The translations under genes were made by a program, and so were the position numbers. Below the pieces are notes generated by a model. It did no database searches. It was not told the origin of the DNA and worked only from the letters and a program-made list of their open reading frames with translations. A DNA stretch of 64,000 bases, taken from Desulfonatronospira thiodismutans ASO3-1. GTDB lineage: Bacteria; Desulfobacterota; Desulfovibrionia; Desulfovibrionales; Desulfonatronovibrionaceae. How positions within the stretch are numbered: the stretch's first letter is position 1; every line of letters begins with the position of its first letter. The stretch lies in NCBI RefSeq assembly GCF_000174435.1, contig NZ_ACJN02000001.1, positions 124,001 to 188,000 of the forward strand, read 5' to 3'. Positions 1 to 64,000 of the stretch are shown here, one piece after another.

Positions 1-252
1 AGCGCGTCTCAAGGCCTCCAGACCCTGCTCAGTAGTGGGATATCTCCCTATGTCCAAACGGTAGGAATCCAGGGCAGTACCCAGAAGTTCGATCTGGGAA
101 CGGGCTGTACTCACCCTGGCCTCGTCCACATGCCTGAACAGCCTGGGTCCCACCAGGGAAGCCAGAAGACCCAGAATGATCATGACGATGATCAGCTCGA
201 TCAGTGAAAAGCCTGCCCTGTTTTTGCTCTTTATATTTGCTGTTTGGTTCAT
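1..252 (-). CDS. gspG: Type II secretion major pseudopilin GspG, 5' part (runs off the window)
   Basis: The reverse strand from the ATG at 252 is open to the window edge for 84 codons. It encodes a type IV pilin-like N terminus: a short basic leader, then GFSLIELIIVMIILGLLAS, the prepilin peptidase site (G before F) with Glu5 of the mature protein and a hydrophobic helix. The following residues (DIGRYPTTEQGLEALRRA) match the GspG family motif that leads into the calcium-binding region. GspG builds the periplasmic pseudopilus that drives type II secretion. It lies just downstream of gspF, as in many gsp operons. The 3' end is missing because the window stops. Confidence 0.9.
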   Translation of the reverse strand, partial: MNQTANIKSKNRAGFSLIELIIVMIILGLLASLVGPRLFRHVDEARVSTARSQIELLGTALDSYRLDIGRYPTTEQGLEALRRA

Positions 253-361
253 CAATTTATCCTCGCCTTCCTTAATACGATCATTTCTTCCCAATACCCT
301 CTCCAAATTGCCCCATCACCCCCTCGCCCCGTCTTTTCCTTCAGCTCCATGCCCGATCCCC

Positions 362-1621
362 TCAGATCCCCATTTCATTCAGACTGAATACCGCCATAAG
401 CATGGACACCACCATCACCCCTATGACCAGCCCCATGACCAGGATCACCGCCGGTTCAAAAATAGAGGTAAAGGATTTAACGGCCCTTCTCAGATCACGA
501 TCATACATATCTCCGACCTTTTCCAGCATAACGGCCATCTCTCCTGATTCCTCCCCCACGCGAAGCATATTAACAGCTAAGGGTGGAAAAATCCCATGCT
601 GTTCCAGGGAGCCGGAAAGCATACGCCCCTGCTTGAGATCATCGTAAACAACTGCCAGCCTGTTTTTCAGTACAGTATTGCCCACCACGCCGCTGACTAT
701 GTTCATGGCCTCCAGTATGCTCACCCCGCTATTTAGAAGGGTGCCCAGGGTCCTGGAAAACCTGGCCAGTTCGAGTTTCAGAAAAATTGTACCCAGTAAG
801 GGCAGCCGCATTCTCAAGCGGTCCCAAAAAAGCCTGCCCCCGGAAGTAGACCTTAGATATTTCAGCATAAGCAGGCATAAGACCGCACCAAGCCCTAGTG
901 CCCACCAGTAATGAACAATAAAGTTGCCGCACCAGAGCATGACTCTGGTGGCCTGGGGCATCTCAATACCCATATCCACAAATATATCGGCGAACCTGGG
1001 AATAACAACCACAAGCATGACAAGCATTGAGGCTGCAGCGGTCAACCCAAGGATAGCCGGATATATCATGGATGAGACCAGATGTTCTCTCAGCCTGGCC
1101 ATCTCGTTCATAAATTCTGACAAGCGCTCCAGTATAACATCCAGAATACCTCCGGACTCTCCTGCCCGGACCATATTGATAAATACTTCCGGAAAAACCT
1201 CTGGATGCTCTTCAAGGGCCTGGTACAGATGACTTCCCTCCCTGATGCGGCTGTGAACGTCTTTTATCACCCTGGCCAGCGACCTGTTTTCCGTCAGGTC
1301 ACCCAAAAGGGCCAGAGATTTGTTCATAGTGATACCTGCCTTGAGCATGGCCCCAAGATGTTCGGTAAAGGCTGTCAGATCTTTAGTGCCTATCTTTCCA
1401 CGCGCAAATGCATCCAGGCTGTGCAAATACAGCCAGGCATACTTTATTCTGTTCTGCGACCGGAATTCACTGTTTATGGCTTGCCTATCAAGAGGTTCAA
1501 TAGACAAAGGGATCAGGTTTCGGGCATGCAGGCTGGCCGCCGCCTGTTTTTTGTCACTGGCATCAATCCTGCCCTGATGGACCCTGCCTTCTAAAGTTGA
1601 TGCCCTGTATGTAAATTCCAT
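362..1621 (-). CDS. gspF: Type II secretion inner-membrane platform protein GspF
   Basis: A 419-residue protein, the usual GspF length. GspF is the polytopic inner-membrane platform of the type II secretion machine and contacts the GspE ATPase. Two T2SSF domains are visible, each starting with a motif of the type FTEHLGAMLKAGI / FSRTLGTLLNSGVSILEAM. Three membrane segments follow the first domain, the middle and the C terminus. The frame stays open upstream to 1744, but the family N terminus is MEFTYRASTLEGRVHQGRI, and an AGGGA element lies about ten bases before the ATG at 1621, so that start was chosen. gspG follows 109 bases downstream. Confidence 0.93.
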   Translation of the reverse strand: MEFTYRASTLEGRVHQGRIDASDKKQAAASLHARNLIPLSIEPLDRQAINSEFRSQNRIKYAWLYLHSLDAFARGKIGTKDLTAFTEHLGAMLKAGITMNKSLALLGDLTENRSLARVIKDVHSRIREGSHLYQALEEHPEVFPEVFINMVRAGESGGILDVILERLSEFMNEMARLREHLVSSMIYPAILGLTAAASMLVMLVVVIPRFADIFVDMGIEMPQATRVMLWCGNFIVHYWWALGLGAVLCLLMLKYLRSTSGGRLFWDRLRMRLPLLGTIFLKLELARFSRTLGTLLNSGVSILEAMNIVSGVVGNTVLKNRLAVVYDDLKQGRMLSGSLEQHGIFPPLAVNMLRVGEESGEMAVMLEKVGDMYDRDLRRAVKSFTSIFEPAVILVMGLVIGVMVVSMLMAVFSLNEMGI

Positions 1622-2158
1622 CCAGCCGATTCCCTGTTTTGATAAAAAAGGGCTGACATAATTTCTGGAAAAGTACTGCCCCGAATACATTTGTTCAAAA
1701 CCCCGGCAAACAGAGACAATTGAGCAAAATATATTCCAATCCAATCTATCCTGCTTTTAAGCAAAAGAGCAAGCATAAAGTTAAATCTACAATATGCAGA
1801 CAAAAAGTACGGGAAAAACAGACACAGTATAAAGAATGAGTTCGCTATTCTAGAATATAATAAAAAAGTGTGTATAAATGAGGAGTTAATAACCATATCA
1901 TTCTTATTCTTTTGAAGTTCATCTTTATGCTATCGAGATATCTTAAAACAACATGCATGAGAGGCATAACGAGATGTAAGAAAATGACAACAATTTGATT
2001 TTAATAGCTATTTACTATTTTTTTGGGAAAAAAGAATTTTTGCATTTGCTCTGTGAATAATGATGGCACGATAATTTCATTCACAAAATTATGAGGACGT
2101 GAAAATAATAATTGATTGCTGTTGATACACTTTTTGCGAATGGTTTCTGGAGAGAGCA
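1622..2158. other. AT-rich divergent intergenic region between gspF and rfbF
   Basis: No convincing gene is present in this 537-base stretch, which is clearly more AT-rich than the flanking genes. It must hold the promoters of the divergent gsp and polysaccharide operons. The only specific signal recognised is a sigma-54-like element at 2064-2079. Confidence 0.6.
2064..2079 (+). promoter_or_regulatory. Possible sigma-54 (-24/-12) promoter upstream of rfbF
   Basis: The -24 element is a perfect TGGCACG. After a 4-base spacer comes TTTCA, which matches the TTGCA -12 element at four of five positions but lacks the G of the conserved GC. The site lies about 80 bases before the rfbF start on the correct strand. 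A sigma-54 activator of the PrsR type is encoded at 40190-41632, so sigma-54 control of polysaccharide genes is plausible. The -12 deviation keeps confidence low. Confidence 0.4.
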
Positions 2159-2932
2159 ATGAAAGCAATTATTCTGGCAGGAGGCCTGGGGACCAGATTG
2201 TCTGAAGAAACCACGGTAAGACCCAAGCCCATGGTGGAAATTGGAGGTATGCCCATTTTGTGGCATATTATGAAAATATACTCCGTGTATGGAGTAAATG
2301 AATTTATCGTCTGCTGCGGATATAAAGGAGAGGCAATCAAAGAATTTTTTGCAGACTACTTTCTCAAGCGCTCGGACATTACCTGCGACCTGAAGCATAA
2401 CAAAATGACCATTCACCGCAATGACGTTGAACCATGGAAAGTCACCCTGGTGGATACAGGCCTGGAAACCATGAAAGGTGGGCGCATGCTCAAGGCCAGA
2501 CAATACATTGGAAATGAAACCTGCCTTATGACTTACGGAGACGGGGTGAGCAACGTTGATATAACTGGATTGCTGGAATTCCACAAAAAGCAGAACGTCC
2601 TTGCAACCCTTACTGCTGTTCAGCCCCCAGGTAGATTCGGGGCATTCCGACTGGGCAAAGACCAGTATACCATATCCAGCTTCAAGGAAAAACCAGATGG
2701 CGACGGAGCATGGGTCAACGGTGGCTTTTTCGTTCTGGAACCTGAAGCACTGGACTATATTGAAGGCGAACATATCGACTGGGAGAACGAACCTATGGAG
2801 CGTCTTGCCGGAGAAGGAAAGCTGGCAGCCTATAAACACAGTGGATTCTGGCAGCCTATGGATACCCTGCGTGATAAAAACCTTCTGGAAAAACTCTGGC
2901 AGAGTGGCAAAGCTCCCTGGAAGGTGTGGTAA
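2159..2932 (+). CDS. rfbF: Glucose-1-phosphate cytidylyltransferase RfbF
   Basis: A 257-residue nucleotidyltransferase that makes CDP-glucose from glucose-1-phosphate and CTP, the first step to CDP-linked 3,6-dideoxy or branched sugars. The N terminus has the family signature: GGLGTRL (residues 8-14), then [10 protein letters not shown]. Further conserved stretches are YGDGVSNVD and GWQP-like [11 protein letters not shown] near the C terminus. The start has a GGAGAG ribosome-binding site. Its stop codon directly abuts the ATG of rfbG, so the two are translationally coupled. This is the first gene of a long plus-strand polysaccharide operon. Confidence 0.96.
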
Positions 2933-4054
2933 ATGAACACAAAGTTCTGGGACAGCAAAAGAGTCCTTATTACAGGCAATACCGGTTTCAAGGGCAGTTG
3001 GCTGACTCTTTTGCTCCAGTCGCTGGGCGCTGAAGTAATCGGCTTTTCCCTGCCACCGCCTACAGAGCCCAGCCTTTTTGAATTAAGCCGGGCAGATCAT
3101 GGTATTGTCATGGTCTATGGAGATATCCGGAACAGAAGCGTGGTGCAGGAAACCATGGACAGATACAGGCCGCAGATTGTGATGCACCTGGCGGCTCAGT
3201 CGCTGGTAAGAGCTTCCTACGAGAATCCCGTAGAAACCTATGATATCAACCTCATGGGTACTGTGCATATTCTTGATGCCATGAGAAACACTCCGGGAAT
3301 AAAAGCTGCTGTCATGGTCACCAGCGACAAGTGCTATGAAAACCAGGAACAGGATCGACCCTACAGAGAAGAAGACCCCATGGGGGGATACGATCCCTAC
3401 TCCAGCAGCAAAGGCTGCGATGAACTGATCATTTCCGCTTACAGAAGATCATATTTTTCAAATAACAACACAGCACTTGCCAGCGTTAGAGCCGGCAACG
3501 TAGTCGGCGGAGGGGACTGGGCCAAAGACAGACTGGTGGTGGATGCCATGCAGGCTTTTATGCACGGCAAGCCCCTGGTGCTTAGAAATCCCGATGCCGT
3601 ACGCCCTTGGCAGCATGTACTGGACCCTTTATACGGCTATCTGATGCTGGCGGAAAAAATGTGGGAGCATGGTGCATCGTATGCCTCAGCCTGGAATTTT
3701 GGACCTGGCAGGGAAAGTTCGCAGTCTGTCTCGCAGCTTGCAAATATGCTGTGCAGGTTTTGGGGTAATGGGGCGTGCTGGGTATCTGACAAAGTCCCCA
3801 GCGACCAGCATGAGGCCAACCTTCTTCTTCTTGATGCACGCAAAGCCGAAATGAACCTTGACTGGTATCCGCAAATGGATGCCGCAACAAGTTTAGCCTG
3901 GACTGTAGAGTGGTACAGGGCCTACTCCAAGGGTGCAGACATGCGCGAGTTCACCCTGCAGCAACTTTCAGACTTTGCAGCACTGAGCAGATTCTATCCA
4001 AACCATGAACCACCAAAGAATAAAAAATATGGATTTTATCCCGACCACCCTTAA
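2933..4054 (+). CDS. rfbG: CDP-glucose 4,6-dehydratase RfbG
   Basis: A 373-residue short-chain dehydrogenase of the extended type that converts CDP-glucose to CDP-4-keto-6-deoxyglucose. The NAD-binding motif TGNTGFKGSW is at residues 14-23. The catalytic TSDK is at 130-133 and the YxxxK pair is Y156/K160 (YDPYSSSK). The stretch AGNVVGGGDWAKDRLVVD is diagnostic for this family. It begins immediately after the rfbF stop codon. No rfbH dehydrase follows, so the product is probably not a classical 3,6-dideoxyhexose such as abequose. Confidence 0.96.
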   Translation: MNTKFWDSKRVLITGNTGFKGSWLTLLLQSLGAEVIGFSLPPPTEPSLFELSRADHGIVMVYGDIRNRSVVQETMDRYRPQIVMHLAAQSLVRASYENPVETYDINLMGTVHILDAMRNTPGIKAAVMVTSDKCYENQEQDRPYREEDPMGGYDPYSSSKGCDELIISAYRRSYFSNNNTALASVRAGNVVGGGDWAKDRLVVDAMQAFMHGKPLVLRNPDAVRPWQHVLDPLYGYLMLAEKMWEHGASYASAWNFGPGRESSQSVSQLANMLCRFWGNGACWVSDKVPSDQHEANLLLLDARKAEMNLDWYPQMDAATSLAWTVEWYRAYSKGADMREFTLQQLSDFAALSRFYPNHEPPKNKKYGFYPDHP

Positions 4055-4580
4055 CGGAGCATATCTGATCCGTTTAGAACGGCATAATGATGATCGCGGC
4101 TTTTTCAGCCGCACCTTCTGCCGCAGAGAGTTTGAAAAAATGGGGCTCAACAGTGAAATTTCCCAGTGCAATCTGGCATTTAACAATAAGGCAGGTACCC
4201 TGCGGGGCATGCATTTTCAAACCCAACCTTACAGTGAGGTAAAACTGGTGGGGTGTGTATCCGGTTCTGTATTCGATGTCATTATAGATCTCAGAGAGGA
4301 ATCTACCACTTATTCCTGTTGGTTCGGGACTAAGCTTTCCGCAGACAACCTTGAAATGCTTTATGTCCCCAAGGGCTTTGCCCATGGCTACCAGACTCTG
4401 GTAGATAATGCCGCTGTATCCTATATGGTTTCAGAATCTTACTGCCCTGAATATGAAAATGGAGTGCGCTGGAATGATCCAGTACTGAACATATCCTGGC
4501 CCCTTGAAGTAATTACTGTCAGCAAAAAAGACAGTGCATGGCCCCTGCTAAACATTAAAAAACCAAAGGACGGTCCATGA
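4005..4580 (+). CDS. NDP-4-keto-6-deoxyhexose 3,5-epimerase, RfbC/RmlC-like
   Basis: A 191-residue cupin-type sugar epimerase. RmlC family features are visible: the catalytic His in LRGMHFQ (H70 in this frame), the DRGFFSRTF segment, and the catalytic-Tyr region SESYCPEYENGVRWNDP. In this operon it probably acts on CDP-4-keto-6-deoxyglucose rather than the dTDP sugar; that is inference from its neighbours. The frame overlaps rfbG by 50 bases. A start at 4029 (MDFIPTTLNGAY), overlapping by 26 bases, fits the family N terminus equally well. It ends with a 4-base overlap with the next gene. Confidence 0.9.
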   Translation: MNHQRIKNMDFIPTTLNGAYLIRLERHNDDRGFFSRTFCRREFEKMGLNSEISQCNLAFNNKAGTLRGMHFQTQPYSEVKLVGCVSGSVFDVIIDLREESTTYSCWFGTKLSADNLEMLYVPKGFAHGYQTLVDNAAVSYMVSESYCPEYENGVRWNDPVLNISWPLEVITVSKKDSAWPLLNIKKPKDGP

Positions 4581-5926
4581 TTATCCTGGATACAGCCCTG
4601 AAAAAAAGACAACAGGAAAACAACCCGGTCAGGGTGGGTGTTATTGGGGCCGGCTATATGGGACGAGGAACCGTATTCCAGGCTGAAAGAGCTGTCCCGG
4701 GAATGAGAGTGTCCTCCGTATATAACAGGCATATAGATGAGGCTGCCAGGGCATACGAGCAGGCCGGAATCAATGACTTTTCTATTGTTGAAACTAAGAG
4801 CCAACTAGAAGATGCCATTGTAAAGAACAGGTATTCCATTACTGAAAATCCGGAACTTATCTGTCAGGCACAAGGCATAGAGGCAGTGATTGAAGCCACT
4901 GGAGAAATTGATTTTGCTGCAAAGTTATGTCTTATCGCTATGGAACATGGCAAGCATATCATCCTCATGAACGCTGAGCTTGATGCCACCCTGGGTCCTA
5001 TTCTCAAGATTTATGCTGACCGGGCCGGAGTTGTTTTCAGTAATGCCGACGGGGATCAGCCCGGGGTACTCATGAACCTGATGCGTTATGTGCAAACCAT
5101 TGGTTGCCGACCTGTTTTAGCTGGGAATGTCAAAGGACTTCATGACCCCTACCGTACTCCTGAAACCCAGAAAGGATATGCACGGAAATACCATCAAAAA
5201 CCCCGCATGGTCACATCTTTTGCCGATGGTACAAAAATATCCTTTGAAATGGCGGTAGTGGCCAATGCCACAGGATTTAAAGCTGGTCAGAGGGGAATGT
5301 ATGGCCCAGCATGCGCTCATGTCTCTCAGTCAGCACCCCTTTTTCCTCTTGATCAGATGCTCGACACCGGCCTGGTGGATTATGTCCTCGGGGCAGAACC
5401 GCCAGGAGTATTCGTCCTGGGTTATAATGACGAACCCCTTACCCGGCAATATATGGATTACTATAAAATGGGAACTGGCCCGGTTTATGTGTTTTATACA
5501 CCTTACCATCTTCCATCAATTGAAGCGCCATTAACCGCTGCCAGGGCAGTATTGTTCAAAGATCCGGCCATCACTCCCATGGCAGGACCAGTCTGCGAGG
5601 TCGTCACCACAGCCAAAAGAGGTCTGAAATCCGGGGATGTTCTGGACGGTATAGGTGGATTCGACACATATGGAGTACTGGAAAACACCCCTGTAGCCAT
5701 GGAACAAAACCTTCTGCCCATGGGTCTTGCCGGGGATTGCCGACTGAAGAGAGATATAAAAAAGGACCAGGTCATAACTTATAATGACGTGCAGGTACCT
5801 GCAGGCAGGGTTGGAGACATGCTTAAAAATGAGCAGCTTATATATTTTACTGATCGAAAAACTGCTCATCATCGGTCCGTGTCCGACTGGAAATCACTAT
5901 CTTTGGATGAAAGATGTCTTGTTTGA
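4577..5926 (+). CDS. NAD(P)-dependent oxidoreductase with homoserine-dehydrogenase-like fold and C-terminal SAF domain
   Basis: A 449-residue protein with an N-terminal Rossmann motif GVIGAGYMGRGT (residues 22-33), a central homoserine dehydrogenase-like catalytic region, and a C-terminal SAF-type segment (RDIKKDQVITYNDVQVPAG). Proteins of this architecture occur in O-antigen clusters beside rfbF/rfbG and are often mislabelled as flagellar FlgA because of the SAF part. The substrate is not established. From the operon it likely reduces or modifies the CDP-4-keto-6-deoxy sugar. It overlaps the preceding epimerase by 4 bases (ATGA), indicating coupled translation. Confidence 0.8.
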   Translation: MIILDTALKKRQQENNPVRVGVIGAGYMGRGTVFQAERAVPGMRVSSVYNRHIDEAARAYEQAGINDFSIVETKSQLEDAIVKNRYSITENPELICQAQGIEAVIEATGEIDFAAKLCLIAMEHGKHIILMNAELDATLGPILKIYADRAGVVFSNADGDQPGVLMNLMRYVQTIGCRPVLAGNVKGLHDPYRTPETQKGYARKYHQKPRMVTSFADGTKISFEMAVVANATGFKAGQRGMYGPACAHVSQSAPLFPLDQMLDTGLVDYVLGAEPPGVFVLGYNDEPLTRQYMDYYKMGTGPVYVFYTPYHLPSIEAPLTAARAVLFKDPAITPMAGPVCEVVTTAKRGLKSGDVLDGIGGFDTYGVLENTPVAMEQNLLPMGLAGDCRLKRDIKKDQVITYNDVQVPAGRVGDMLKNEQLIYFTDRKTAHHRSVSDWKSLSLDERCLV

Positions 5927-5958
5927 AACAAACCGTCAACGTAAACAAGGCTGAATTG

Positions 5959-6606
5959 ATGAAAAATTATATAAAAAAAATATTTGCAATGTTGGGAATC
6001 CTTTTGTTTAAGGTGCAAGGGCAAATCGAAGATCGCACCTTACCGACCTTTGCTACTTATCCCAAACGCCTGAAGATTAACCTCCCTAGAAATATTGCCA
6101 ATCCCCAGCACATCTATATTGGAGACAACGTCAAATTTGGTCCGGGCTGCTTTCTTCTAGCTCTAACTGAATATCCCACCTCAAAAATGAGAAATTCTGA
6201 ATTCAACAAGGCGACCCAGAAATTTAATCCAGTCATAAAGATTGGCGACAACGTAACTGCCACTGCTTATGTCCAGATTTCAGCATTAGAAAGAATAACC
6301 ATCGAAGATGATGTCATGTTTGCATCCAACGTCTTTGTCGGTGATCATCAACACGGATATCAAAGTGCAGCTACACCATATAAGTATCAGCCAATATGGA
6401 AAATAAACCCCATCACCATCAAAAAAGGATGCTGGATCGGTCAGAATGTCATTGTCATGCCAGGGGTAACCATTGGAGAGTGTTCTATTATCGGAGCCAA
6501 CAGTCTGGTCAACAAGGATATTCCTCCAAAATGCATTGCTGTGGGTTCACCCGCGACGGTTATAAAAAAATGGGATGATCAATCTCAAATCTGGATTAAA
6601 TCTTGA
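5959..6606 (+). CDS. Left-handed beta-helix (hexapeptide) O-acyltransferase
   Basis: A 215-residue WbbJ/NodL-like transferase that probably O-acetylates a sugar of the surface polysaccharide. Hexapeptide turns are visible, for example IGDNVKFGPGC, IEDDVMFASNVFVGDH, and IKKGCWIGQNVIVMPGVTIGECSIIGANSLVNKDIP, ending with the family C terminus AVGSPATVIKKW. The catalytic His lies in GDHQHGY. The frame opens at 5914, overlapping the upstream gene, but MKNYIKKIFAM at 5959 is a better N terminus. A decayed paralogue lies at 8800-9355. Confidence 0.87.
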   Translation: MKNYIKKIFAMLGILLFKVQGQIEDRTLPTFATYPKRLKINLPRNIANPQHIYIGDNVKFGPGCFLLALTEYPTSKMRNSEFNKATQKFNPVIKIGDNVTATAYVQISALERITIEDDVMFASNVFVGDHQHGYQSAATPYKYQPIWKINPITIKKGCWIGQNVIVMPGVTIGECSIIGANSLVNKDIPPKCIAVGSPATVIKKWDDQSQIWIKS

Positions 6607-7132
6607 GCATTAAATATAATAAAAAATGGTGAATATTGATATCACAGGCATAAGTACTGATGTGATGAATTGAATTGATATATTTATTTAATCTTTCACT
6701 ACATATGGAAAAATAGAAATGAATACCTTTAATCACAGTGTTTGATGGTATGCGAAAAATCATAACTTGTTCAAAATAATTCATGTTTTTGATCAAAAAA
6801 AGCAAGATAATATTTTGAGTCAAATTTTTTTATGGCATTTTAATGGTATGTCGCAAGAAGCATCCTCTGCGCCTTCTCTGAGCTCATCCAAAAATACTAC
6901 TATCTTCGGACATGGAGGATTATTGGAAGGGGGTTATTTGGAAGCAGCTGCAGGGAATTATAATTGTCATCAACCGGGAGGAATAGTTGTCGTTGATCAG
7001 ACTGATAAAGACATTAAAAAATCAGATCATAACCTTCAATCCTGATTCCGTGAACTTGTTGCATAAACATTGCAATAACAATGCATTTTTTTTATTTACT
7101 TTATCCATAAAATTCAGTAGCTTCCATCACTA
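6607..7132. other. AT-rich gap with a doubtful 92-codon frame
   Basis: This stretch separates the acyltransferase gene from the transposase remnant. A plus-strand frame at 6767-7045 encodes 92 residues with a Ser/Gly-rich middle (SSAPSLSSSKNTTIFGHGG) and no family I recognise. It has no good ribosome-binding site and could be a fragment of a lost gene. Nothing else is supported here. Confidence 0.5.
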
Positions 7133-8490
7133 ATGCAACTTTTTTGTAACTGCACTCAACAGGTGAAGGAGGCTATAATATTAAAAATATCTAAAGTGGT
7201 TAATAAGGATGACCTGCAGACAGGCCCGGCCGGACTGATTTTGCTGGGCGAAATGGTCAGGGCCGTAGAGCTGGACAAAATAGCTAAAGCCATTACTTCC
7301 GGTAATCCTCAGATAACCGCGGCAGATATCTTGAAAACCATGATCGGTCTTTTGAGCCAGGGCAAATCCGACTTTGATCACGCCAAAGCTATTATTGGTG
7401 ACGAGTTCTTTATGAACTCCATGGGTATTGATCGTGTGCCTTCTGCTGAAACCTACAGGCAGAAGTTTCAGGAGCTGGCTTTGAACAATGATCTGGAGAC
7501 TATTCTGCCCGAGCTTTCCATCAAGCTCTGGAAAAAGTCCGGGGTTGAAAATGAGTACATCGAGAAGGACCAAAAGAAGTGGGTGCGTGTGGATATTGAC
7601 CCGGTCATATACGACAATGCCGACACCAAGAAAGAAGGTGCTGCCTATACCTACAACAACCAGTTCGGGTTTTCTCCAGTTTTTGCTCATTTTGCCGGGG
7701 GCTGGATGATCAATGCCAAGCTCTATCCCGGCAACTTCTCTACTCATAGCCCGGAAGCTATGGACTTTGTCCTGCAGAGCCTTGGTTTTAAAGACAGGAT
7801 GGTCGAGGAGACCAAGCTCCTGGTGATGGATTGTGGCTTTGACAATCAGCAGATGCTTCAAAACCTTTGGAATCGCACGAATACCGACTTCCTGGTCAAG
7901 CACAACATAAGACGTGAGAGCCCTGAAAGCTGGCTTGAGGTAGCCAAGGAGAAGGGAGAACTGGTATTTTCGGACGAGAAGAAAGGGTATGACCTGTATC
8001 GAGGCAGCACCTATCGCCACATTGACGGCTGCGATGAGCCTGTGCGCCTTGTTTTCGAGGTCCGGGAAATCTTCAAGAAGAAAGGGCAGCTTTTGCTCAT
8101 GCCCCAGGCCAAGGTGTTCAGTGTCTGGACCTCTCTTGACCAGGCCTTTTCTGACAAGGAAGTGCTCAAGCTCTACCGGATGCGGGGAATCACGCCGCAT
8201 GGCGTGATGAACACTGCCTTTTTGCTTATGGGTATGCTGACCTGTCACGCCAAGGCGTGATTCAAAGTTATTGCACTGGATATGATCAGAAGGTCCTGGG
8301 ACTTAAGAAAGCCATCACGCCTGTGGCGTGACTTAGAATCAAGACCGTGATGAGTCACGCCAGCGGCGTGATTGTCTTCATGTCCTGCCGCCTGGTGAAA
8401 CATGCCCGGCAGCTGATCCTGCAGCTGGGATGTTCCAGGCCGTGGTTTGACTGGTTCGCCTCGCTGTTCACACGTCTCAAGCAGGCGTAA
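7133..8490 (+). pseudogene. IS1380-family transposase, inactivated by deletions and palindrome insertions
   Basis: The first 350 residues are a clear IS1380-type DDE transposase (NKDDLQTGPAGLILLGEMV, VDIDPVIYDN with the first Asp, LVMDCGFDN with the second Asp). After LYRMRG the segment that should carry the catalytic Glu (about 20 residues in relatives such as ISEcp1) is missing. It is replaced by a TCACGCC...GGCGTGA palindrome, and the sequence resumes at NTAFLLMGML. Three more such palindromes and a frame change follow. The true C terminus (RLVKHARQLILQLG ... LKQA, stop at 8488-8490) can still be read in another frame. No good start codon follows the AAGGAGG at 7165-7171. Terminal repeats were not identified. 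Confidence 0.88.
8190..8371. repeat. Cluster of four TCACGCC-N2-4-GGCGTGA palindromes
   Basis: Four copies lie at 8190-8207, 8245-8260, 8315-8331 and 8355-8371. All have identical 7-base arms (TCACGCC / GGCGTGA) and different loops of 4, 2, 3 and 3 bases. They lie within the 3' part of the broken transposase. The first replaces the catalytic-Glu segment and the third introduces a stop codon. A fifth copy with the same arms is at 61325-61341. Confidence 0.9.
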
Positions 8491-8799
8491 GGCCAGGAGG
8501 AGGCGCATGGATAAAACACCCAGGGAGTAGTGGGTCCAAAATCTGGAAAAATATGAATATTTGAGGCTTATCATGCTTATTTATCGCTAAGTGCCCTGTT
8601 TTTGCCCATGCCGGAAAGCTCGGATGGACCGTAAACACCATCCGGGGGGGGGGGGCTTCGCAGGGGTCTATGTATATAACGTCTCGGATTCAGGTAACTA
8701 ATATTAATAAATTAAATTAATCAATCAACTTACCTTCATTACTATAATCACTATATAAATAGCATATTATCATGAAATCAATTATAAAGTAATTATTGA
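8491..8799. other. Gene-free AT-rich DNA with a 12-base G run
   Basis: No gene is visible. The stretch holds AGTAGTGGGTCCA at 8525-8537, which recurs exactly at 18396-18408 near the end of the other transposase remnant, and an uninterrupted run of twelve G at 8644-8655. Confidence 0.6.
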
Positions 8800-9355
8800 T
8801 ATTTCTTGGCGCAAAAATTGCTTAAAGTAAAAAAAGATATTGAGATTAAAACACTGCCGAGATTTGCTAACGGTCAAAGTAATTTGGTCATCAATTTTCC
8901 AAGAAACATATTAAATCCTGAATATATATTTAGGCAATAATACAGATTATCAATACTTTGAACCTTTAATCAAAATTGGTAATAATGTTAATGCTACATC
9001 GAATGTCATAATATCAGCGGTTAAGAAAATAAATATTGAAGATGATGTAATGTTTTCATCGAATATTTTTATAGGCGATCACATGCATGGCATAGATCAA
9101 AAAGGTATCGCATATAAATATCAAAAACTGACTAACATTCAAGAAATACATATCAAGAGAGGAAGCTGGATCGGGCACGGAAAAATAATAATGCCCGGGG
9201 TAACAATAGGAAAATATTCAATTAGTGGTGCAAATTGCGTTATAAACCGAGATATACCAGAATATAGTGTAGCAGTCGGTGCTCCAGCGAAAGTTATAAA
9301 ACAATGGAATAGCAAACTTAATAAATGGACAAATTACGGAAAAAATTATGAATAA
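8800..9355 (+). pseudogene. Decayed hexapeptide acyltransferase, paralogue of the gene at 5959-6606
   Basis: Residues read from 8809 (KVKKDIEIKTLPRFANG, then NLVINFPRNILNPEYI) align with the N-terminal part of the intact acyltransferase at 5959-6606. One base is then gained near 8930, shifting the frame. About 30 residues corresponding to the middle of the intact protein are missing, and the rest continues in another frame as LIKIGNNVNATSNV...SIMPGVTIGKYS-type repeats to AVGAPAKVIKQW. The last 101 codons (from ATG 9050) are intact and could in theory be translated, but lack the N-terminal half. The region is much more AT-rich than the 5959 copy, so the two copies probably have different origins. 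Confidence 0.75.
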
Positions 9356-10349
9356 TAATATTTATAGCAATCCTTTAATTAGTATTTTTACGCCTGTTTA
9401 TAATTCAGAAAAGTATATTGAAGAATGTATTCGCAGTGTATTAAATCAATCTTATACAAATTGGAATTATACATTGATAGATAATTGCAGTTCCGATAAT
9501 TCAAAAAAAATAATTAATAAGTACGTTATGAATGATTCAAGGATTAAACTATACTCCAACAAAAAGTATTTATCTCAGATAGCTAACTGGAACCAGGGCT
9601 TAAAAAAAATCGATAGAAATAGCAAGTACTGCAAGATAGTACACGCTGACGACTGGCTATACTCAGATTGTATTAAAAAAATGGTAGAAATAGGTGAAAA
9701 ATATCCTAATGCCGGCATAATCAGTTCTTATAGGCTTGAGGAAAATAAGGTCAGCTTAGATGGCCTTGCACCAGACGAGGAAATAGTTTCAGGAAAAAAA
9801 ATAGCAAAACTATATCTATTAAACTTGTTATACGTATTTGGATCACCTTCATCACTTCTTTTACGAACAGAAATAATCAAAAAGAATGATCCATTCTATG
9901 ATGATAATAATATACATGCAGATACAGATGTTTGTTTAAAAATATTAAAGGATTGGGATTTAGGTTTTGTACATCAGGTCTTAACTTTCACTAGAAGACA
10001 TAACGAATCTAACAGCAGCATTATAAAAAAGTATGACACCAGAATGATAGAAAGAGTAAAAACTATGAAAAAATATGGAAAAGACTTTTTAAGTGAATAT
10101 GATTACAATAAAAGAATGACAAGGCTAACCAATAGCTATCACAGATTTTTAGCTAAAAAAATTTTTGAACTAAAAAACATTTCATACTGGAGATACCATT
10201 ATAGTGAAATGAAAGCCGCAGACATTTCTATCAATTGGTATAAAGTATGTTTATATTTTATATTTCAGCTTTTCAGACCAATAGATACTTATCCATATAT
10301 TATTAAAGGATCAAAAGATATGCATGCTACACAATTACGCAGAAGATAA
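9348..10349 (+). CDS. Family 2 glycosyltransferase
   Basis: A 333-residue GT-A fold glycosyltransferase. The N terminus shows ISIFTPVYNSEKYIEECI and the acceptor-side LIDNCSSDNS, both typical of family 2. The metal-binding DXD-like motif is HADDWLY near residue 102. It likely adds one sugar of the polysaccharide repeat unit at the cytoplasmic face. It overlaps the upstream acyltransferase remnant by 8 bases. Base composition is strongly AT-rich, with many AAA and ATA codons unlike the rfb genes, which points to a separate acquisition. Confidence 0.9.
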   Translation: MNNNIYSNPLISIFTPVYNSEKYIEECIRSVLNQSYTNWNYTLIDNCSSDNSKKIINKYVMNDSRIKLYSNKKYLSQIANWNQGLKKIDRNSKYCKIVHADDWLYSDCIKKMVEIGEKYPNAGIISSYRLEENKVSLDGLAPDEEIVSGKKIAKLYLLNLLYVFGSPSSLLLRTEIIKKNDPFYDDNNIHADTDVCLKILKDWDLGFVHQVLTFTRRHNESNSSIIKKYDTRMIERVKTMKKYGKDFLSEYDYNKRMTRLTNSYHRFLAKKIFELKNISYWRYHYSEMKAADISINWYKVCLYFIFQLFRPIDTYPYIIKGSKDMHATQLRRR

Positions 10350-10470
10350 TAAGTCTTTGTATTTTATTTATTAATGTATAATTCATAACTATAATAAATG
10401 TTTTTTAGTTATAGATACAAAAATAATTGTTAATTTTAATTATTTAATAGGAAAATATGTGAGGTTTATG

Positions 10471-10935
10471 ATGGTAAATATATGTGTGGGCGCATCTGCA
10501 GGTGGACATTTAAATCAACTAATTCTTTTGATAGATAATGCTACAAATTGGCCTTGTAAACCAGATTTATGCGTAACTACACATCAGCAGGTAGTTGGCA
10601 AGCTTAGCAATAAATATGGAAATACAGTCGTATTAGGTGACTGCAATAGAAATACTATTCTTGGCATCATTAATGTTCTATATAAATCTTTTCTCATAGC
10701 AAAAAAATACAAGCCTAAGGTCATAATATCTACAGGCTCACTCCCAATAGCAATATTTTGCCTCTGGGGTAAAATCATGGGTGCGAGAATTATATGGATC
10801 GACAGCATAGCCAATATTGATTCTCTTTCCATGAGTGGCAAGCTGGTCTACCGATTTGCAGACCTTTTTCTAGTCCAGTGGGAAGAGTTGGTTTCCATCT
10901 TTCCCAAGGCCAAGTACTCTGGAAAATTGATATGA
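10471..10935 (+). CDS. Alg14-like (PssD/EpsF-type) membrane-anchor subunit of a split family 28 glycosyltransferase
   Basis: About 154 residues beginning VNICVGASAGGHLNQL, the glycine-rich N-terminal motif of Alg14/PssD proteins. These recruit a separate catalytic Alg13/PssE subunit to the membrane to transfer a sugar onto a lipid-linked acceptor. STGSLPIAIFCLWGK and IWIDSIANIDSLS match the family. The next gene is the partner subunit and overlaps by 4 bases (ATGA). A GTG start at 10459 is possible. ATG at 10471, six bases after GAGG, gives the normal family N terminus and was preferred. Confidence 0.85.
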   Translation: MVNICVGASAGGHLNQLILLIDNATNWPCKPDLCVTTHQQVVGKLSNKYGNTVVLGDCNRNTILGIINVLYKSFLIAKKYKPKVIISTGSLPIAIFCLWGKIMGARIIWIDSIANIDSLSMSGKLVYRFADLFLVQWEELVSIFPKAKYSGKLI

Positions 10936-11447
10936 TACTGCTAACTCTGGGTACTTACCCCCTTTCCTTCGAGAGGCTTGTGAGGATTGTGGATCAGGGC
11001 ATTGTTTCTGGTCAAATCAAGGAGGACATCTTCGCTCAAATCGGCTTTTCCTCATACATACCTAAAGCTATGAAATATGAGCTTATCATGGAAAAGCAGC
11101 ATTTTGAGAACGTTTTGAGAAGTTCAACAGCCATTATCAGCCACGCGGGCATGGGCACTATTTCCTTGGCCTTAAGTGAGAACAAGGCACTTCTGGTTTT
11201 TCCTAGACTGGTTATGTACAAAGAGATGGTAAACGACCATCAGCTGTCTACAGCCAGAAAGTTTGAAGAAACGGGGCATGTTCTGGCAGCCTACACATCA
11301 GAGGAACTCTATGAAAAGATCAGGCTGCTAAAAAATTTTACACCCAAGCCAAGATATAGCAGTCCGGAAAGAGTATCTCGCTGCGTAGGTCGGTTTATGC
11401 AAAATATTAATTTAAACTGCGCACTTAAAAAAGAGGAACAGCAATGA
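10932..11447 (+). CDS. Alg13-like (PssE/EpsE-type) catalytic subunit of a split family 28 glycosyltransferase
   Basis: About 171 residues starting MILLTLGTYPLSFERLV, the Alg13/PssE pattern. The UDP-sugar-binding half is seen in ISHAGMGTISLALSENKALLVFPR followed by DHQLSTARKFEETGHV, typical of GT28 C-terminal domains. It pairs with the membrane subunit encoded immediately upstream (4-base overlap), so the two should form one transferase. An upstream in-frame GTG at 10878 lies inside the partner gene and is unlikely. It also overlaps the next gene by 4 bases (ATGA). Confidence 0.87.
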   Translation: MILLTLGTYPLSFERLVRIVDQGIVSGQIKEDIFAQIGFSSYIPKAMKYELIMEKQHFENVLRSSTAIISHAGMGTISLALSENKALLVFPRLVMYKEMVNDHQLSTARKFEETGHVLAAYTSEELYEKIRLLKNFTPKPRYSSPERVSRCVGRFMQNINLNCALKKEEQQ

Positions 11448-12490
11448 TAAACACTGCAGTGATTGGACTGGGCAAGATGGGTATTTCACACTGTGCCATT
11501 ATCAATGCCCATCCAAAATTTAACTTGGTAGCAGTATCAGATACCTCCAGTCTGTTGCTTAGAGCTATAGAGAAGTTTTCAAGCTTTAAACCTTATTCAG
11601 ACTATAGAAAAATGATTGAGCAAAATGTTCTGGACGCTGTATTTGTTGCCACTCCGACCAATATGCACGCCGATATGGTCATGTTTGCTCTGGAAAACAA
11701 AGTACATATATTCTGCGAAAAACCTTTGGGATTAAATGTGACCCAGAGCAAAGACATGGCGGATAAAGTCAAGAAATACAAACTTATAGGTCAGGTTGGA
11801 TACCACAACAGATTTTTGAGCACATTCAATTATATGAAAAAACTTTTAAATAAAAGTTTGATCGGTGATATTTATCATTTTACCGGGGAAGCTTACGGCC
11901 CAGTAGTGGTGAAAGCTGAAAACAAAAAGACCTGGCGTTCAAGAAAATCTGAAGGCGGAGGATGTCTGTTTGATTACGCATCACATGTGATCAACCTAAT
12001 TGAGTATGTTTTCGATAATATTCAGACAGTGGACTCTGTCATGCTCAAAAAAGTATTTTCTACGTCCATTGAGGATGCCGTATACGCAAGCCTAACTCTG
12101 ACAAACGCAATCAGCGGTACTTTGTCGGTAAACTGGAGCGAGGAAACCTATCGCAAAATGAGCACCAGCCTGAAAGCTTGGGGAACCAAAGGAAAAATTA
12201 TAGCAGATGCTCAAGAAATAAAAATTTATCTAAAAACACAAAGCTCAGAGTTCGGATTGGAAAAGGGATGGAATACCAGGTACATCACGGACTTCACTGC
12301 AGATTCCGGCTTTTACCTACGAGGAGAGGAATACTCCGCACAGGTCGACTATTTTGACTATAGCATAAAAAACAATCTTCAGGATAACATCAATTCTTTT
12401 GATCAGGCTTACAAAACCGACTTGGTCATTGATCTTATGGTTAACAATTTTAAAAGAGAGCGGGGAGATGGACAGAATATTACTGGGTGA
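11444..12490 (+). CDS. Gfo/Idh/MocA family NAD(P)-dependent sugar oxidoreductase
   Basis: A 348-residue oxidoreductase. The Rossmann motif VIGLGKMGISH is at residues 5-15, the diagnostic EKP motif is CEKPLGLN, and the C-terminal domain carries GGGCLFDYASHVINL with the catalytic His region. Family members oxidise or reduce nucleotide-activated sugars such as WlbA/WbpB substrates. The true substrate here is unknown. It is translationally coupled to its neighbours: a 4-base overlap with the Alg13-like gene before it and about 23 bases with the next gene. Confidence 0.9.
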   Translation: MINTAVIGLGKMGISHCAIINAHPKFNLVAVSDTSSLLLRAIEKFSSFKPYSDYRKMIEQNVLDAVFVATPTNMHADMVMFALENKVHIFCEKPLGLNVTQSKDMADKVKKYKLIGQVGYHNRFLSTFNYMKKLLNKSLIGDIYHFTGEAYGPVVVKAENKKTWRSRKSEGGGCLFDYASHVINLIEYVFDNIQTVDSVMLKKVFSTSIEDAVYASLTLTNAISGTLSVNWSEETYRKMSTSLKAWGTKGKIIADAQEIKIYLKTQSSEFGLEKGWNTRYITDFTADSGFYLRGEEYSAQVDYFDYSIKNNLQDNINSFDQAYKTDLVIDLMVNNFKRERGDGQNITG

Positions 12491-13394
12491 CAATCAATTT
12501 TTCGCAGTAAACCACCTTTCAGAGGAAAAAGCAAGGACTCAGGCAATCAGGTTTCAGAAAGACAAGGCGATTCTTGATGTGCTGGATAATGCCCTTAATC
12601 TGGGTATAACCACTTTCATGTGTACAACTCACGATAGAATGAGCGACATTTGCCGAATTATCAGAAAAAATCCAGACAAGTACTACAATCTGAAAGTATA
12701 TCCATGTATGCCATACGCACATAAATATGCCAATGCTGTTACCGAACTGGGGACGGTTGGTGCCCTCAAGGAATATATGCCGGGCGGACTATTCTCTACA
12801 TTGACCAGGGGTGGGTGGGCTTACCTGAATAAAGATTTCATCACCATGATGCAACTGCTTATAGACGTTGAGATGAAGATGTTCACCGGTCTGAAAACAC
12901 CGGTGATTTTTCTACAAAACGTTCTCACTGATCTGTTGCTGGGCCTTGGCATGAAGGATGTGTTGAAGGCATTTCACGAGTACATTAGTTCCAAATTTCA
13001 TGCTGAGGCTGGATACATTACTATGAATCTGCCCCGACTCCTGGATGTTCTTGAGGACGCGAAAATTGAAAACCCGATAATTTGCAGTTCAATTAACAAG
13101 ATAGGTTTCAGAATGTGTGGGGGCAAAGATCTTTACGAGCAAACCATTGCCTCGGGAAGGTTCAGACCAGTGGCCATGCAGGTCCTGGCCGCAGGTGCAC
13201 TCAAACCCAGGGAAGCATTTGAATATGTATGCTCCCAGCCAGGCATTGAATCCATACTTTTCGGGGCATCGTCCAAGGAACATATCCGAGAGTCAAGAGA
13301 TATGATCCTGGAAATGTCCCGGGGCTGGAACCATGAAAGATGGGAACCTGGCATGGCTTTCAGGGAGAATGCCGTGGCGGATATTTGCAATTAA
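12468..13394 (+). CDS. Aldo/keto reductase-like TIM-barrel protein of the polysaccharide cluster
   Basis: A 308-residue protein starting MDRILLGDNQFFAVNHLSE. A segment near the C terminus, PGIESILFGASSKEHIRES, is the usual cofactor-binding end of an aldo/keto reductase barrel. The catalytic tetrad is not clear, so activity is uncertain. Its coupling to the preceding Gfo/Idh oxidoreductase (23-base overlap) suggests the two act on the same sugar. An alternative start at 12399 would lie deep inside the upstream gene. GAGAG lies just before ATG 12468. Confidence 0.6.
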   Translation: MDRILLGDNQFFAVNHLSEEKARTQAIRFQKDKAILDVLDNALNLGITTFMCTTHDRMSDICRIIRKNPDKYYNLKVYPCMPYAHKYANAVTELGTVGALKEYMPGGLFSTLTRGGWAYLNKDFITMMQLLIDVEMKMFTGLKTPVIFLQNVLTDLLLGLGMKDVLKAFHEYISSKFHAEAGYITMNLPRLLDVLEDAKIENPIICSSINKIGFRMCGGKDLYEQTIASGRFRPVAMQVLAAGALKPREAFEYVCSQPGIESILFGASSKEHIRESRDMILEMSRGWNHERWEPGMAFRENAVADICN

Positions 13395-13441
13395 TTTTTT
13401 CCATCGACATTCAAGATGGTTAGATCAACAGGAAAAGGATC

Positions 13442-14389
13442 GTGAAAAAAGATCTGAAGGACATCATGTTAGAGGGTAAGTCCAAAACTCCTCTCAAGGT
13501 ATCCGTAATCATTCCAGTATATAACGACTCGTATAGACTGGAAGCCTGCCTGCGAGCTCTTTCCGTTCAAAGCTATCCGAAACATCTGTATGAAGTAGTA
13601 GTTGTGGACAACGGATCCAATGATCTTCCTGAAAAAGTGGCGGACTGTTACAAAGGGGTAATTTTGACTAAAGAAGAGAGGCCTGGATCCTATCAGGCCA
13701 GAAATAGAGGCATACATCTGGCCCAGGGAGAAATTCTGGCTTTTACTGACTCGGACTGTATACCAGATAAAGACTGGATTTCAGCAGGAGTCGCCTGTCT
13801 TGTGGAGGCAGAAAAAACAGGAATTGTTGGAGGCAGTATACAATTTTTCTTTAACGATAATCTTAATCCGAGTGTTCCTGAACTATACGACAGTATCACT
13901 TACCTTCAGCAGAAAGATGCCATTACGCTTAAAAAATTTGCAGCCACGGCCAACATGTTTACCTGGAAAGAGGTCATGCGCCACGCAGGTCTATTTGACG
14001 TTACCCTGAAATCCGGAGGAGACCGGGAGTGGGGTCAGAGAGCATCGGCTTTGGGCTATTATCTGGCTTACGCACCAGAGGCTGTGGTTCTACACCCGGC
14101 AAGAAAGTCATTTAGTCAGATCTACAAACGAAATATCCGGATCAATGGTGGCCACCATCAGCTCAGAAAAAGACTAAGAGAAGGCAAGTCGGACATCACT
14201 GTGTTGCTTAGTGAACTGGCCAGAGATCTTTGTCCACCTGTGCGCTTCGGTTTTAGAATTATCAATGATGAGCGGGTACCGGGTCTGCGGAACAAACTGC
14301 TTGTTACCTGCTTTCACATGCTGATCAAAATGGGCAATGCAGGAGCAAGAGTTAGTCATCAGATGGGTCGAGAGCCATCGCGGGCATGA
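13442..14389 (+). CDS. Family 2 glycosyltransferase
   Basis: A 315-residue GT-A glycosyltransferase. VSVIIPVYNDSYRLEACLRAL and VVDNGSND mark the nucleotide-binding half. RPGSYQARNRGIHLAQGEI and the DXD-type FTDSDCIPDKDWI mark the catalytic centre. The start is a GTG with AGGAAAAGGA about four bases upstream. The tail contains no clear membrane span. It is followed after 4 bases by the next glycosyltransferase, so both are in one transcription unit. The acceptor and donor sugars cannot be told from sequence. Confidence 0.9.
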   Translation: MKKDLKDIMLEGKSKTPLKVSVIIPVYNDSYRLEACLRALSVQSYPKHLYEVVVVDNGSNDLPEKVADCYKGVILTKEERPGSYQARNRGIHLAQGEILAFTDSDCIPDKDWISAGVACLVEAEKTGIVGGSIQFFFNDNLNPSVPELYDSITYLQQKDAITLKKFAATANMFTWKEVMRHAGLFDVTLKSGGDREWGQRASALGYYLAYAPEAVVLHPARKSFSQIYKRNIRINGGHHQLRKRLREGKSDITVLLSELARDLCPPVRFGFRIINDERVPGLRNKLLVTCFHMLIKMGNAGARVSHQMGREPSRA

Positions 14390-14393
14390 AGCT

Positions 14394-15593
14394 ATGAAAC
14401 GCATTTTATATCTTAAAGCAGGCAATGCTGTTCAGGAGTATAAAGTACTCATAGACAGCGGACTGAACAAAGCTGGAGGATCAGAAAGCTTCCTGGCTGA
14501 TTTCCTTAAGCTGGTCGGTGATAATCCAAGCCTGGTAATCTCCCTGCATACCGTGGACAACCATGACCAAAAAATAGTTGGTAAAACTTTGTCTATACAT
14601 TCGTATTCAAGACTCGCTTGGGACTGGTTTGTGGCAGGAAAAAGGGCTGGTCGTTTTCTACGCCTAATAAAAAACTCCTGTCTTATCTTCATCCGGGTAC
14701 TCAGGTTCAAGCCTGATGCAGTACTCTGCTGGTCAGGTTCTCTACCCTGCTGGGCGTGTTTTGTCGGAGCACGGCTTACCAAGTCTAAATTTATTTTTTC
14801 CAGACATATTACATTTACCACTGATGATATGTCAAAACTAAAAAGGTTTATGGGTGTTATGGACAGGCTAATTCTTAATAGAGCTGACGCAGTTATTGCC
14901 CATGGGCCATTTCTTCTGGAAGAATCCATTAAAGATGGTGTGCCACCGGAGAGAATCACCATGTTCGATTGTGTTTTTGATGAAAAATCAGTATGGTATA
15001 AAAAAAAACTATACCCTGGAAGTAGCATCAGAACTATGTTGAGTACGAAAAGATTCAACATACTTTATGTGGGCAGAATAGAGGCGGCCAAGGGAATATT
15101 CGACCTGCTTACTGCTTTTACCGGGATTATGGAAAAACATTCCAGAACCATGCTGTACTACGTTGGAGATGGCAACCACTTGCCCGCGCTGAAGAAAGAG
15201 ATCTCCTCCAGAAGGATGAATTCCAGGGCAAAGTGTCTGGGAAGGATAGCACATGACCGACTACCAAAACTAATGAATATTGGACATTGTCTCGTTGTGC
15301 CCACAAGAATTGAATATCCCGAGGGAAGATGTATGGCGGCCATGGAAGGACTAATTGCCGGCCTTCCTGTGGTGGCCCCTGATTTTGGACCTTTTCCCTA
15401 TTTAATAAAAGACCGGGGCAATGGACTACTTTTTAAACCTGACAGTCCAAAATCTTTAAAAGACTGCCTGACAAGACTTCTGGAAGATAAAGATCTCTAT
15501 GGCCAGATCAGGCTGGGAGCTGCGGAAAGCGGACGTAAACTTCTGGAAAACAGAAATGGATATTTTATTACTTTAAAGAAGATAATTGGGTAA
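14394..15593 (+). CDS. Family 4 (GT-B) glycosyltransferase
   Basis: A 399-residue GT-B glycosyltransferase. The C-terminal GT1 domain shows NILYVGRIEAAKGIFDLL, then EGRCMAAMEGLIAGLPVVAPD with the E-x7-E type catalytic and nucleotide-binding motif, then NGLLF. The N-terminal domain contains CWSGSLPCWACFVGARLTKS. An in-frame ATG at 14337 lies inside the previous gene. MKRILYLKAG at 14394 gives a normal N terminus and leaves a 4-base gap, so it was chosen. A hairpin starts at its stop codon and a MITE-like element follows. Confidence 0.9.
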   Translation: MKRILYLKAGNAVQEYKVLIDSGLNKAGGSESFLADFLKLVGDNPSLVISLHTVDNHDQKIVGKTLSIHSYSRLAWDWFVAGKRAGRFLRLIKNSCLIFIRVLRFKPDAVLCWSGSLPCWACFVGARLTKSKFIFSRHITFTTDDMSKLKRFMGVMDRLILNRADAVIAHGPFLLEESIKDGVPPERITMFDCVFDEKSVWYKKKLYPGSSIRTMLSTKRFNILYVGRIEAAKGIFDLLTAFTGIMEKHSRTMLYYVGDGNHLPALKKEISSRRMNSRAKCLGRIAHDRLPKLMNIGHCLVVPTRIEYPEGRCMAAMEGLIAGLPVVAPDFGPFPYLIKDRGNGLLFKPDSPKSLKDCLTRLLEDKDLYGQIRLGAAESGRKLLENRNGYFITLKKIIG

Positions 15594-15613
15594 GTGACGT
15601 CAGTTACTTACCC
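15588..15613. terminator. Hairpin over the stop codon of the GT4 gene
   Basis: GGGTAAGT (15588-15595) pairs with ACTTACCC (15606-15613) around a ten-base loop, and the TAA stop codon lies inside the left arm. No T run follows, so it could be a factor-dependent terminator or an mRNA-stability hairpin. Confidence 0.35.
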
Positions 15614-15668
15614 CCCTTGAAACTCTATATACTGTGGCAGCCTAAACCTTGCTATGATAAAGATAACA

Positions 15669-15778
15669 GTAAGCATTCAGGAGGTGCCGAAACCGGCCAG
15701 GGGGCAGTCCCCGGGGACAGTCCCCAAGCCTAGGGCCTAGTGCCAGGGACTAAAACTGAGTACCCCCTGAATGCTTAC
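15669..15778. mobile_element. MITE-like element, copy A (GTAA-type inverted ends, 8-bp target duplication)
   Basis: A 110-bp element with ends GTAAGCATTCAGG...CCTGAATGCTTAC. The first ten bases are perfectly inverted and 16 of the first 17 match. It is flanked by the exact direct repeat AGATAACA (15661-15668 and 15779-15786), a target-site duplication. The interior has the GGGGACAGTCCCC palindrome at 15713-15725. GTAA ends with an 8-bp duplication are the known pattern of the IS66 family, so this is probably a non-autonomous relative. Copies B and C are at 31493-31582 and 61300-61490. Confidence 0.85.
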
Positions 15779-15815
15779 AGATAACAAGAATGATTTCTGA
15801 GTGAAACACTAAAAA

Positions 15816-17633
15816 ATGAAAACCTGGTACAATCTTTACTCTTTTTTTTCAGCTTCTGAAAAATGGAAATTCCTCCTGGTCTTGGCCATGATTCTAATCA
15901 TGGCCCTGCTGGAGGTGGCAGCTGTGGCGTCCTTAATGCCTTTTCTGGCTGTTTTGGGAAATCCTGAAGCCATTGAAACCAATATCTGGCTAAACAAGGT
16001 CTATGTCACGCTAAATTTTTCAGATAAGGATGCATTTCTTTTCTTTTTAGGGATGGTTGTTCTATGCCTGCTTGTTGTAGGCAGTGCTTTCAAATCTCTG
16101 ACCACATGGGCCAAATTCAGGTTTATCCATATGAGGGGCTATTCCCTTTCCCAAAAAATGTTACGGCACTACTTGAGCAGGCCTTATACTTTTTACTTGA
16201 ATCGCAACAGTTCAGACTTGATAAAAAATGTTCTTTCAGAAGTAGACAATGTGATCCGAGGGATCATGGTTCCTGGAATGGAAATGGCCACCAGCATGAT
16301 TGTTGTTGTTTTCATGGCCCTGCTTCTTTTCCTGGTGGACCCGGTACTTGTGTTCATAATTGTAACCATGCTCAGCCTGGCTTATTTGATAATTTACAAG
16401 TTCATAAGACACAAACTAAATGTCAAAGGCAAAGACCGCGTCACAACCAATATGGAAAGATATTCTATAACCCAGGAAGTGTTCGGAGGCATCAAGGATG
16501 TCAAGCTCTTAGGCCTGGAAAGCAAGTATCAGAAAAGATTCAGTCAACCGGCCAGAGAATTCTATTTGAAACTGGCATTCCAGGAAACTGCAGCCAAGCT
16601 GCCCAAATTTTTTATGGAAGCTGTAGTCTTTGGAGGGATAGTAATACTGGCCCTATATTTTCTCAATCGAATGTCAGGTCTGGACAGCATTTTGCCTGTT
16701 CTGGGCATGTTTGCCTTCGCCGGATACAAAATTATGCCTGCCCTGCAACAAATATTTTCAGCTCTTACCAAATTCCGGTTCAGTGCACCGGCCCTGGACT
16801 TGGTGCACAGAGAGTTGAATGACGTCAAGTCTAATGAAGTTCAGAACCACAAGCGTGACCAGAAAAATGGAATTAAAGCGCAACACACGATTATGCTCGA
16901 TCATATATACTTTGCATACCCGGGATCAGCAAATAACACCATAAATGATCTCACTTTGCAAATCAGGTCTGGTTCAGTGGTGGGCCTGGTGGGTTCAACA
17001 GGTTCAGGCAAAACCACCCTGGTGGACATACTTCTGGGACTGCTTACACCTGACAGAGGCGAGTTCATGGTGGACAAGACCCTTATCACACCCAAAAACA
17101 TCGCGAACTGGCAGAATATGTTAGGCTATGTACCCCAGAATATATATCTGTCCGACACCAGCGTGGCATCCAATATAGCCTTTGGCCTGCCAGACGAAGA
17201 AATAGACATGCAAAGAGTAGTATCTTCCTCATCGAAAGCCAAACTCCATGATTTTATCACTCATGAACTTCCCGGAGGGTATAATACTGTCGTAGGGGAA
17301 AGAGGGATCAGGCTGTCTGGAGGTCAGAGACAACGGATAGGTATTGCCAGGGCATTGTACAGGGAACCTCAGATACTTGTGCTGGATGAAGCCACCAGCG
17401 CTTTGGATAATATCACTGAAAAATCAGTGATGGAAGCCATTGCAGGACTTGAAGGCAATACAACAGTAATCATCATTGCTCACCGGCTGAGCACAGTAGA
17501 GCATTGTGACATGATTCATATCCTGGAACAGGGCCGGATCAAAACCTCCGGCACTTACGAAGAATTGCTTTCCAGAGACCATGGATTTCAGATGATGGTC
17601 ATGGCCGCCAGAAGCCATGAGCATATAAATTGA
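15816..17633 (+). CDS. ABC transporter with fused membrane and ATPase domains, lipid-linked oligosaccharide flippase type (MsbA/PglK-like)
   Basis: A 605-residue half-transporter. An N-terminal ABC membrane domain with about six spans covers residues 1-320. The ATPase domain has Walker A GSTGSGKTT near residue 395, the Q-loop YVPQNIYLSD, signature LSGGQRQRIGIARAL near 499, Walker B ILVLDEATSALD near 521, and the switch His in IIIAHRLSTV. Position at the end of a glycosyltransferase operon suggests it flips the lipid-linked repeat unit, as PglK does. It would thus replace a Wzx protein, none of which was seen. The MITE-like copy A lies directly upstream, so it may have its own promoter. Confidence 0.88.
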   Translation: MKTWYNLYSFFSASEKWKFLLVLAMILIMALLEVAAVASLMPFLAVLGNPEAIETNIWLNKVYVTLNFSDKDAFLFFLGMVVLCLLVVGSAFKSLTTWAKFRFIHMRGYSLSQKMLRHYLSRPYTFYLNRNSSDLIKNVLSEVDNVIRGIMVPGMEMATSMIVVVFMALLLFLVDPVLVFIIVTMLSLAYLIIYKFIRHKLNVKGKDRVTTNMERYSITQEVFGGIKDVKLLGLESKYQKRFSQPAREFYLKLAFQETAAKLPKFFMEAVVFGGIVILALYFLNRMSGLDSILPVLGMFAFAGYKIMPALQQIFSALTKFRFSAPALDLVHRELNDVKSNEVQNHKRDQKNGIKAQHTIMLDHIYFAYPGSANNTINDLTLQIRSGSVVGLVGSTGSGKTTLVDILLGLLTPDRGEFMVDKTLITPKNIANWQNMLGYVPQNIYLSDTSVASNIAFGLPDEEIDMQRVVSSSSKAKLHDFITHELPGGYNTVVGERGIRLSGGQRQRIGIARALYREPQILVLDEATSALDNITEKSVMEAIAGLEGNTTVIIIAHRLSTVEHCDMIHILEQGRIKTSGTYEELLSRDHGFQMMVMAARSHEHIN

Positions 17634-17735
17634 TTAACCCCTGTTCCCTAATGGCATGGTTGAGAAAAGCGGAATTTGGCCGGATACATGTCCGCTGGAA
17701 GCTATATTGTAAATTTCCCTCGGACGCTGTGCGGA

Positions 17736-18425
17736 CTTGAAGCCTTTTTTTCTGATCAGCTGGTACTGCGCCTCATCAATGAACAGGTGGACGCGGATGA
17801 TCAGGGCCAAATCAAAGTCGAGATAAATGAGGAATGAAAGGGATCGTCCATGGCCAATCCCCATGATCCCGATGCTCAGTACAATGGCCACAAAAAAGAT
17901 ATCGGGGTCAAGCTCAATACATAAGAAACCTGTGCACCTGACAAGGATACGCCTAATCCGCAAATTATCACCCATGCAGAGGTTACCCCCGCCAATATCT
18001 CGGACCATGAACTCCTGCAGCCATCAATAGATGCCAGAGAGGAGAAGGTCTTTAAGCCTGATGTGGAACTGACTGACAATGGCTATGAATCCGATGCAAA
18101 TCATCAGGCCCTGCAGGAAAAAGGCGTTGACCTCATAGCACCTCCCACCGGAAAGCCGCCTGAAGGCTTTAGAGTCATGGACTTTGAACTTAGCAGACAT
18201 GCCTTTCAAGAGGATCAGGAACGAATCAATCTTTTCAAACAACGGGCCGGAGGTGAAGCCGGCTTTTCCCAACTCAAGGTTAATCTTGGCCTGAGAAGGT
18301 TGAGATGTCGGGGATCCGTGAAATCAAAGTTTAAAATTATCATGGCGGTCACGTCCTTAAACATTAAAAGAGCTTTCAACTGGATGGAAGGTGGCAGTAG
18401 TGGGTCCAGAAGTCGAAAAAAGAAA
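17736..18425 (+). pseudogene. Remnant of an IS1182/IS5-like transposase
   Basis: A continuous plus-strand reading frame with in-frame stop codons gives transposase-like sequence: LVLRLINEQVDADDQGQIKV, DPDAQYNGHKKDIGVKLN, IITHAEVTPANISDHELLQP, VELTDNGYESDANHQALQEK, GVDLIAPPTGKPPEGF. The DPDA-YNGHK block and the ..D.GYES block are the central motifs of IS1182-type DDE transposases. Stops at 17835-17837 and at 17919-17921 (a TAA where relatives have Gln before ETC), the missing N-terminal half and a ragged end show it is dead. Confidence 0.75.
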
Positions 18426-18753
18426 GATTTTAAAGCGGATACAGGGATACTTTTGTTTTTTTATAGCTATTCCGTTCATATCTTCGTAAAACTTTGACCG
18501 TCTCGGGCCTGCGTCAGAAAATGTTTAGGTAATCATCGAAAAAAGTCGTAACACGAATTATTGGCTTTATTCTTGATTGGGCAAAAAAGCGACTTTTTGC
18601 GTTTGCAGGAGTCTGGAGAACCAGAGAAACTCCTTCAAAAATTTCTTCAGAAGTGTTTAACAGGGGGCAAGAGGGGTCAGGGGTCAATAAAAACAGAGGA
18701 TTATAAGTTTAATTTATTGCCATATTGCTCATAATCCGATTTTTGCAGGCGCA
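18426..18753. other. Gene-free stretch ending in a dispersed repeat
   Basis: No gene is visible. Most of 18580-18756 is a copy of the dispersed repeat also seen at 20562-20681 and 45057-45197 (shared TCA(A/G)TAAAAACAGAGG-type interior and TTTTTGCAGG-GCATCA end). Confidence 0.5.
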
Positions 18754-18756
18754 TCA
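18580..18756. repeat. Dispersed repeat ending in TTTTTGCAGGCGCATCA, copy 3
   Basis: The right end at 18740-18756 matches the ends at 20664-20681 and 45181-45197. The interior GGGTCAATAAAAACAGAGGA resembles 45119-45139. The left end (GCGACTTTTTGC) is rearranged. The last bases provide the TGA stop codon of the minus-strand kinase gene at 18754-18756. Confidence 0.65.
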
Positions 18757-20439
18757 ATTATTCCGGATCTTAAAAAAGGAGCGAGTTATCTTTATCAGGT
18801 TATCTATTTCTTTGAAAAGAAAATCTTTATTATTACTTCTTCCAACGACGTTTAAAGCCCTTATCGCTGCAAAAAAAGTAGCATTGTAATATAACTTCTG
18901 TTCGTCTATATTTTTTGCCAATGCGTAATTTTTAATCATTTGATGCAAGAAAGGTAAAAATTCTTTGTTAAGAATAGATTCTCGAATAAAATGATGAAAA
19001 TCGTATCCGATAGGATATTTCATGCAAAGTCCAAAATCTAATATTTTAATTTTTGAGATATTGCCGTTTTCATACATTTTAAAATACATGTTATCAAAGG
19101 TCAGGTCGCCATGGCAGGCAACATACGGATAATTTGTTAATATAAAAGATTCATACTCTACGAATTTACATAGTTTTTTCAAAATATCTTTAGACTCAAA
19201 ACAGGATACTTTATCAAATAGCAACTTTATTCTGTATACAATATTGTTAATATTAAATTTTTTTGAACAAATTTCAGGTATACTACTTAAATAATCTTCA
19301 AACATTATTATTGCGTCAGATATCTTTACTGCATTATGTTTGTTAAACTTAGGAACGTTGCCTATATTTTTTAAGTATTCCATATAGACAATACTTATGT
19401 ATTCATGCTCAATATATCCATACAAACGTGGAACTATATCCTCTGTCGAAATATTGTTTTTGTAAATATGTCGTAAAACAATCTTTTCGTTTAGCACTGA
19501 AGTGACTTTTTCTATTATTTTATAACTTCTAGCTTCATGAAACCATACTCCATGATTTGATAATCCTTTATCGCAATTTAATGTTTTTATTTCATTGTAC
19601 TTTATTTTTTTATTTGAAATATATGATAATACATTGACAGTACTAATTTTTATATCGCTATAATTATTTATTGCGCAATACATTTTATCTTTATTCTTTA
19701 ATAAATTGTTATTATTACATAAATTGATAAATTTTATAATTAGACTGCTTGCTATAGTCGTTGTTCTACAAACATTCATAAACATCGACAACTGATGTTC
19801 AGCTTGTAAACGCTCATTGTTAATTAGTGCCCATTCTGTAAGCTCCAACATTAAAACAGGATCATGGGACTTTTTTGCAATTATTTTATGAATCTGAATT
19901 TCTATCGCTTTAAAGTCATTCCATAGCTGAGCTTCAATTTTATTATTTTTATACAGCTTGTATTTTAGAATTGCTTTGGATAATTGTATCAATGAGATGC
20001 TTGGACTCAAATCTTCATCATTTTTTTCAACTACCTCCTGCCATCTTTTGATAGCTTCTGGCCAGTTTTCACGATGCGTGGCAATCTCAGCGTATTCCTT
20101 TTTCAATTGGATGTTATGGGGATGCATGTTTAAACCTGACTTAACGCTCTCTTCGGCAATATCAAGTAATCCATAAAGCCGCCCTGCTCTACCCAGTTCC
20201 AGATAAGCTTCTACCGGTGATTTACCTGAACAGATATGTAGTATCTCTTGCCATATCTCTGTGGATTTACCCCATAGTTCAGCGCACTTAGCACGCTCAG
20301 CAAAAAATCTTAGCCGTAACAAAACAATAAACTTTACCGGGCTTGCTGAATGGAAAATAAATTTTTTGTAATATTTTATAACAGCAAATAAAGAAAAGCC
20401 AAGACACATTATAGATGAAGTAATTTTATTTTTAATCAT
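18754..20439 (-). CDS. TPR-domain / aminoglycoside-phosphotransferase-like kinase fusion
   Basis: A 561-residue protein. The N-terminal 200 residues contain TPR-like helices (WGKSTEIWQEILHI, LELGRAGRLYGLLDIAEESV, WPEAIKRWQEVVEKN). The C-terminal half is a kinase fold of the APH/choline kinase group: catalytic loop HGDLTFDNM near residue 443 and ILDFGL (DFG) near 468. Such kinases in polysaccharide clusters phosphorylate sugars or lipid-linked glycans; the substrate here is unknown. It is extremely AT-rich and flanked by two copies of one dispersed repeat. Its stop codon TGA is the first bases of the downstream copy, so the native C terminus may have been altered. Confidence 0.75.
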   Translation of the reverse strand: MIKNKITSSIMCLGFSLFAVIKYYKKFIFHSASPVKFIVLLRLRFFAERAKCAELWGKSTEIWQEILHICSGKSPVEAYLELGRAGRLYGLLDIAEESVKSGLNMHPHNIQLKKEYAEIATHRENWPEAIKRWQEVVEKNDEDLSPSISLIQLSKAILKYKLYKNNKIEAQLWNDFKAIEIQIHKIIAKKSHDPVLMLELTEWALINNERLQAEHQLSMFMNVCRTTTIASSLIIKFINLCNNNNLLKNKDKMYCAINNYSDIKISTVNVLSYISNKKIKYNEIKTLNCDKGLSNHGVWFHEARSYKIIEKVTSVLNEKIVLRHIYKNNISTEDIVPRLYGYIEHEYISIVYMEYLKNIGNVPKFNKHNAVKISDAIIMFEDYLSSIPEICSKKFNINNIVYRIKLLFDKVSCFESKDILKKLCKFVEYESFILTNYPYVACHGDLTFDNMYFKMYENGNISKIKILDFGLCMKYPIGYDFHHFIRESILNKEFLPFLHQMIKNYALAKNIDEQKLYYNATFFAAIRALNVVGRSNNKDFLFKEIDNLIKITRSFFKIRNN

Positions 20440-21241
20440 TTAATTTTTTCGTTGCTTAATAATATCAACAAATTCATATGTTAACATTTCATATAATAGA
20501 TATACCATCACGATCATAGCTTTATTGTTATAATGGTAGATATTCTACACTATAATATTTATGATACGACTGTAAAAAGTCTTATTTCTAGTTGCACTAG
20601 TCAGTAGTCTGTAAAATTAAATAGTTAGACCATCCATATTTACCACTTTCAGTAAATATTTGACTTTTTGCAGGTGCATCAATCCAGGCATTTATTTTTC
20701 ATAATACATACACCAACTTAATTTTCTTATAAAATATTTTAAATCATGGACGAATGGTAAACTATCATGCCATATTTATGCAAACATCTTATTGGGAACA
20801 CATAACTGTTTAGGATTTCGCCAAAATAAAATATTATAAAAAACAGCCACCATATCAGCATTAATGACTAAAACTAGTATACATGCTTTCTAATTCTATT
20901 TTGATAAATAAAAAAACAACTTCTCCATCTTCATTTGACAAATCTCGAAAAATCATTTTTTATACGTCGAAATCATGAGGTTCTATTACCACTCTGAACA
21001 CATTTGTGATGCCCAAGAACTTACCCTCCCTTGCCTCCGGCAAGCAAATACGCAAACGACAAGGCAGAACAGGAAGAAAAAAAAGGACATAAAAGAAGAC
21101 AAAAAAATTTTTTTCTCTTTTCTCTTTTATAAGAAGATACAAGGATAAGATATAAACAATTTCAAACCGGCACAATTAAGACATGTTCAGGTTGGCGCTC
21201 ACACCATGGACAGTTCGGTGATTAAGTCCGACTTCCTGAAT
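20440..21241. other. Gene-free AT-rich stretch of 800 bases
   Basis: No supported gene. It holds dispersed-repeat copy 2 (20562-20681) and, towards 21040-21160, purine/pyrimidine-skewed DNA. Very short peptides on the minus strand are not convincing. It contains the upstream region of the kinase gene. Confidence 0.55.
20562..20681. repeat. Dispersed repeat with TGATRCRNCTGYAAAAAGTC ends, copy 2
   Basis: A 120-bp element whose left end TGATACGACTGTAAAAAGTC and the reverse complement of whose right end TGATGCACCTGCAAAAAGTC match at 16 of 20 positions. Bases just inside the left end (TTATTT-TAGTTGCA) match copy 1 at 45077-45091. Confidence 0.75.
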
Positions 21242-22243
21242 TCATAGAGCATTTCCTTGACGATATTGTTCAAGGACTTGATGGTATACTGAAGTAATGC
21301 GGTCGGCCACACGGCCAATTTCCAAGTCCTGGATTCTGCTCCTGTTGTCCGGCCTGAGGCCCTGACCTATCACTTCGGTAACGTTTCGAGCCAGTTCCAT
21401 GGGATCATAACTACAAATCCGACACATATCCATCCCTGCAAGCCTCTCCTCTGCGTCTCCTACCCGTACAGAGACGACAGGTAGATTACATGCCAAAGCC
21501 TCCTTGAGAATATTGGGCGACCCTTCCATAATAGAAGTCATTAGCAGGCAAGAACATGCGCTCAGATAAACTGGAATTTCCTGATGTGGAATATTCTTCA
21601 AATGAATCATGGAGATGTCCTGTATTTCAAGAGAAACAAGCTTGAAAACTTCCCTGGCCAGGGCGTAGTTTTTTCTTGGATTGTCAGGATTACCTCCAAA
21701 GAGAATAAGAGTTTTGTGCGGATCTAAATTAAGGAGACTTTGAGCCTTGAGCCTATCCATGGGATAAAATTTTCCGAAATCCACTCCATTGGGGATGACA
21801 TGAAGATTTGAATGGGAGATAAACTTTTTCATTTGTTCTGATTTGACAATAACGGCGTCCCATCTTGAAGCCAATAGCCTGATGATCATCCGGTTTATAA
21901 AATTAATTGTCCTGTCAGCCAAGCTTTTGCCCACTCTTCCATAAACATCAGTACCCATGAGACTGACTACCAATGGTCTAATTTTACTTATTCCGCAGGT
22001 TAACCCAGCATATGAATAGTGGGCATGGACAATGTCCACTCTATTTTCCTTTAAATAGTCACGTAGAAGTCTGGATTTTTTAATGTAATTATACTTACTT
22101 CTGAATGATTCGATACTAAATGAGGTAATATCGAGGCCAGCCTCTCTAAGAGACTCCATCTGACGATCAATAAAAGGCATTGTGTAGTTACTAATGCAGT
22201 CTGATTCAAAATATGAGGCTACAAAAAGAACTTTAGGTTTCAT
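21242..22243 (-). CDS. Family 4 (GT-B) glycosyltransferase
   Basis: A 333-residue GT-B glycosyltransferase. The N terminus (KVLFVASYFESDCISNYTMPF) and VDIVHAHYSYAGLTCGI form the acceptor domain. The GT1 domain shows ILFGGNPDNPRKNYALAREV and MEGSPNILKEALACNLPVVS, with the E-x7-E donor-binding motif. It overlaps the upstream O-antigen ligase/polymerase gene by 11 bases, so both are cotranscribed. It is more GC-rich than the kinase gene downstream, matching the other core polysaccharide genes. Confidence 0.9.
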   Translation of the reverse strand: MKPKVLFVASYFESDCISNYTMPFIDRQMESLREAGLDITSFSIESFRSKYNYIKKSRLLRDYLKENRVDIVHAHYSYAGLTCGISKIRPLVVSLMGTDVYGRVGKSLADRTINFINRMIIRLLASRWDAVIVKSEQMKKFISHSNLHVIPNGVDFGKFYPMDRLKAQSLLNLDPHKTLILFGGNPDNPRKNYALAREVFKLVSLEIQDISMIHLKNIPHQEIPVYLSACSCLLMTSIMEGSPNILKEALACNLPVVSVRVGDAEERLAGMDMCRICSYDPMELARNVTEVIGQGLRPDNRSRIQDLEIGRVADRITSVYHQVLEQYRQGNAL

Positions 22244-23537
22244 GTGGTTTCTGCCTTCTCATATAAATGCTAAAATGGGCAATCCCAAGAAAGACTCCGA
22301 ACAGGATCATGGCCCGCATATCTCTAAAAGGCATGGTAGCGAGAGTCATGATGAGTAGTCCTGTACCAGTACCTGCTATAACGCTTTCCTTGACTGAAGC
22401 AACGAAGTCTCCAGAATTAACGGTCCACAAATAAGTAACCACGAAAAGAGAAAATGCACTCAGCCCCAAAATACCGCTTTCCACCAGGGCAGCCAGAAAT
22501 TCATTGTGCGGGTATGTGCCGATGATCTGCCTTGCTGAATCCAATCCCATGCCTGCCCATAGGGACTCGAAGGGCGAAGACAGGTAGGCATGCATCAGGA
22601 CGTTAATAATATATATCCTTCCGGAAAAAAGTGATGTCATGCTGGCGTTACCTGAAAAGTCTATGTGGTCCATTGGAGCTTGCAAAAACACCCAGATATC
22701 GCTGAGCCTATGGAAAATTTCTCCACCGGCAAAATAAATCCCCACAATCATTACGAGGGGCATGAAACTTATGGCCAGGAGTTTTTTAGATAAATCCAAT
22801 CTTTTAATACTGTACAGATAGGTTATTATGAGAAATATCATTAGAGCAATCAGGGTTGTGCGATATCCACAGGCATAAACCGCAAAGATACCGTAACCGG
22901 TTGAAAGCATGAAAAATAGCCTGTAAAATAACTTATCTGACTGAACTGCAAGATACAGGGAACAGGATGTAAACCCCAGCAAATAATAGCTGATCATATT
23001 TTGATGCTGATACCCTCCAAAGTATCCTATATGGCCTGCGCTGGTAATGACGTAGTCATTAGTGATTATAGCCATGAACTGAATGAAAACTGCGGGAAGC
23101 AGTGACAGCCATAACACCCGAATTAGACTGTCCAAGGTGTTGGTCTTAAGAATATGAAAAACGAATCCTGCCAGTAATATCATGTAGATCCATTTAGTCG
23201 TGTTTTCCAAAATAGGCCTCCAGTCATTGCTGATGATGCCTGAGACCATAAAGGACAGAATAACCAGGAGTACTGGAATTGCCGCAGGAATGGACCTTAC
23301 TTGGGTATCTCTGTGAAAAAAAAGATACATAGACAAGTAGGCAACAACAAATATAGAGTATATCTGCATGACTGAAAAACCAGCATATATATCCGAATAT
23401 GTAACATATGGAATACTGTCCAAGATGGACCTGGAAAAAATATGCAGTCCAAAAAAGAACAATGGAAAATTCCAGGTACAAGCAAGTATAAGCAAGACAA
23501 GTATGCCAGTAATCGAGACAAAATGCAATAATTCCAT
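22233..23537 (-). CDS. O-antigen ligase / polymerase family membrane protein (Wzy_C-like)
   Basis: A 434-residue polytopic membrane protein with roughly eleven hydrophobic spans. A long loop carries the family motif GTYPHNEFLAALVESGILGL, where the His-Asn pair and the following helix are the Wzy_C hallmark. It either polymerises repeat units in the periplasm or ligates them to a carrier; sequence alone does not separate these. It was checked as a possible exosortase, but the Cys/Arg/His exosortase motifs are absent. Confidence 0.85.
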   Translation of the reverse strand: MELLHFVSITGILVLLILACTWNFPLFFFGLHIFSRSILDSIPYVTYSDIYAGFSVMQIYSIFVVAYLSMYLFFHRDTQVRSIPAAIPVLLVILSFMVSGIISNDWRPILENTTKWIYMILLAGFVFHILKTNTLDSLIRVLWLSLLPAVFIQFMAIITNDYVITSAGHIGYFGGYQHQNMISYYLLGFTSCSLYLAVQSDKLFYRLFFMLSTGYGIFAVYACGYRTTLIALMIFLIITYLYSIKRLDLSKKLLAISFMPLVMIVGIYFAGGEIFHRLSDIWVFLQAPMDHIDFSGNASMTSLFSGRIYIINVLMHAYLSSPFESLWAGMGLDSARQIIGTYPHNEFLAALVESGILGLSAFSLFVVTYLWTVNSGDFVASVKESVIAGTGTGLLIMTLATMPFRDMRAMILFGVFLGIAHFSIYMRRQKPHET

Positions 23538-23835
23538 TAAAGTTATTCCTTATAGTGCTCTGCAATGAAAATATTAATGATGACAGAAATATAAAATGAA
23601 TACATAACTAGATTTAAAAAATTATTTTTTTGTATCTGCATCATAGCGGTTTTCATCAATGACCTTAACATTAGCTTCTTATTATAATGCACCTGAAAAT
23701 ATATAAATGCATAACACCAGTTAAACTAAATGTCATCAAATATTTTGTCTTTATGTATACTTTTTGCTGCAAGCAGTCTTTTTTCACTCGCTTCGAATGA
23801 ATTAATTTATTTTCTTAAACTTACACATCTCATGC

Positions 23836-26800
23836 CTAAGGAGCTTCTGATAGAGGCCTGATTTCAGAACCTGTATCCAAACCAACATTTTGCCATTCTT
23901 CCCAGGTATAAGCCTGGACTTGCTTGCCCATAAGCCAAGTGCTGACATTGCCCAGAAAATAAATATTATCCCGCAAGTTTACATGTGTATGGGCATCAGG
24001 ATCAGCAGCTCCTCCCTCCCGGATGAACATATGCAGGTCTTCAAATATAAAGTTATTTCTTTCAAAGAGCATGGGGCCATTAATTTGCCACAGGGTTAGC
24101 ATGGTTGAGTCGAACACTCCATCAAAAAGGTTTTCTCGGAAAATTACATTATATCCAATATGGTAATCATAAAGGCCTGAGTTTTCGAAGTAGTTTTTGT
24201 AAAAGACGATGCTGTTGTCTGCCACAGAACGACCAGGCATCTTGATCCTCTGGTTGTTGATAAATCTATTTTTCTCAATGTGGATAGTCTTGTTTACGTA
24301 GTTATTATCCTGCCACCTCCTGTGGGAAGTATCAAAGGCCGCATCCAATTCCTGCCAGTTTTCAAACAGATTGTTGTATATCAGGCTGTTGCCTCCCGAA
24401 TGAATTAGTATTCCATCATGCTTGAGTCTCTGTGGGTTGGACAGGTTGTCGCGGATATGACAATTGGTGATCTGCAGCCACTCAAGCTCTCTGGGATTGG
24501 GTGAGGAAATGGATGCAAGTCCCACCCCCCCGCGGCTTTCATCGCCGTTTTCAATTCTGATTCCTCCTCCGGTACGTATGATACCATTCCCATAGTCATA
24601 ACCCGAGATTTCCACGTTATCTATGATCACCTCAGCATTACCCTCCATGCGGACATGATGTCTTTCAACAGACCCATGAAAAGAACTATCTCTCAAAATC
24701 ACTTTGCCGCAGTCTTCAATAAACAATGTATGGGAAGCCAGGTAATCTTGATCAGCCTGTAGCAGGTGTACATTCTCCACCACAACCTCCTCACAGTTGC
24801 GGATATGTATATAGGTAGTGCCGTATTTGTCCGGACCGGAGTCCCAAGATATAGCTGCCCTGATATCTTTCAGATCTACACTCTGTTCATCTTGAATTAC
24901 GATCCTGGTATCATGACCATTAACCACGGGCCATTCAGAAGGATTGCCGTAGCCAAGATCCCTGATTAAACCAGGCTCTGCTTCTGCCCATGCTGGATCA
25001 AAATAATGACCGTAAATTTCTGGAGGGAAGAATTCATCATTTTCATAAGTCTCTTCCTCTGGAAACTCTGCTGCAGCCCCTCCAAATCCCACGGACCACC
25101 AGGCCAGGTCGATGCTGTCCCCAGCCCGGCGCAGATACACCTCCAGACCGGCCCCACCGGAAGCAATGCCGGCTTCCTGGTCAGTCCATTCCAGCATCCA
25201 GTTTTCAGGCTCATTGTCTCCATGCAGCCATGCCCTGGATCTGATTGTATAAGAATCTTGATCCATGCGACCCCGCACCCATATCCAATCCCCAACAGTA
25301 TCTCCGGACAGGTTATGATTTTCCTCTCCAGCATTAATTATGTTGCCTTGCAACACACGGCGACCTCTTATTTCATCAGAATTATTGCGCAACCCCGCAG
25401 CATAAGTATTAAGCTCTGCCTCACCGCTCATGCGCATACAGCCAAGAAGCTCTGTATATTCTGGATCGCTGCGCCGGAAAAGATAGAGAAATTCAATTTG
25501 ATCCTGATCTCTCTGAAATTCTGTCCAATAAAGCCAGCGAACACCACCATGAAAATAAGGGGAGCTTAACTCAGTGGTGAATTGCATGACTTTATTGCCG
25601 ACTGGTGTAGAAACTTCCGCAATACCCGTATCACCTCCGAAATCACTGGATCCGGGAAGACGCTGAATAAATACATCTCCAACCGGATTATAGCCTGTCT
25701 CATAGCTATTGGGATCAAATACAAATACTTCACCTTCGGGCTCCGGTTCCGGGATTTCCTCAAAAATCCCTGTCACGCTCATGTCCGTATCCATGACCAG
25801 CACAACAGAAGGCTCGGTTCCAGAATAGTCGCCGCTCCAGCTTACAAATTCCCAGCCATCGGCAGCCACAGCTTGTAGCTCCACACTCTCCCCGGATTCG
25901 AACTGATCACGTTCAGGAGATAGACTTACAGAGCCCTGGCCTTCCACTGAAATGTCAAGAGTGTAATGCTCTGTGGGCTCCGGTAACTCCTCAATATCCT
26001 CAGGACCAGGAGCAACTTCACCCCTGCTTCCCATCGACAGCCAGGCCAATTCAACGCTCTCTCCTGCCTGGCGTATATATACCTCCATACCAACCCCGCC
26101 TTTCTCTATGGCTTCATCTTGGTCAGTCCATTCCAGCATCCAGTTTTCAGGCTCATTGTCTCCATGCAGCCATGCCCTGGATCTGATTGTATAAGAATCT
26201 TGATCCATGCGACCCCGCACCCATATCCAATCCCCAACAGTATCTCCGGACAGGTTATGATTTTCCTCTCCAGCATTAATTATGTTGCCTTGCAACACAC
26301 GGCGACCTCTTATTTCATCAGAATTATTGCGCAACCCCGCAGCATAAGTATTAAGCTCTGCCTCACCGCTCATGCGCATACAGCCAAGAAGCTCTGTATA
26401 TTCTGGATCGCTGCGCCGGAAAAGATAGAGAAATTCAATTTGATCCTGATCTCTCTGAAATTCTGTCCAATAAAGCCAGCGAACACCACCATGAAAATAA
26501 GGGGAGCTTAACTCAGTGGTGAATTGCATGACTTTATTGCCGACTGGTGTAGAAACTTCCGCAATACCCGTATCACCTCCGAAATCACTGGATCCGGGAA
26601 GACGCTGAATAAATACATCTCCAACCGGATTATAGCCTGTCTCATAGGCATTGGGGTCAAATACAAATACTTCACCTTCAGGCTCCGGTTCCGGAATTTC
26701 CTCAAAGACGCCTGTCACGCTTGTGTCGGTGTCCATGACCAGCACCAAAGAAGTATCTGTGCCGGAAGCATCGCCACTCCAGCCCACAAATTCCCAACCA

Positions 26801-28875
26801 TCGGCAGCAACAGCTTCTAGCTCTACACTCTCACCGGACTCGTATTCCGACAAATCAGGTGTACGGATTATGCTCCCCTCCCCCTCAACTGAAATGCTCA
26901 GAGTATACAATCTTTCAAACAAGGCAGAAATATTCTTATCTTCGTCAACAACCAGGGTCACAGGAGTTTCACTCCCGGACAGATCACCCTGCCACTGCAC
27001 AAAATACCACCCATCACCGGCATGCACTGACAACTCCACCATTGATCCATCCATATACTCGGTCTGGTCCGGGTTCACCTTTACTTGCCCCTCACCGGTT
27101 ACGGAAACACTAATCTCCCACATATCCGGTTCAGGCGGCTGCTCCGGAACGGAAGGATCCAATTCTGCCAGTTCATGAGGGTATTCCGGAAATTCTTCAT
27201 CATCAGGATAATACTCAACTGCCCCGATATCCGGCCCCATACCCCAGGGGCGTTCACGTCCGTAAAAATCGGACAGCACCGCCTGCAGTTCCAGGGAACC
27301 TGCATCAATAATCAGCGCGTCATGAGGGGGAACAAAGGCAAAGTCATGTTCCTCCGGCCAGATGGAAGCCGAAACAACTGAGTTCTGGTCCAATCCCGAC
27401 TGATCCTGAAAAGAAGAAAGGGAAAAAGAAAATACAGGAAAACCTATTTCATCGATCCAGATATTGGCTATTTCCTGGGAAGCTCTGGCATAGGCGTTAT
27501 AGTCAGAGGTATTCCCCTCATCCAGAAAGTCTGGAATATACAGCCCCAGATCCACAATCAGGCTGTCGCTGAAAAGGTTGTTCTGAATATGATTATTTTG
27601 GAAAAGCGGGCTATCACCCATGGAATCCATGGCGGTAAAGGCATACTCATTTGCATGGAACGTATTGAATAGAACGTGGGTATTGCTGGTGGAGTCCAGG
27701 CCAGCTGCATAAAAATTTTCATTAAAAATATTATTTTTGACAATAATACTGTCTGTTTCCTCGGCATATACTCCCAGTATATTGTCCTGAAAAAAAGACT
27801 TTTCCAGGACAATATCCTTGCTTTGGCTGTCCATGGAAACGCCGAACATGTGGTTGCGCCAGGCCAGGTTGTTTTCGATGGTCAGCCCGCTGCATCCGTC
27901 GGTAATATTAATCCCCCCGGGCTTGAGTGAGAAATCGAAGTTCCTGGTATTGTTATAACTCTGCTCATTGCCGCTCATCAGGATCTGCCGTTCTTCCCCC
28001 TGGTCTTCATGTCCCCTGAGTACCAAGCCGGCATAACCGTTGAGGAGAAAGGTGTTGCCCGACAGAAGATGGTCCCGGCCGGAAAGGGATAGACCGGACA
28101 TATCCGCCATAAGGAAAAAGTTGTCTTCCAGCTTCCAGCCTGTTCCACTGATATTGAGCATGGAGACTTCTTCACCAGAGGTGCCGGTATTGGAATGGGC
28201 GAACACCAGTCCTTCAAGATTGATATAATCCAGGCTGTTGGGGGCCAGGAGAAAATCCCGCACCGATGCCTCCATTACATAGTTCTCTGGAGATGATCCG
28301 TCAGGCAGCCATACGTACAAAGAGCCCATGTCTTCATCATACCAGAAGGAACCGGGATACATATCTGAAAAATCACTGCCCACCACCGGCAGGGCTGTAT
28401 CTCCATCCACTTCCAGGTAATGGTAAAGACTTCCAGGACCTATCTGCTGCAGGCCCAGTCCGTCTACAAAAACCTGCTGGCTGTTGATTTCCCAGCCGTG
28501 CCTGACCCAGGTCTCATCAAAGGCATGCTCCCAGCCCACAACGACATCAGATCCCAGCACAAAAGCTGCTTCCGGCACACCTGCCCTGACTGTCACCGGA
28601 AAATCCTCGCTCTCGCCGCCCTGTGAAAACAGCATGCTTTCCCGGTAAGTGCCCGGCTCCAGGACAACGGTATCTCCGGCTGTGACCCGGCTGAGGGCTT
28701 CACCAAGGGTCAGCAGGGGCTCCTCGGCACTTCCCGGGTTGATGTCGCTGGCCAAAGGATCATTGCTGCTGACATAATAAACATTGCCGCAATGTCCTAC
28801 ATGCCAGTTGAAACATATAAGGGAAAACAGGAGGACTACCGAGAATATTGCAGTACGCCGGAAGTATCTGATCAT
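23836..28875 (-). CDS. Giant secreted parallel beta-helix protein with duplicated middle domain
   Basis: A 1679-residue protein with a signal peptide (residues 1-30, ending near GHCG). Residues 31-560 form a right-handed parallel beta-helix (DUF1565-like start NVYYVSSND, then PGTYRES and NNIFNENFY turns). From about 588 there are bacterial-repeat domains (SVTGEGQVKVNPD, YTLSISVEGEGS, ADGWEFVGWSGDASG). A jelly-roll-like domain of about 220 residues occurs twice (near 725-955 and 1040-1270). A second beta-helix fills 1300-1679. Such proteins are polysaccharide lyases, epimerases or surface adhesins; no catalytic motif was identified. It is followed by Wzz-like and CpsD-like genes and probably acts on or with the exopolysaccharide. 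Confidence 0.85.
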   Translation of the reverse strand: MIRYFRRTAIFSVVLLFSLICFNWHVGHCGNVYYVSSNDPLASDINPGSAEEPLLTLGEALSRVTAGDTVVLEPGTYRESMLFSQGGESEDFPVTVRAGVPEAAFVLGSDVVVGWEHAFDETWVRHGWEINSQQVFVDGLGLQQIGPGSLYHYLEVDGDTALPVVGSDFSDMYPGSFWYDEDMGSLYVWLPDGSSPENYVMEASVRDFLLAPNSLDYINLEGLVFAHSNTGTSGEEVSMLNISGTGWKLEDNFFLMADMSGLSLSGRDHLLSGNTFLLNGYAGLVLRGHEDQGEERQILMSGNEQSYNNTRNFDFSLKPGGINITDGCSGLTIENNLAWRNHMFGVSMDSQSKDIVLEKSFFQDNILGVYAEETDSIIVKNNIFNENFYAAGLDSTSNTHVLFNTFHANEYAFTAMDSMGDSPLFQNNHIQNNLFSDSLIVDLGLYIPDFLDEGNTSDYNAYARASQEIANIWIDEIGFPVFSFSLSSFQDQSGLDQNSVVSASIWPEEHDFAFVPPHDALIIDAGSLELQAVLSDFYGRERPWGMGPDIGAVEYYPDDEEFPEYPHELAELDPSVPEQPPEPDMWEISVSVTGEGQVKVNPDQTEYMDGSMVELSVHAGDGWYFVQWQGDLSGSETPVTLVVDEDKNISALFERLYTLSISVEGEGSIIRTPDLSEYESGESVELEAVAADGWEFVGWSGDASGTDTSLVLVMDTDTSVTGVFEEIPEPEPEGEVFVFDPNAYETGYNPVGDVFIQRLPGSSDFGGDTGIAEVSTPVGNKVMQFTTELSSPYFHGGVRWLYWTEFQRDQDQIEFLYLFRRSDPEYTELLGCMRMSGEAELNTYAAGLRNNSDEIRGRRVLQGNIINAGEENHNLSGDTVGDWIWVRGRMDQDSYTIRSRAWLHGDNEPENWMLEWTDQDEAIEKGGVGMEVYIRQAGESVELAWLSMGSRGEVAPGPEDIEELPEPTEHYTLDISVEGQGSVSLSPERDQFESGESVELQAVAADGWEFVSWSGDYSGTEPSVVLVMDTDMSVTGIFEEIPEPEPEGEVFVFDPNSYETGYNPVGDVFIQRLPGSSDFGGDTGIAEVSTPVGNKVMQFTTELSSPYFHGGVRWLYWTEFQRDQDQIEFLYLFRRSDPEYTELLGCMRMSGEAELNTYAAGLRNNSDEIRGRRVLQGNIINAGEENHNLSGDTVGDWIWVRGRMDQDSYTIRSRAWLHGDNEPENWMLEWTDQEAGIASGGAGLEVYLRRAGDSIDLAWWSVGFGGAAAEFPEEETYENDEFFPPEIYGHYFDPAWAEAEPGLIRDLGYGNPSEWPVVNGHDTRIVIQDEQSVDLKDIRAAISWDSGPDKYGTTYIHIRNCEEVVVENVHLLQADQDYLASHTLFIEDCGKVILRDSSFHGSVERHHVRMEGNAEVIIDNVEISGYDYGNGIIRTGGGIRIENGDESRGGVGLASISSPNPRELEWLQITNCHIRDNLSNPQRLKHDGILIHSGGNSLIYNNLFENWQELDAAFDTSHRRWQDNNYVNKTIHIEKNRFINNQRIKMPGRSVADNSIVFYKNYFENSGLYDYHIGYNVIFRENLFDGVFDSTMLTLWQINGPMLFERNNFIFEDLHMFIREGGAADPDAHTHVNLRDNIYFLGNVSTWLMGKQVQAYTWEEWQNVGLDTGSEIRPLSEAP
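25179..25705. repeat. Internal gene duplication, copy 2 (pairs with 26121-26647)
   Basis: By eye this 527-bp segment is identical to 26121-26647 at an offset of exactly 942 bp (314 codons). Divergence starts abruptly outside it. It encodes the jelly-roll-like domain of the giant beta-helix protein. Confidence 0.9.
26121..26647. repeat. Internal gene duplication, copy 1 (pairs with 25179-25705)
   Basis: Partner of the 527-bp identical segment at 25179-25705, in direct orientation inside the same gene. The flanking repeat domains (ADGWEFV-WSGD) are similar but no longer identical, which points to recent duplication or gene conversion. Confidence 0.9.
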
Positions 28876-28901
28876 TTTTTTGCCGCCTGAAAATCGTGGT
28901 A

Positions 28902-29687
28902 TCAGTGGAATTTGATTTTGTTCAGATCAGGAAAAGAGCCAAGGACCCTGGCATCCAGGCATCTGGAGGCCTGCCTGACGCTGTAAAGCCTTGGCCTGCG
29001 GTACTGCGCTAGACACATGAAAGACAAAACAATCACTGTGGACACTCCCAGAGTCCACAGGGCAGGACCAGCACGTTCCCGGGAATAAAGCACCCTGCTC
29101 GTGGACACCTGCATGGGGGCCTCGACATACACTTTGCCCAAAGCGCTTCTGCCTCCCAAAGGCTCTCCTGTTTCCAAGGTCAGCTGTACCAGTGATCTTT
29201 CAGCAGCTCTTCGGGCACCGGCCATCAGCCTCTGGGAATAAAAATTGATTAGAGCCGCTCCCAGATCCCTGTCCGGACCATGATACTCCAGGGATAGAGT
29301 GTGACCGTCTTTCATGGTCAAAGACAGATTTTCGTATATCGCCCTCTGCACAAATACGGCAAAAGTGGAGGGTAGCCACTCGGACCATTCAGGACGATGA
29401 GCAGCCTCAGTAATGAGTAGATGGTTGCGAAGATCCATCAGGGCCAGGGTGTCGGTGAACAGAATCTCCGGGCGCTGCACCAGGCTTTCCAGGCGGACCG
29501 TTTCCAGTGGATTCTGCCCCAACACAAACATGGCCCCTTCTTCAACGGCCAGGTCCTGGGTCATATGATACCTGTGGGGAATAAAGGCCTGGACCACCAG
29601 GAAAATAAATGGAGGTAAAAGAATCAGGGCCAGGTATTTTTTTCTCTGCATTATGGCATGAACGAGTATGCGCAAATGAAAAAGCAT
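28902..29687 (-). CDS. Small Wzz-like chain-length/co-polymerase membrane protein
   Basis: A 261-residue protein with the polysaccharide co-polymerase layout: a short cytoplasmic tip, a membrane span (KYLALILLPPFIFLVVQAFIP), a periplasmic region of about 170 residues, a second span (WTLGVSTVIVLSFMCLAQY) and a basic cytoplasmic tail. It is half the size of the main Wzz protein at 35810 and lacks its coiled coil, so family assignment rests on topology and its neighbour. The frame opens at 29747, but AAGGAG seven bases before ATG 29687 fixes the start. The CpsD-like gene lies just upstream, as expected for a Wzz/autokinase pair. Confidence 0.6.
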   Translation of the reverse strand: MLFHLRILVHAIMQRKKYLALILLPPFIFLVVQAFIPHRYHMTQDLAVEEGAMFVLGQNPLETVRLESLVQRPEILFTDTLALMDLRNHLLITEAAHRPEWSEWLPSTFAVFVQRAIYENLSLTMKDGHTLSLEYHGPDRDLGAALINFYSQRLMAGARRAAERSLVQLTLETGEPLGGRSALGKVYVEAPMQVSTSRVLYSRERAGPALWTLGVSTVIVLSFMCLAQYRRPRLYSVRQASRCLDARVLGSFPDLNKIKFH

Positions 29688-29743
29688 GACAGACTCCTTA
29701 AAACAAGAAGGTTGCAAAAATTGTGGCAATGAAGCTTGAAAAA

Positions 29744-30379
29744 TCAAACCCTGCCGGCCAGGGGATTCTGGTAATCATTCATGAGCACTCCGGTAAGTCC
29801 GATGTCATGCTCTCTGAACATGGCCACAGATTTTTTGGCTATACTTCTGGGCGTGACCCCCGCCAAGTACACCAGCAAGGTGCCTATGGCACTTTGACCC
29901 AGGCGCAATGGATCCAGCATGAATCTGTTCTCCGGAAAAAGCGGACCAGTATCAACTATTACATTCTGATATTGCTCACGGGCCTTTTTTAGAATATCCA
30001 CGCACAATTCCTGGCCATCAGGGAAACGATCGTTTTTTTCTGTCCTGGGAGCAGGCAACAAATCCAGTTCTTTGTAGTCCGTTTTCTGGACCAGATTCAT
30101 GGGATTGCTGGACCCCTGCAGTTTCTGATAATCAAAGTCCTGATCCCTGCCAAAATGTCTGTGCAGAACTGGAGAGCGCCAGTTGAAATCAACAAGAAGC
30201 ACCCTGGACGAAGAGTTTGACGCCATTTGAACCGCCACCCCGGATGCAACCAGGCTTTTTCCTTCACCAGCTAGAGAACTGGTAACAACAAAATGCCCCG
30301 GGAACATAGGATCTGCTCCCTGAGTCAAAGCGGGGACTATTCTTTTCAATTCAGTCAATTGCATTATTTTTTCAAGCAT
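29744..30379 (-). CDS. CpsD/CapB-like ATPase (BY-kinase homologue)
   Basis: A 211-residue P-loop protein of the bacterial tyrosine-kinase/MinD group. Walker A is SSLAGEGKSLVASG (near residues 35-48), the Walker A' region is VLLVDFNWRSP and Walker B is NVIVDTGPLF. No C-terminal tyrosine cluster is visible, so it may regulate polymerisation without autophosphorylation. AGGAG lies five bases before ATG 30379; an in-frame GTG at 30385 overlaps that site and is less likely. It precedes the small Wzz-like gene and the beta-helix gene, forming a three-gene minus-strand unit separate from the main locus. Confidence 0.8.
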   Translation of the reverse strand: MLEKIMQLTELKRIVPALTQGADPMFPGHFVVTSSLAGEGKSLVASGVAVQMASNSSSRVLLVDFNWRSPVLHRHFGRDQDFDYQKLQGSSNPMNLVQKTDYKELDLLPAPRTEKNDRFPDGQELCVDILKKAREQYQNVIVDTGPLFPENRFMLDPLRLGQSAIGTLLVYLAGVTPRSIAKKSVAMFREHDIGLTGVLMNDYQNPLAGRV

Positions 30380-30385
30380 ATCCAC

Positions 30386-30704
30386 TCCTGTTGAATGCTA
30401 AACATTTTCAAAGCAAAGAAAATTTTTAATATCAATTACAACCCCAAAAATAATATGCAAAGAATATGCTTGAAAAAAAGCCAAATGCCTGCTAATAAAG
30501 ATGTACAATACTGGCAGGTTGCATCCAAAAATATACAACCAATAAACAAATTTAGTCCGAAAGAAGCAGGCAATTTGTCCAGAAAATTAAGACTTTTTTC
30601 AGGCAAAAATCATGTACATATGAATATCAAACCTCTTACTCTTGCATTCTCTTTCTCATGCTTTGCTCTGCGCTGCAGAAACCGCTTCGGCCCGGTCGTG
30701 ATAC
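30386..30704. other. Gene-free stretch upstream of the CpsD-like operon
   Basis: No gene is supported. 30620-30700 resembles 50024-50093: both begin ATGAATAT-RAA-CTCTTACTC and contain TTGCTCTGCG and CCGCTTCGGCCCGG. Confidence 0.5.
30620..30700. repeat. Third dispersed repeat, copy 1 (pairs with 50024-50093)
   Basis: Shares ATGAATAT, CTCTTACTC, TTGCTCTGCG and CCGCTTCGGCCCGG in the same order with 50024-50093. A 16-base stretch present here is missing from the other copy. Boundaries are approximate. Confidence 0.55.
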
Positions 30705-30744
30705 ATAAAAAGGCCCTGCAAAAAACCAGAGTTCTTTGCAGGGC
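30705..30744 (-). terminator. Rho-independent terminator of the VPLPA-CTERM gene
   Basis: On the minus strand GCCCTGCAAA pairs with TTTGCAGGGC (10 bp, 30713-30722 with 30735-30744) around a 12-base loop. The stem is followed by CCTTTTT. It lies about 45 bases beyond the stop codon of the gene at 30789-31370. Confidence 0.8.
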
Positions 30745-30788
30745 TTAGACTACACTCAGGGGGCATTCATAGTATAAAACTGAAGAAT

Positions 30789-31370
30789 TCAGGGTTGCTC
30801 ATCCTTTTTAAATCTTCTGAAAAATACCAGTCCTGCCAGCCCGCTGAACAAAAGCACCACCGAAGCAGGCAAGGGAACTGAAGCGAACTGAGCGCTTTCA
30901 CTTCCATCAAAGTCCTGGACAAAAAGGCCGATGATCAGATCATTGTTTCTGATCAAAGAAAAAACATCCTCGTAATTGCCATCACTTAGAGCAAAAGCAA
31001 TCTGGTCTCCGGCTGCAACCCTGTAGGCTGGACTGCTGAACCCGAAGGACCTGTCCGGAGTAACCGGAGGTGAGTAGAGACCGGGTAAAAAGCCTGGAGT
31101 TGCAGGATTTTTAAAGCCATCAACATCAGCTACCTTGATATCGCCAAGACCATAAAAATAAAAATGAGAAAGCAGTGAACCTTCTTTATTGTTTGTAATC
31201 GTAAGCGTTAAGTCCTCACTAAGCACCCCCTGATAATACGGCGATGCCCCTCCAGAAACACCCAGCTGATAAAAATTGATTTTGCCCGCATGCACAGCAA
31301 GAGGAAAAAGAAAAACACAAAAGATTCCCAAAACCCAACCGGTCGTGACTTTTTTCAATATTGACACCAT
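30789..31370 (-). CDS. VPLPA-CTERM exosortase-target protein
   Basis: A 193-residue secreted protein. The N-terminal signal peptide (GWVLGIFCVFLFPLAVHA) is followed by a beta-rich domain with no recognised family. The C terminus is a textbook sorting signal: ASVPLPASVVLLFSGLAGL, then FFRRFKK, i.e. VPLPA, a hydrophobic span and a basic tail. Exosortases cut and process such signals, and the proteins usually join an exopolysaccharide matrix. The open frame starts at 31379, but AGGAGG four bases ahead of that region and ATG at 31370 set the start. It sits alone with its own terminator, beside the exopolysaccharide locus. Confidence 0.88.
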   Translation of the reverse strand: MVSILKKVTTGWVLGIFCVFLFPLAVHAGKINFYQLGVSGGASPYYQGVLSEDLTLTITNNKEGSLLSHFYFYGLGDIKVADVDGFKNPATPGFLPGLYSPPVTPDRSFGFSSPAYRVAAGDQIAFALSDGNYEDVFSLIRNNDLIIGLFVQDFDGSESAQFASVPLPASVVLLFSGLAGLVFFRRFKKDEQP

Positions 31371-31492
31371 AAAAAACACCTCCTGTTAAAAATAATTAAT
31401 CAAAAAAATCAACTATCTGCTTTTATAAACTTTTCACCCGCATTATCCTGAGCATTTTAAACATGAAGACTGCTTCACCACTTAGCCAGATG

Positions 31493-31582
31493 GTAACCAT
31501 TCAGGGGAGCAGATACCGGCCAGGGGGACAGTCCCCTGTCCTAATGCCATGAGTCACCACCGAGGACCCCTTGAATGGTTAC
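31493..31582. mobile_element. MITE-like element, copy B
   Basis: A 90-bp element with ends GTAACCATTCAGGGG...CCCCTTGAATGGTTAC. It contains GGGGACAGTCCCC at 31524-31536 and TCACCACCGAGGACCCC, shared with copy C. The flanking octamers GCCAGATG and GCCTGCAG match at five of eight positions, suggesting a decayed target duplication. Confidence 0.8.
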
Positions 31583-31699
31583 GCCTGCAGGATCGGCTCT
31601 ATTTGGTCACTGGGGAATAAGTCTCTGCAAGTTTGGTGAACTGGGCAGACCCTGTTAGACTTACTCCTGAGACCATGTCACAAAAAACAAGAAACTTAG

Positions 31700-32027
31700 A
31701 CAGGATTAACAGGATTGACCCCAGTTGAATGGAAGAGATTCAACGGGGCAAGCAGGATAAGCAATCAGCGGCCCCGGTGAAATCAGCTGCGCTGTCCTTC
31801 GGAATTTCACAGGGCAAGCCGGAAGCCGCAGATTGCATTAACCATCCAGCACTCACTTTCTTCTTCATGAGTGCCGGAAAAAAGTGAGTGCTGGATTGAT
31901 AACCTTTTGGCCTGGCTTCCGGCTTGTCCTGTTGAATAGCTCGAAGAGCTAGCCCGCAGGGCATTCAACCGGGGCCAGGACAAAATGATTTTTCTCTTAA
32001 TCAATCTCTTAATCCTGTTAATCCTGT
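31700..32027. repeat. Large nested inverted repeat (foldback structure)
   Basis: Four pairs of arms nest inside one another. ACAGGATTAACAGGATT (31700-31716) pairs with its exact complement at 32011-32027. GGCCCCGGTGAA near 31781 pairs with TTCAACCGGGGCC near 31963. GGCAAGCCGGAAGCC (31813-31827) pairs with GGCTTCCGGCTTGTCC near 31915. The innermost ATCCAGCACTCACTTT (31844-31859) pairs perfectly with 31881-31896 around a 21-base loop. Confidence 0.85.
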
Positions 32028-32422
32028 CAAATAGCTCTTTTCTTTATTGGGTTGCGGGCAAAGCCCGCTTTAGACAAGAAACGTGGGGAACAGCTTTTAT
32101 ACCTTCAGAATTGTATCAGCAAGTTACATGCCCTGATCATCCATCTTGGCACTAACTTGATAACCATAAGGATTTAATAAGAAAAAAGGGATGGAGTTAA
32201 ATCAGCTGAAAAAGAGATTTGCTGGCAAATCTGAAAAATACGTACCAGGACTCAAGATTATCCGATTTTAGAAGAAACATGCCTGATTCAACACTGAGAG
32301 GCGTGGCGGGCAAATGCAAAAAAAGCAAATAGATATAAAACCATTTAAAAACTGAAGCCTGTTGCTTGAACTTTTTGCATTTGAATCAAACAGCTTACGC
32401 AGCAGTTCACAGTATCATTAGA

Positions 32423-32442
32423 TGATGCGCCTGCAAAAAGTC
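32423..32442. repeat. Single end of the TGATGCGCCTGCAAAAAGTC dispersed repeat
   Basis: An almost perfect copy of the 20-base end seen at 20662-20681 (inverted). A partial inverted partner, GACTTTTTGCAGTCACATC, lies at 33590-33608 beyond the deacetylase gene. Confidence 0.6.
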
Positions 32443-32517
32443 AGGCAATTAACCCTACAACGCATTAGAAAAAATATACACAGCAGTGTCAGCTGCCTGA
32501 TCCAGATTCCTTGCATG

Positions 32518-33405
32518 TTATCGTGTCTTTAACGGTGTTTTCATTTTTTTTAACAAATCCCACTTAGATCCCGCCATAAGCTTTGCCAGAACAAACGCAT
32601 TATTTCCATAAGTCAATCCGTTTCTGGGGACAGCAAGGGGGTTATCTTTATGAGAAAATCTCTTCTTTTCAGTGGAAAAGGCGATTTTTATGCCTGCCTT
32701 GCTCAGAATGTCCATCTCTCTCTGTCCAAAGTCGGCTCCTGGCCTGCCGTTGGGGTAGGCAAAGTATCTGACTTCAGAGCTCAATAAATCAGCCAGCTCG
32801 GTTATTGATCCCAGGATTTCCTGCTCTGCGGTCTGGTCATTCTCGTTGCTCAAAATAGGATGGTTCTGGGTATGTGCACCAATAGCGACCAGGCCGGAGT
32901 TCTGAACTTCTCTTAGATGTTCAGTGCTCATGTTTGTAGCTGGCTTTGGGGGAGTGCCTGTCTCCTGGCGATATTCTTCAATGATGTCCCATATCATATC
33001 AAGAGGCAAAGATTTGAAAATGGCTTCATTGGCTATATCCTGACTTATGTTCAGGTTTTTTGTTCTTTTGCGAGCAATTGCCACCAGCTTATGCTCGTCA
33101 TACCCCCGGATTTCCTGAAACCAAAAATTTCCACCCTCCCTGATTGCCTTGGGAGAAACATAAATTGAAGCTGAAACATTGTGTTTTTTCAGAAGTGGGA
33201 TGGCGTTGCGATAAAAAGTAGCGTCCCCGTCGTCAAAAGTGAGATGGCAGGTGTTTTTTAATGGATGGCTTCCAAAGTAAAACCGCTCAAGTTCATGTAT
33301 TGGGATTACATGATAACATTTCTTGAGCAAACTAAGGACACTGTCCATCCACTCTGGATCATGGATAGCATGAAAATTTATTACGGTGTTTGGTAGAAAC
33401 TTCAT
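32518..33405 (-). CDS. Polysaccharide deacetylase (NodB domain)
   Basis: A 295-residue carbohydrate esterase family 4 protein. The metal/catalytic motif is HLTFDDGD, the His pair is in GAHTQNHPIL, and YFAYPNGRPG forms the groove motif. It removes N- or O-acetyl groups from polysaccharide. No signal peptide is visible, as in the deacetylases of exosortase-linked exopolysaccharide loci. No strong ribosome-binding site precedes the ATG. It is separated from the ATPase gene by 211 bases containing palindromes, and both sides carry ends of a dispersed repeat, so it may be a later addition to the locus. Confidence 0.9.
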   Translation of the reverse strand: MKFLPNTVINFHAIHDPEWMDSVLSLLKKCYHVIPIHELERFYFGSHPLKNTCHLTFDDGDATFYRNAIPLLKKHNVSASIYVSPKAIREGGNFWFQEIRGYDEHKLVAIARKRTKNLNISQDIANEAIFKSLPLDMIWDIIEEYRQETGTPPKPATNMSTEHLREVQNSGLVAIGAHTQNHPILSNENDQTAEQEILGSITELADLLSSEVRYFAYPNGRPGADFGQREMDILSKAGIKIAFSTEKKRFSHKDNPLAVPRNGLTYGNNAFVLAKLMAGSKWDLLKKMKTPLKTR

Positions 33406-33532
33406 AATTGAGTTTAGTGTTTGTCAGCCAGGCAAATCTGCCAGTTATTAATGACCCTGATATCTGAGCCATTGATCAGAAAGTCCTTATCCTCTGGTTC
33501 AGGTCTGGTGGGCCTGACTAAAATCTGACTTC

Positions 33533-33583
33533 TGTCACGCGTCCTGCCACGCGCTTCGTGTGGTTGGCGTGGTTCGCGTGACA
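33533..33583. repeat. Compound palindrome in the deacetylase upstream region
   Basis: TGTCACGCG (33533-33541) pairs with CGCGTGACA (33575-33583). Inside, CCACGCG...CGTGTGG and GCCACGC...GGCGTGG can form alternative stems. The sequence resembles the TCACGCC palindrome family but is longer and imperfect. Confidence 0.6.
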
Positions 33584-33616
33584 AAAATGACTTTTTGCAG
33601 TCACATCTCACGCTCA

Positions 33617-34885
33617 TTACGCTCTGCCCAACAGCCTTCTGAAAAATCCTGTTCTCGGCACGGGGTGCACGTGAACATCATCCTCGTGCTGCTCATGGCT
33701 TGAAGCCGGAAAATAATTCTCCCCGGTTTCTGCCGTGTCCGTTTTTGCTTCTTGGGTTATGGAACCGGCAATTTCCCTGTGCTCGCCGGACATTTTCCTG
33801 GACTTCAACCTGTAATGGGAAAACTTCATGAGCAACTTGTCGCTTTTCTTACGTTCATGACTTAAAAGTTCCGTGAGCTTCTGCACAACTCCGTCCTTAC
33901 CTTCATCAAGTCTGGCCTGCATTTCGCTTAATTGCCAGTTGAGCTGGACCGCAATTTCAGCTACCCGGCTCTCCAGGGAAAATATCCTGTTCATAGCTTC
34001 CTGAGAACCTTTCGCATTTCCGGATCCATTTCCAGATACAGCCTCCGGATCCACCCACACCGCACCATCACGGACAACTCCCTCCTCTTCCCTGTCTTCA
34101 ATGGTCTGCTTCATTAAATGCTGGTCCACTGTGGGCACTTCATCAGCGTAAGCATAAACCAGGGCCGCATCACAGAGGATATTTATAGTCCTGGGAATGC
34201 CTTTACTTTTGGCATGCACCAGGTCCATGGCTTCCGAAGTGAAAATGTCATCTCTGAGGCTGCCTGCGCTTCTAAGCCGGTGCCGGATATATTCTTTGGT
34301 TTCATCAGCGCTTAAGGGCGAAAGGTGATAGCTCACAGCTATCCTCTGGGCCAGCTGGGCCAGCCTGGGGTCCCGGATGCGCATGCGCAGTTCGGGCTGG
34401 CCTATGAGCATGATCTGCAGCAGGCTGTCCCTGTCGGTCTGCAAGTTGGAGAGCATGCGCACCTCTTCCAGGGCCTCCAGGCTCAGGTTCTGGGCCTCGT
34501 CGATTATCAGAAGAGGCCTTTTGCCCCTGGAATAACTGTGAATGAGAAAACTGTTCAGCTTGTCCATATTGGCGGACTTATCCGAGCCGGCTGGCTCCAC
34601 CTCGAACTCTCTCAGGACATATTTGACCAGGTCTTCGGCTGCAAAATTGGTATTAAACAAAACCGCCACTTCTATTTTGGCATTCAAATCAGCAAGCATA
34701 TGCCTCACCAGGGTAGTTTTGCCTATGCCTATTTCTCCGGTGAGCAGGATAAATCCGATGTTCTCGCTTAATCCGTACTGCAGGTAGGTTATGGCCATAC
34801 GGTGCTTGGAGCTTGGGTACAAATAGGCCGGATTGGGAATTATATTGAAGGGCTTTTCCAGAAAGCCGAAAAAAGAGGCATACAT
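33617..34885 (-). CDS. ExeA/GspA-like AAA ATPase of exosortase-linked exopolysaccharide loci
   Basis: A 422-residue ATPase. The N terminus MYASFFGFLEKPFNIIPNP and SSKHRMAITYLQYGLSENIGF match the XrtA/PEP-CTERM-associated ATPase family. Walker A GEIGIGKT is at residues 50-57, Walker B is PLLIIDEAQNLS, and an arginine-containing RDPRLAQLAQRIAVSYHL follows. The C-terminal 130 residues are extra, with a coiled-coil-like segment (SRVAEIAVQLNWQLSEMQARL) and a charged tail. It probably powers assembly or regulation of the polysaccharide machine. AAGGA precedes the ATG. The autokinase gene is 15 bases upstream. Confidence 0.88.
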   Translation of the reverse strand: MYASFFGFLEKPFNIIPNPAYLYPSSKHRMAITYLQYGLSENIGFILLTGEIGIGKTTLVRHMLADLNAKIEVAVLFNTNFAAEDLVKYVLREFEVEPAGSDKSANMDKLNSFLIHSYSRGKRPLLIIDEAQNLSLEALEEVRMLSNLQTDRDSLLQIMLIGQPELRMRIRDPRLAQLAQRIAVSYHLSPLSADETKEYIRHRLRSAGSLRDDIFTSEAMDLVHAKSKGIPRTINILCDAALVYAYADEVPTVDQHLMKQTIEDREEEGVVRDGAVWVDPEAVSGNGSGNAKGSQEAMNRIFSLESRVAEIAVQLNWQLSEMQARLDEGKDGVVQKLTELLSHERKKSDKLLMKFSHYRLKSRKMSGEHREIAGSITQEAKTDTAETGENYFPASSHEQHEDDVHVHPVPRTGFFRRLLGRA

Positions 34886-34900
34886 ATTTATATCCTTGGG

Positions 34901-35782
34901 TTAAGCAGCTTTATTCAACAACACGCCCACAATATTCACCCCTCGATCCGTCAGGGTCTGCACCGCCCGCTCCACATCATGCCCTGGAGTCCTGCCGGCC
35001 TCCACCACCAGCAGAACAGCATCCACATAAGAGGTAAAGACCAGGGTATCCGGCATATCCAGGACATGGGGGCAGTCATAGATGACGTACCTGTCCGGGT
35101 ACCTGGCCTTGAGTTCCTCAACAAGAGACTTCATTTTGGGTGAGCTAAGAAAATTCTTTTCATTTGAAGTTCTTTTGCCCGAAGGCAGCACTACCACCTT
35201 TTCCATGCCCGGGGAAAACAGCAGGTCACTTATACTGGAACCGTTGACCAGGTAATCGGACAAACCGGGCCTGTCCTCGTCCAGGCCGAAATAAGTACAC
35301 ACCTTGGGATTCCTGAAATTGGCCCCCACCAGCAGGGCAGTCTGCTGCATCTCCCTGGCAATGGACAGGGCCAGATTAATGGCGGTGGTTGTCTTGCCTT
35401 CACCTGTATAGGCACTGCTTACCATCAGACTATTCCAGCCCTTTTCCCTGGTTCTTTGCAGCACCTGGGTGCAGAAGTAGTCATAGCTGTCACGAAAGCC
35501 CGGCTTTCTTAGATGTGTTAAAATGCGCTGTTTTTCCAAGATCTTTTCCACGGGGGGAAGCACCCTGGTCTTGTGGTACTTGAACTTGATGTCCTTGTCC
35601 GTATGTTCAGCCACAGGTCGCAAAGCGGACAACAAGTCCCTTTTTTCCTGCTGGCTGGATGCTTTTTCATAGGCCCTGGCCAGTTTGTTCTGCACTGGTT
35701 TTTCAGATTCCAGCACAAAAGAAGAGCTGATGCTTTCCCTGTCATGCCTGGCCTTGTTCAGGGCCTTGTCAAGTTTGCTCAT
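34901..35782 (-). CDS. BY-kinase (tyrosine autokinase) homologue of the exopolysaccharide locus
   Basis: A 293-residue P-loop protein. SSAYTGEGKTTTAINLALS is Walker A. The Walker A' strand reads ALLVGANFRNP, where the usual first Asp is Gly and the second is Asn. Walker B is YVIYDCPHVL. No tyrosine-rich tail is present. In related loci this protein regulates polymerisation together with the Wzz protein, whose gene lies just upstream. The changed Walker A' could mean weakened kinase activity. The frame opens at 35803, but GGGAG before ATG 35782 and the family N terminus MSKLDKALNKAR favour this start. Confidence 0.87.
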   Translation of the reverse strand: MSKLDKALNKARHDRESISSSFVLESEKPVQNKLARAYEKASSQQEKRDLLSALRPVAEHTDKDIKFKYHKTRVLPPVEKILEKQRILTHLRKPGFRDSYDYFCTQVLQRTREKGWNSLMVSSAYTGEGKTTTAINLALSIAREMQQTALLVGANFRNPKVCTYFGLDEDRPGLSDYLVNGSSISDLLFSPGMEKVVVLPSGKRTSNEKNFLSSPKMKSLVEELKARYPDRYVIYDCPHVLDMPDTLVFTSYVDAVLLVVEAGRTPGHDVERAVQTLTDRGVNIVGVLLNKAA

Positions 35783-35809
35783 TTCATTCTCCCAAAAATG
35801 CACAATTAT

Positions 35810-37549
35810 TTAATTCAATCCAACTCTGCCCTGCAGATTCAACCAGAAAACATCCAGAGGTTCGTAATAAAAGTGAATCAGAAAAAGCACCAGGGCTACT
35901 CCCAGCATGATGCCAAGCACTACTGCCAGTCGCATGATCCGGGTTGTCCAGACGTCTTTTCTGGTCCTCAAGTATGGAATGGAGCCCAGTACTGGAATGC
36001 CTGACACCCTGGCCAGGGTTCTGCCGTCACGCACTGAGGAATCAAAGTACTCGGCCAGTGCTGTTGTGCCCACGCTTAAGCCTGAAGCAAAAACAAACCC
36101 CAGCAGGACAATGGCCTTGCGGTTGGGTTTAACCGGTGTTTCCGAGGCCCGGGGAGGCTCGATCACGGTAAGCTTTTCCGCCATCTGCCCCTCTTCCAGT
36201 TCCCTGGCTTCAATGGCCGCCTGAAGCCTGGACATGTTTTCAGTGAAGGCCTTCTGTGCACTGTCATAATCTCTTTGCAGGGCCTTGAATCTCTGCTCCA
36301 CCTGGGGAGAGTTTTCTATGCGGCGCTGGTACATGGCATAAGTGCGCTCCAGATCCCTGATCTTGTCCCTGGTGCTTTCTATGTCCAGCTGGGTAGATGT
36401 GATCTGGGTCTGGAGATTTATAAAGGCCGGATTTTCGGGCTCAAGATCCTCAACCCTGGTAACCAGATGGCGCTGCCCGCTCAAATCCTGTATCCGGGCT
36501 TCAAGGATATCTATCTCCCTGGACAGCCTGATTACGTCCGGGTGTTGCCGGGAATACCTTTCCTGCAGCAGGGAGAGTTCGTTCTGCTTGCTTTCCAGAT
36601 GAATGATGAGATCCCTCAGGCTATGCCTGGACTGAGTTTCCTGATCCAGGCTGTTCATCTGGTTTCTGAGCCTGACCAGATCCGGATGATTGTCCGCCTT
36701 GACCGCCTTCAGGGCCAGGTACTGGTTGTTTAAAAATCGCAGCTCTTCTTCTAAGCTCATGGCCCGGCCATTGCCCCCCCGGAATCTTACCGGTTCAACC
36801 AGGGCCAGCTGGCCCTGAAGGTTGACCAGGCGGTTCATTAGGTTATGAATATCCCTTTGCCTATTGTCTATTTCACTTCTGGTCCTCTCCAGCATCTGCA
36901 TGTTGAACTGCATCAGTTCAGGAAGTGAGTGCAGATTTTCCTCCTTGAACCGGGCGATATCAGCTTCACTGGCATCAATCTCCCGGCGCAGTTCTTCCAG
37001 TTGCTGCCGAAAGAAGGTCACCGTCCCTTCAGCCCTTTCTTCCCTGGTCCGCAGATTCTGCTCAAGATAAAGAGAGACCAGGGCGTTGGCCACCTGAGCC
37101 GTCGACTGCGGGTCGTTGCCTTCATAAGAAAGGTTGAAGGCAATTGTGGCTCTGCCCTGCCTGGGATTGGCCGCCTGGGCATAGATGGGCTCCATCAGTA
37201 TATCCCGGCGCATTCTGGCTACTACTTGTTCAGTGGTATTCCTTTCCGCCATTTCCGGATATAAACCGAAGCTACCGATAATTTCCTCCAGGTTCTGCCT
37301 GCTTAGAACAACCTGGCTCAGGGTCTGCAGGCGCTCTTCTATATATCCGGTAACCGTGGTCCTGATCAGTTCTTCAGGAATGTTCTGGGCCTCCACCAGT
37401 ATGGTGGCCTGGGATCTGTACACCGAGGGAAGCATAACCGCCACTGCGGTTGAAGCTGCGAACAAAAGAACAAAAGGAACCACCAGGTACCATTTTCTTC
37501 TTTTTAAGAGATCCCGGTAATAATTGATGTCATTGGTATTGGTTTCCAT
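35810..37549 (-). CDS. Wzz/GumC-type polysaccharide chain-length determinant
   Basis: A 579-residue inner-membrane polysaccharide co-polymerase. The first span is WYLVVPFVLLFAASTAVAVM (near residues 20-39). A large periplasmic coiled coil occupies roughly 170-420 (SEADIARFKEENLHSL, VEDLEPENPAFINLQTQI). The PxxP-type second-span approach is VIEPPRASETPVKPNRKAIV, followed by membrane segments near 470 and 540. It sets polymer length together with the autokinase encoded downstream. It matches the XrtA-system chain-length family in size and order of neighbours. Confidence 0.92.
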   Translation of the reverse strand: METNTNDINYYRDLLKRRKWYLVVPFVLLFAASTAVAVMLPSVYRSQATILVEAQNIPEELIRTTVTGYIEERLQTLSQVVLSRQNLEEIIGSFGLYPEMAERNTTEQVVARMRRDILMEPIYAQAANPRQGRATIAFNLSYEGNDPQSTAQVANALVSLYLEQNLRTREERAEGTVTFFRQQLEELRREIDASEADIARFKEENLHSLPELMQFNMQMLERTRSEIDNRQRDIHNLMNRLVNLQGQLALVEPVRFRGGNGRAMSLEEELRFLNNQYLALKAVKADNHPDLVRLRNQMNSLDQETQSRHSLRDLIIHLESKQNELSLLQERYSRQHPDVIRLSREIDILEARIQDLSGQRHLVTRVEDLEPENPAFINLQTQITSTQLDIESTRDKIRDLERTYAMYQRRIENSPQVEQRFKALQRDYDSAQKAFTENMSRLQAAIEARELEEGQMAEKLTVIEPPRASETPVKPNRKAIVLLGFVFASGLSVGTTALAEYFDSSVRDGRTLARVSGIPVLGSIPYLRTRKDVWTTRIMRLAVVLGIMLGVALVLFLIHFYYEPLDVFWLNLQGRVGLN

Positions 37550-37567
37550 TTTTTTTCCAGTTCAATG

Positions 37568-38749
37568 TCAGTTAAGCTGTTTGGGGAAACGTATGGTGAA
37601 TTGCAGGAAAAACCTGTTGCCGTCCTTGCTGGTGGAATCGACCCTGTCTCTTGTATGCCTGTACCTGTATCCCAGATCGAAAAACATATCCGGTCTCAGG
37701 TTGTAGGTGGCGGACAGGCCTGTCTGCCAGGTGTTTCTTTTTTCTCTGCTCACCAGTCCTGTTGTACGCGAGTTGATGAATGAACCAGTGGCATTACCGC
37801 TCCATTTTTCCGTAAACCTGTGCCTGAGTCCTGCCCGGATCCTGTTGCGGGTGATATTTTCTGCATAAATGCTCTGGTACTGCCCGTGATCTATGCCCAC
37901 ATCGGTGCTGGTTCTTTCTGTTATCTGCCACAGGAGACGCGAATCGATAAAAAAACCCAGGTCATCATCTCTTCTCCGCTCATCGTTGCGGTCGAACCTG
38001 GAATGGGTCCAGGTAGGTCCCCCCCGCAGAAGGACATTGTATCTCTCGCCCATATCCCGGCTTACGCCCACGATACCACGGTAAATATCATGGGTGCCTT
38101 CCACCCTTCTGGACTCGAAATCCACATGCTCAACTCCTGCCCCTGCGAGAAAGAATGTCTGCTCATCCAAAAACATTCTGGACCAGACCAGATCGCCGCC
38201 TGTGGACCACGAGTCGGCTCTTTCATCTCTTCTGTTGTCAGTTGATGCATAAAATAAATCCAGGGCCAGACTGTTTCTTTCGTCCAGGGCAACGCTTATT
38301 CCCGGCAGGAAAGTATAGTATGATCTTCTGCTTTTCTCAGACACTATGCCGGCCTCTTCCAATTCGGTTTCAAAGGTGTAGTCAAATCTTAGACGTCCAC
38401 CCATTTTCAGGGTTGTCCTGGGATTCAGGTCGTATTCGCTCTGCAGGGTATAATCCTGATTCACCCGGTCAAATTCACTGTAATCCAGGTAGCTCAGCAC
38501 ATCCACTTTGCCGGCGACTTCAAGCCGGGTACGCTCCCCTGTCATGTTTGCCCTCAGTCCAGGAGAAGCCCTTAATTCATAGTCGGAAACATCTTCAAAG
38601 AGCAGGTTGTCGTCATAAGTCCCGGTGACAGACATTTCAGGAGTGATAATCCACTCAGCAGCTCCACTTTTTTCAATATGAACAGACAAAATAATAACTG
38701 CACTCAAAACCATTGCCGGCAAAAAAACTCTGCATTTCTGAAAATCCAT
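37568..38749 (-). CDS. Outer-membrane beta-barrel protein of the exopolysaccharide locus
   Basis: A 393-residue protein with a signal peptide (VFLPAMVLSAVIILSVHIEKSGA) and a body of alternating amphipathic strands (VTGTYDDNLLFEDVSDYELRA and similar), ending in RFFLQFTIRFPKQ, with the C-terminal aromatic expected for outer-membrane insertion. The start VTGTYDDNL and its place between Wzz and export genes match the PEP-CTERM-associated outer-membrane protein family. It may be the export porin. The open frame extends to 38812, but the signal peptide and GGGGTGG upstream favour ATG 38749. Confidence 0.85.
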   Translation of the reverse strand: MDFQKCRVFLPAMVLSAVIILSVHIEKSGAAEWIITPEMSVTGTYDDNLLFEDVSDYELRASPGLRANMTGERTRLEVAGKVDVLSYLDYSEFDRVNQDYTLQSEYDLNPRTTLKMGGRLRFDYTFETELEEAGIVSEKSRRSYYTFLPGISVALDERNSLALDLFYASTDNRRDERADSWSTGGDLVWSRMFLDEQTFFLAGAGVEHVDFESRRVEGTHDIYRGIVGVSRDMGERYNVLLRGGPTWTHSRFDRNDERRRDDDLGFFIDSRLLWQITERTSTDVGIDHGQYQSIYAENITRNRIRAGLRHRFTEKWSGNATGSFINSRTTGLVSREKRNTWQTGLSATYNLRPDMFFDLGYRYRHTRDRVDSTSKDGNRFFLQFTIRFPKQLN

Positions 38750-38948
38750 TTTGAGCCACCCCTTCTTTAAAAGTGTTTGCATGAATTGCCTGCCAGCAGC
38801 CTTGCAGCACACGACAGGACGAGCATCTGCATACCTTCTCCTGCATGTAGACCCTTGTGGTCCAAGGTGGCTCTATCTAACCAGAATCCAAAGCATATGT
38901 CCATTAAATTTCAGTCGCGGTTCAACTTTTTTCAATCATACACGACTT

Positions 38949-39521
38949 TCAAGGCACAACAATTGTATCCCCGGGCATGAGAACAATGTTCTGCTCCAGG
39001 TTGCGGCCGTTTTCAATATCCCCGTACCTGAAGGAGAAAACTTCCTGCTCCTGGGCATTTTGCCGGAGAACCAGGATGTTGTTTTTTGACGCGAAGGTGG
39101 TCAGACCTCCGGCCATGGCCAGAGCCTGCACTACCGTGGTCTCTTTTTCCATGATATAATGGCCTGGCGTACCTACTTTGCCTACAATATACATTCGGGG
39201 ATGATTTATATAATTAAGAATAACAGTTACCGGGGTGCCTGGTACATACTCATTGATTCTGTCTTCCAAATCCTTCCTGAGATCCCTGACAGTTTTACCT
39301 GCTGCCGGCACATCACCAATCAGGGGAAAAGAAATCATGCCATCCGGCCTGATCATGGATTCACGCTGCAGGGCTTCATCGTTCCAGACCGAAACTTCCA
39401 GAATATCCCCGGGCGACAGAAGATAATCCCGGATATGTTGTGCCTGGCCTGCCCAGGAATAAGTGGCTTGCAGCACCACCACCCCCAGAAACATAATAAA
39501 AAGCAGAGCTAGTCTTTTCAT
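38949..39521 (-). CDS. Wza-like polysaccharide export protein (SLBB/poly_export)
   Basis: A 190-residue secreted protein. After a signal peptide (RLALLFIMFLGVVVLQATYSWA) comes the poly_export domain (YLLSPGDILEVSVWNDEALQRE, IRPDGMISFPLIGDVPAAGKT), then one SLBB domain (VIVGKV-type MYIVGKVGTPGHYIMEKETT), ending LMPGDTIVVP. No lipobox Cys is present, as in the XrtA-type export proteins, which are shorter than Wza. The open frame begins at 39578, but GGGAGG before ATG 39521 and the signal peptide set the start. It is the first gene of the minus-strand locus. Confidence 0.9.
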   Translation of the reverse strand: MKRLALLFIMFLGVVVLQATYSWAGQAQHIRDYLLSPGDILEVSVWNDEALQRESMIRPDGMISFPLIGDVPAAGKTVRDLRKDLEDRINEYVPGTPVTVILNYINHPRMYIVGKVGTPGHYIMEKETTVVQALAMAGGLTTFASKNNILVLRQNAQEQEVFSFRYGDIENGRNLEQNIVLMPGDTIVVP

Positions 39522-39849
39522 TGTATGAAAACCTCCCTGGATATTTTGTGCACCGCCATGGACATTACTGGTTTTCAATTTTCAGACCTGATAATAATTT
39601 ACTTTATATTCTGGGGTGTTATTCAACATACATGCTTAAATTTACGGATTTTTCAAAAATTTTCCAATTTTTTCAGATTCTATATGGACTATTTTTTCAG
39701 AAAGGATTATAAGTACAAAAAAATAGGAGCCAATTTTGGGCCTGGTTCAATGTTTCTCACAATGCAGTGTCTTGCAGTTTAATTCCTGTTTTTCAGGACA
39801 TCTCAAATCTTCGGGAAAAAATATAAATTATATCAAGTTATTACAAATA

Positions 39850-39865
39850 TGGCATGATTTTTCCA
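39850..39865 (+). promoter_or_regulatory. Weak sigma-54-like site upstream of the PrsR-like regulator
   Basis: TGGCATG followed by four bases and TTCCA matches the -24/-12 consensus at six of seven and four of five positions. It lies about 325 bases before the regulator start, which is far, and the conserved GC of the -12 box is absent. Confidence 0.25.
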
Positions 39866-39984
39866 TAAAATGCAGACTACGCAGCACTTGTTGCGGCATT
39901 TTTTCCGGAATTACGGAGGTTGGCCGCCTTAGGGTTTGTCATAAAATAAATGTTACATAATGCTTGCATAATCTGGGGGTTTAT

Positions 39985-40081
39985 CGCTCCCACGCTCTGC
40001 GTGGGAGCGTAGCCCGACCGCTCCTGCGGTCATTGTGGACGCTGAGCGACCAGGGAATGTTCCCACGCAGAGCGTGGGAAC
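39985..40081. repeat. Triple palindrome of the CCCACGC-TCT/AGA-GCGTGGG type
   Basis: CGCTCCCACGC (39985-39995) pairs with GCGTGGGAGCG (to 40009). GACCGC-TCCT-GCGGTC forms a second hairpin at 40015-40030. TTCCCACGC...GCGTGGGAA forms the third at 40060-40080. The outer two share the core CCCACGC...GCGTGGG. Such GTGGGA palindromes are common dispersed repeats in proteobacteria. Confidence 0.8.
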
Positions 40082-40189
40082 AATAAGACAAATATAACAC
40101 TTATATCGTGACAGATCCTTATCATTAAAAAAATTTTCTGCTTCACCCTTTAATTTAAAGAGCCTGAAAGCTCTCTGGAACAAAAAAGC

Positions 40190-41632
40190 ATGGCTGAAAT
40201 ACTGGTCATAGATGACGATCTTATATTCAATGAGGTTATGGAAGAACAGATTACCAGGCTGGGTCATGACTGCGATACCGTTGCCAGCCTGTACAAAGGG
40301 ATATCCAGAGCCCAGAAAGGGGCTTACGACATTGTTTTTCTGGATGTCACCCTGCCCGACGGCAACGGCCTTTCCGAGCTCCAGGCCTTTAAAAATGCCG
40401 CTTCTGCCCCGGAGATTGTTATCCTCACCGGTTACGGAGACCCGGAAGGAGCAGAGGTAGCCATAAAAAACGGAGCCTGGGATTATATCCAGAAGCCCGC
40501 ATCCATCACCACCATCCAGCTGACCATATCCAGGGCGCTGCGCTTCAGACTCACAAAGCTTCAGTCGGACAGCAGCAGAACAGTTGTCCGGCATGGAATC
40601 ATCGGCAACAGCGCCAAAATCAAGGAATGCATGGACCATATCGCCCAGGCCGCCACCAGCAGCATCAACGTCCTCATCACCGGCGATACAGGCACCGGCA
40701 AGGAAATGTTCGCCAAAGCCATCCACCTGAACAGCAAAAGGGCCGGCAAACCGTTTATAGTGGCCGATTGCACGAGTATTCCCGAGACTCTGGCTGAAAG
40801 CCTTCTTTTCGGCCATCAGAAAGGGGCCTTTACCGGAGCCAGCGCCAACAGCCTGGGGCTTTTCCTGCAGGCGGACGAAGGCACGCTTTTCCTGGATGAA
40901 ATAGGCGACCTGTCCCTGCCTGTGCAGAAATCTTTTTTGAGGGTGCTTCAGGAGAGAAAATTCAGGCCTCTGGGAGCAAGGGAAGAAAAACAGAGCAAGT
41001 TCAGGCTTATTTCAGCCACAAACCGCCACCTGGAAAAAATGATCACCGAGGGTGTATTCAGGAAGGACCTCTATTACCGATTAAGAGCCATACATATCCA
41101 CTTGCCGCCCCTTCGGGAACGAATGGAGGACATCCCCCTGCTTCTGGATTATTACATACCCAAAGTATGTGAGGAAATGGATATCAAGACCAAAAAGTAT
41201 TCAGGAGAATTTCTCAATGCCTGTCTCGAATACGACTGGCCCGGAAATGTGCGCGAGCTTGTAAATGCTGTAAATAATTCATGCTCCAACGCCATTAACG
41301 ACAATGAACTGTTTTTATACCACATGCCATTAGAAATCAGGGCCCATCTGGCCAAGAAAAAAGTGAACTCGACCGTGGTTCATGATGAAGCGATCCAGAG
41401 CATTACTTCAAACAGTCATGCTGAACCTGTCTCTTATACCGGCACTGATAACTTTCCCACCTACAAGGAATCCAGGCGCGCAGTTGTGGATCAGATGGAG
41501 AGCAGGTATTTGAGGGAGCTTTTGAAACACTCATCCAGAGACTTTAAGAAGGCCTGCAACGTATCAGGCCTTTCCAGGGCCAGGCTTTACGAACTGTTCA
41601 AAAAACACTCCATCTCTGTCAAGTACCACTAA
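40190..41632 (+). CDS. Sigma-54-dependent response regulator, PrsR-like
   Basis: A 480-residue NtrC-type regulator. The receiver domain has acidic residues D8-D10 and the phosphoryl site D52 (IVFLDVTLPDG). The AAA+ domain shows Walker A GDTGTGKE, the sigma-54-contacting GAFTGA motif, and Walker B GTLFLDEIGDL. The C-terminal Fis-type helix-turn-helix is FKKACNVSGLSRARLYELFKK. Regulators of this type (PrsR) control PEP-CTERM proteins and exopolysaccharide genes, and this one sits divergent from such a locus. Its last 14 bases overlap the convergent sensor-kinase gene. Confidence 0.92.
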   Translation: MAEILVIDDDLIFNEVMEEQITRLGHDCDTVASLYKGISRAQKGAYDIVFLDVTLPDGNGLSELQAFKNAASAPEIVILTGYGDPEGAEVAIKNGAWDYIQKPASITTIQLTISRALRFRLTKLQSDSSRTVVRHGIIGNSAKIKECMDHIAQAATSSINVLITGDTGTGKEMFAKAIHLNSKRAGKPFIVADCTSIPETLAESLLFGHQKGAFTGASANSLGLFLQADEGTLFLDEIGDLSLPVQKSFLRVLQERKFRPLGAREEKQSKFRLISATNRHLEKMITEGVFRKDLYYRLRAIHIHLPPLRERMEDIPLLLDYYIPKVCEEMDIKTKKYSGEFLNACLEYDWPGNVRELVNAVNNSCSNAINDNELFLYHMPLEIRAHLAKKKVNSTVVHDEAIQSITSNSHAEPVSYTGTDNFPTYKESRRAVVDQMESRYLRELLKHSSRDFKKACNVSGLSRARLYELFKKHSISVKYH

Positions 41633-44468
41633 AAAGTCCAGCCAGGGTTTTTCTGAACTCCTCGGGTGCCACCGGCTTGAGAAGGTACCCGTTCATACCC
41701 ACCCTGTAGGCATAGTCTATATTGCTGTCCACTGTATGGGCTGTAAGGGCTATGACAGGCACCCGGGATATGCTTGCATCTGCATGACTGCGTATATGAG
41801 CCGTGGCCTCAAAGCCATCCATAACCGGCATCTGCAGATCCATTAGAACCAGATCGTATCTGTTTCCCTGCTCCAGGTCCTCCAGGGCCTCCCGGCCATC
41901 GCTTTTTATGGTGACATCATGCCCCTGCTCCCTTAGAATATGGGCTATAATCTCCTGGTTCACGGGAAAATCCTCCACCAGAAGAATTTTTAGATTCCGG
42001 ACCTCCGGAACCTGGCCGGATTGAACAGAACTGATTTGCAGTGAAGCTTCAGCAGGCTCAAAAGGAATTCTTACAAAAAAACTGCTTCCCTCGCCGGGGG
42101 TGCTTTCCATCCAGATATGGCCGCCCATCATTTCCACAAGACTTTTACATATGGCCAGACCAAGCCCTGTGCCTCCATATCTCCTGGAAAAGCCTCCCTC
42201 AGCCTGGGTAAAGGGCTCGAAAATTGTCTCCTGAATCGCCGCCGGGACTCCGACACCTGTGTCAAAAACCACAAAAAGTATCTCCAGCCTGTCTTTGCTC
42301 CTGTTTAACAGACTGGCTCTTAGGATAACGTTGCCGGCATCTGTGAATTTAACGGCATTGGCCGTAAGATTTACCAGTATCCGCTTGAGTGAGTATCCAT
42401 CTCCACGTAGATGCACAGGGACATCGTCTTCTATGAGCACCTTGAATTCAACATTCTTCTCCTGTACCTGACTGCATAACGCTGCAGCAATACTTTCGAA
42501 CATACTGTCCAGGTCGAAATCATGCTGTTCCAGACTATAGCTGCCGGACTCCAGCTTGCTGAAATCCAGGATTTCATTGATGATCTGCAGAAGATACTCC
42601 GAAAGGTTGGCTATGTTTTGAATCATTCTTTTTTGATCGTCATCGGCACTTGTCTTTAAAAGCATGGAAGAAAGACCGATTACTCCACTGATGGGTGTGC
42701 GCACCTCGTGACTGATATTGGCCAGAAAACGGCTTTTTAGCTGGTTGGCTTTCTCGGTCTCAGCGATGGCCTTCAACAGCTGCCTTTCACCGGCTTTTTT
42801 TTCTGTAACATCCAGCCCGGCCTCCCAGTCCTTCCACCCGGCAATGGGATAATTGCTTGAAAGCCTGTGCCACTCTATGGTCTTGATACAGCCTGACTTG
42901 TCCTTGACCTCCAGCGTGCAGGGGGTTTTGCCGTCGTAATCAGCCCAGCATTTCAGGGCCTTTTTCCTCAACCCCTTTTCAGTATAAAGGATTTCAAACG
43001 CATCAGGATTATTCAACATCTCCTCGGCAGTATAGCCCAGGACCCTTTCGGACTCCTTGTTCCAGAATACAAAGTTGCCCGCTTCATCATGTGCGTGGAC
43101 AAGTACAGGCATGCTGTCCACCACTGCACACAGCCTGGCCCAGCTTCTGTGCAGTTCTTCTTCTGCCTGCACCACCTCAGTAATATCATTTAAATAAAAC
43201 ACCGCCTGAAAAGCCTTTCCCGATGGTTCAACCACCGGAGAAACCTGGACATCGAAATGGACATTACCTACATTCTCGTTAAATCGAAGCGGTTTCCCGG
43301 TGCACAGCACCTCCTGCACCTTGACCATGAAATACTCAAACCTCTCCCATTCCAGAAACTTGAAGGCACTACAGCCTGCTATTTTGTCGGGTGTAGTACC
43401 GAACGCCCTGGCTACAGCCTTGTTCAGGGCCAGTATAGTGCCGTCAAAGTCCACCAGAAGAGCCGGATGAATAAAAGAGTCTACAAAGGACCTGAATAAG
43501 GCATTGCTTTTTATCAGCTTTTTATGCAGTTTTTTCCTGTCTTCTACATCATTTTCCAGTATCTGGTTCAGGCAGGAAAGCCTTACGGTCTTTTCCTTCA
43601 CCATCTCATCCAGATGAAACCTGTACCTGTCCAACTCCCCAAGCATGGCTTTCTCAGAGGTTATATCTTCGGCTATTCCTGCCCGCCTCACGACGCTGCC
43701 GTCTTCAAAAATGGGATAGGACCTGATGCGAACCCACCTGACAGCCCCTTCTGGACGGACTATCCTGAATTCAAGTTCTATCGAATGCTTAGAAAAAAAA
43801 TCCTCATGCAAGCACTTGAAAGCCCAGTCTAAGTCTTTAACATGAACAGATCTGTAAAAATGCTCCATATCATTGAACAGCGCATCCAGGGGCCTGCCCC
43901 AGATCATCTCATATCCAGGTGATACATAAAGCATCCTGTTTTTCTCTCTCAGCCAGAAGACACTTGGTATGTATTGCACAAGATGCAAAAAGATCTTCTC
44001 GGTCTGCTCAAGTTTTTGAAGTCGTTCACTGGAAACTTGTACAGTACTTTCATCTTCGCAGAAAATGCGGGACTTGCCCATCAAATCCACTAACTCAAGA
44101 AAATCCTGGAAAAAGTCCGGAGAAAAGGGACGCAGCTTACAGACAAGCAGTCTCCATTTTCCCTGCAGCTTGAATCCGTAGCAGTGTAGATTTTGGCAGA
44201 GTGTGCCTGGCCAGGGCTCATCAGCTCCAATCTCCATCCGGGCCAGTATATGCTGACAGGTTTTTCGGGGGTTCTCCAGAAAAACACTTGGATCAGCAGA
44301 AACATGGTACATATCCTGCTTGCCTTTGGAGTAAAGGCCTATTATGGAACATTTAGACAGTTCCATGAAAAGGGGAAGACAGTGACATAGAAGAGAATCC
44401 ATATCCCTGGACTCAAGAAGTGCTGTGGCGATTTTCGTTATGTCGTTTCTGGAGATTTCATCAGGCAT
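41619..44468 (-). CDS. Hybrid sensor histidine kinase with several PAS domains and a receiver
   Basis: A 949-residue protein. An N-terminal sensory region (1-150) is followed by at least three PAS domains (near 170-270, 320-420 and 440-560; for example FWLREKNRMLYVSPGYEMIW). The HisKA box is FLANISHEVRTPISGV with His near 585, and the HATPase_c domain has NAVKFTDAG and GTGLGLAICKSLVEMMGG. A C-terminal receiver has the phosphoryl Asp near 875 (LVLMDLQMPVMDG). No membrane span is evident, so it is probably cytoplasmic. Hybrid kinases need an HPt; one is encoded divergently at 44698. GGGGG lies before the ATG. Confidence 0.92.
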   Translation of the reverse strand: MPDEISRNDITKIATALLESRDMDSLLCHCLPLFMELSKCSIIGLYSKGKQDMYHVSADPSVFLENPRKTCQHILARMEIGADEPWPGTLCQNLHCYGFKLQGKWRLLVCKLRPFSPDFFQDFLELVDLMGKSRIFCEDESTVQVSSERLQKLEQTEKIFLHLVQYIPSVFWLREKNRMLYVSPGYEMIWGRPLDALFNDMEHFYRSVHVKDLDWAFKCLHEDFFSKHSIELEFRIVRPEGAVRWVRIRSYPIFEDGSVVRRAGIAEDITSEKAMLGELDRYRFHLDEMVKEKTVRLSCLNQILENDVEDRKKLHKKLIKSNALFRSFVDSFIHPALLVDFDGTILALNKAVARAFGTTPDKIAGCSAFKFLEWERFEYFMVKVQEVLCTGKPLRFNENVGNVHFDVQVSPVVEPSGKAFQAVFYLNDITEVVQAEEELHRSWARLCAVVDSMPVLVHAHDEAGNFVFWNKESERVLGYTAEEMLNNPDAFEILYTEKGLRKKALKCWADYDGKTPCTLEVKDKSGCIKTIEWHRLSSNYPIAGWKDWEAGLDVTEKKAGERQLLKAIAETEKANQLKSRFLANISHEVRTPISGVIGLSSMLLKTSADDDQKRMIQNIANLSEYLLQIINEILDFSKLESGSYSLEQHDFDLDSMFESIAAALCSQVQEKNVEFKVLIEDDVPVHLRGDGYSLKRILVNLTANAVKFTDAGNVILRASLLNRSKDRLEILFVVFDTGVGVPAAIQETIFEPFTQAEGGFSRRYGGTGLGLAICKSLVEMMGGHIWMESTPGEGSSFFVRIPFEPAEASLQISSVQSGQVPEVRNLKILLVEDFPVNQEIIAHILREQGHDVTIKSDGREALEDLEQGNRYDLVLMDLQMPVMDGFEATAHIRSHADASISRVPVIALTAHTVDSNIDYAYRVGMNGYLLKPVAPEEFRKTLAGLFSGT

Positions 44469-44697
44469 TTAAACCCCCTAAACATGAATGCAGGAAAACA
44501 AGGCTGATCCTGCTCTTAAAAAACACTGCCAGCAAAATATCATTATGTTCAAGTATAATAAACAGTTAAAAATTTTTAAACTACTTTTTTCAAATCAATT
44601 AGCAGATCCCACTAAAACAAGCAATTACTTTTTGATAGATTTAAAGCATGCACAAATCGTTTTTTTTTGAAAAAAATACTTACAGGAAATTAAAAAA

Positions 44698-45057
44698 ATG
44701 GACAAAAGCCAGGCCTACTTAGAAAATCTTGATAAAATATTCAGCGGGGACAAAGCCTTGATCCTAAAGGCCTGTCAAAGCTTTATCAAACACAGCAAAA
44801 CATACATGGAAATCATCCATGAAGCACACAGGCACAAAAACGGTCCAGAGCTCAAGCGCATTGCCCATTCTTTCAAGGCTTCCTTTGTCATGTTCGGCGA
44901 TGCAGATGCCCAGAATGCTGCCTGTGATCTGGAAAAAATAGGTGCAGATGATAAATGGGATAATTGCGCAACAAAAATAAAAAATTTCAATGATCAGCTG
45001 CAGAATTCTATTTATCATATTCAGAAAATACTTGATTCAAAATTTGAAAGCATATAA
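44698..45057 (+). CDS. Free-standing histidine phosphotransfer (HPt) protein
   Basis: A 119-residue all-helical protein. The HPt signature with the phosphorylated His is ELKRIAHSFKASFVMFGD, His57. HPt proteins shuttle phosphate from the receiver of a hybrid kinase to a final response regulator. The hybrid kinase lies directly upstream on the other strand and the sigma-54 regulator beyond it, so a His-Asp-His-Asp relay is likely. ACAGGA precedes the ATG. A dispersed repeat starts at its stop codon. Confidence 0.85.
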   Translation: MDKSQAYLENLDKIFSGDKALILKACQSFIKHSKTYMEIIHEAHRHKNGPELKRIAHSFKASFVMFGDADAQNAACDLEKIGADDKWDNCATKIKNFNDQLQNSIYHIQKILDSKFESI

Positions 45058-45197
45058 GACGCGACTGCAAAAAGTCTTATTTACAGTCGCAGGAGACAGG
45101 TGACAGGTGACAGGTGACAGGGATCAGTAAAAACAAAGGGTTACAGAATTGGCTTGTTCCTGAATTTTTCATTCCCCGAATTTTTGCAGGTGCATCA
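45057..45197. repeat. Dispersed repeat with GACTGCAAAAAGTC end, copy 1
   Basis: The left end GCGACTGCAAAAAGTC (45061-45076) and the right end TTTTTGCAGGTGCATCA (45181-45197) form imperfect inverted ends. It begins at the HPt stop codon. It contains about three tandem copies of AGGTGAC at 45097-45118. The interior AGTAAAAACAAAGGGTTA resembles copy 3 at 18580-18756. Confidence 0.75.
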
Positions 45198-46041
45198 TAT
45201 AACATGTTAAGAATAAATTTTTTCACAATGCAATAACTTTAAATCAATTTCATTTTATATAAAATAATTAATCCATTTACAAGACTGCATCAAGGTTCAA
45301 ATTTCAAAACTTATGAAGTGCTTAATAACAACCTAAACGTTGCCTTATCCAGAAATCACTTTTGAATACTATTATTTACCTGGTAATTCTCCATTGTCAA
45401 AAGTGAGTCCTGGATCGAAAACCCGACTCAATGCCATCGGCGTCTGCACAAAACGAGAAGTCAATACTTTTGTAGAGATTATTTCTACTTACTGCACTAA
45501 GATCTTATCTGTAACCTGTCTTTGCACTTAAATAACATAGCACATGCTTGTTTTCCTTCCCCAGTTCACCCTGCATTTACACTAAACTTGACACCTGCAA
45601 AACCTACCAACCCGGTATGCTTTGCAAGTTATTTATAAAGACCAACTAAATTGGTATGCAAACAAGCATCTTGCAAAAAGTACGTTTCAGCAGGCAAACA
45701 AGACTTTACAAGGGGATATATTTTGGACTATAGGACATTGTGAAAAACATAATTTTCGAGCTTGTTTACATTTTCCGGGCGTGAACGATTTAACACCGCT
45801 CCCACGAGTTTTTTCACGGACTAAGGTTCCAGACTTGAAAAATTTTCACCATGGATACATGGTGAGTTGTATTTATAGTACTGACTTCATTTGTCTAAAA
45901 ATTTTAAACCAAAGGAGGAGGATAGGTTACACAGCGTCAGGTCTTTCAGCAAAAAATGTTCTAACAATGACGGCAACCTCAAACCAAGAGCATCGCTAAA
46001 CTATGCCTGAAAACCTTAAACCTTTAAGCATAGGCAGGAAA
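45198..46041. other. Gene-free stretch upstream of the tmc operon
   Basis: No gene is supported. A plus-strand open frame at 45622-45999 has no family signature and no ribosome-binding site. AAAGGAGGAGGATAGG near 45911-45926 resembles a strong ribosome-binding site but no start codon follows it. The tmc promoter must lie here; no clear -35/-10 pair was identified. Confidence 0.5.
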
Positions 46042-47301
46042 ATGATGGATACTTCAAATTGGGATTGGGAAAAGGGGGTCAAGGTCATTTCAAAAATAAA
46101 TGACTGCGACGCCGAGACGGAATGGCTGACAGAGCCTTACGCCAGCCCGGACGGCGAAAAGGTCGCTGTCCTGGCCAAGACGGAAGAAGGCTTTGACGTA
46201 TGCGTCAACGCAAAAGCCTGGGGGCAGACATTTGACAATGCCTGGTATCCCCGTTTCAGCCCCGACGGCAGGCTTACCTGCGTGGCTTCCACGGACATGG
46301 AGTGGACCCTGGCAGTGGACGGTGAACCCTGGCCTGAAACCTACGGCTACATCTGGAACACCATGTTCAGTGAAAAGGGTGACGTCATTGCCGCAGCCAT
46401 TCAGCAGGACGGCACTTACGGCATGGCCATAAACGGCGAGCAGGTGGGCGAGCTTTATGAAACAGCCAGTGAGTTCACCCTGAGCGCAGACGGTAAGAGA
46501 ACCGCAGCCGTGGTGCAGGTGCAGAGCATGGATGCGGCGGACATTTTCACCTTCCAGCAGGGCTGCTACAGCGTGGCCGTGGATGGACAGGCATGGGACA
46601 TCAAGGTGGTCAACGCCTGGACCCCGACCTTCAGCCCGGACGGCAGCAGGGTTGCCGCCCAGATGCGCTCCAGTCTTTACGATTACACTATTATCGTTGA
46701 CGGCACTCCATGGAGCAAAAACTTCGCCATGGTCTGGGATCCCTGCTTCAACCCCAAAACAGGTACAGTGGTGGCACCGGTGCGTATGGCCGGCAAATGG
46801 GGTATGGCTGAAAACGAACAGGTCATCTGGGACCCTGTGTATTTTCAGCTCTGGGAACAGAAGTTCTCCCCGGACGGCAATAATCTGTACGCCATCTGTG
46901 CTCCCCAGTACGGACGCTGGACGGTTGTACACAACAACAATACCTGGAATGTGCTGGTAAACACCATGCTCACGGACCTGACAGTAAGCCCCGACGGCCA
47001 GAGAGCAGCCGCAGCAGCCAAGGAAAAGGACAAGTGGACCATCATGGCTGACGATGCCCTGTGGCCCCAGTGGTACGACATGGTCTGGACCCCGGTTTTC
47101 AGTCCGGATTCCAAGCACATCGCAACCAAAGTGGAAAAGCCCGGGAAGAAACTCACCGTGGCCATAGACGGAAAGCATTACAAAGAGGACTTTACCCATT
47201 GCTGGGAACCTGTTTTCAGCCCGGACAGCCAGAAGGTACTTATCCGTGGTGTCCAGGGGGGTAAATTTAAACGAATCGTTGCCAAAGTGAACGAATTTTA
47301 A
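46042..47301 (+). CDS. tmcD: TmcD, beta-propeller subunit of the Tmc redox complex
   Basis: A 419-residue protein without signal peptide, built of about ten TolB/WD-like repeats (FSPDGRLTCVAS, FSPDGSRVAAQMR, FSPDGNNLYAICA, FSPDSKHIATKVE), each with SPDG-type turns and conserved Trp. In Desulfovibrio, TmcD is the cytoplasmic Trp-rich partner of TmcABC, which passes electrons between periplasmic cytochrome c3 and the cytoplasm during sulfate respiration. It is placed as TmcD by its position next to tmcCBA. The frame opens at 46003, but AGGCAGG precedes ATG 46042, which is followed by a second ATG. Confidence 0.85.
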   Translation: MMDTSNWDWEKGVKVISKINDCDAETEWLTEPYASPDGEKVAVLAKTEEGFDVCVNAKAWGQTFDNAWYPRFSPDGRLTCVASTDMEWTLAVDGEPWPETYGYIWNTMFSEKGDVIAAAIQQDGTYGMAINGEQVGELYETASEFTLSADGKRTAAVVQVQSMDAADIFTFQQGCYSVAVDGQAWDIKVVNAWTPTFSPDGSRVAAQMRSSLYDYTIIVDGTPWSKNFAMVWDPCFNPKTGTVVAPVRMAGKWGMAENEQVIWDPVYFQLWEQKFSPDGNNLYAICAPQYGRWTVVHNNNTWNVLVNTMLTDLTVSPDGQRAAAAAKEKDKWTIMADDALWPQWYDMVWTPVFSPDSKHIATKVEKPGKKLTVAIDGKHYKEDFTHCWEPVFSPDSQKVLIRGVQGGKFKRIVAKVNEF

Positions 47302-47313
47302 GAGAGGAAACCC

Positions 47314-47973
47314 ATGCATAGCTTATACAGTTTTTTAGTCGGTCCAATGGTATGGGTCTCGCTGCTCATTTTAGTTTTCGGTCTGATCGGCAAGTTCATT
47401 TACCTGACGAACATGGCCAAAAAGCGGGATCCCTGGGTATTCAACTACTTACAGCTAAAATACGCCCTGCGCTCCATTTTTGTCTGGCTCATACCCTTTG
47501 CCACCATGAATATGCGTAGAAACCCGGTCATGACCGTGGTTACCTTTGCTTTTCACATCTGCCTTATACTGGTGCCCATCTTCGCCCTGGCCCACGTAAT
47601 CAAGTGGGAAGAGGCCTGGGGATTCAGCTGGTGGACCCTGCCGGAAACAGCGGCCATAATTATGTCTTTTATCGTCTTGGGAGGACTGGTGTTTTTTGCG
47701 GCCCGGCGCATCAAGCTGCCTGAGGCCAGATACGTCACCAGGCCCCAGGATTTTCTGATTCTCGTGGTAGTGGCCCTGCCATATCTTACCGGGATCCTGG
47801 CCTATTACCAGATTTTTGATTATCAGACCATGATCATCCTGCATATCCTGTCCGGACATCTAATGCTCATAGCCATCCCCTTTACCTGGCTCAGCCACCT
47901 GCTGCTGTTCCCCATGGCCAGGGCTTATGTGGGTTCCGAATTCCAGGGTGTGCGCAACGTCAAGGACTGGTAA
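47314..47973 (+). CDS. tmcC: TmcC, membrane cytochrome b-like subunit
   Basis: A 219-residue integral membrane protein with about six spans, related to NarI/DsrM-type cytochrome b subunits (FHICLILVPIFALAHVIKW, ILHILSGHLMLIAIPFTWLSHLLLFP). Several His in the spans could ligate heme b. TmcC anchors TmcB and passes electrons across the membrane, probably with the menaquinone pool. AGAGGAAA precedes the ATG, and the gap to tmcD is 12 bases, so they are cotranscribed. Confidence 0.9.
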   Translation: MHSLYSFLVGPMVWVSLLILVFGLIGKFIYLTNMAKKRDPWVFNYLQLKYALRSIFVWLIPFATMNMRRNPVMTVVTFAFHICLILVPIFALAHVIKWEEAWGFSWWTLPETAAIIMSFIVLGGLVFFAARRIKLPEARYVTRPQDFLILVVVALPYLTGILAYYQIFDYQTMIILHILSGHLMLIAIPFTWLSHLLLFPMARAYVGSEFQGVRNVKDW

Positions 47974-48000
47974 AATAAACCTGATACAGGAGTAGAAACC

Positions 48001-49329
48001 ATGAGTGAAGCTGCAACGGCCAAAAGAATTGCAGATCCGGGACTGGACCAGAGCATTGAAAAGCTTACTCCCGATCGCATAGAGGCCACCATATTAAGAG
48101 TAATCAACCAGGAAAACAGCGCCCGTCTCAAGACCTTTGTGGACACCTGCGTGCATTGCGCCCTTTGTTCCGAGGCCTGCCACTACTTCATGTCCTACGA
48201 CCGTAATCCCCGGTATGCACCGGTGGGCAAGGTCAAGAACACCCTGTGGGAGATGATCCGCTGTAAAGGAAAAGTGTCCAAGGAATTTATCAGGGACGCC
48301 GCCCAGATCGCCTACACCGAGTGCAACCTGTGCAAGCGCTGTGTGCATTTCTGCCCCTTTGGAATCGACACTGCCTACCTCATGACCATTGTCCGCCGCA
48401 TCTGCCACTTGCTGGGCGTAACCCCGCAGTACCTGCAGGACACCAGTCACAGTCACTCCGCCACTTTCAACCAGATGTGGGTCAAGGATGACGAGTGGAT
48501 GGATACCCTGCAGTGGCAGGAGGAAGAAGCCAGGGACGAGTTCCCCGGACTGCGCATCCCTCTGGACAAGGAAGGCGCGGACATAATGTATTCGGTCATT
48601 GCCCCGGAGCCCAAGTTCAGGGCCCAGCTGATCTATCAGGCGGCAGCCATATTCCATGAGGCCGGATCAGACTGGACCATGCCCGCCTCTCCTGGATGGG
48701 ACAACAGCGACATGGCCATGTTCAGTGGTGACGCGGAAATGATGGGCCGGCTCAAAAGAAAGCATTTTGATACAGCCAGGCGTCTGCGGGTGAAAAAGAT
48801 AGTCATGGGCGAGTGCGGACACGCTTACCGCTCTGTATACGACATGGGCAACCGCTGGCTGGGGTACAAGGAAATGCCCATCCCCATCATCCACGCCATC
48901 CAGTTCTACTGTGAGCTGCTGCGGGCCGGTAAGATAAAGGTGGGCTCAAAGATAAAGGAACTCTGCACCTTTCATGATCCCTGCAACACGGTCCGCGGAA
49001 TGGGCCTGCACGAAATGGGCCGGGAAGTAGCCCGGGCATTCTGCCCCAACATGGTGGAGATGCATCCCAACCGGGAGCACAACTACTGCTGCTGCGCCGG
49101 AGGCGGAGTCATCAACTGCGGTCCCCCGCACAAGATGACCAGGGTGCACGGCAACAGCATCAAGGCCGAGCAGCTCAAAGCCACCGGGGCCAAGATAGTC
49201 ATCGCCCCCTGCCACAACTGTCACGGCGGGCTTGAGGATATTATCCACCATTACAAGCTGGATATGAAGCTCATGTTTCTTGGCGATATTATATTTGAAC
49301 ATATGCAGAAGCCCGGTGCTGTAGAGTAA
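48001..49329 (+). CDS. tmcB: TmcB, HdrD/DsrK-like iron-sulfur CCG-domain protein
   Basis: A 442-residue protein. Two [4Fe-4S] motifs lie near the N terminus: CVHCALCSEAC and CNLCKRCVHFC. Two CCG domains follow (GECGHAYRS, CTFHDPCNT, NYCCCAGGG, CHNCHGG), which bind a special Fe-S centre as in heterodisulfide reductase HdrD and DsrK. The protein is the catalytic-like electron-transfer subunit on the cytoplasmic side of TmcC. ACAGGAGTAG lies before the ATG. It is cotranscribed with tmcC and tmcA. Confidence 0.93.
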   Translation: MSEAATAKRIADPGLDQSIEKLTPDRIEATILRVINQENSARLKTFVDTCVHCALCSEACHYFMSYDRNPRYAPVGKVKNTLWEMIRCKGKVSKEFIRDAAQIAYTECNLCKRCVHFCPFGIDTAYLMTIVRRICHLLGVTPQYLQDTSHSHSATFNQMWVKDDEWMDTLQWQEEEARDEFPGLRIPLDKEGADIMYSVIAPEPKFRAQLIYQAAAIFHEAGSDWTMPASPGWDNSDMAMFSGDAEMMGRLKRKHFDTARRLRVKKIVMGECGHAYRSVYDMGNRWLGYKEMPIPIIHAIQFYCELLRAGKIKVGSKIKELCTFHDPCNTVRGMGLHEMGREVARAFCPNMVEMHPNREHNYCCCAGGGVINCGPPHKMTRVHGNSIKAEQLKATGAKIVIAPCHNCHGGLEDIIHHYKLDMKLMFLGDIIFEHMQKPGAVE

Positions 49330-49350
49330 AGGCAGACAAAGGAGAAAACC

Positions 49351-49755
49351 ATGTCAAAAAAAATAATCTACCTGTTGGGAACCATCGCTGTTGCGGTCTT
49401 TTTCCTTGCGCCGGCTTTGTATTCTTACACAGGCATGACCCATATCTACGAGGATGCGTTCCCCACGAAAGAAAGACCGGCTTCAGTATTTCCCCATGAC
49501 GAACATACTGATGTCTATGCCCAGGAATACGACCTGGACGAGCTCAAGGATTGCTACCATTGCCATCATTTCGACGGCCCCGACCAGGAGCACACTGATG
49601 ACAGTGTAGGTATTCCCTGCTCTGACTGCCATCCGGTAGAAACCGATGATCCGGATACCACTCCACTTATGCAGGCCTACCACATCCAGTGCAAGTCCTG
49701 CCACCAGGATGAAAAGGCAGGACCAGTGGCCTGCGGGGAATGTCACGTAAGATAA
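49351..49755 (+). CDS. tmcA: TmcA, type II tetraheme cytochrome c3
   Basis: A 134-residue periplasmic cytochrome with an N-terminal hydrophobic signal (IIYLLGTIAVAVFFLAPALY). Exactly four CXXCH heme sites are present: CYHCH, CSDCH, CKSCH and CGECH. FPHDEH supplies distal His ligands. It is rich in Asp and Glu, fitting the acidic type II c3, which accepts electrons from type I c3 and periplasmic hydrogenases and donates to TmcBC. AAGGAG precedes the ATG. A strong terminator follows three bases after the stop. Confidence 0.95.
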   Translation: MSKKIIYLLGTIAVAVFFLAPALYSYTGMTHIYEDAFPTKERPASVFPHDEHTDVYAQEYDLDELKDCYHCHHFDGPDQEHTDDSVGIPCSDCHPVETDDPDTTPLMQAYHIQCKSCHQDEKAGPVACGECHVR

Positions 49756-49758
49756 AAC

Positions 49759-49789
49759 AAAAAAAGGGCGCTTGAAGCGCCCTTTTTTT
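49759..49789 (+). terminator. Bidirectional rho-independent terminator after tmcA
   Basis: AAAAAAAGGGCGCT (49759-49772), loop TGA, and AGCGCCCTTTTTTT (49776-49789) form a perfect 14-bp stem including A/T tracts. It can end the tmc transcript and the convergent dxs transcript. Confidence 0.95.
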
Positions 49790-50103
49790 GTTCTTCCGGC
49801 TCAAACGTTAGCAGTCGGAAAAAAGGCTCAAAACCATACTATCCGTTCGTTTAGGCCAAAGCGTAAGAAATTTTTTGTCTCTCGCCCGCTCGAAGACTCG
49901 CTAGAGGCACAGAGCCTGGGAGAAGAGAGAAGTCATTTTTTCATTGCCCTGAGCCGGGGCAATGAAAAAGGTTCTCCGCCCCGGGCGGGGAGCTTGTTAT
50001 TCATAGCCACCGGCTCGGTGGATATGAATATTGAAACTCTTACTCCTGCCTTGCTCTGCGGCTCTAGGGCCGCTTCGGCCCGGGCGTGAGATATTTCTTT
50101 GTT
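49790..50103. other. Palindrome-rich gap between tmcA and dxs
   Basis: No gene. Hairpins: TTTTTCATTGCCC (49937-49949) with GGGCAATGAAAAA (49957-49969), a 13-bp perfect stem; and ATTCATAGCCACC (49999-50011) with GGTGGATATGAAT (50017-50029), one mismatch. 50024-50093 is a copy of a repeat also seen at 30620-30700. Confidence 0.7.
50024..50093. repeat. Third dispersed repeat, copy 2 (pairs with 30620-30700)
   Basis: Same ordered blocks as the copy at 30620-30700: ATGAATAT, CTCTTACTC, TTGCTCTGCG, CCGCTTCGGCCCGG. Its left end overlaps the right arm of the hairpin at 49999-50029. Confidence 0.55.
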
Positions 50104-51996
50104 TTATTGGAAAAACTCCATTGCGGCCTTTTTTATTCCGTTTTTGCAAAGGCCCAGGTTTTGCCTTAATTCCTGGGGTGGACCGTGTTCCACGAAAAAA
50201 TCCCCTATTCCCAGGCGCTTGACCCGGACTCCCTGAAGCAGGTCCTCATCCGCCAGAAATTCCAGAACTGCAGACCCGAATCCCCCGGCCAGTGCGTTTT
50301 CCTCCACCACCAGGAGACCTTTATAGTTTGCAGCCGCCTCTCTTAATTCCTGTAGGGGCAAAGGCTTGACAAAGCGGGCATTGACCACTCTCAGGGAAAG
50401 CCCGTCTTTCTCCATTTCTAACGCCGCCTCCAGGGCCGGGTACACCCGGCTGCCGATTGCCAGAATCACGCCATGGGTGCCTTCCTTCATCACTTCTGAA
50501 CTGCCCATGTCCAGGGGGGCTGTTTCTCCGAGGTCCGCTCCTGTACCCACGCCTCTGGGGTACCTGACCGATACCGGCCCTGGATGCACCAGGGCGGTGG
50601 CCAGCATTCTCTGCAGTTCGGCCTCGTCTTTGGGGGCCATACAGATCATGTTGGGGATATGCCTGAGATATGAAAAATCAAAATTGCCGTGATGCGTAGG
50701 CCCGTCCTCTCCGACAATACCGCCACGGTCCAGGCAGAAAGTTACCGGCAGGTTCTGCAGGCACACGTCGTGCACCACCTGATCATAAGAGCGCTGCAGA
50801 AAAGTGGAATAAATGGCCACTACGGGCTTGAGGCCCTGGGTGGCCATGCCGGCCGCAAAAGTGACCGCATGCTGTTCGCAGATGCCCACGTCGAAAAACC
50901 TTTCCGGAAACCTCTCCGCAAATGCGCCCAGCCCTGTTCCCTCGGGCATGGCAGCGGTTATGGCCACGATACTGTCATCTTTTTCCCCGAGTTCGCAAAG
51001 GGTCCGGCCGAAGACATCAGTGTAGCTGGGCAGGCATTCGCCGTCCGGTTTCTTCCTGGCCAGGCCGGTTTCAGGCTCAAAGCAGCCCACCCCGTGATAG
51101 AAGGTGGGGTTCTCCTCTGCCGGTTTGTAGCCCTTTCCCTTCCTGGTCATTACGTGCACCAAGACTGGTCCCTGCAGGGTCTTAGTCTGTTCCAGTATCC
51201 GGGAAAGAGAAGTTATGTTGTGCCCGTCCACCGGTCCTATATAGTTGAATTTGAGGGCTTCAAACAAAATGCCTGGAGTGAAAAAGTTTTTCAGGGATTC
51301 TTCGCTCTTTCGGGCGTAATTGAGGATGTCGTCCCCGATTCTGGGAATCTGGCGCATGAAACTTTCAAAGTCCTTTTTGAAGCGTACCATCCACCTGGAG
51401 GAAAGATTACTGCTCAAGAATGACGACAGGGCTCCGACATTCTTGGCTATGGACATCTCATTGTCGTTTAAAACCACCACCAGGTCCCTGTCCAGGTCCC
51501 CGGCCTGGTTCAGACCTTCAAAAGCCAGACCAGCGGTCATGGATCCATCACCGATTATGGATAATACTTTCTGATCCTTATCCAGTATGTCCCCGGCAAC
51601 GGCCATGCCCAGCCCTGCGGAAATGGAGGTGCTGGAGTGCCCCACGGCAAAATGATCAAAACTGCTTTCCACGGGTCTTGGAAAGCCGCTGATCCCCCCC
51701 CGGGCGCGAAGCGTATGAAAGCTGTCCCGCCTGCCGGTGAGTATCTTGTAGGCGTAGGCCTGATGTCCCACATCCCAGATGATTTTATCCTTTGAAGGAT
51801 CAAAGACCTTGAGCAGGGCCAGGGTCAGCTCCACCGTACCCAGGGAAGGAGCCAGGTGGCCTCCATTGGTGGATACGACGCTTATGATAAGCTCTCTGAC
51901 TTCCCGGGCCAGCCTGTTGAGCTGTGTCAGGGAAAGCCCCCGGATATCTTCAGGGGATGCCAGTCCCGCCAGTATAGGTTCTTCTTGAGAGGTCAT
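50104..51996 (-). CDS. dxs: 1-deoxy-D-xylulose-5-phosphate synthase
   Basis: A 630-residue transketolase-like enzyme, the normal Dxs length. It condenses pyruvate and glyceraldehyde-3-phosphate, the entry step of the non-mevalonate isoprenoid pathway. The thiamine diphosphate motif is GDGSMTAGLAFEGLNQAG ... NDNEMSI. HFAVGHSSTSISAGLGMA and DRGGIVGEDGPTHHGNFDF are Dxs-specific. The ribosome-binding site before the start is weak. It is convergent with tmcA across the hairpin-rich gap. Confidence 0.96.
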   Translation of the reverse strand: MTSQEEPILAGLASPEDIRGLSLTQLNRLAREVRELIISVVSTNGGHLAPSLGTVELTLALLKVFDPSKDKIIWDVGHQAYAYKILTGRRDSFHTLRARGGISGFPRPVESSFDHFAVGHSSTSISAGLGMAVAGDILDKDQKVLSIIGDGSMTAGLAFEGLNQAGDLDRDLVVVLNDNEMSIAKNVGALSSFLSSNLSSRWMVRFKKDFESFMRQIPRIGDDILNYARKSEESLKNFFTPGILFEALKFNYIGPVDGHNITSLSRILEQTKTLQGPVLVHVMTRKGKGYKPAEENPTFYHGVGCFEPETGLARKKPDGECLPSYTDVFGRTLCELGEKDDSIVAITAAMPEGTGLGAFAERFPERFFDVGICEQHAVTFAAGMATQGLKPVVAIYSTFLQRSYDQVVHDVCLQNLPVTFCLDRGGIVGEDGPTHHGNFDFSYLRHIPNMICMAPKDEAELQRMLATALVHPGPVSVRYPRGVGTGADLGETAPLDMGSSEVMKEGTHGVILAIGSRVYPALEAALEMEKDGLSLRVVNARFVKPLPLQELREAAANYKGLLVVEENALAGGFGSAVLEFLADEDLLQGVRVKRLGIGDFFVEHGPPQELRQNLGLCKNGIKKAAMEFFQ

Positions 51997-52024
51997 ATCT
52001 GTACTTGATGCTGGAATGTTTAAA

Positions 52025-52061
52025 GGCCGGATACGCCCGAAATTCTGAGACGTATCCGGCC
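52025..52061 (-). terminator. Terminator-like hairpin after ppsA
   Basis: GGCCGGATACG (52025-52035) pairs perfectly with CGTATCCGGCC (52051-52061). On the minus strand it lies about 22 bases past the ppsA stop codon, but the following tract (TTTAAAC) is short, so termination may be partial, with read-through to dxs possible. Confidence 0.55.
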
Positions 52062-52083
52062 CTGTTGTCTGAAGCAGCCTGAC

Positions 52084-55000
52084 CTATATGCCCAGCTTCT
52101 GTGATACTTGCGCCATGGCCTGCTCCTGTTCCTCATAAGTGGCGAAGCCCGCCTGGTGCAGGGCGTCGTCAATGGTAACCTGCCAGTCCCAGTTGGCATA
52201 AATCACCGGCTTGTGGAAGATATTGCGGAATTTGTAGAGTTCCTGGCGGTAAAAATCCTCCTTTCTGGAGCCCAGGTGAGAGTAAAGCTGCTCGTGCAGC
52301 CTGGCAGCTTCTCCCTCGTACCATTCCATGAGATCCTTGCTGGAGGAGTATTTTTTGAGGATATGCTCGTAGTTGTTCTCTTTAAGCAGTTCGTAGAGCC
52401 TTTCCAGGTGCTGTTTCTGCAGCCAGGCCCCCATGTCCTTGAGCTTGATGTTTTCCTTTTCCGTCTTGGCGAATTCTTCCTTGGTCTGGGCATAAGTATC
52501 CGGAACCACCGAAGCAGAGATAATTCCCGAGATGCAGACCAGGCCGCGGATGATCTTGCTGTTGGAAACGCCCTGTCCGCAGAAGCCGACTTTCTTGCCG
52601 AACTTCTGCCCGGTGAAGATGGTCACCAGGATGGACCAGACCACTGCCGGGTCCTCTTCGTCGTAGATGTGCCCCAGCCTGGAATTGTCCCGGTCCGTAC
52701 CCAGAACCAGCTGGGTCATGTCGTTGGAACCGATGGAAAAACCGTCGAATTCCTTGATGAACTCCTTGGCGATGATGGCGTTGCTTGGAATCTCGGACAT
52801 CTGGATGATCTTGAGCCCGTCTTCACCTGAACGCAGCTTGTGTACATCCGAAAGGTAGCGCTTCATGCTCCTGGCCTCTTCAAAGGTGCGCACAAAGGGC
52901 AGCATGAGCTGAAGATTGCTGCCTCCAAAGGCACCCCGGGCCAGCTTGAAGGCTTCCAGCTCCCAGTCATGGATATCCCTGGATACTCCGCGGTAGCCAA
53001 GCATGGGGTTGTCTTCGTAATGCTCGAAAAGCATGCCCCCCATGAGGTTGCGGTACTCGTTGGTCTTGTAGTCAGTGGTGCGGTAGATGATTTCCCTGCC
53101 GTAAAAGGCCATGGCAAAAAGGGCCAGTCCCTGGGACAGGGTCTGGACATAAAGCTCCTTGCCGGTTCTAAAGCCGCGGCTGGTGATGTGGTCATGGATG
53201 TTTTGGGGCAGGTCGCGCACTGTATCCATTTCGTTTTTGAGCCCCACCTTCTGGGCCACGTCTGTTCTAAGGTCCTGTATGTTCTTGAGGTGCTCCTGAA
53301 CCACGGGATCATGCTTCACCCGCTTTTCAATGCGGCTGATATCCTCTTCAAGCTCCTCTTTTTTCTGTACTGTTTCCGGGTCATCTCCCACAAGAAGCAT
53401 AAGCTGGTCCGCATAACCCATGATTATGGCAATATGTTCCTTCAGGTCCAGGGATGTCTTGAGTACTTCCAGTCTTTTGGTGGCCAGATCAATATGTTCG
53501 TCCAGCTTTTTGTCCAGCTCCCTGAGCTGCCTGTGCATGGCCAGGACTTCGTCAGTGCCCTTGGCCCCCTTCTGATCGGTCATCTGGCTCATGCGCTCTT
53601 CAAGCCCGGATATTATCCCTACATACCTTCTAAGGTTGAGATCCAGGCTCACCAGCCCTGCGGTGAGCTGGTCCCGGACCACCTTGGTAAGCTCGTTTTC
53701 CATCTCCTTGAACTTCTTGTTCACCACCGAGTCCAGATAGCCCTTGTCATAGGCGTCGAGAGCCTGGGGATGGACCCCGATGTTGGCCAGCATGAATTCC
53801 GCCCGCAGAAGCCCCACTTCAAAATCAGGCATGCGGCGCAGCCTGGACAAAAACAGGGCCTGACCCACATCGGCAAGAATAAGGCCTACCTTGGTCTTGG
53901 TGGCCGGCAACTTGCCCACGTCTATCTCGCCGCCCACCTCTTCCAGGGGTACCAGGCCGCGGTAGACAAGCCCCCTTGAGCCGTCTACGGTCACCTCCTG
54001 GCCGTCCAGGGCCCGCAGGGCCTCCAGCCTCTTGATGCCGATAATAGCCGGAATACCCAGCTCCCTGGATGTGATGGCTGCGTGACTTGTGTCTCCTCCG
54101 GCATCAGCCAGAATCCCAGATGCAACACGCATGCCGGGGACCATATCCGGATCGGTACGTTCCGCAGCCAGGATATCGCCCTTGTTTATCTTGTTCAGTT
54201 CCAGAGCGGAGCGCAGAAACTTGACAGTGCCCTGTCCAGCCCCCCTGGAAGCGCCGTTGCCTTCGAGGATTATCTCTGCATTGGCGATGGCATTTTTATT
54301 CGCCTCCATGCGCCGCATGAAGATGGTATTGGGATGCTTTTCCAGTTCTTCGTTCCACCTGGTCTCTGGCCTGGCCTGCACGAACCACAGGCGGTCCCAG
54401 GCGTCGATGCAGAACTCGGTGTCCATGATCATGCCTTCGTAGGCCTTGCTGATGGCCCGCACTCCCTTGGCCACGATTTCGGCCTGGGCCAGGGACAGGG
54501 ACCAGCGGGTGACCAGGTCTTCTGGGACCTTCTGCACCACGGTCCCTACTCCGGTCTCATCATAAACTATCTTTTTGTCCTTGAAGCCCATATGCCGGAT
54601 AACGACCTCTTCTCCGTCGTCGCGCTGGAACACGTAAAATTTGTCCGGGGTGACCATGCCGCTTACCACCGCTTCCCCCAGCCCGTAACTGGCATCAATG
54701 GATACCAGGTCCTTGCGGTCTGTTCCCTGACAGCCGGTGGCGGTGTCTGCGCTGAAGGCTGTACCGGATATGACGGGATTGATCATGCGCATGATGCAAA
54801 CGGACAGGGAAGTGTTTTCTATGGACCACTCTTCCTTGGCCTTGGAGGCTATGGAATCATCGCCGGTGGATTCAGCCTTGGCCACTGCATCCAGGATGGC
54901 TTCCCTGCGGTAGGTCATGCTGCGCAGATTGTAGGCCGAGGCGCAGTCCCAGTGATATGCTTCCACGGCACTGCTTTCACTGACAATATTTAAATAGGTG

Positions 55001-55695
55001 TCCTGCAGACCGGCAAAGGCCTTTTTGCGGCTGTCTTCCCCTGCAGCAGAAGACCTTACAGCCACCGGCACGTTATCCTGTCCCACTTCCTTGCAGATCC
55101 CTGTGTATGCCTGCCGGACAGCCTCTTCAACCTCTTTGGGCAGATCCACGCTCAAGATGGCTGTCTGTACCAGGACAGACCTCTTGCGCAGCTGGTCAAT
55201 ACCTTCGGGAGAGACGGCAAAACCCTCCACGACATTATTTATAAAGGTACGCAGCCTGATAAAAGTGCTGTCTTTCTTCTGCGGGGTTCTTTTCACCTGG
55301 ACGGCAAGCTTTCGAACCAGCTTTTTCAAAAAGTCCGGATCATCGTTGATGGCCTGGTCCTTCCAGTCGATGACATCGTACTCCTTGTCCACCGAGGCCC
55401 TGATTGCCGCTGCGTTAACCTTGGTTTCATCAAGAAGTTTGTGAAAGGCTGTGGCCGATATGGCCCTGAACTGAGGAGCCCGTATGTTTTCGATGGTGTT
55501 GATGATGGCGGTATTAAAGTTCTTTCCGCCCACAAGAAGTTCGGCCTCAACACCCATCTCCATGATTTCGCTGGCCTTCAGGACCAGTTTGGATTTGAGG
55601 GAATCAAACCTGCTCTTCTGCTTGGAAGCTTTGGCTTCCTGTTTGCTTTCCTGGGCCTCTTCGCCGGGCTTTTGCTCTTTACCGGTTTTTGCCAT
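52084..55695 (-). CDS. ppsA: Phosphoenolpyruvate synthase, long form with coiled-coil insert
   Basis: A 1203-residue enzyme that makes phosphoenolpyruvate from pyruvate, ATP and water for gluconeogenesis. The nucleotide domain shows VPVAVRSSAAGEDSRKKAFAG and DTEFCIDAWDRLWFVQARPE. The phosphohistidine loop is GGDTSHAAITSRELGIPAI. The PEP-binding barrel has DGFSIGSNDMTQLVLGTDRD and the catalytic Cys in VGFCGQGVSN. It is about 400 residues longer than E. coli PpsA: a Lys/Glu/Gln-rich N-terminal 40 residues, a helical insert at about 650-835, and a long C-terminal tail. AAAGGAG precedes ATG 55695; the frame continues to 55764. Pyc and BirA genes lie upstream. Confidence 0.93.
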   Translation of the reverse strand: MAKTGKEQKPGEEAQESKQEAKASKQKSRFDSLKSKLVLKASEIMEMGVEAELLVGGKNFNTAIINTIENIRAPQFRAISATAFHKLLDETKVNAAAIRASVDKEYDVIDWKDQAINDDPDFLKKLVRKLAVQVKRTPQKKDSTFIRLRTFINNVVEGFAVSPEGIDQLRKRSVLVQTAILSVDLPKEVEEAVRQAYTGICKEVGQDNVPVAVRSSAAGEDSRKKAFAGLQDTYLNIVSESSAVEAYHWDCASAYNLRSMTYRREAILDAVAKAESTGDDSIASKAKEEWSIENTSLSVCIMRMINPVISGTAFSADTATGCQGTDRKDLVSIDASYGLGEAVVSGMVTPDKFYVFQRDDGEEVVIRHMGFKDKKIVYDETGVGTVVQKVPEDLVTRWSLSLAQAEIVAKGVRAISKAYEGMIMDTEFCIDAWDRLWFVQARPETRWNEELEKHPNTIFMRRMEANKNAIANAEIILEGNGASRGAGQGTVKFLRSALELNKINKGDILAAERTDPDMVPGMRVASGILADAGGDTSHAAITSRELGIPAIIGIKRLEALRALDGQEVTVDGSRGLVYRGLVPLEEVGGEIDVGKLPATKTKVGLILADVGQALFLSRLRRMPDFEVGLLRAEFMLANIGVHPQALDAYDKGYLDSVVNKKFKEMENELTKVVRDQLTAGLVSLDLNLRRYVGIISGLEERMSQMTDQKGAKGTDEVLAMHRQLRELDKKLDEHIDLATKRLEVLKTSLDLKEHIAIIMGYADQLMLLVGDDPETVQKKEELEEDISRIEKRVKHDPVVQEHLKNIQDLRTDVAQKVGLKNEMDTVRDLPQNIHDHITSRGFRTGKELYVQTLSQGLALFAMAFYGREIIYRTTDYKTNEYRNLMGGMLFEHYEDNPMLGYRGVSRDIHDWELEAFKLARGAFGGSNLQLMLPFVRTFEEARSMKRYLSDVHKLRSGEDGLKIIQMSEIPSNAIIAKEFIKEFDGFSIGSNDMTQLVLGTDRDNSRLGHIYDEEDPAVVWSILVTIFTGQKFGKKVGFCGQGVSNSKIIRGLVCISGIISASVVPDTYAQTKEEFAKTEKENIKLKDMGAWLQKQHLERLYELLKENNYEHILKKYSSSKDLMEWYEGEAARLHEQLYSHLGSRKEDFYRQELYKFRNIFHKPVIYANWDWQVTIDDALHQAGFATYEEQEQAMAQVSQKLGI

Positions 55696-56109
55696 TCCTT
55701 GATCTCCTTTGAAATAATGCTTTCTTGCGGGATCAACCAGCTGGAAAAACGGACAATTGATCAAACATCCGCTTTACCGGCCCATGGTCTTTTCGCCGCA
55801 ATTTTATAAAAAAAGAACCTGCCAGGTCCGACTTGGACAAAAATACAGAAAAACAGGAACTTGAAGGCTGAATTATATTACAAAAAACAGCAGCTCTTGA
55901 CCATGAGTAACTATGCACCATGGTCAGCGGACTTTGCAGCTTGACGCTTGGATTGTTCAGCTTCTGCAGATAGTGAACAGTTAAGGCCATGAAACTGATT
56001 TGACCTGCACTTGAGCATTGAACTCATACTGCTTGCTATCTTGTTCCAAGCCTCCAAGTCAACCAGCAAGTTTACACCCGGAAAGACGGGCTTTCCAGGT
56101 GGATGCCAG
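55696..56109. other. Intergenic region between pyc and ppsA
   Basis: No gene is supported in these 414 bases. It probably contains the ppsA promoter; no clear promoter or terminator was recognised. Confidence 0.5.
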
Positions 56110-59100
56110 CTACAGCCTCTGGCCGCATTCAGGGCAGAACTTGCAATCATCCAGCATAATATGATCACCGCACCCGGGGCAGGTGGAGGGTACAGGCCCC
56201 AGTTCCACCAGCAGCTCGCCTTCCTTTACCGGAACCATCTTCTTGTCCCCCTGAAAATCAGCGAACTTGAGCACTCTCTTGACCACCCCGTCCACAGGCG
56301 AGAGAACAGCCTTTTCCTGCTTCATGATGGAGATATTGAACAGTTCTTCACCTTTTTTGACCTTGTCTCCGGGCTTGACGTGCATCACCCACAAATCGCC
56401 GGTACTGGGAGACCCCACCTGGTTTGGATCCCTTGAATCAGCCATTTCCAGAGCATCCAGGGCTGCTCCCATGCCTTCCTTGACCTTTACCTGGTGGGAG
56501 AAAAACTCCGAATCCAGTGAATAACGCACCACGCTCATACCGTTGATGTCCGGCGCGGAAATGTCCAGAACAGCCAGAAAATGCGGCATGCCGTTGGTAT
56601 CTTCGAAGAAGATCTCATTCCCCGGAAGCAGGCCTTCAAACCAGACATCCAGGGGCAGCTGGTTGGGGTCGCCGTATTCGCATTTGAGCTGGATGTTCTT
56701 CAGGGCATCTCCAGGGTGGTTCAGGTAAAGTACAAGCTCTTCCCGGGTTGGTATACGCCCGATATTGGTGTACAGGTTGTTTTCCTCCTTAGAAACGTCA
56801 ATGTCTTCCAGGTTTGCCAGAGGGGAGTCCTCGGTCCTGGAGGCGATGGCATCGCGGTAGTTTTCCCCGAAAGCGCTCTCATACACCCAGTCCGGTGGAA
56901 ATCCCTGGGGCAGTCGCCCGAATTTGCCCAGGAGCAGGTTTCTAAAGGCATCGTTGGAATGTTTGTATATCTCCAGCCTGTCTTCTTTTGTCTGTTCATC
57001 GAGCTCCTTCTCCGGGGTGCTGACCACCTTGTCCAGGACCTCAAGCAGATGCCTGACCCCTTTGTCCCCTTTCTCCTTGTATACATTGGAAATACTCAAA
57101 AAAGCCGTATTCCAGGTAATCTGCGATCCCGGGGTAACGTCGTGATAGCGCACTATCTTGCGGATCCCGGCCAGGAAACGAAGCATATAGGGCAGAAGGT
57201 GAATATAGCCCTGCTTCATGGCCCCTTCCTGGGACGAGGACGTGGCTCCTCCGGGCATGCCGTGCTCGACAACATCGTAGTCTATTCCCTGGAAATAAGG
57301 GGCTGTATATTTGTCGTAATAGGGCATGATCTGCTTTAAGACAAAGCCGCACTGACGGATCATATCCTTGTTCAGGTTGGTTTTCATGCCCAGCTCTTCG
57401 ATATAGGCTGCAGTGGACAGAACTTCGCCCTGGCCGTACCAGCGAACCGATGCCCCTATACCTGTATCCACTATATGCGCCCCAGCCCTGGCTGCTTCGG
57501 CCACAGCAGGCACAAACAGTCCGTCCGTGTAATGGCGGTGGTAGTGTACAATAAGCTCGGGATATTTGGTGCGTATCTTGCTTACCAGTTCCCTGATGAA
57601 CCAGGGGGGACAGACACCGGCCATGTCTTTTAGTCCCAGGATGAATTTCTTGAGGACCTTGTCATGGGCCATGGCCGTAGCCCTGCTCATGAGGTTTACT
57701 ATCTCGTCCACCACTCCCATGTAGTGCTTGATGTCGAATCCCTGGGCATAGGAAAGGGAGATGGCCGGTTCAAATATATTTTTCTTATGACTCATGGCCA
57801 CCTGGGCAAAGGGCAGCATATTGTCGATGTGGTTCAGAAAATCAAAGCAGCGGATAACGTCGTAGTCTTCGCAGATCATCTCTCCTGTGAGGCGCATGAT
57901 ATTCTTGGGCTGGGGCTTGTATCCCAGGACGTTGGTGGAACGGATAAGTATCTGCTTCAGGGTGTTGGGGGCGAAATGGTTCCACTCCCTGGCCTCGCTG
58001 AAAGGATAGGTCATGTTGGCCATCATGGCCACGTGAAAGTGCGCTCCTCCCCCGTTTTCCAGGGAAAAGAACCCGCACCTGTCCAGGTAGGGACCGATGA
58101 GCCTGTCCTCGGCCAGGCGGAACCTGTTGCCTGAATTGGACTGGGTTATATCCCTGGTGGTGGTATCAGTGAAATGAATATGATCGCTGTCCCGGATATA
58201 GTCCAGAACCGCATCCCTGTCTCCCCTGGGGTATGGATACTGGTAGTCGTCGTGTTTTAGAGACGGCAGCACCGGTTGTATACGCCCCAGTCTCTTGTCA
58301 TGTACTCCCCGGTACTCCCCCAGTTCCACGTGGGGATTGTATCCCCTGGCGGATATCTCCGCCACCAGCTTGGACAGGCGCAGGGCCTCCGGCTCCCGGT
58401 CCCGGTAAACCATAAGTTCCGGGGTCTGGCCCACAAAGTTGGTATCATACTCGCCGCTTCGAAACTGGGCATTGGCCATAACCCGGCGATGAAAAGGAAT
58501 GGTGGTTTTAAGTCCCCCTACTATGTATTCATTGAGAGCTCTTTCCATGGTGCCCACGATTTTGTTCCAGGTCCTGCCGTAGACAATGAGCAGTGCTGCT
58601 GCTGAATCATACTGAGAAGGGAAGTGATACCCGGCACTTATGCATGAATCCACGCGCACGCCCTGTCCGCCGGGGGACTGGTATCTGGTAATGAGCCCGG
58701 CATTGGGAGCAAAATCCTGCTGGGGATCCTCGCAGTTGATGCGCACCTGCATGGAGTGGTTGTTGGGCAGGGTGTCCTTGTCGTTGAAGCGAAGCTCCGA
58801 GCCGAAGGCCATGGCTATCTGCTCTTCCACCAGATCCACGCCGTAACGGCATTCGGTGATGCCGTGCTCCACCTGCAGCCGGGTATTGACCTCGATGAGA
58901 TAGGGATTACCCTCGCGGTCCACCAGAAATTCCACTGTACACAGGGAATGATATCCAACTTCGCTAACCAGCCTGCGGGAATACTCCTTGAGCTTTGCCC
59001 TCAGATCCTCATTCATCACCGGCCAGGGCGAAGGGGTGATCTCCACCAGCTTCTGATGGTTGCGCTGCAGGGTGCAATCACGTTCGTCAAAGGCAAACAC

Positions 59101-59793
59101 ATTGCCGTGCCTGTCTGCAGCCACCTGGATCTCGATATGGCGCACAGAGGTCAAAAGCTTTTCCACGTACAGCCGGGGATTGCCGAATGAAGCCTGGGCC
59201 AGGGCCGAGGCCTTGGCATAGGCCCTTTCCAGCTCTTCTTCCCTGAAGACCTCGTAAATTCCGCGGCCCCCGCCGCCGCCTTCGGCCTTGAGCATCACCG
59301 GAAAACCGATCTCATAAGCCATATCCAGGGCCTGTTCCACGGTGACGGCACCTTCTGAGCCGGGCACCACGGGCACGTCCACCCTTTTGGCCAGATCCCG
59401 CACCGCCACCTTGTTGCCCAGGATTTCCATGGGTCTGTCTTCGGGTCCGATGAATACCAGCCCGGACTTGCGGCACTGAGAAGGAAAGGAGAAATCCTCG
59501 GAAATAAATCCCCAGCCTGGATGTATGGCTATTACCCCCATGGCCTTGGCCTTGGAGATAATCTTTTTCATATCCAGGTAGGCCCTGGAATCTTCTCCCA
59601 GCAGAAGCAGTTCCTGCGCTCCCGAGGTAAACGGTGCAGTCTTGTCCACGTCAGTTGCGGTCATCACAGGAACGGCGTTGAAAACCTCCCGTATGGACCT
59701 GGCAATGCGCCTGGCCGGAATACCCCGGTTGGCCACCAGGATTTTCTGGCCTTCCAGCTCCTTGACTACTTGCTCAAAACTCTTAATTTCCAT
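56110..59793 (-). CDS. pyc: Pyruvate carboxylase with C-terminal zinc ribbon
   Basis: A 1227-residue single-chain pyruvate carboxylase, which makes oxaloacetate from pyruvate and bicarbonate using biotin and ATP. The biotin carboxylase part carries the glycine loop LKAEGGGGGRGIY and ERDCTLQRNHQKLVEITPSP. The carboxyltransferase barrel is central (DTTTRDITQSN near residue 550, HYHRHYTDG). The biotinyl domain has IMKQE with Lys1158. After it comes an added tail with Cys1205, 1208, 1220 and 1223 (CPGC ... CPEC), a zinc-ribbon signature absent from classical Pyc. AAAGGA precedes the ATG. birA lies just upstream. Confidence 0.94.
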   Translation of the reverse strand: MEIKSFEQVVKELEGQKILVANRGIPARRIARSIREVFNAVPVMTATDVDKTAPFTSGAQELLLLGEDSRAYLDMKKIISKAKAMGVIAIHPGWGFISEDFSFPSQCRKSGLVFIGPEDRPMEILGNKVAVRDLAKRVDVPVVPGSEGAVTVEQALDMAYEIGFPVMLKAEGGGGGRGIYEVFREEELERAYAKASALAQASFGNPRLYVEKLLTSVRHIEIQVAADRHGNVFAFDERDCTLQRNHQKLVEITPSPWPVMNEDLRAKLKEYSRRLVSEVGYHSLCTVEFLVDREGNPYLIEVNTRLQVEHGITECRYGVDLVEEQIAMAFGSELRFNDKDTLPNNHSMQVRINCEDPQQDFAPNAGLITRYQSPGGQGVRVDSCISAGYHFPSQYDSAAALLIVYGRTWNKIVGTMERALNEYIVGGLKTTIPFHRRVMANAQFRSGEYDTNFVGQTPELMVYRDREPEALRLSKLVAEISARGYNPHVELGEYRGVHDKRLGRIQPVLPSLKHDDYQYPYPRGDRDAVLDYIRDSDHIHFTDTTTRDITQSNSGNRFRLAEDRLIGPYLDRCGFFSLENGGGAHFHVAMMANMTYPFSEAREWNHFAPNTLKQILIRSTNVLGYKPQPKNIMRLTGEMICEDYDVIRCFDFLNHIDNMLPFAQVAMSHKKNIFEPAISLSYAQGFDIKHYMGVVDEIVNLMSRATAMAHDKVLKKFILGLKDMAGVCPPWFIRELVSKIRTKYPELIVHYHRHYTDGLFVPAVAEAARAGAHIVDTGIGASVRWYGQGEVLSTAAYIEELGMKTNLNKDMIRQCGFVLKQIMPYYDKYTAPYFQGIDYDVVEHGMPGGATSSSQEGAMKQGYIHLLPYMLRFLAGIRKIVRYHDVTPGSQITWNTAFLSISNVYKEKGDKGVRHLLEVLDKVVSTPEKELDEQTKEDRLEIYKHSNDAFRNLLLGKFGRLPQGFPPDWVYESAFGENYRDAIASRTEDSPLANLEDIDVSKEENNLYTNIGRIPTREELVLYLNHPGDALKNIQLKCEYGDPNQLPLDVWFEGLLPGNEIFFEDTNGMPHFLAVLDISAPDINGMSVVRYSLDSEFFSHQVKVKEGMGAALDALEMADSRDPNQVGSPSTGDLWVMHVKPGDKVKKGEELFNISIMKQEKAVLSPVDGVVKRVLKFADFQGDKKMVPVKEGELLVELGPVPSTCPGCGDHIMLDDCKFCPECGQRL

Positions 59794-59844
59794 AACTCTG
59801 TTTTCCTTTATTTGCTTGGATATATATCCGTTAACAGATGACAG

Positions 59845-60660
59845 TCACGAAAGGAGAGTGCCTGTCTGGATATGCTTATGATGCCCTGCACAGTCCAGGA
59901 TGATGCCTCCGCTTTCATCTATCCCCTTCAGGCGGCCTTCCAGGACGATCTGGTCCTGTTCCACCCTGACCATTTGATTCACAAGCCACAAATATGGCTT
60001 AACTTCACTAATAAAGTCAATTAATGAATAATTGCACAATATATTATCATACCAGAATTGTCCCAGATACACAAGCTCGGCCCAGGCCGTGCGGGGATCT
60101 GCTTCCGGCCAGGCCCCGGACAGGTGCACAGGATCCATAAGCCTGCCTGTCCTCAGCTCTCTGGAGTCCGGCAGTGACTTCAGATTCAGGCCTATCCCGG
60201 CCAGTATGCCGCCGCGTTTTTCCTCAATGAGTATCCCCCCGGCCTTGCCTGAATTTACCACCAGGTCGTTGGGCCACTTGAGAAAGACCTCAATGCCCCG
60301 GGCCATGAGCGCCCGCTGAAACGAATAGCCGGTAATAATACTGAGCATCCTGTTCATTTCCGTAGAATCAGGGACGGGCAGCTTAAGGGCGGCATAAATG
60401 TTGCCCCTTGGGGAAGACCAGCGTCTGCGCATCCGCCCCCTGCCGCCGGTCTGCTCCAGGCAAAGGACACTGTCCCCGGCAAGCATTCCGCCTTGGTCCA
60501 TGAGCTCCCAGGCCGTGTCTAAGCTGGAGGCACATGTCTCAAGATCAAAGACCCTGAATTCCCTCCAGCTGCGCTGAAAACAGGCACTGAAGTCCGGCAT
60601 TCCGGCAAAGGAACCAGCGACTTTGGAAGGCAAAATATCTTTTAGTTTAAAAACCTGCAT
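59845..60660 (-). CDS. birA: Biotin--[acetyl-CoA/pyruvate carboxylase] ligase
   Basis: A 271-residue biotin protein ligase, which attaches biotin to the conserved Lys of carboxylases. The core motifs are TGGRGRMRRRW (biotinyl-AMP loop), LKWPNDLVV and GGILIEEKRGGILAGIGLNLK. There is no N-terminal helix-turn-helix, so it is a group I, non-repressor BirA. It lies 51 bases upstream of pyc on the same strand, so the ligase and its main target are probably coexpressed. A weak ribosome-binding site precedes the ATG. Confidence 0.92.
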   Translation of the reverse strand: MQVFKLKDILPSKVAGSFAGMPDFSACFQRSWREFRVFDLETCASSLDTAWELMDQGGMLAGDSVLCLEQTGGRGRMRRRWSSPRGNIYAALKLPVPDSTEMNRMLSIITGYSFQRALMARGIEVFLKWPNDLVVNSGKAGGILIEEKRGGILAGIGLNLKSLPDSRELRTGRLMDPVHLSGAWPEADPRTAWAELVYLGQFWYDNILCNYSLIDFISEVKPYLWLVNQMVRVEQDQIVLEGRLKGIDESGGIILDCAGHHKHIQTGTLLS

Positions 60661-60721
60661 AAACCTGGAATGAGAATTGTGGATTATGGATTAAGGCTTA
60701 TTTGATTCCCTGCCCTCAAAC

Positions 60722-60803
60722 CTCTGCCCTCTGACTTCTGACGCCTGATCTCTGACTTCTGACCTCTGGCTACTGACCTCTGACTTCTGACCTCTGACTT
60801 CTG
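60722..60803. repeat. Degenerate tandem repeat of CTGACTTCTGAC units
   Basis: About eight copies of a 9-11-base unit (CTGACTTCTGAC, CTGACCTCTGAC, CTGATCTCTGAC) in pure pyrimidine-rich tandem, upstream of a response-regulator gene. No coding potential. Confidence 0.85.
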
Positions 60804-60888
60804 CAAGATTGACTAGTCTGAATCTTTCCATTAAACAGGCAAAATATAATCGGCCAATGGTTGAAATGAGAACTTTTTGGGGGAATAC

Positions 60889-61290
60889 ATGCGTACATTA
60901 GTAGTTGAAGACGATATCACCAGCAGGATGATCCTGGTCAAAATTCTGTCCCATTACAGCCAGTGCGATACTGCTGAAAACGGCCACGAGGCCCTGGACC
61001 TGTTCGCAGGGGCTATTAAACAGGGACAGCCTTACGACATGGTTTTTATGGATATAATGATGCCTGTTATGGATGGACAAAGTGCCCTGAAAAAAATCCG
61101 TGAGATTGAATCCGAACAGCAGGTTCCCATCGGCCAGGAAGTAAAGGCGGTCATGACCACTGCCCTTTCAGACACCAAAAATGTAACCACTGCATTTTTC
61201 CAGGGCCAGGCTGATGCCTACCTTTCAAAACCCATTTCCAGAGAAAAAGTTGAAAAAGCCCTTCAGGAAATAGGCGTACTTGAAAAATAA
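60889..61290 (+). CDS. Single-domain CheY-like response regulator
   Basis: A 133-residue receiver domain with no output domain. The acidic pocket is VVEDD (E7-D9), the phosphoryl site is D55 (MVFMDIMMPVMDG) and the conserved Lys is in AYLSKPIS. In Desulfovibrionales such proteins are numerous and act in chemotaxis or phosphorelays; no partner kinase is adjacent. GGGGGAA precedes ATG 60889; the frame opens 12 bases earlier. A MITE-like element starts ten bases after the stop codon. Confidence 0.9.
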   Translation: MRTLVVEDDITSRMILVKILSHYSQCDTAENGHEALDLFAGAIKQGQPYDMVFMDIMMPVMDGQSALKKIREIESEQQVPIGQEVKAVMTTALSDTKNVTTAFFQGQADAYLSKPISREKVEKALQEIGVLEK

Positions 61291-61299
61291 ATCCCGGAA

Positions 61300-61490
61300 G
61301 TTAACCATTCAGGGGATGCCGGAATCACGCCTCTGGCGTGACCGGGGAACAGTCCCCGCGACACCTTTTACGCACAATTACAAAAATTACAGACGCGAAG
61401 TTTTGTGTACCAGCACAGCCGGTACTTAGCGAGGGACAGTCCCCAGGCCTTGTGCCAGTAATCACCACCGAGGACCCCCTGAATGGTTAC
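61300..61490. mobile_element. MITE-like element, copy C, with 8-9 bp target duplication and nested palindrome
   Basis: About 190 bp with ends G(T)TAACCATTCAGGGG...ACCCCCTGAATGGTTAC, flanked by the direct repeat TCCCGGAAG (61292-61300 and 61491-61499; eight or nine bases depending on where the element starts). It shares ATCACCACCGAGGACCCC with copy B. It contains ACAGTCCCC twice and the TCACGCC-TCT-GGCGTGA palindrome at 61325-61341, which copies A and B lack. It is longer than the other copies. Confidence 0.88.
61325..61341. repeat. TCACGCC-TCT-GGCGTGA palindrome inside MITE-like copy C
   Basis: The same 7-base arms as the four palindromes in the broken transposase at 8190-8371, with a three-base TCT loop. 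Confidence 0.8.
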
Positions 61491-61519
61491 TCCCGGAAGG
61501 TTCAGGCCAGGGCGGGACT

Positions 61520-62644
61520 TTACGCCGGGTTCTCGTCTTCCAGAGAATCTACTATGCCCAGGGGACGGATAACTCTGTCCATCACCTGGTTTCCGGCCCG
61601 TTCCTGGTCCTCCTGCCTGCAGTGCTCATAAACATCCATCAGGTTCAGGGCCAGCTCCCGGCCGCGCTTGTAGCCGGCTGTTCGCACCTCTTCAATTTTT
61701 TCCCACCTGGGATTTTGCATAAAATCCTGCACAGCCGGGACAATCTCGGGATAAAGAATCCTGGAAAGCGGCCTGGTCAAAGCAGCATAAAATCCCAGGG
61801 AAGAACTCCTGCGCTCTTTAATGACATGATCCAGCAGACCTCCCCGGCAGGTATCAGCCAATATATCCCGCACTGTACGGGCGAAAAACTCTACCAGAGT
61901 CCCGGCCTGCTCCGAGACGATACGCTGCCATAAATCCCCGGGAAAAACATCCACTAAGGATTCGCCTATTTCGTGATAGACCCAGGTTTGCAGTTCTGCA
62001 TCGCAGACCCTTAAAAAACCGTCCTGATAACTCCCCGGCTGCCTGCGCAGCCTGTGCAGGTTGATCCCGTGGCAGTCAAAGGCAAAGGCCAGCGCCCTGG
62101 CCGAAGAAGCCCGAAGCTCCAGAATTTCGTCCCAGAGAAGAGTGGCCATGGACCGTCTTCTGCCGATTATCAGGTTTCCCTGGCGCATGAGGGGCACGCT
62201 GAAAATATCCCTGGCCAGCTCCTGGTCCACAATACATACGGTCATGCCTTCCTGTTCGTGCTTTCTGGCCACACGTCCCAGGAAATAGCTCGGCTTCATC
62301 CCGGTCACCAGACCCGCGCCGTAGTGCAGGTCAGAACCTGCAAGCAGGGCATTGACCTGTGAGGGTTCCAGGCTGTCCAGGTTCTCTCCCTCTACCATCA
62401 AAGGTTCAGGGGATCTGCCTTCCAGGTCCAGCCACATGTTTTCGCGGTCTTCCACCCATTGCAGAAGATCTCCCTGATGCGGCTCCTGCCAGGGAGGCAT
62501 ATCCACTTCCCATTTATACAGGTTACGCAGGCGCAAAAGGAGCATGCACAGGGAAAAAGTACCGCTGTAATTGGCATCCGATATATGACAGTTGAGTTGT
62601 ACCTGATTTTTAAGAGATGTAATATCTAATGGCATGCTGTTCAT
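61520..62644 (-). CDS. Conserved-looking hypothetical protein
   Basis: A 374-residue protein that I do not assign to a family. It is soluble, without signal peptide or membrane span. It has several Trp- and Arg-rich helices (YKWEVDMPPWQEPHQGDLLQW, RRRSMATLLWDEILELRASS, RSSSLGFYAALTRPLSRILYP) and a Leu/Glu-rich C terminus. Codon use matches the neighbouring housekeeping genes, and no competing frame fits, so it is a real gene. It is on the same strand as the HyuB-like gene upstream, with a 51-base gap. ATG 62644 has no strong ribosome-binding site; ATG 62635 is an alternative. Confidence 0.75.
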   Translation of the reverse strand: MNSMPLDITSLKNQVQLNCHISDANYSGTFSLCMLLLRLRNLYKWEVDMPPWQEPHQGDLLQWVEDRENMWLDLEGRSPEPLMVEGENLDSLEPSQVNALLAGSDLHYGAGLVTGMKPSYFLGRVARKHEQEGMTVCIVDQELARDIFSVPLMRQGNLIIGRRRSMATLLWDEILELRASSARALAFAFDCHGINLHRLRRQPGSYQDGFLRVCDAELQTWVYHEIGESLVDVFPGDLWQRIVSEQAGTLVEFFARTVRDILADTCRGGLLDHVIKERRSSSLGFYAALTRPLSRILYPEIVPAVQDFMQNPRWEKIEEVRTAGYKRGRELALNLMDVYEHCRQEDQERAGNQVMDRVIRPLGIVDSLEDENPA

Positions 62645-62695
62645 GTTATCTGCACGAATATATAAAGTAAAGATGCGGGCAAGAATCCTTAGGAA

Positions 62696-64000
62696 TCAGT
62701 CTTCTGCAGCACCATAACCGCCGCCGCCCGGAGTGCTGATAATCAACTCATCACCTGTGCTTAATACTTCTCTGAACTTGCCCGGCCGGGAATGCCACTG
62801 GCCATCCAGCCGGACCCGGTTTTCCCCGGGCATTCCCTGCCGGCCATCCTTGAGTCCGTAAGGACCAGTCCTTCTTCTGTCCGAAAGCACCGTGACCTCG
62901 CAGGGGACAAGCACCTGCATATGCCTGTAAATGCCCTGACCTCCGCAGAATCTGCCCCTTCCGCCAGAGCCCGTGCGCAGACCATATGCAAGCACCCGGA
63001 ACGGATAAGTATGTTCCAGGGCCTCTACCGGGGTGTTCAGGGTGTTGGTCATGTGCGAATGCACCCCGCTTTCCCCGTGATGCCTGCAGGAGGCCCCCAT
63101 TCCGCCGGCCAGGGTCTCGTAATAGGTAAAGGCCCTGCCCGAGCGGGGGTCCACTCCGCCTATGGTCACGTTGTTCATGGTGCCCTGGGAAGCAGCAGGA
63201 ATCCTTTCCGGGATTGCCCTGGACAAGGCTCCCAGGATAACGTCCACGATGCGCTGGGAAGTCTCCACATTGCCCCCGGCCACCGCCCCCGGGTGCAGCG
63301 CATCTAAGACTGATCCCGGCCTGGTATGCACCTTAACCGGCCTCAAGCACCCGCTGTTGGCCAAGATATCCTCGTTGACCAGGCAACGAAGCACGTACAG
63401 GGCACAGGACATGGTGATGGCCCGGACCGCATTCACCGAGCCTGTGACCTGGTCCGCACTGGCGGTAAAATCCAGGCCGGCGGTGCTGCCTTGAACACTT
63501 AGTTCCAGTCTTAAAGGAATCCCGGCAGCGCCCTGCCCGTCATCGTCCAGACAATCCTCAAACCGGTAAGTACCGTCAGGAATGGAGGAAATGGTCTCCT
63601 GCATCATTCTTTCCGAGTAATCAATAAGGGCCTGGCCATAGTTGTGCACCAGTTCCGGCCCGTACCTGTCAATGATCTCTTCCAGCCTGGCGATGCCGGT
63701 AAAATTGGCCATGACCTGGGCGGAAAGGTCTCCCTCCCGCTCCCCTGGAGTGCGCACGTTTTTCAAAAGCAGCCTGAAGATTTGTTTTTCCATCCTGCCC
63801 CGGCGCATGATCTTCACCGGAGGGATAATCACGCCTTCCTGGTACAGAGAGGTTGAAAGGGGCATGGAGCCCGGGGACATGCCGCCTATATCACTGTGAT
63901 GCGCCCTGTTGGCCACGAAGAAAAGAGGCCTGTCCCCCCCGGCGAACACCGGAGCCACCAGGGTTATATCCGGCAGGTGGGTTCCACCCTGGAAGGGGTC
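62696..64000 (-). CDS. Hydantoinase B / N-methylhydantoinase (HyuB)-like protein, 5' end missing
   Basis: The frame is open to the window edge, giving at least 434 residues, beginning DPFQGGTHLPDITLVAPVF, a HyuB motif. The N-terminal part lies beyond the window. Conserved stretches are GTMNNVTIGG, YETLAGGMGASCRHHGESGVHSHMTNTLNTPVE and the C-terminal STPGGGGYG. The family includes the B subunits of ATP-dependent hydantoinases/oxoprolinases and the related acetone carboxylase subunit; the exact substrate is unknown. A HyuA partner would be expected upstream, outside the window. Confidence 0.9.
   Translation of the reverse strand, partial: DPFQGGTHLPDITLVAPVFAGGDRPLFFVANRAHHSDIGGMSPGSMPLSTSLYQEGVIIPPVKIMRRGRMEKQIFRLLLKNVRTPGEREGDLSAQVMANFTGIARLEEIIDRYGPELVHNYGQALIDYSERMMQETISSIPDGTYRFEDCLDDDGQGAAGIPLRLELSVQGSTAGLDFTASADQVTGSVNAVRAITMSCALYVLRCLVNEDILANSGCLRPVKVHTRPGSVLDALHPGAVAGGNVETSQRIVDVILGALSRAIPERIPAASQGTMNNVTIGGVDPRSGRAFTYYETLAGGMGASCRHHGESGVHSHMTNTLNTPVEALEHTYPFRVLAYGLRTGSGGRGRFCGGQGIYRHMQVLVPCEVTVLSDRRRTGPYGLKDGRQGMPGENRVRLDGQWHSRPGKFREVLSTGDELIISTPGGGGYGAAED

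Follow-up and report, generated by a model that had tools for sequence, protein, structure and literature searches.

A 16–18-bp palindrome stands in place of target bases in a dead IS1380 element and in other repeats of Desulfonatronospira

We find that a perfect palindrome of 16–18 bp, TCACGCC-N(2–4)-GGCGTGA, with constant arms and a free loop, stands in place of target DNA at many unrelated sites in the genome of Desulfonatronospira thiodismutans ASO3-1. Alignments to homologous sites show a recurrent footprint: ~5–9 bp of target (once 72 bp) are gone, and a block of ~18–20 bp, made of the palindrome and at most three flanking bases, is there instead. The palindrome is best read as a very small palindromic repeat that is specific to the genus and not special to the IS1380-family transposase gene described below. 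We tentatively favor the view that its spread does not depend on the surroundings and that it enters by substitution at DNA breaks or forks, a mechanism that we infer.

The window, a stretch of 64,000 nucleotides (contig NZ_ACJN02000001.1, G000:C1:124001-188000), contains five copies, which start at positions 8190, 8245, 8315, 8355, and 61325. The original prediction was that four palindromes with identical 7-base arms and differing loops lie within 182 bp, and its coordinates are verified. The features are as follows.

7041–8695, plus strand: IS1380-family element, copy A, dead (blastn against L021; NCBIfam IS1380)
7133–8260, plus strand: transposase ORF, truncated, ending at the TGA within P2
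8190–8207, no strand: palindrome P1, loop GCAT; 18 bp replace 72 bp (24 codons) of the sister copy, CCAGTGAG...TTCCAGG, and the catalytic Glu codon is lost
8245–8260, no strand: palindrome P2, loop AA
8244–8261: P2 block, G-TCACGCC-AA-GGCGTGA-T; 18 bp replace 9 bp, ATAATATGC
8286–8287, plus strand: 4-bp deletion without palindrome, relative to sister and outgroup
8315–8331, no strand: palindrome P3, loop TGT
8315–8334: P3 block, TCACGCC-TGT-GGCGTGA-CTT; 20 bp replace 8 bp, CCAGGCGC
8355–8371, no strand: palindrome P4, loop AGC
8354–8373: P4 block, G-TCACGCC-AGC-GGCGTGA-TT; 20 bp replace 8 bp, CCAGTGTG
61301–61490, no strand: MITE with ends GTTAACCATTCAGGGG and CCCCTGAATGGTTAC; left part with the palindrome, right part palindrome-free (AGGCCTT)
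61325–61341, no strand: fifth palindrome, TCACGCC-TCT-GGCGTGA, loop TCT, within the MITE

The 4.1-Mb genome holds 64 perfect copies against 0 for a reversed-pattern control, a count far over chance that leaves the original prediction standing. Dinucleotide shuffles of the window contain no palindrome, and a scan of 364 kb for copies with 3-nt loops returned 10, 3, and 0 with zero, one, and two mismatches, respectively; on these three results we reject a chance origin. Decay in the 364-kb scan is low, so the copies are young or constrained. Genome-wide, one arm mismatch is found in 21 further copies (141 strand matches minus 2 × 60), compared with 60 perfect ones. The loops differ while the arms stay constant, as measured by searches that demanded perfect or near-perfect arms. 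The loop is 3 nt long in 60 of the 64 perfect copies, comes in nine kinds after normalization of orientation, and is mostly common to the members of one repeat family, as expected when the host repeat does the copying. The IS1380 loops GCAT, AA, and AGC occur in no other perfect-arm copy in the genome. Most copies are intergenic and lie in many unrelated contexts, and folding of single strands yields −5.7 to −9.4 kcal/mol.

The element in the window belongs to the IS1380 family (NCBIfam NF033539; a sister copy scores 312 bits and the truncated ORF of the window 198 bits). The sister (L021, on G000:C2) is homologous to copy A over the whole element, and its protein is 95% identical to the window transposase across residues 1–352. 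As an outgroup we used an intact homologue from another genus (G013, 71% protein identity). Neither the sister nor the outgroup contains the palindrome, and the two agree with each other at each of the four sites; the window copy is therefore the derived one. The original prediction thus survives the comparison with IS1380 relatives, and sequence is indeed lost at each of the four palindromes relative to the sister (net length changes are −54 bp for P1, +9 bp for P2, and +12 bp each for P3 and P4; the 4-bp deletion at 8286/8287 is separate). P1 had been thought to displace ∼20 residues including the catalytic Glu, nearly the 24 codons found here. The lost 72 bp code for most of TSEQFHSEFKSEMDMERLPSGKFQV and include the Glu of the motif Y-x2-R-x3-E-x6-K, a known signature of IS4-like transposases; the sister reads YRMRGTSEQFHSEFK. 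The in-frame stop that had been ascribed to another palindrome is the TGA of P2, which closes the ORF at 8260. The palindromes helped kill the transposon gene, with P1 by itself removing the catalytic Glu. We rejected selection for in-frame events: P2 makes a stop and P1 deletes the active site, and frame keeping is therefore taken as incidental. The earlier picture of a tiny palindrome inserted at, or healing, deletions is partly supported: it fits P1, whereas the other three sites mostly show a small substitution, with ∼8 bp out and ∼20 bp in, and no sizeable deletion that was healed. An Rfam search of positions 7000–8800 gave zero matches. Near the right end of the element, positions 8643–8653 form a long G-run where the sister has TCTCGGAGGG.

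At three of the four IS sites, the first four bases lost are CCAG (permutation p = 2.5e-5, or 4e-4 with one base of slack); this motif was picked post hoc and is only suggestive after a 256-fold correction. The four events within 182 bp are more tightly spaced than expected from random placement in the element (p about 0.01).

Every site in the genome was run with its flanks through BLAST, and homologues were then aligned pairwise. Where a context has a homologue without the palindrome, 5–8 nt take the palindrome's place there in nearly every case. Palindrome-free members of such pairs, with the replaced bases in brackets, read GCCTG[CCCCG]TTGAATAG, AATTAAA[CGGGA]CAGGCGG, TTTCA[CGGGG]CAAGCAG, GGGACAA[GTGGGTCC]CGGAAGAG, GGTTTTGATTAA[CTCTTC]CTACG, GTGTTTA[ACGGTT]TTGATTAA, and GGCAC[CAGGC]CTGGGG. 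The replaced segment goes by family: hairpin modules have CCCCG or CGGGG, other families have GTGGGTCC, CTCTTC or CGCTTC, or ACGGTT, and the GTAACCATTCAGGGG MITE has CAGGC or CCGGC. Filled and empty homologous sites, which speak for recent movement, are found for the IS1380 element (sister and outgroup), the tRNA-Asn duplicates, and the repeat families, the direction of change being shown solely for the IS1380 copy and for the tRNA-Asn duplicates (by reference to the intact gene); for the MITE families, it is conceivable in principle that the copies without the palindrome are the derived ones. The palindrome itself is not flanked by a target duplication; target bases are lost instead.

In duplicated pieces of tRNA-Asn, the intact sequence GTTAA[CCACTAGG]TTGGCGG has become GTTAA[P]TTGGCGG, where P is the palindrome. 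At a second tRNA-Asn site, CCTG and a palindrome have simply been added between GGCGG and TTCAAG, with zero bases lost. The tRNA-Asn/palindrome pattern is common to another genus, with different loops, and at the first position a genome from a different family has TCACGCT-GGA-AGCGTGA, a paired arm change. Compensatory changes also define sister forms with the arms CCACGCG/CGCGTGG, TCACGCG/CGCGTGA, and TCACGCT/AGCGTGA, and a census of perfect short hairpins located CCACGCG-NNN-CGCGTGG and TCACGCG-NNNN-CGCGTGA in similar flanks.

The loci L102:16217, L113:4001, L118:19582, L072:2571, and L022:2593 carry sister hairpins whose arms are CCACGCG, CCACGCC, or CCACGCT, some of these hairpins being followed by tandem half-sites in which CAGGACGCGTGG or TTCGCGTGG is repeated. 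At L042:1356-1970 (G000:C2:517855-518469), and likewise in L145, L197, and L199, an intact tRNA-Asn precedes duplicated tRNA 3' parts around a 92-amino acid GIY-YIG gene, an arrangement conserved in another genus and partly in another family. The locus has the appearance of a small mobile gene that targets tRNA. Near a contig start in G013 (L146:1-60), a tRNA-Asn 5' half joins a palindrome with the loop TTG just upstream of an intact tRNA-Asn.

The palindrome is housed in repeats that are unrelated to one another, namely a 75-bp MITE, hairpin modules, and the duplicated tRNA-Asn pieces. The fifth copy of the window had been placed within a MITE, and 61325–61341 does lie in one with GTAACCATTCAGGGG-type ends. 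In G000, a ∼75-bp MITE that has GTAAGCATTCAGGG-type ends and contains a palindrome with one mismatch occupies a site whose orthologue is empty in G006, another Desulfonatronospira genome (L113:6507-6585 versus L179:1395); the insertion is accompanied by an 8-bp target duplication, TGCCACCT. Some of the copy number is thus due to passive carriage in mobile MITEs. The separate contexts, four in IS1380 plus tRNA-Asn and several repeat families, argue for movement of the palindrome itself.

Five of six other Desulfonatronospira genomes carry 67, 17, 6, 6, and 3 copies; the 67 belong to the closest relative checked, and the genomes with 67 and 17 copies represent two other species of the genus. We count 4–5 copies in each of three genomes of a neighboring genus, mostly 0–3 elsewhere in the order, and 0–3 in distant genera. 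The 64 copies in D. thiodismutans are thus those of a dispersed ∼20-nt repeat in many unrelated contexts, with abundance restricted to one genus.

Substitution at breaks or forks, the reading we favor, would be a DNA-level event tied to fork stalling or to a break. A few bases would be shed from the target end, and a strand that can form the 7-bp hairpin would be captured, or would serve as template, during gap closure; microhomology, for example A-CC-A, may assist placement. The source would dictate the arms but not the loop, which we propose lies at the tip of the hairpin, a place of imprecise copying or opening. Since the IS loops GCAT, AA, and AGC have no perfect-arm counterpart elsewhere in the genome, copying from another site would require the loop to be altered upon or following entry, or to be created as the palindrome enters. 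Palindromes found with other loops at the same position in homologous repeats of different species could reflect inheritance and rapid change of the loop instead of fresh events. Random breaks do not by themselves explain the clustering of four events in 182 bp. In a variant that we consider very improbable, the palindrome would not enter as a single unit: TCACGCC would be appended to each of the two 3' ends at a break after base loss, and the tailed ends would be joined via 2–4 junction bases. If true, one bacterial end-healing activity would explain the constant arms, the random loops, the missing target bases, the clustering at spots that break repeatedly, and the donorless loops.

It is rather unlikely, in our estimate, that the palindrome has no mobility of its own and is a module of BIME-like mosaics, exchanged with copies already present, through gene conversion or illegitimate recombination over a few flanking bases (AA..., CAGG, TTSAA). 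P2 reads CCTG-P-TTCAA and nearly matches the hairpin-module flanks GCCTG-P-TTGAA, the right-hand TCAA being native to the IS. Conversion does seem to act on the IS1380 element, as copies A and B are 0% diverged just upstream of the island (0 differences in 127 positions before P1), compared with 10 in 97 between the palindromes, 4 in 230 downstream, and 58 in 1018 further upstream (7041–8059). A-specific and B-specific changes are intermixed, and this divergence pattern fits gene conversion between copies that halted at the palindrome island; a hypermutated island was rejected, as conversion of the flanks fits better than a mutation burst. Against a swap, three of the four IS loops lack a donor with perfect arms anywhere in the genome, and the common flank amounts to just 3–4 bp per side, and to still less at P1, P3, and P4.

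Movement of a REP-like hairpin on single-stranded DNA by a Y1 (RAYT/TnpA) transposase is improbable. The genome has 31 PF01797 matches, the hairpins are stable, and GTAG precedes the hairpin in one repeat family. Yet the first 20 Y1 loci, examined over 250 bp to each side, contain no such palindrome, and the GTAG/CGTC tag is missing from most copies. To our knowledge, Y1 insertion by HUH enzymes removes no target bases, unlike the palindrome.

Slightly more slender is the chance that the palindrome is a selected protein-binding or RNA site, such as an operator or terminator, rather than a mobile repeat. The arms vary less than the loops, there are sister forms with paired arm changes, and a phage contig repeats the same palindrome as an intergenic element; a host function is, however, unlikely for copies in a dead transposase gene, in MITEs, and in tRNA fragments. 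On that 63-kb viral contig (IMGVR_UViG_3300036846_000316; L230 and L231), a 17-bp palindrome with loop CCG or CGG occurs seven times in two stretches, several copies lying just ahead of gene starts, and is probably an unrelated regulatory signal. None of six IMG/VR stretches scanned for a viral donor resembles the source.

We regard an excision scar as slightly less credible still: the arms would be the leftover ends of a larger element that took out a few target bases on insertion and then departed, and the loop would be the junction, in keeping with constant arms and a variable 2–4-nt center that resembles a coupling sequence, but the 32 single arms in 364 kb include no recurrent pair around a larger element. 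The GIY-YIG nuclease encoded between the palindrome-bearing tRNA-Asn duplicates is a highly improbable mover: the genome's only stand-alone GIY-YIG gene has palindrome doublets on both flanks, in a layout that recurs in another genus, but no close orthologue exists in the species with 67 palindromes, and none exists in two other carriers, and we rejected it as a general driver, since gene presence does not follow copy number. A genome-wide search for PF00078 (RVT_1) gave zero matches, and therefore neither a group II intron nor a retron reverse transcriptase was detected, though a reverse transcriptase from outside the genome is possible. The searches made returned no donor, intermediate, or enzyme for the palindrome.

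The SDRs (small dispersed repeats) of Nostoc and its relatives, reportedly described by Elhai et al. in 2008 (Genome Res 18:1484), a study that PMC3116915 and PMC2884548 cite, are said to be ∼20-nt dispersed hairpin repeats with compensatory changes that lodge within minitransposons and next to short repeats in tandem, are confined to one clade, and are mobile without a known enzyme; RNA intermediates have reportedly been proposed for them. Our palindrome is likewise a small dispersed hairpin repeat with compensatory changes, confined to a clade and found inside mini-elements and near short tandem repeats. It differs in being a perfect palindrome of 16–18 bp with a free loop, in removing target bases on entry, and in residing in a genome with no detected reverse transcriptase, in contrast to the RNA proposal for SDRs. 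It also resembles the GC clusters of yeast mitochondria and the double-hairpin elements of Allomyces, which are tiny hairpins optional between relatives. GC clusters have putative target duplications, AG or ACT, at their flanks, and the stems of GC42 are slow to evolve (PMC4478555), whereas our palindrome lies in a bacterial chromosome and shows loss of target bases and no short duplication. Palindromes in Fusarium mitochondria accompany nearby deletions and sequence variation and are the nearest parallel to the substitution footprint (PMC7218506).

REPs and the REPIN-RAYT system share with our palindrome short, mostly extragenic palindromes and mosaics, in a genome with Y1 genes (PMC3116915, PMC3733652). 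REPs are marked by a GTAG/CGTC tag (PMC3733652), whereas our copies are shorter, mostly untagged (GTAG is found in one repeat family only), and absent beside the Y1 genes examined. In the microdiversity of bacterial genomes, small segments are replaced rather than inserted or deleted, and homology-assisted illegitimate recombination has been proposed (PMC2884548), but the incoming segments there are not one recurrent palindrome.

Taken together, the palindrome is best read as working most like the cyanobacterial SDRs and the mitochondrial GC clusters and double-hairpin elements, and it does not behave as REP/RAYT or IS/MITE elements do. Its footprint, replacement rather than duplication of target bases, is unlike that of every transposon class tested here. 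If mobile, it would rank with the smallest bacterial mobile DNAs described so far. It links the very small repeats of bacteria to an old puzzle, that of the GC clusters and double-hairpin elements of mitochondria, and the before-and-after pairs within one genome make hairpin movement testable.
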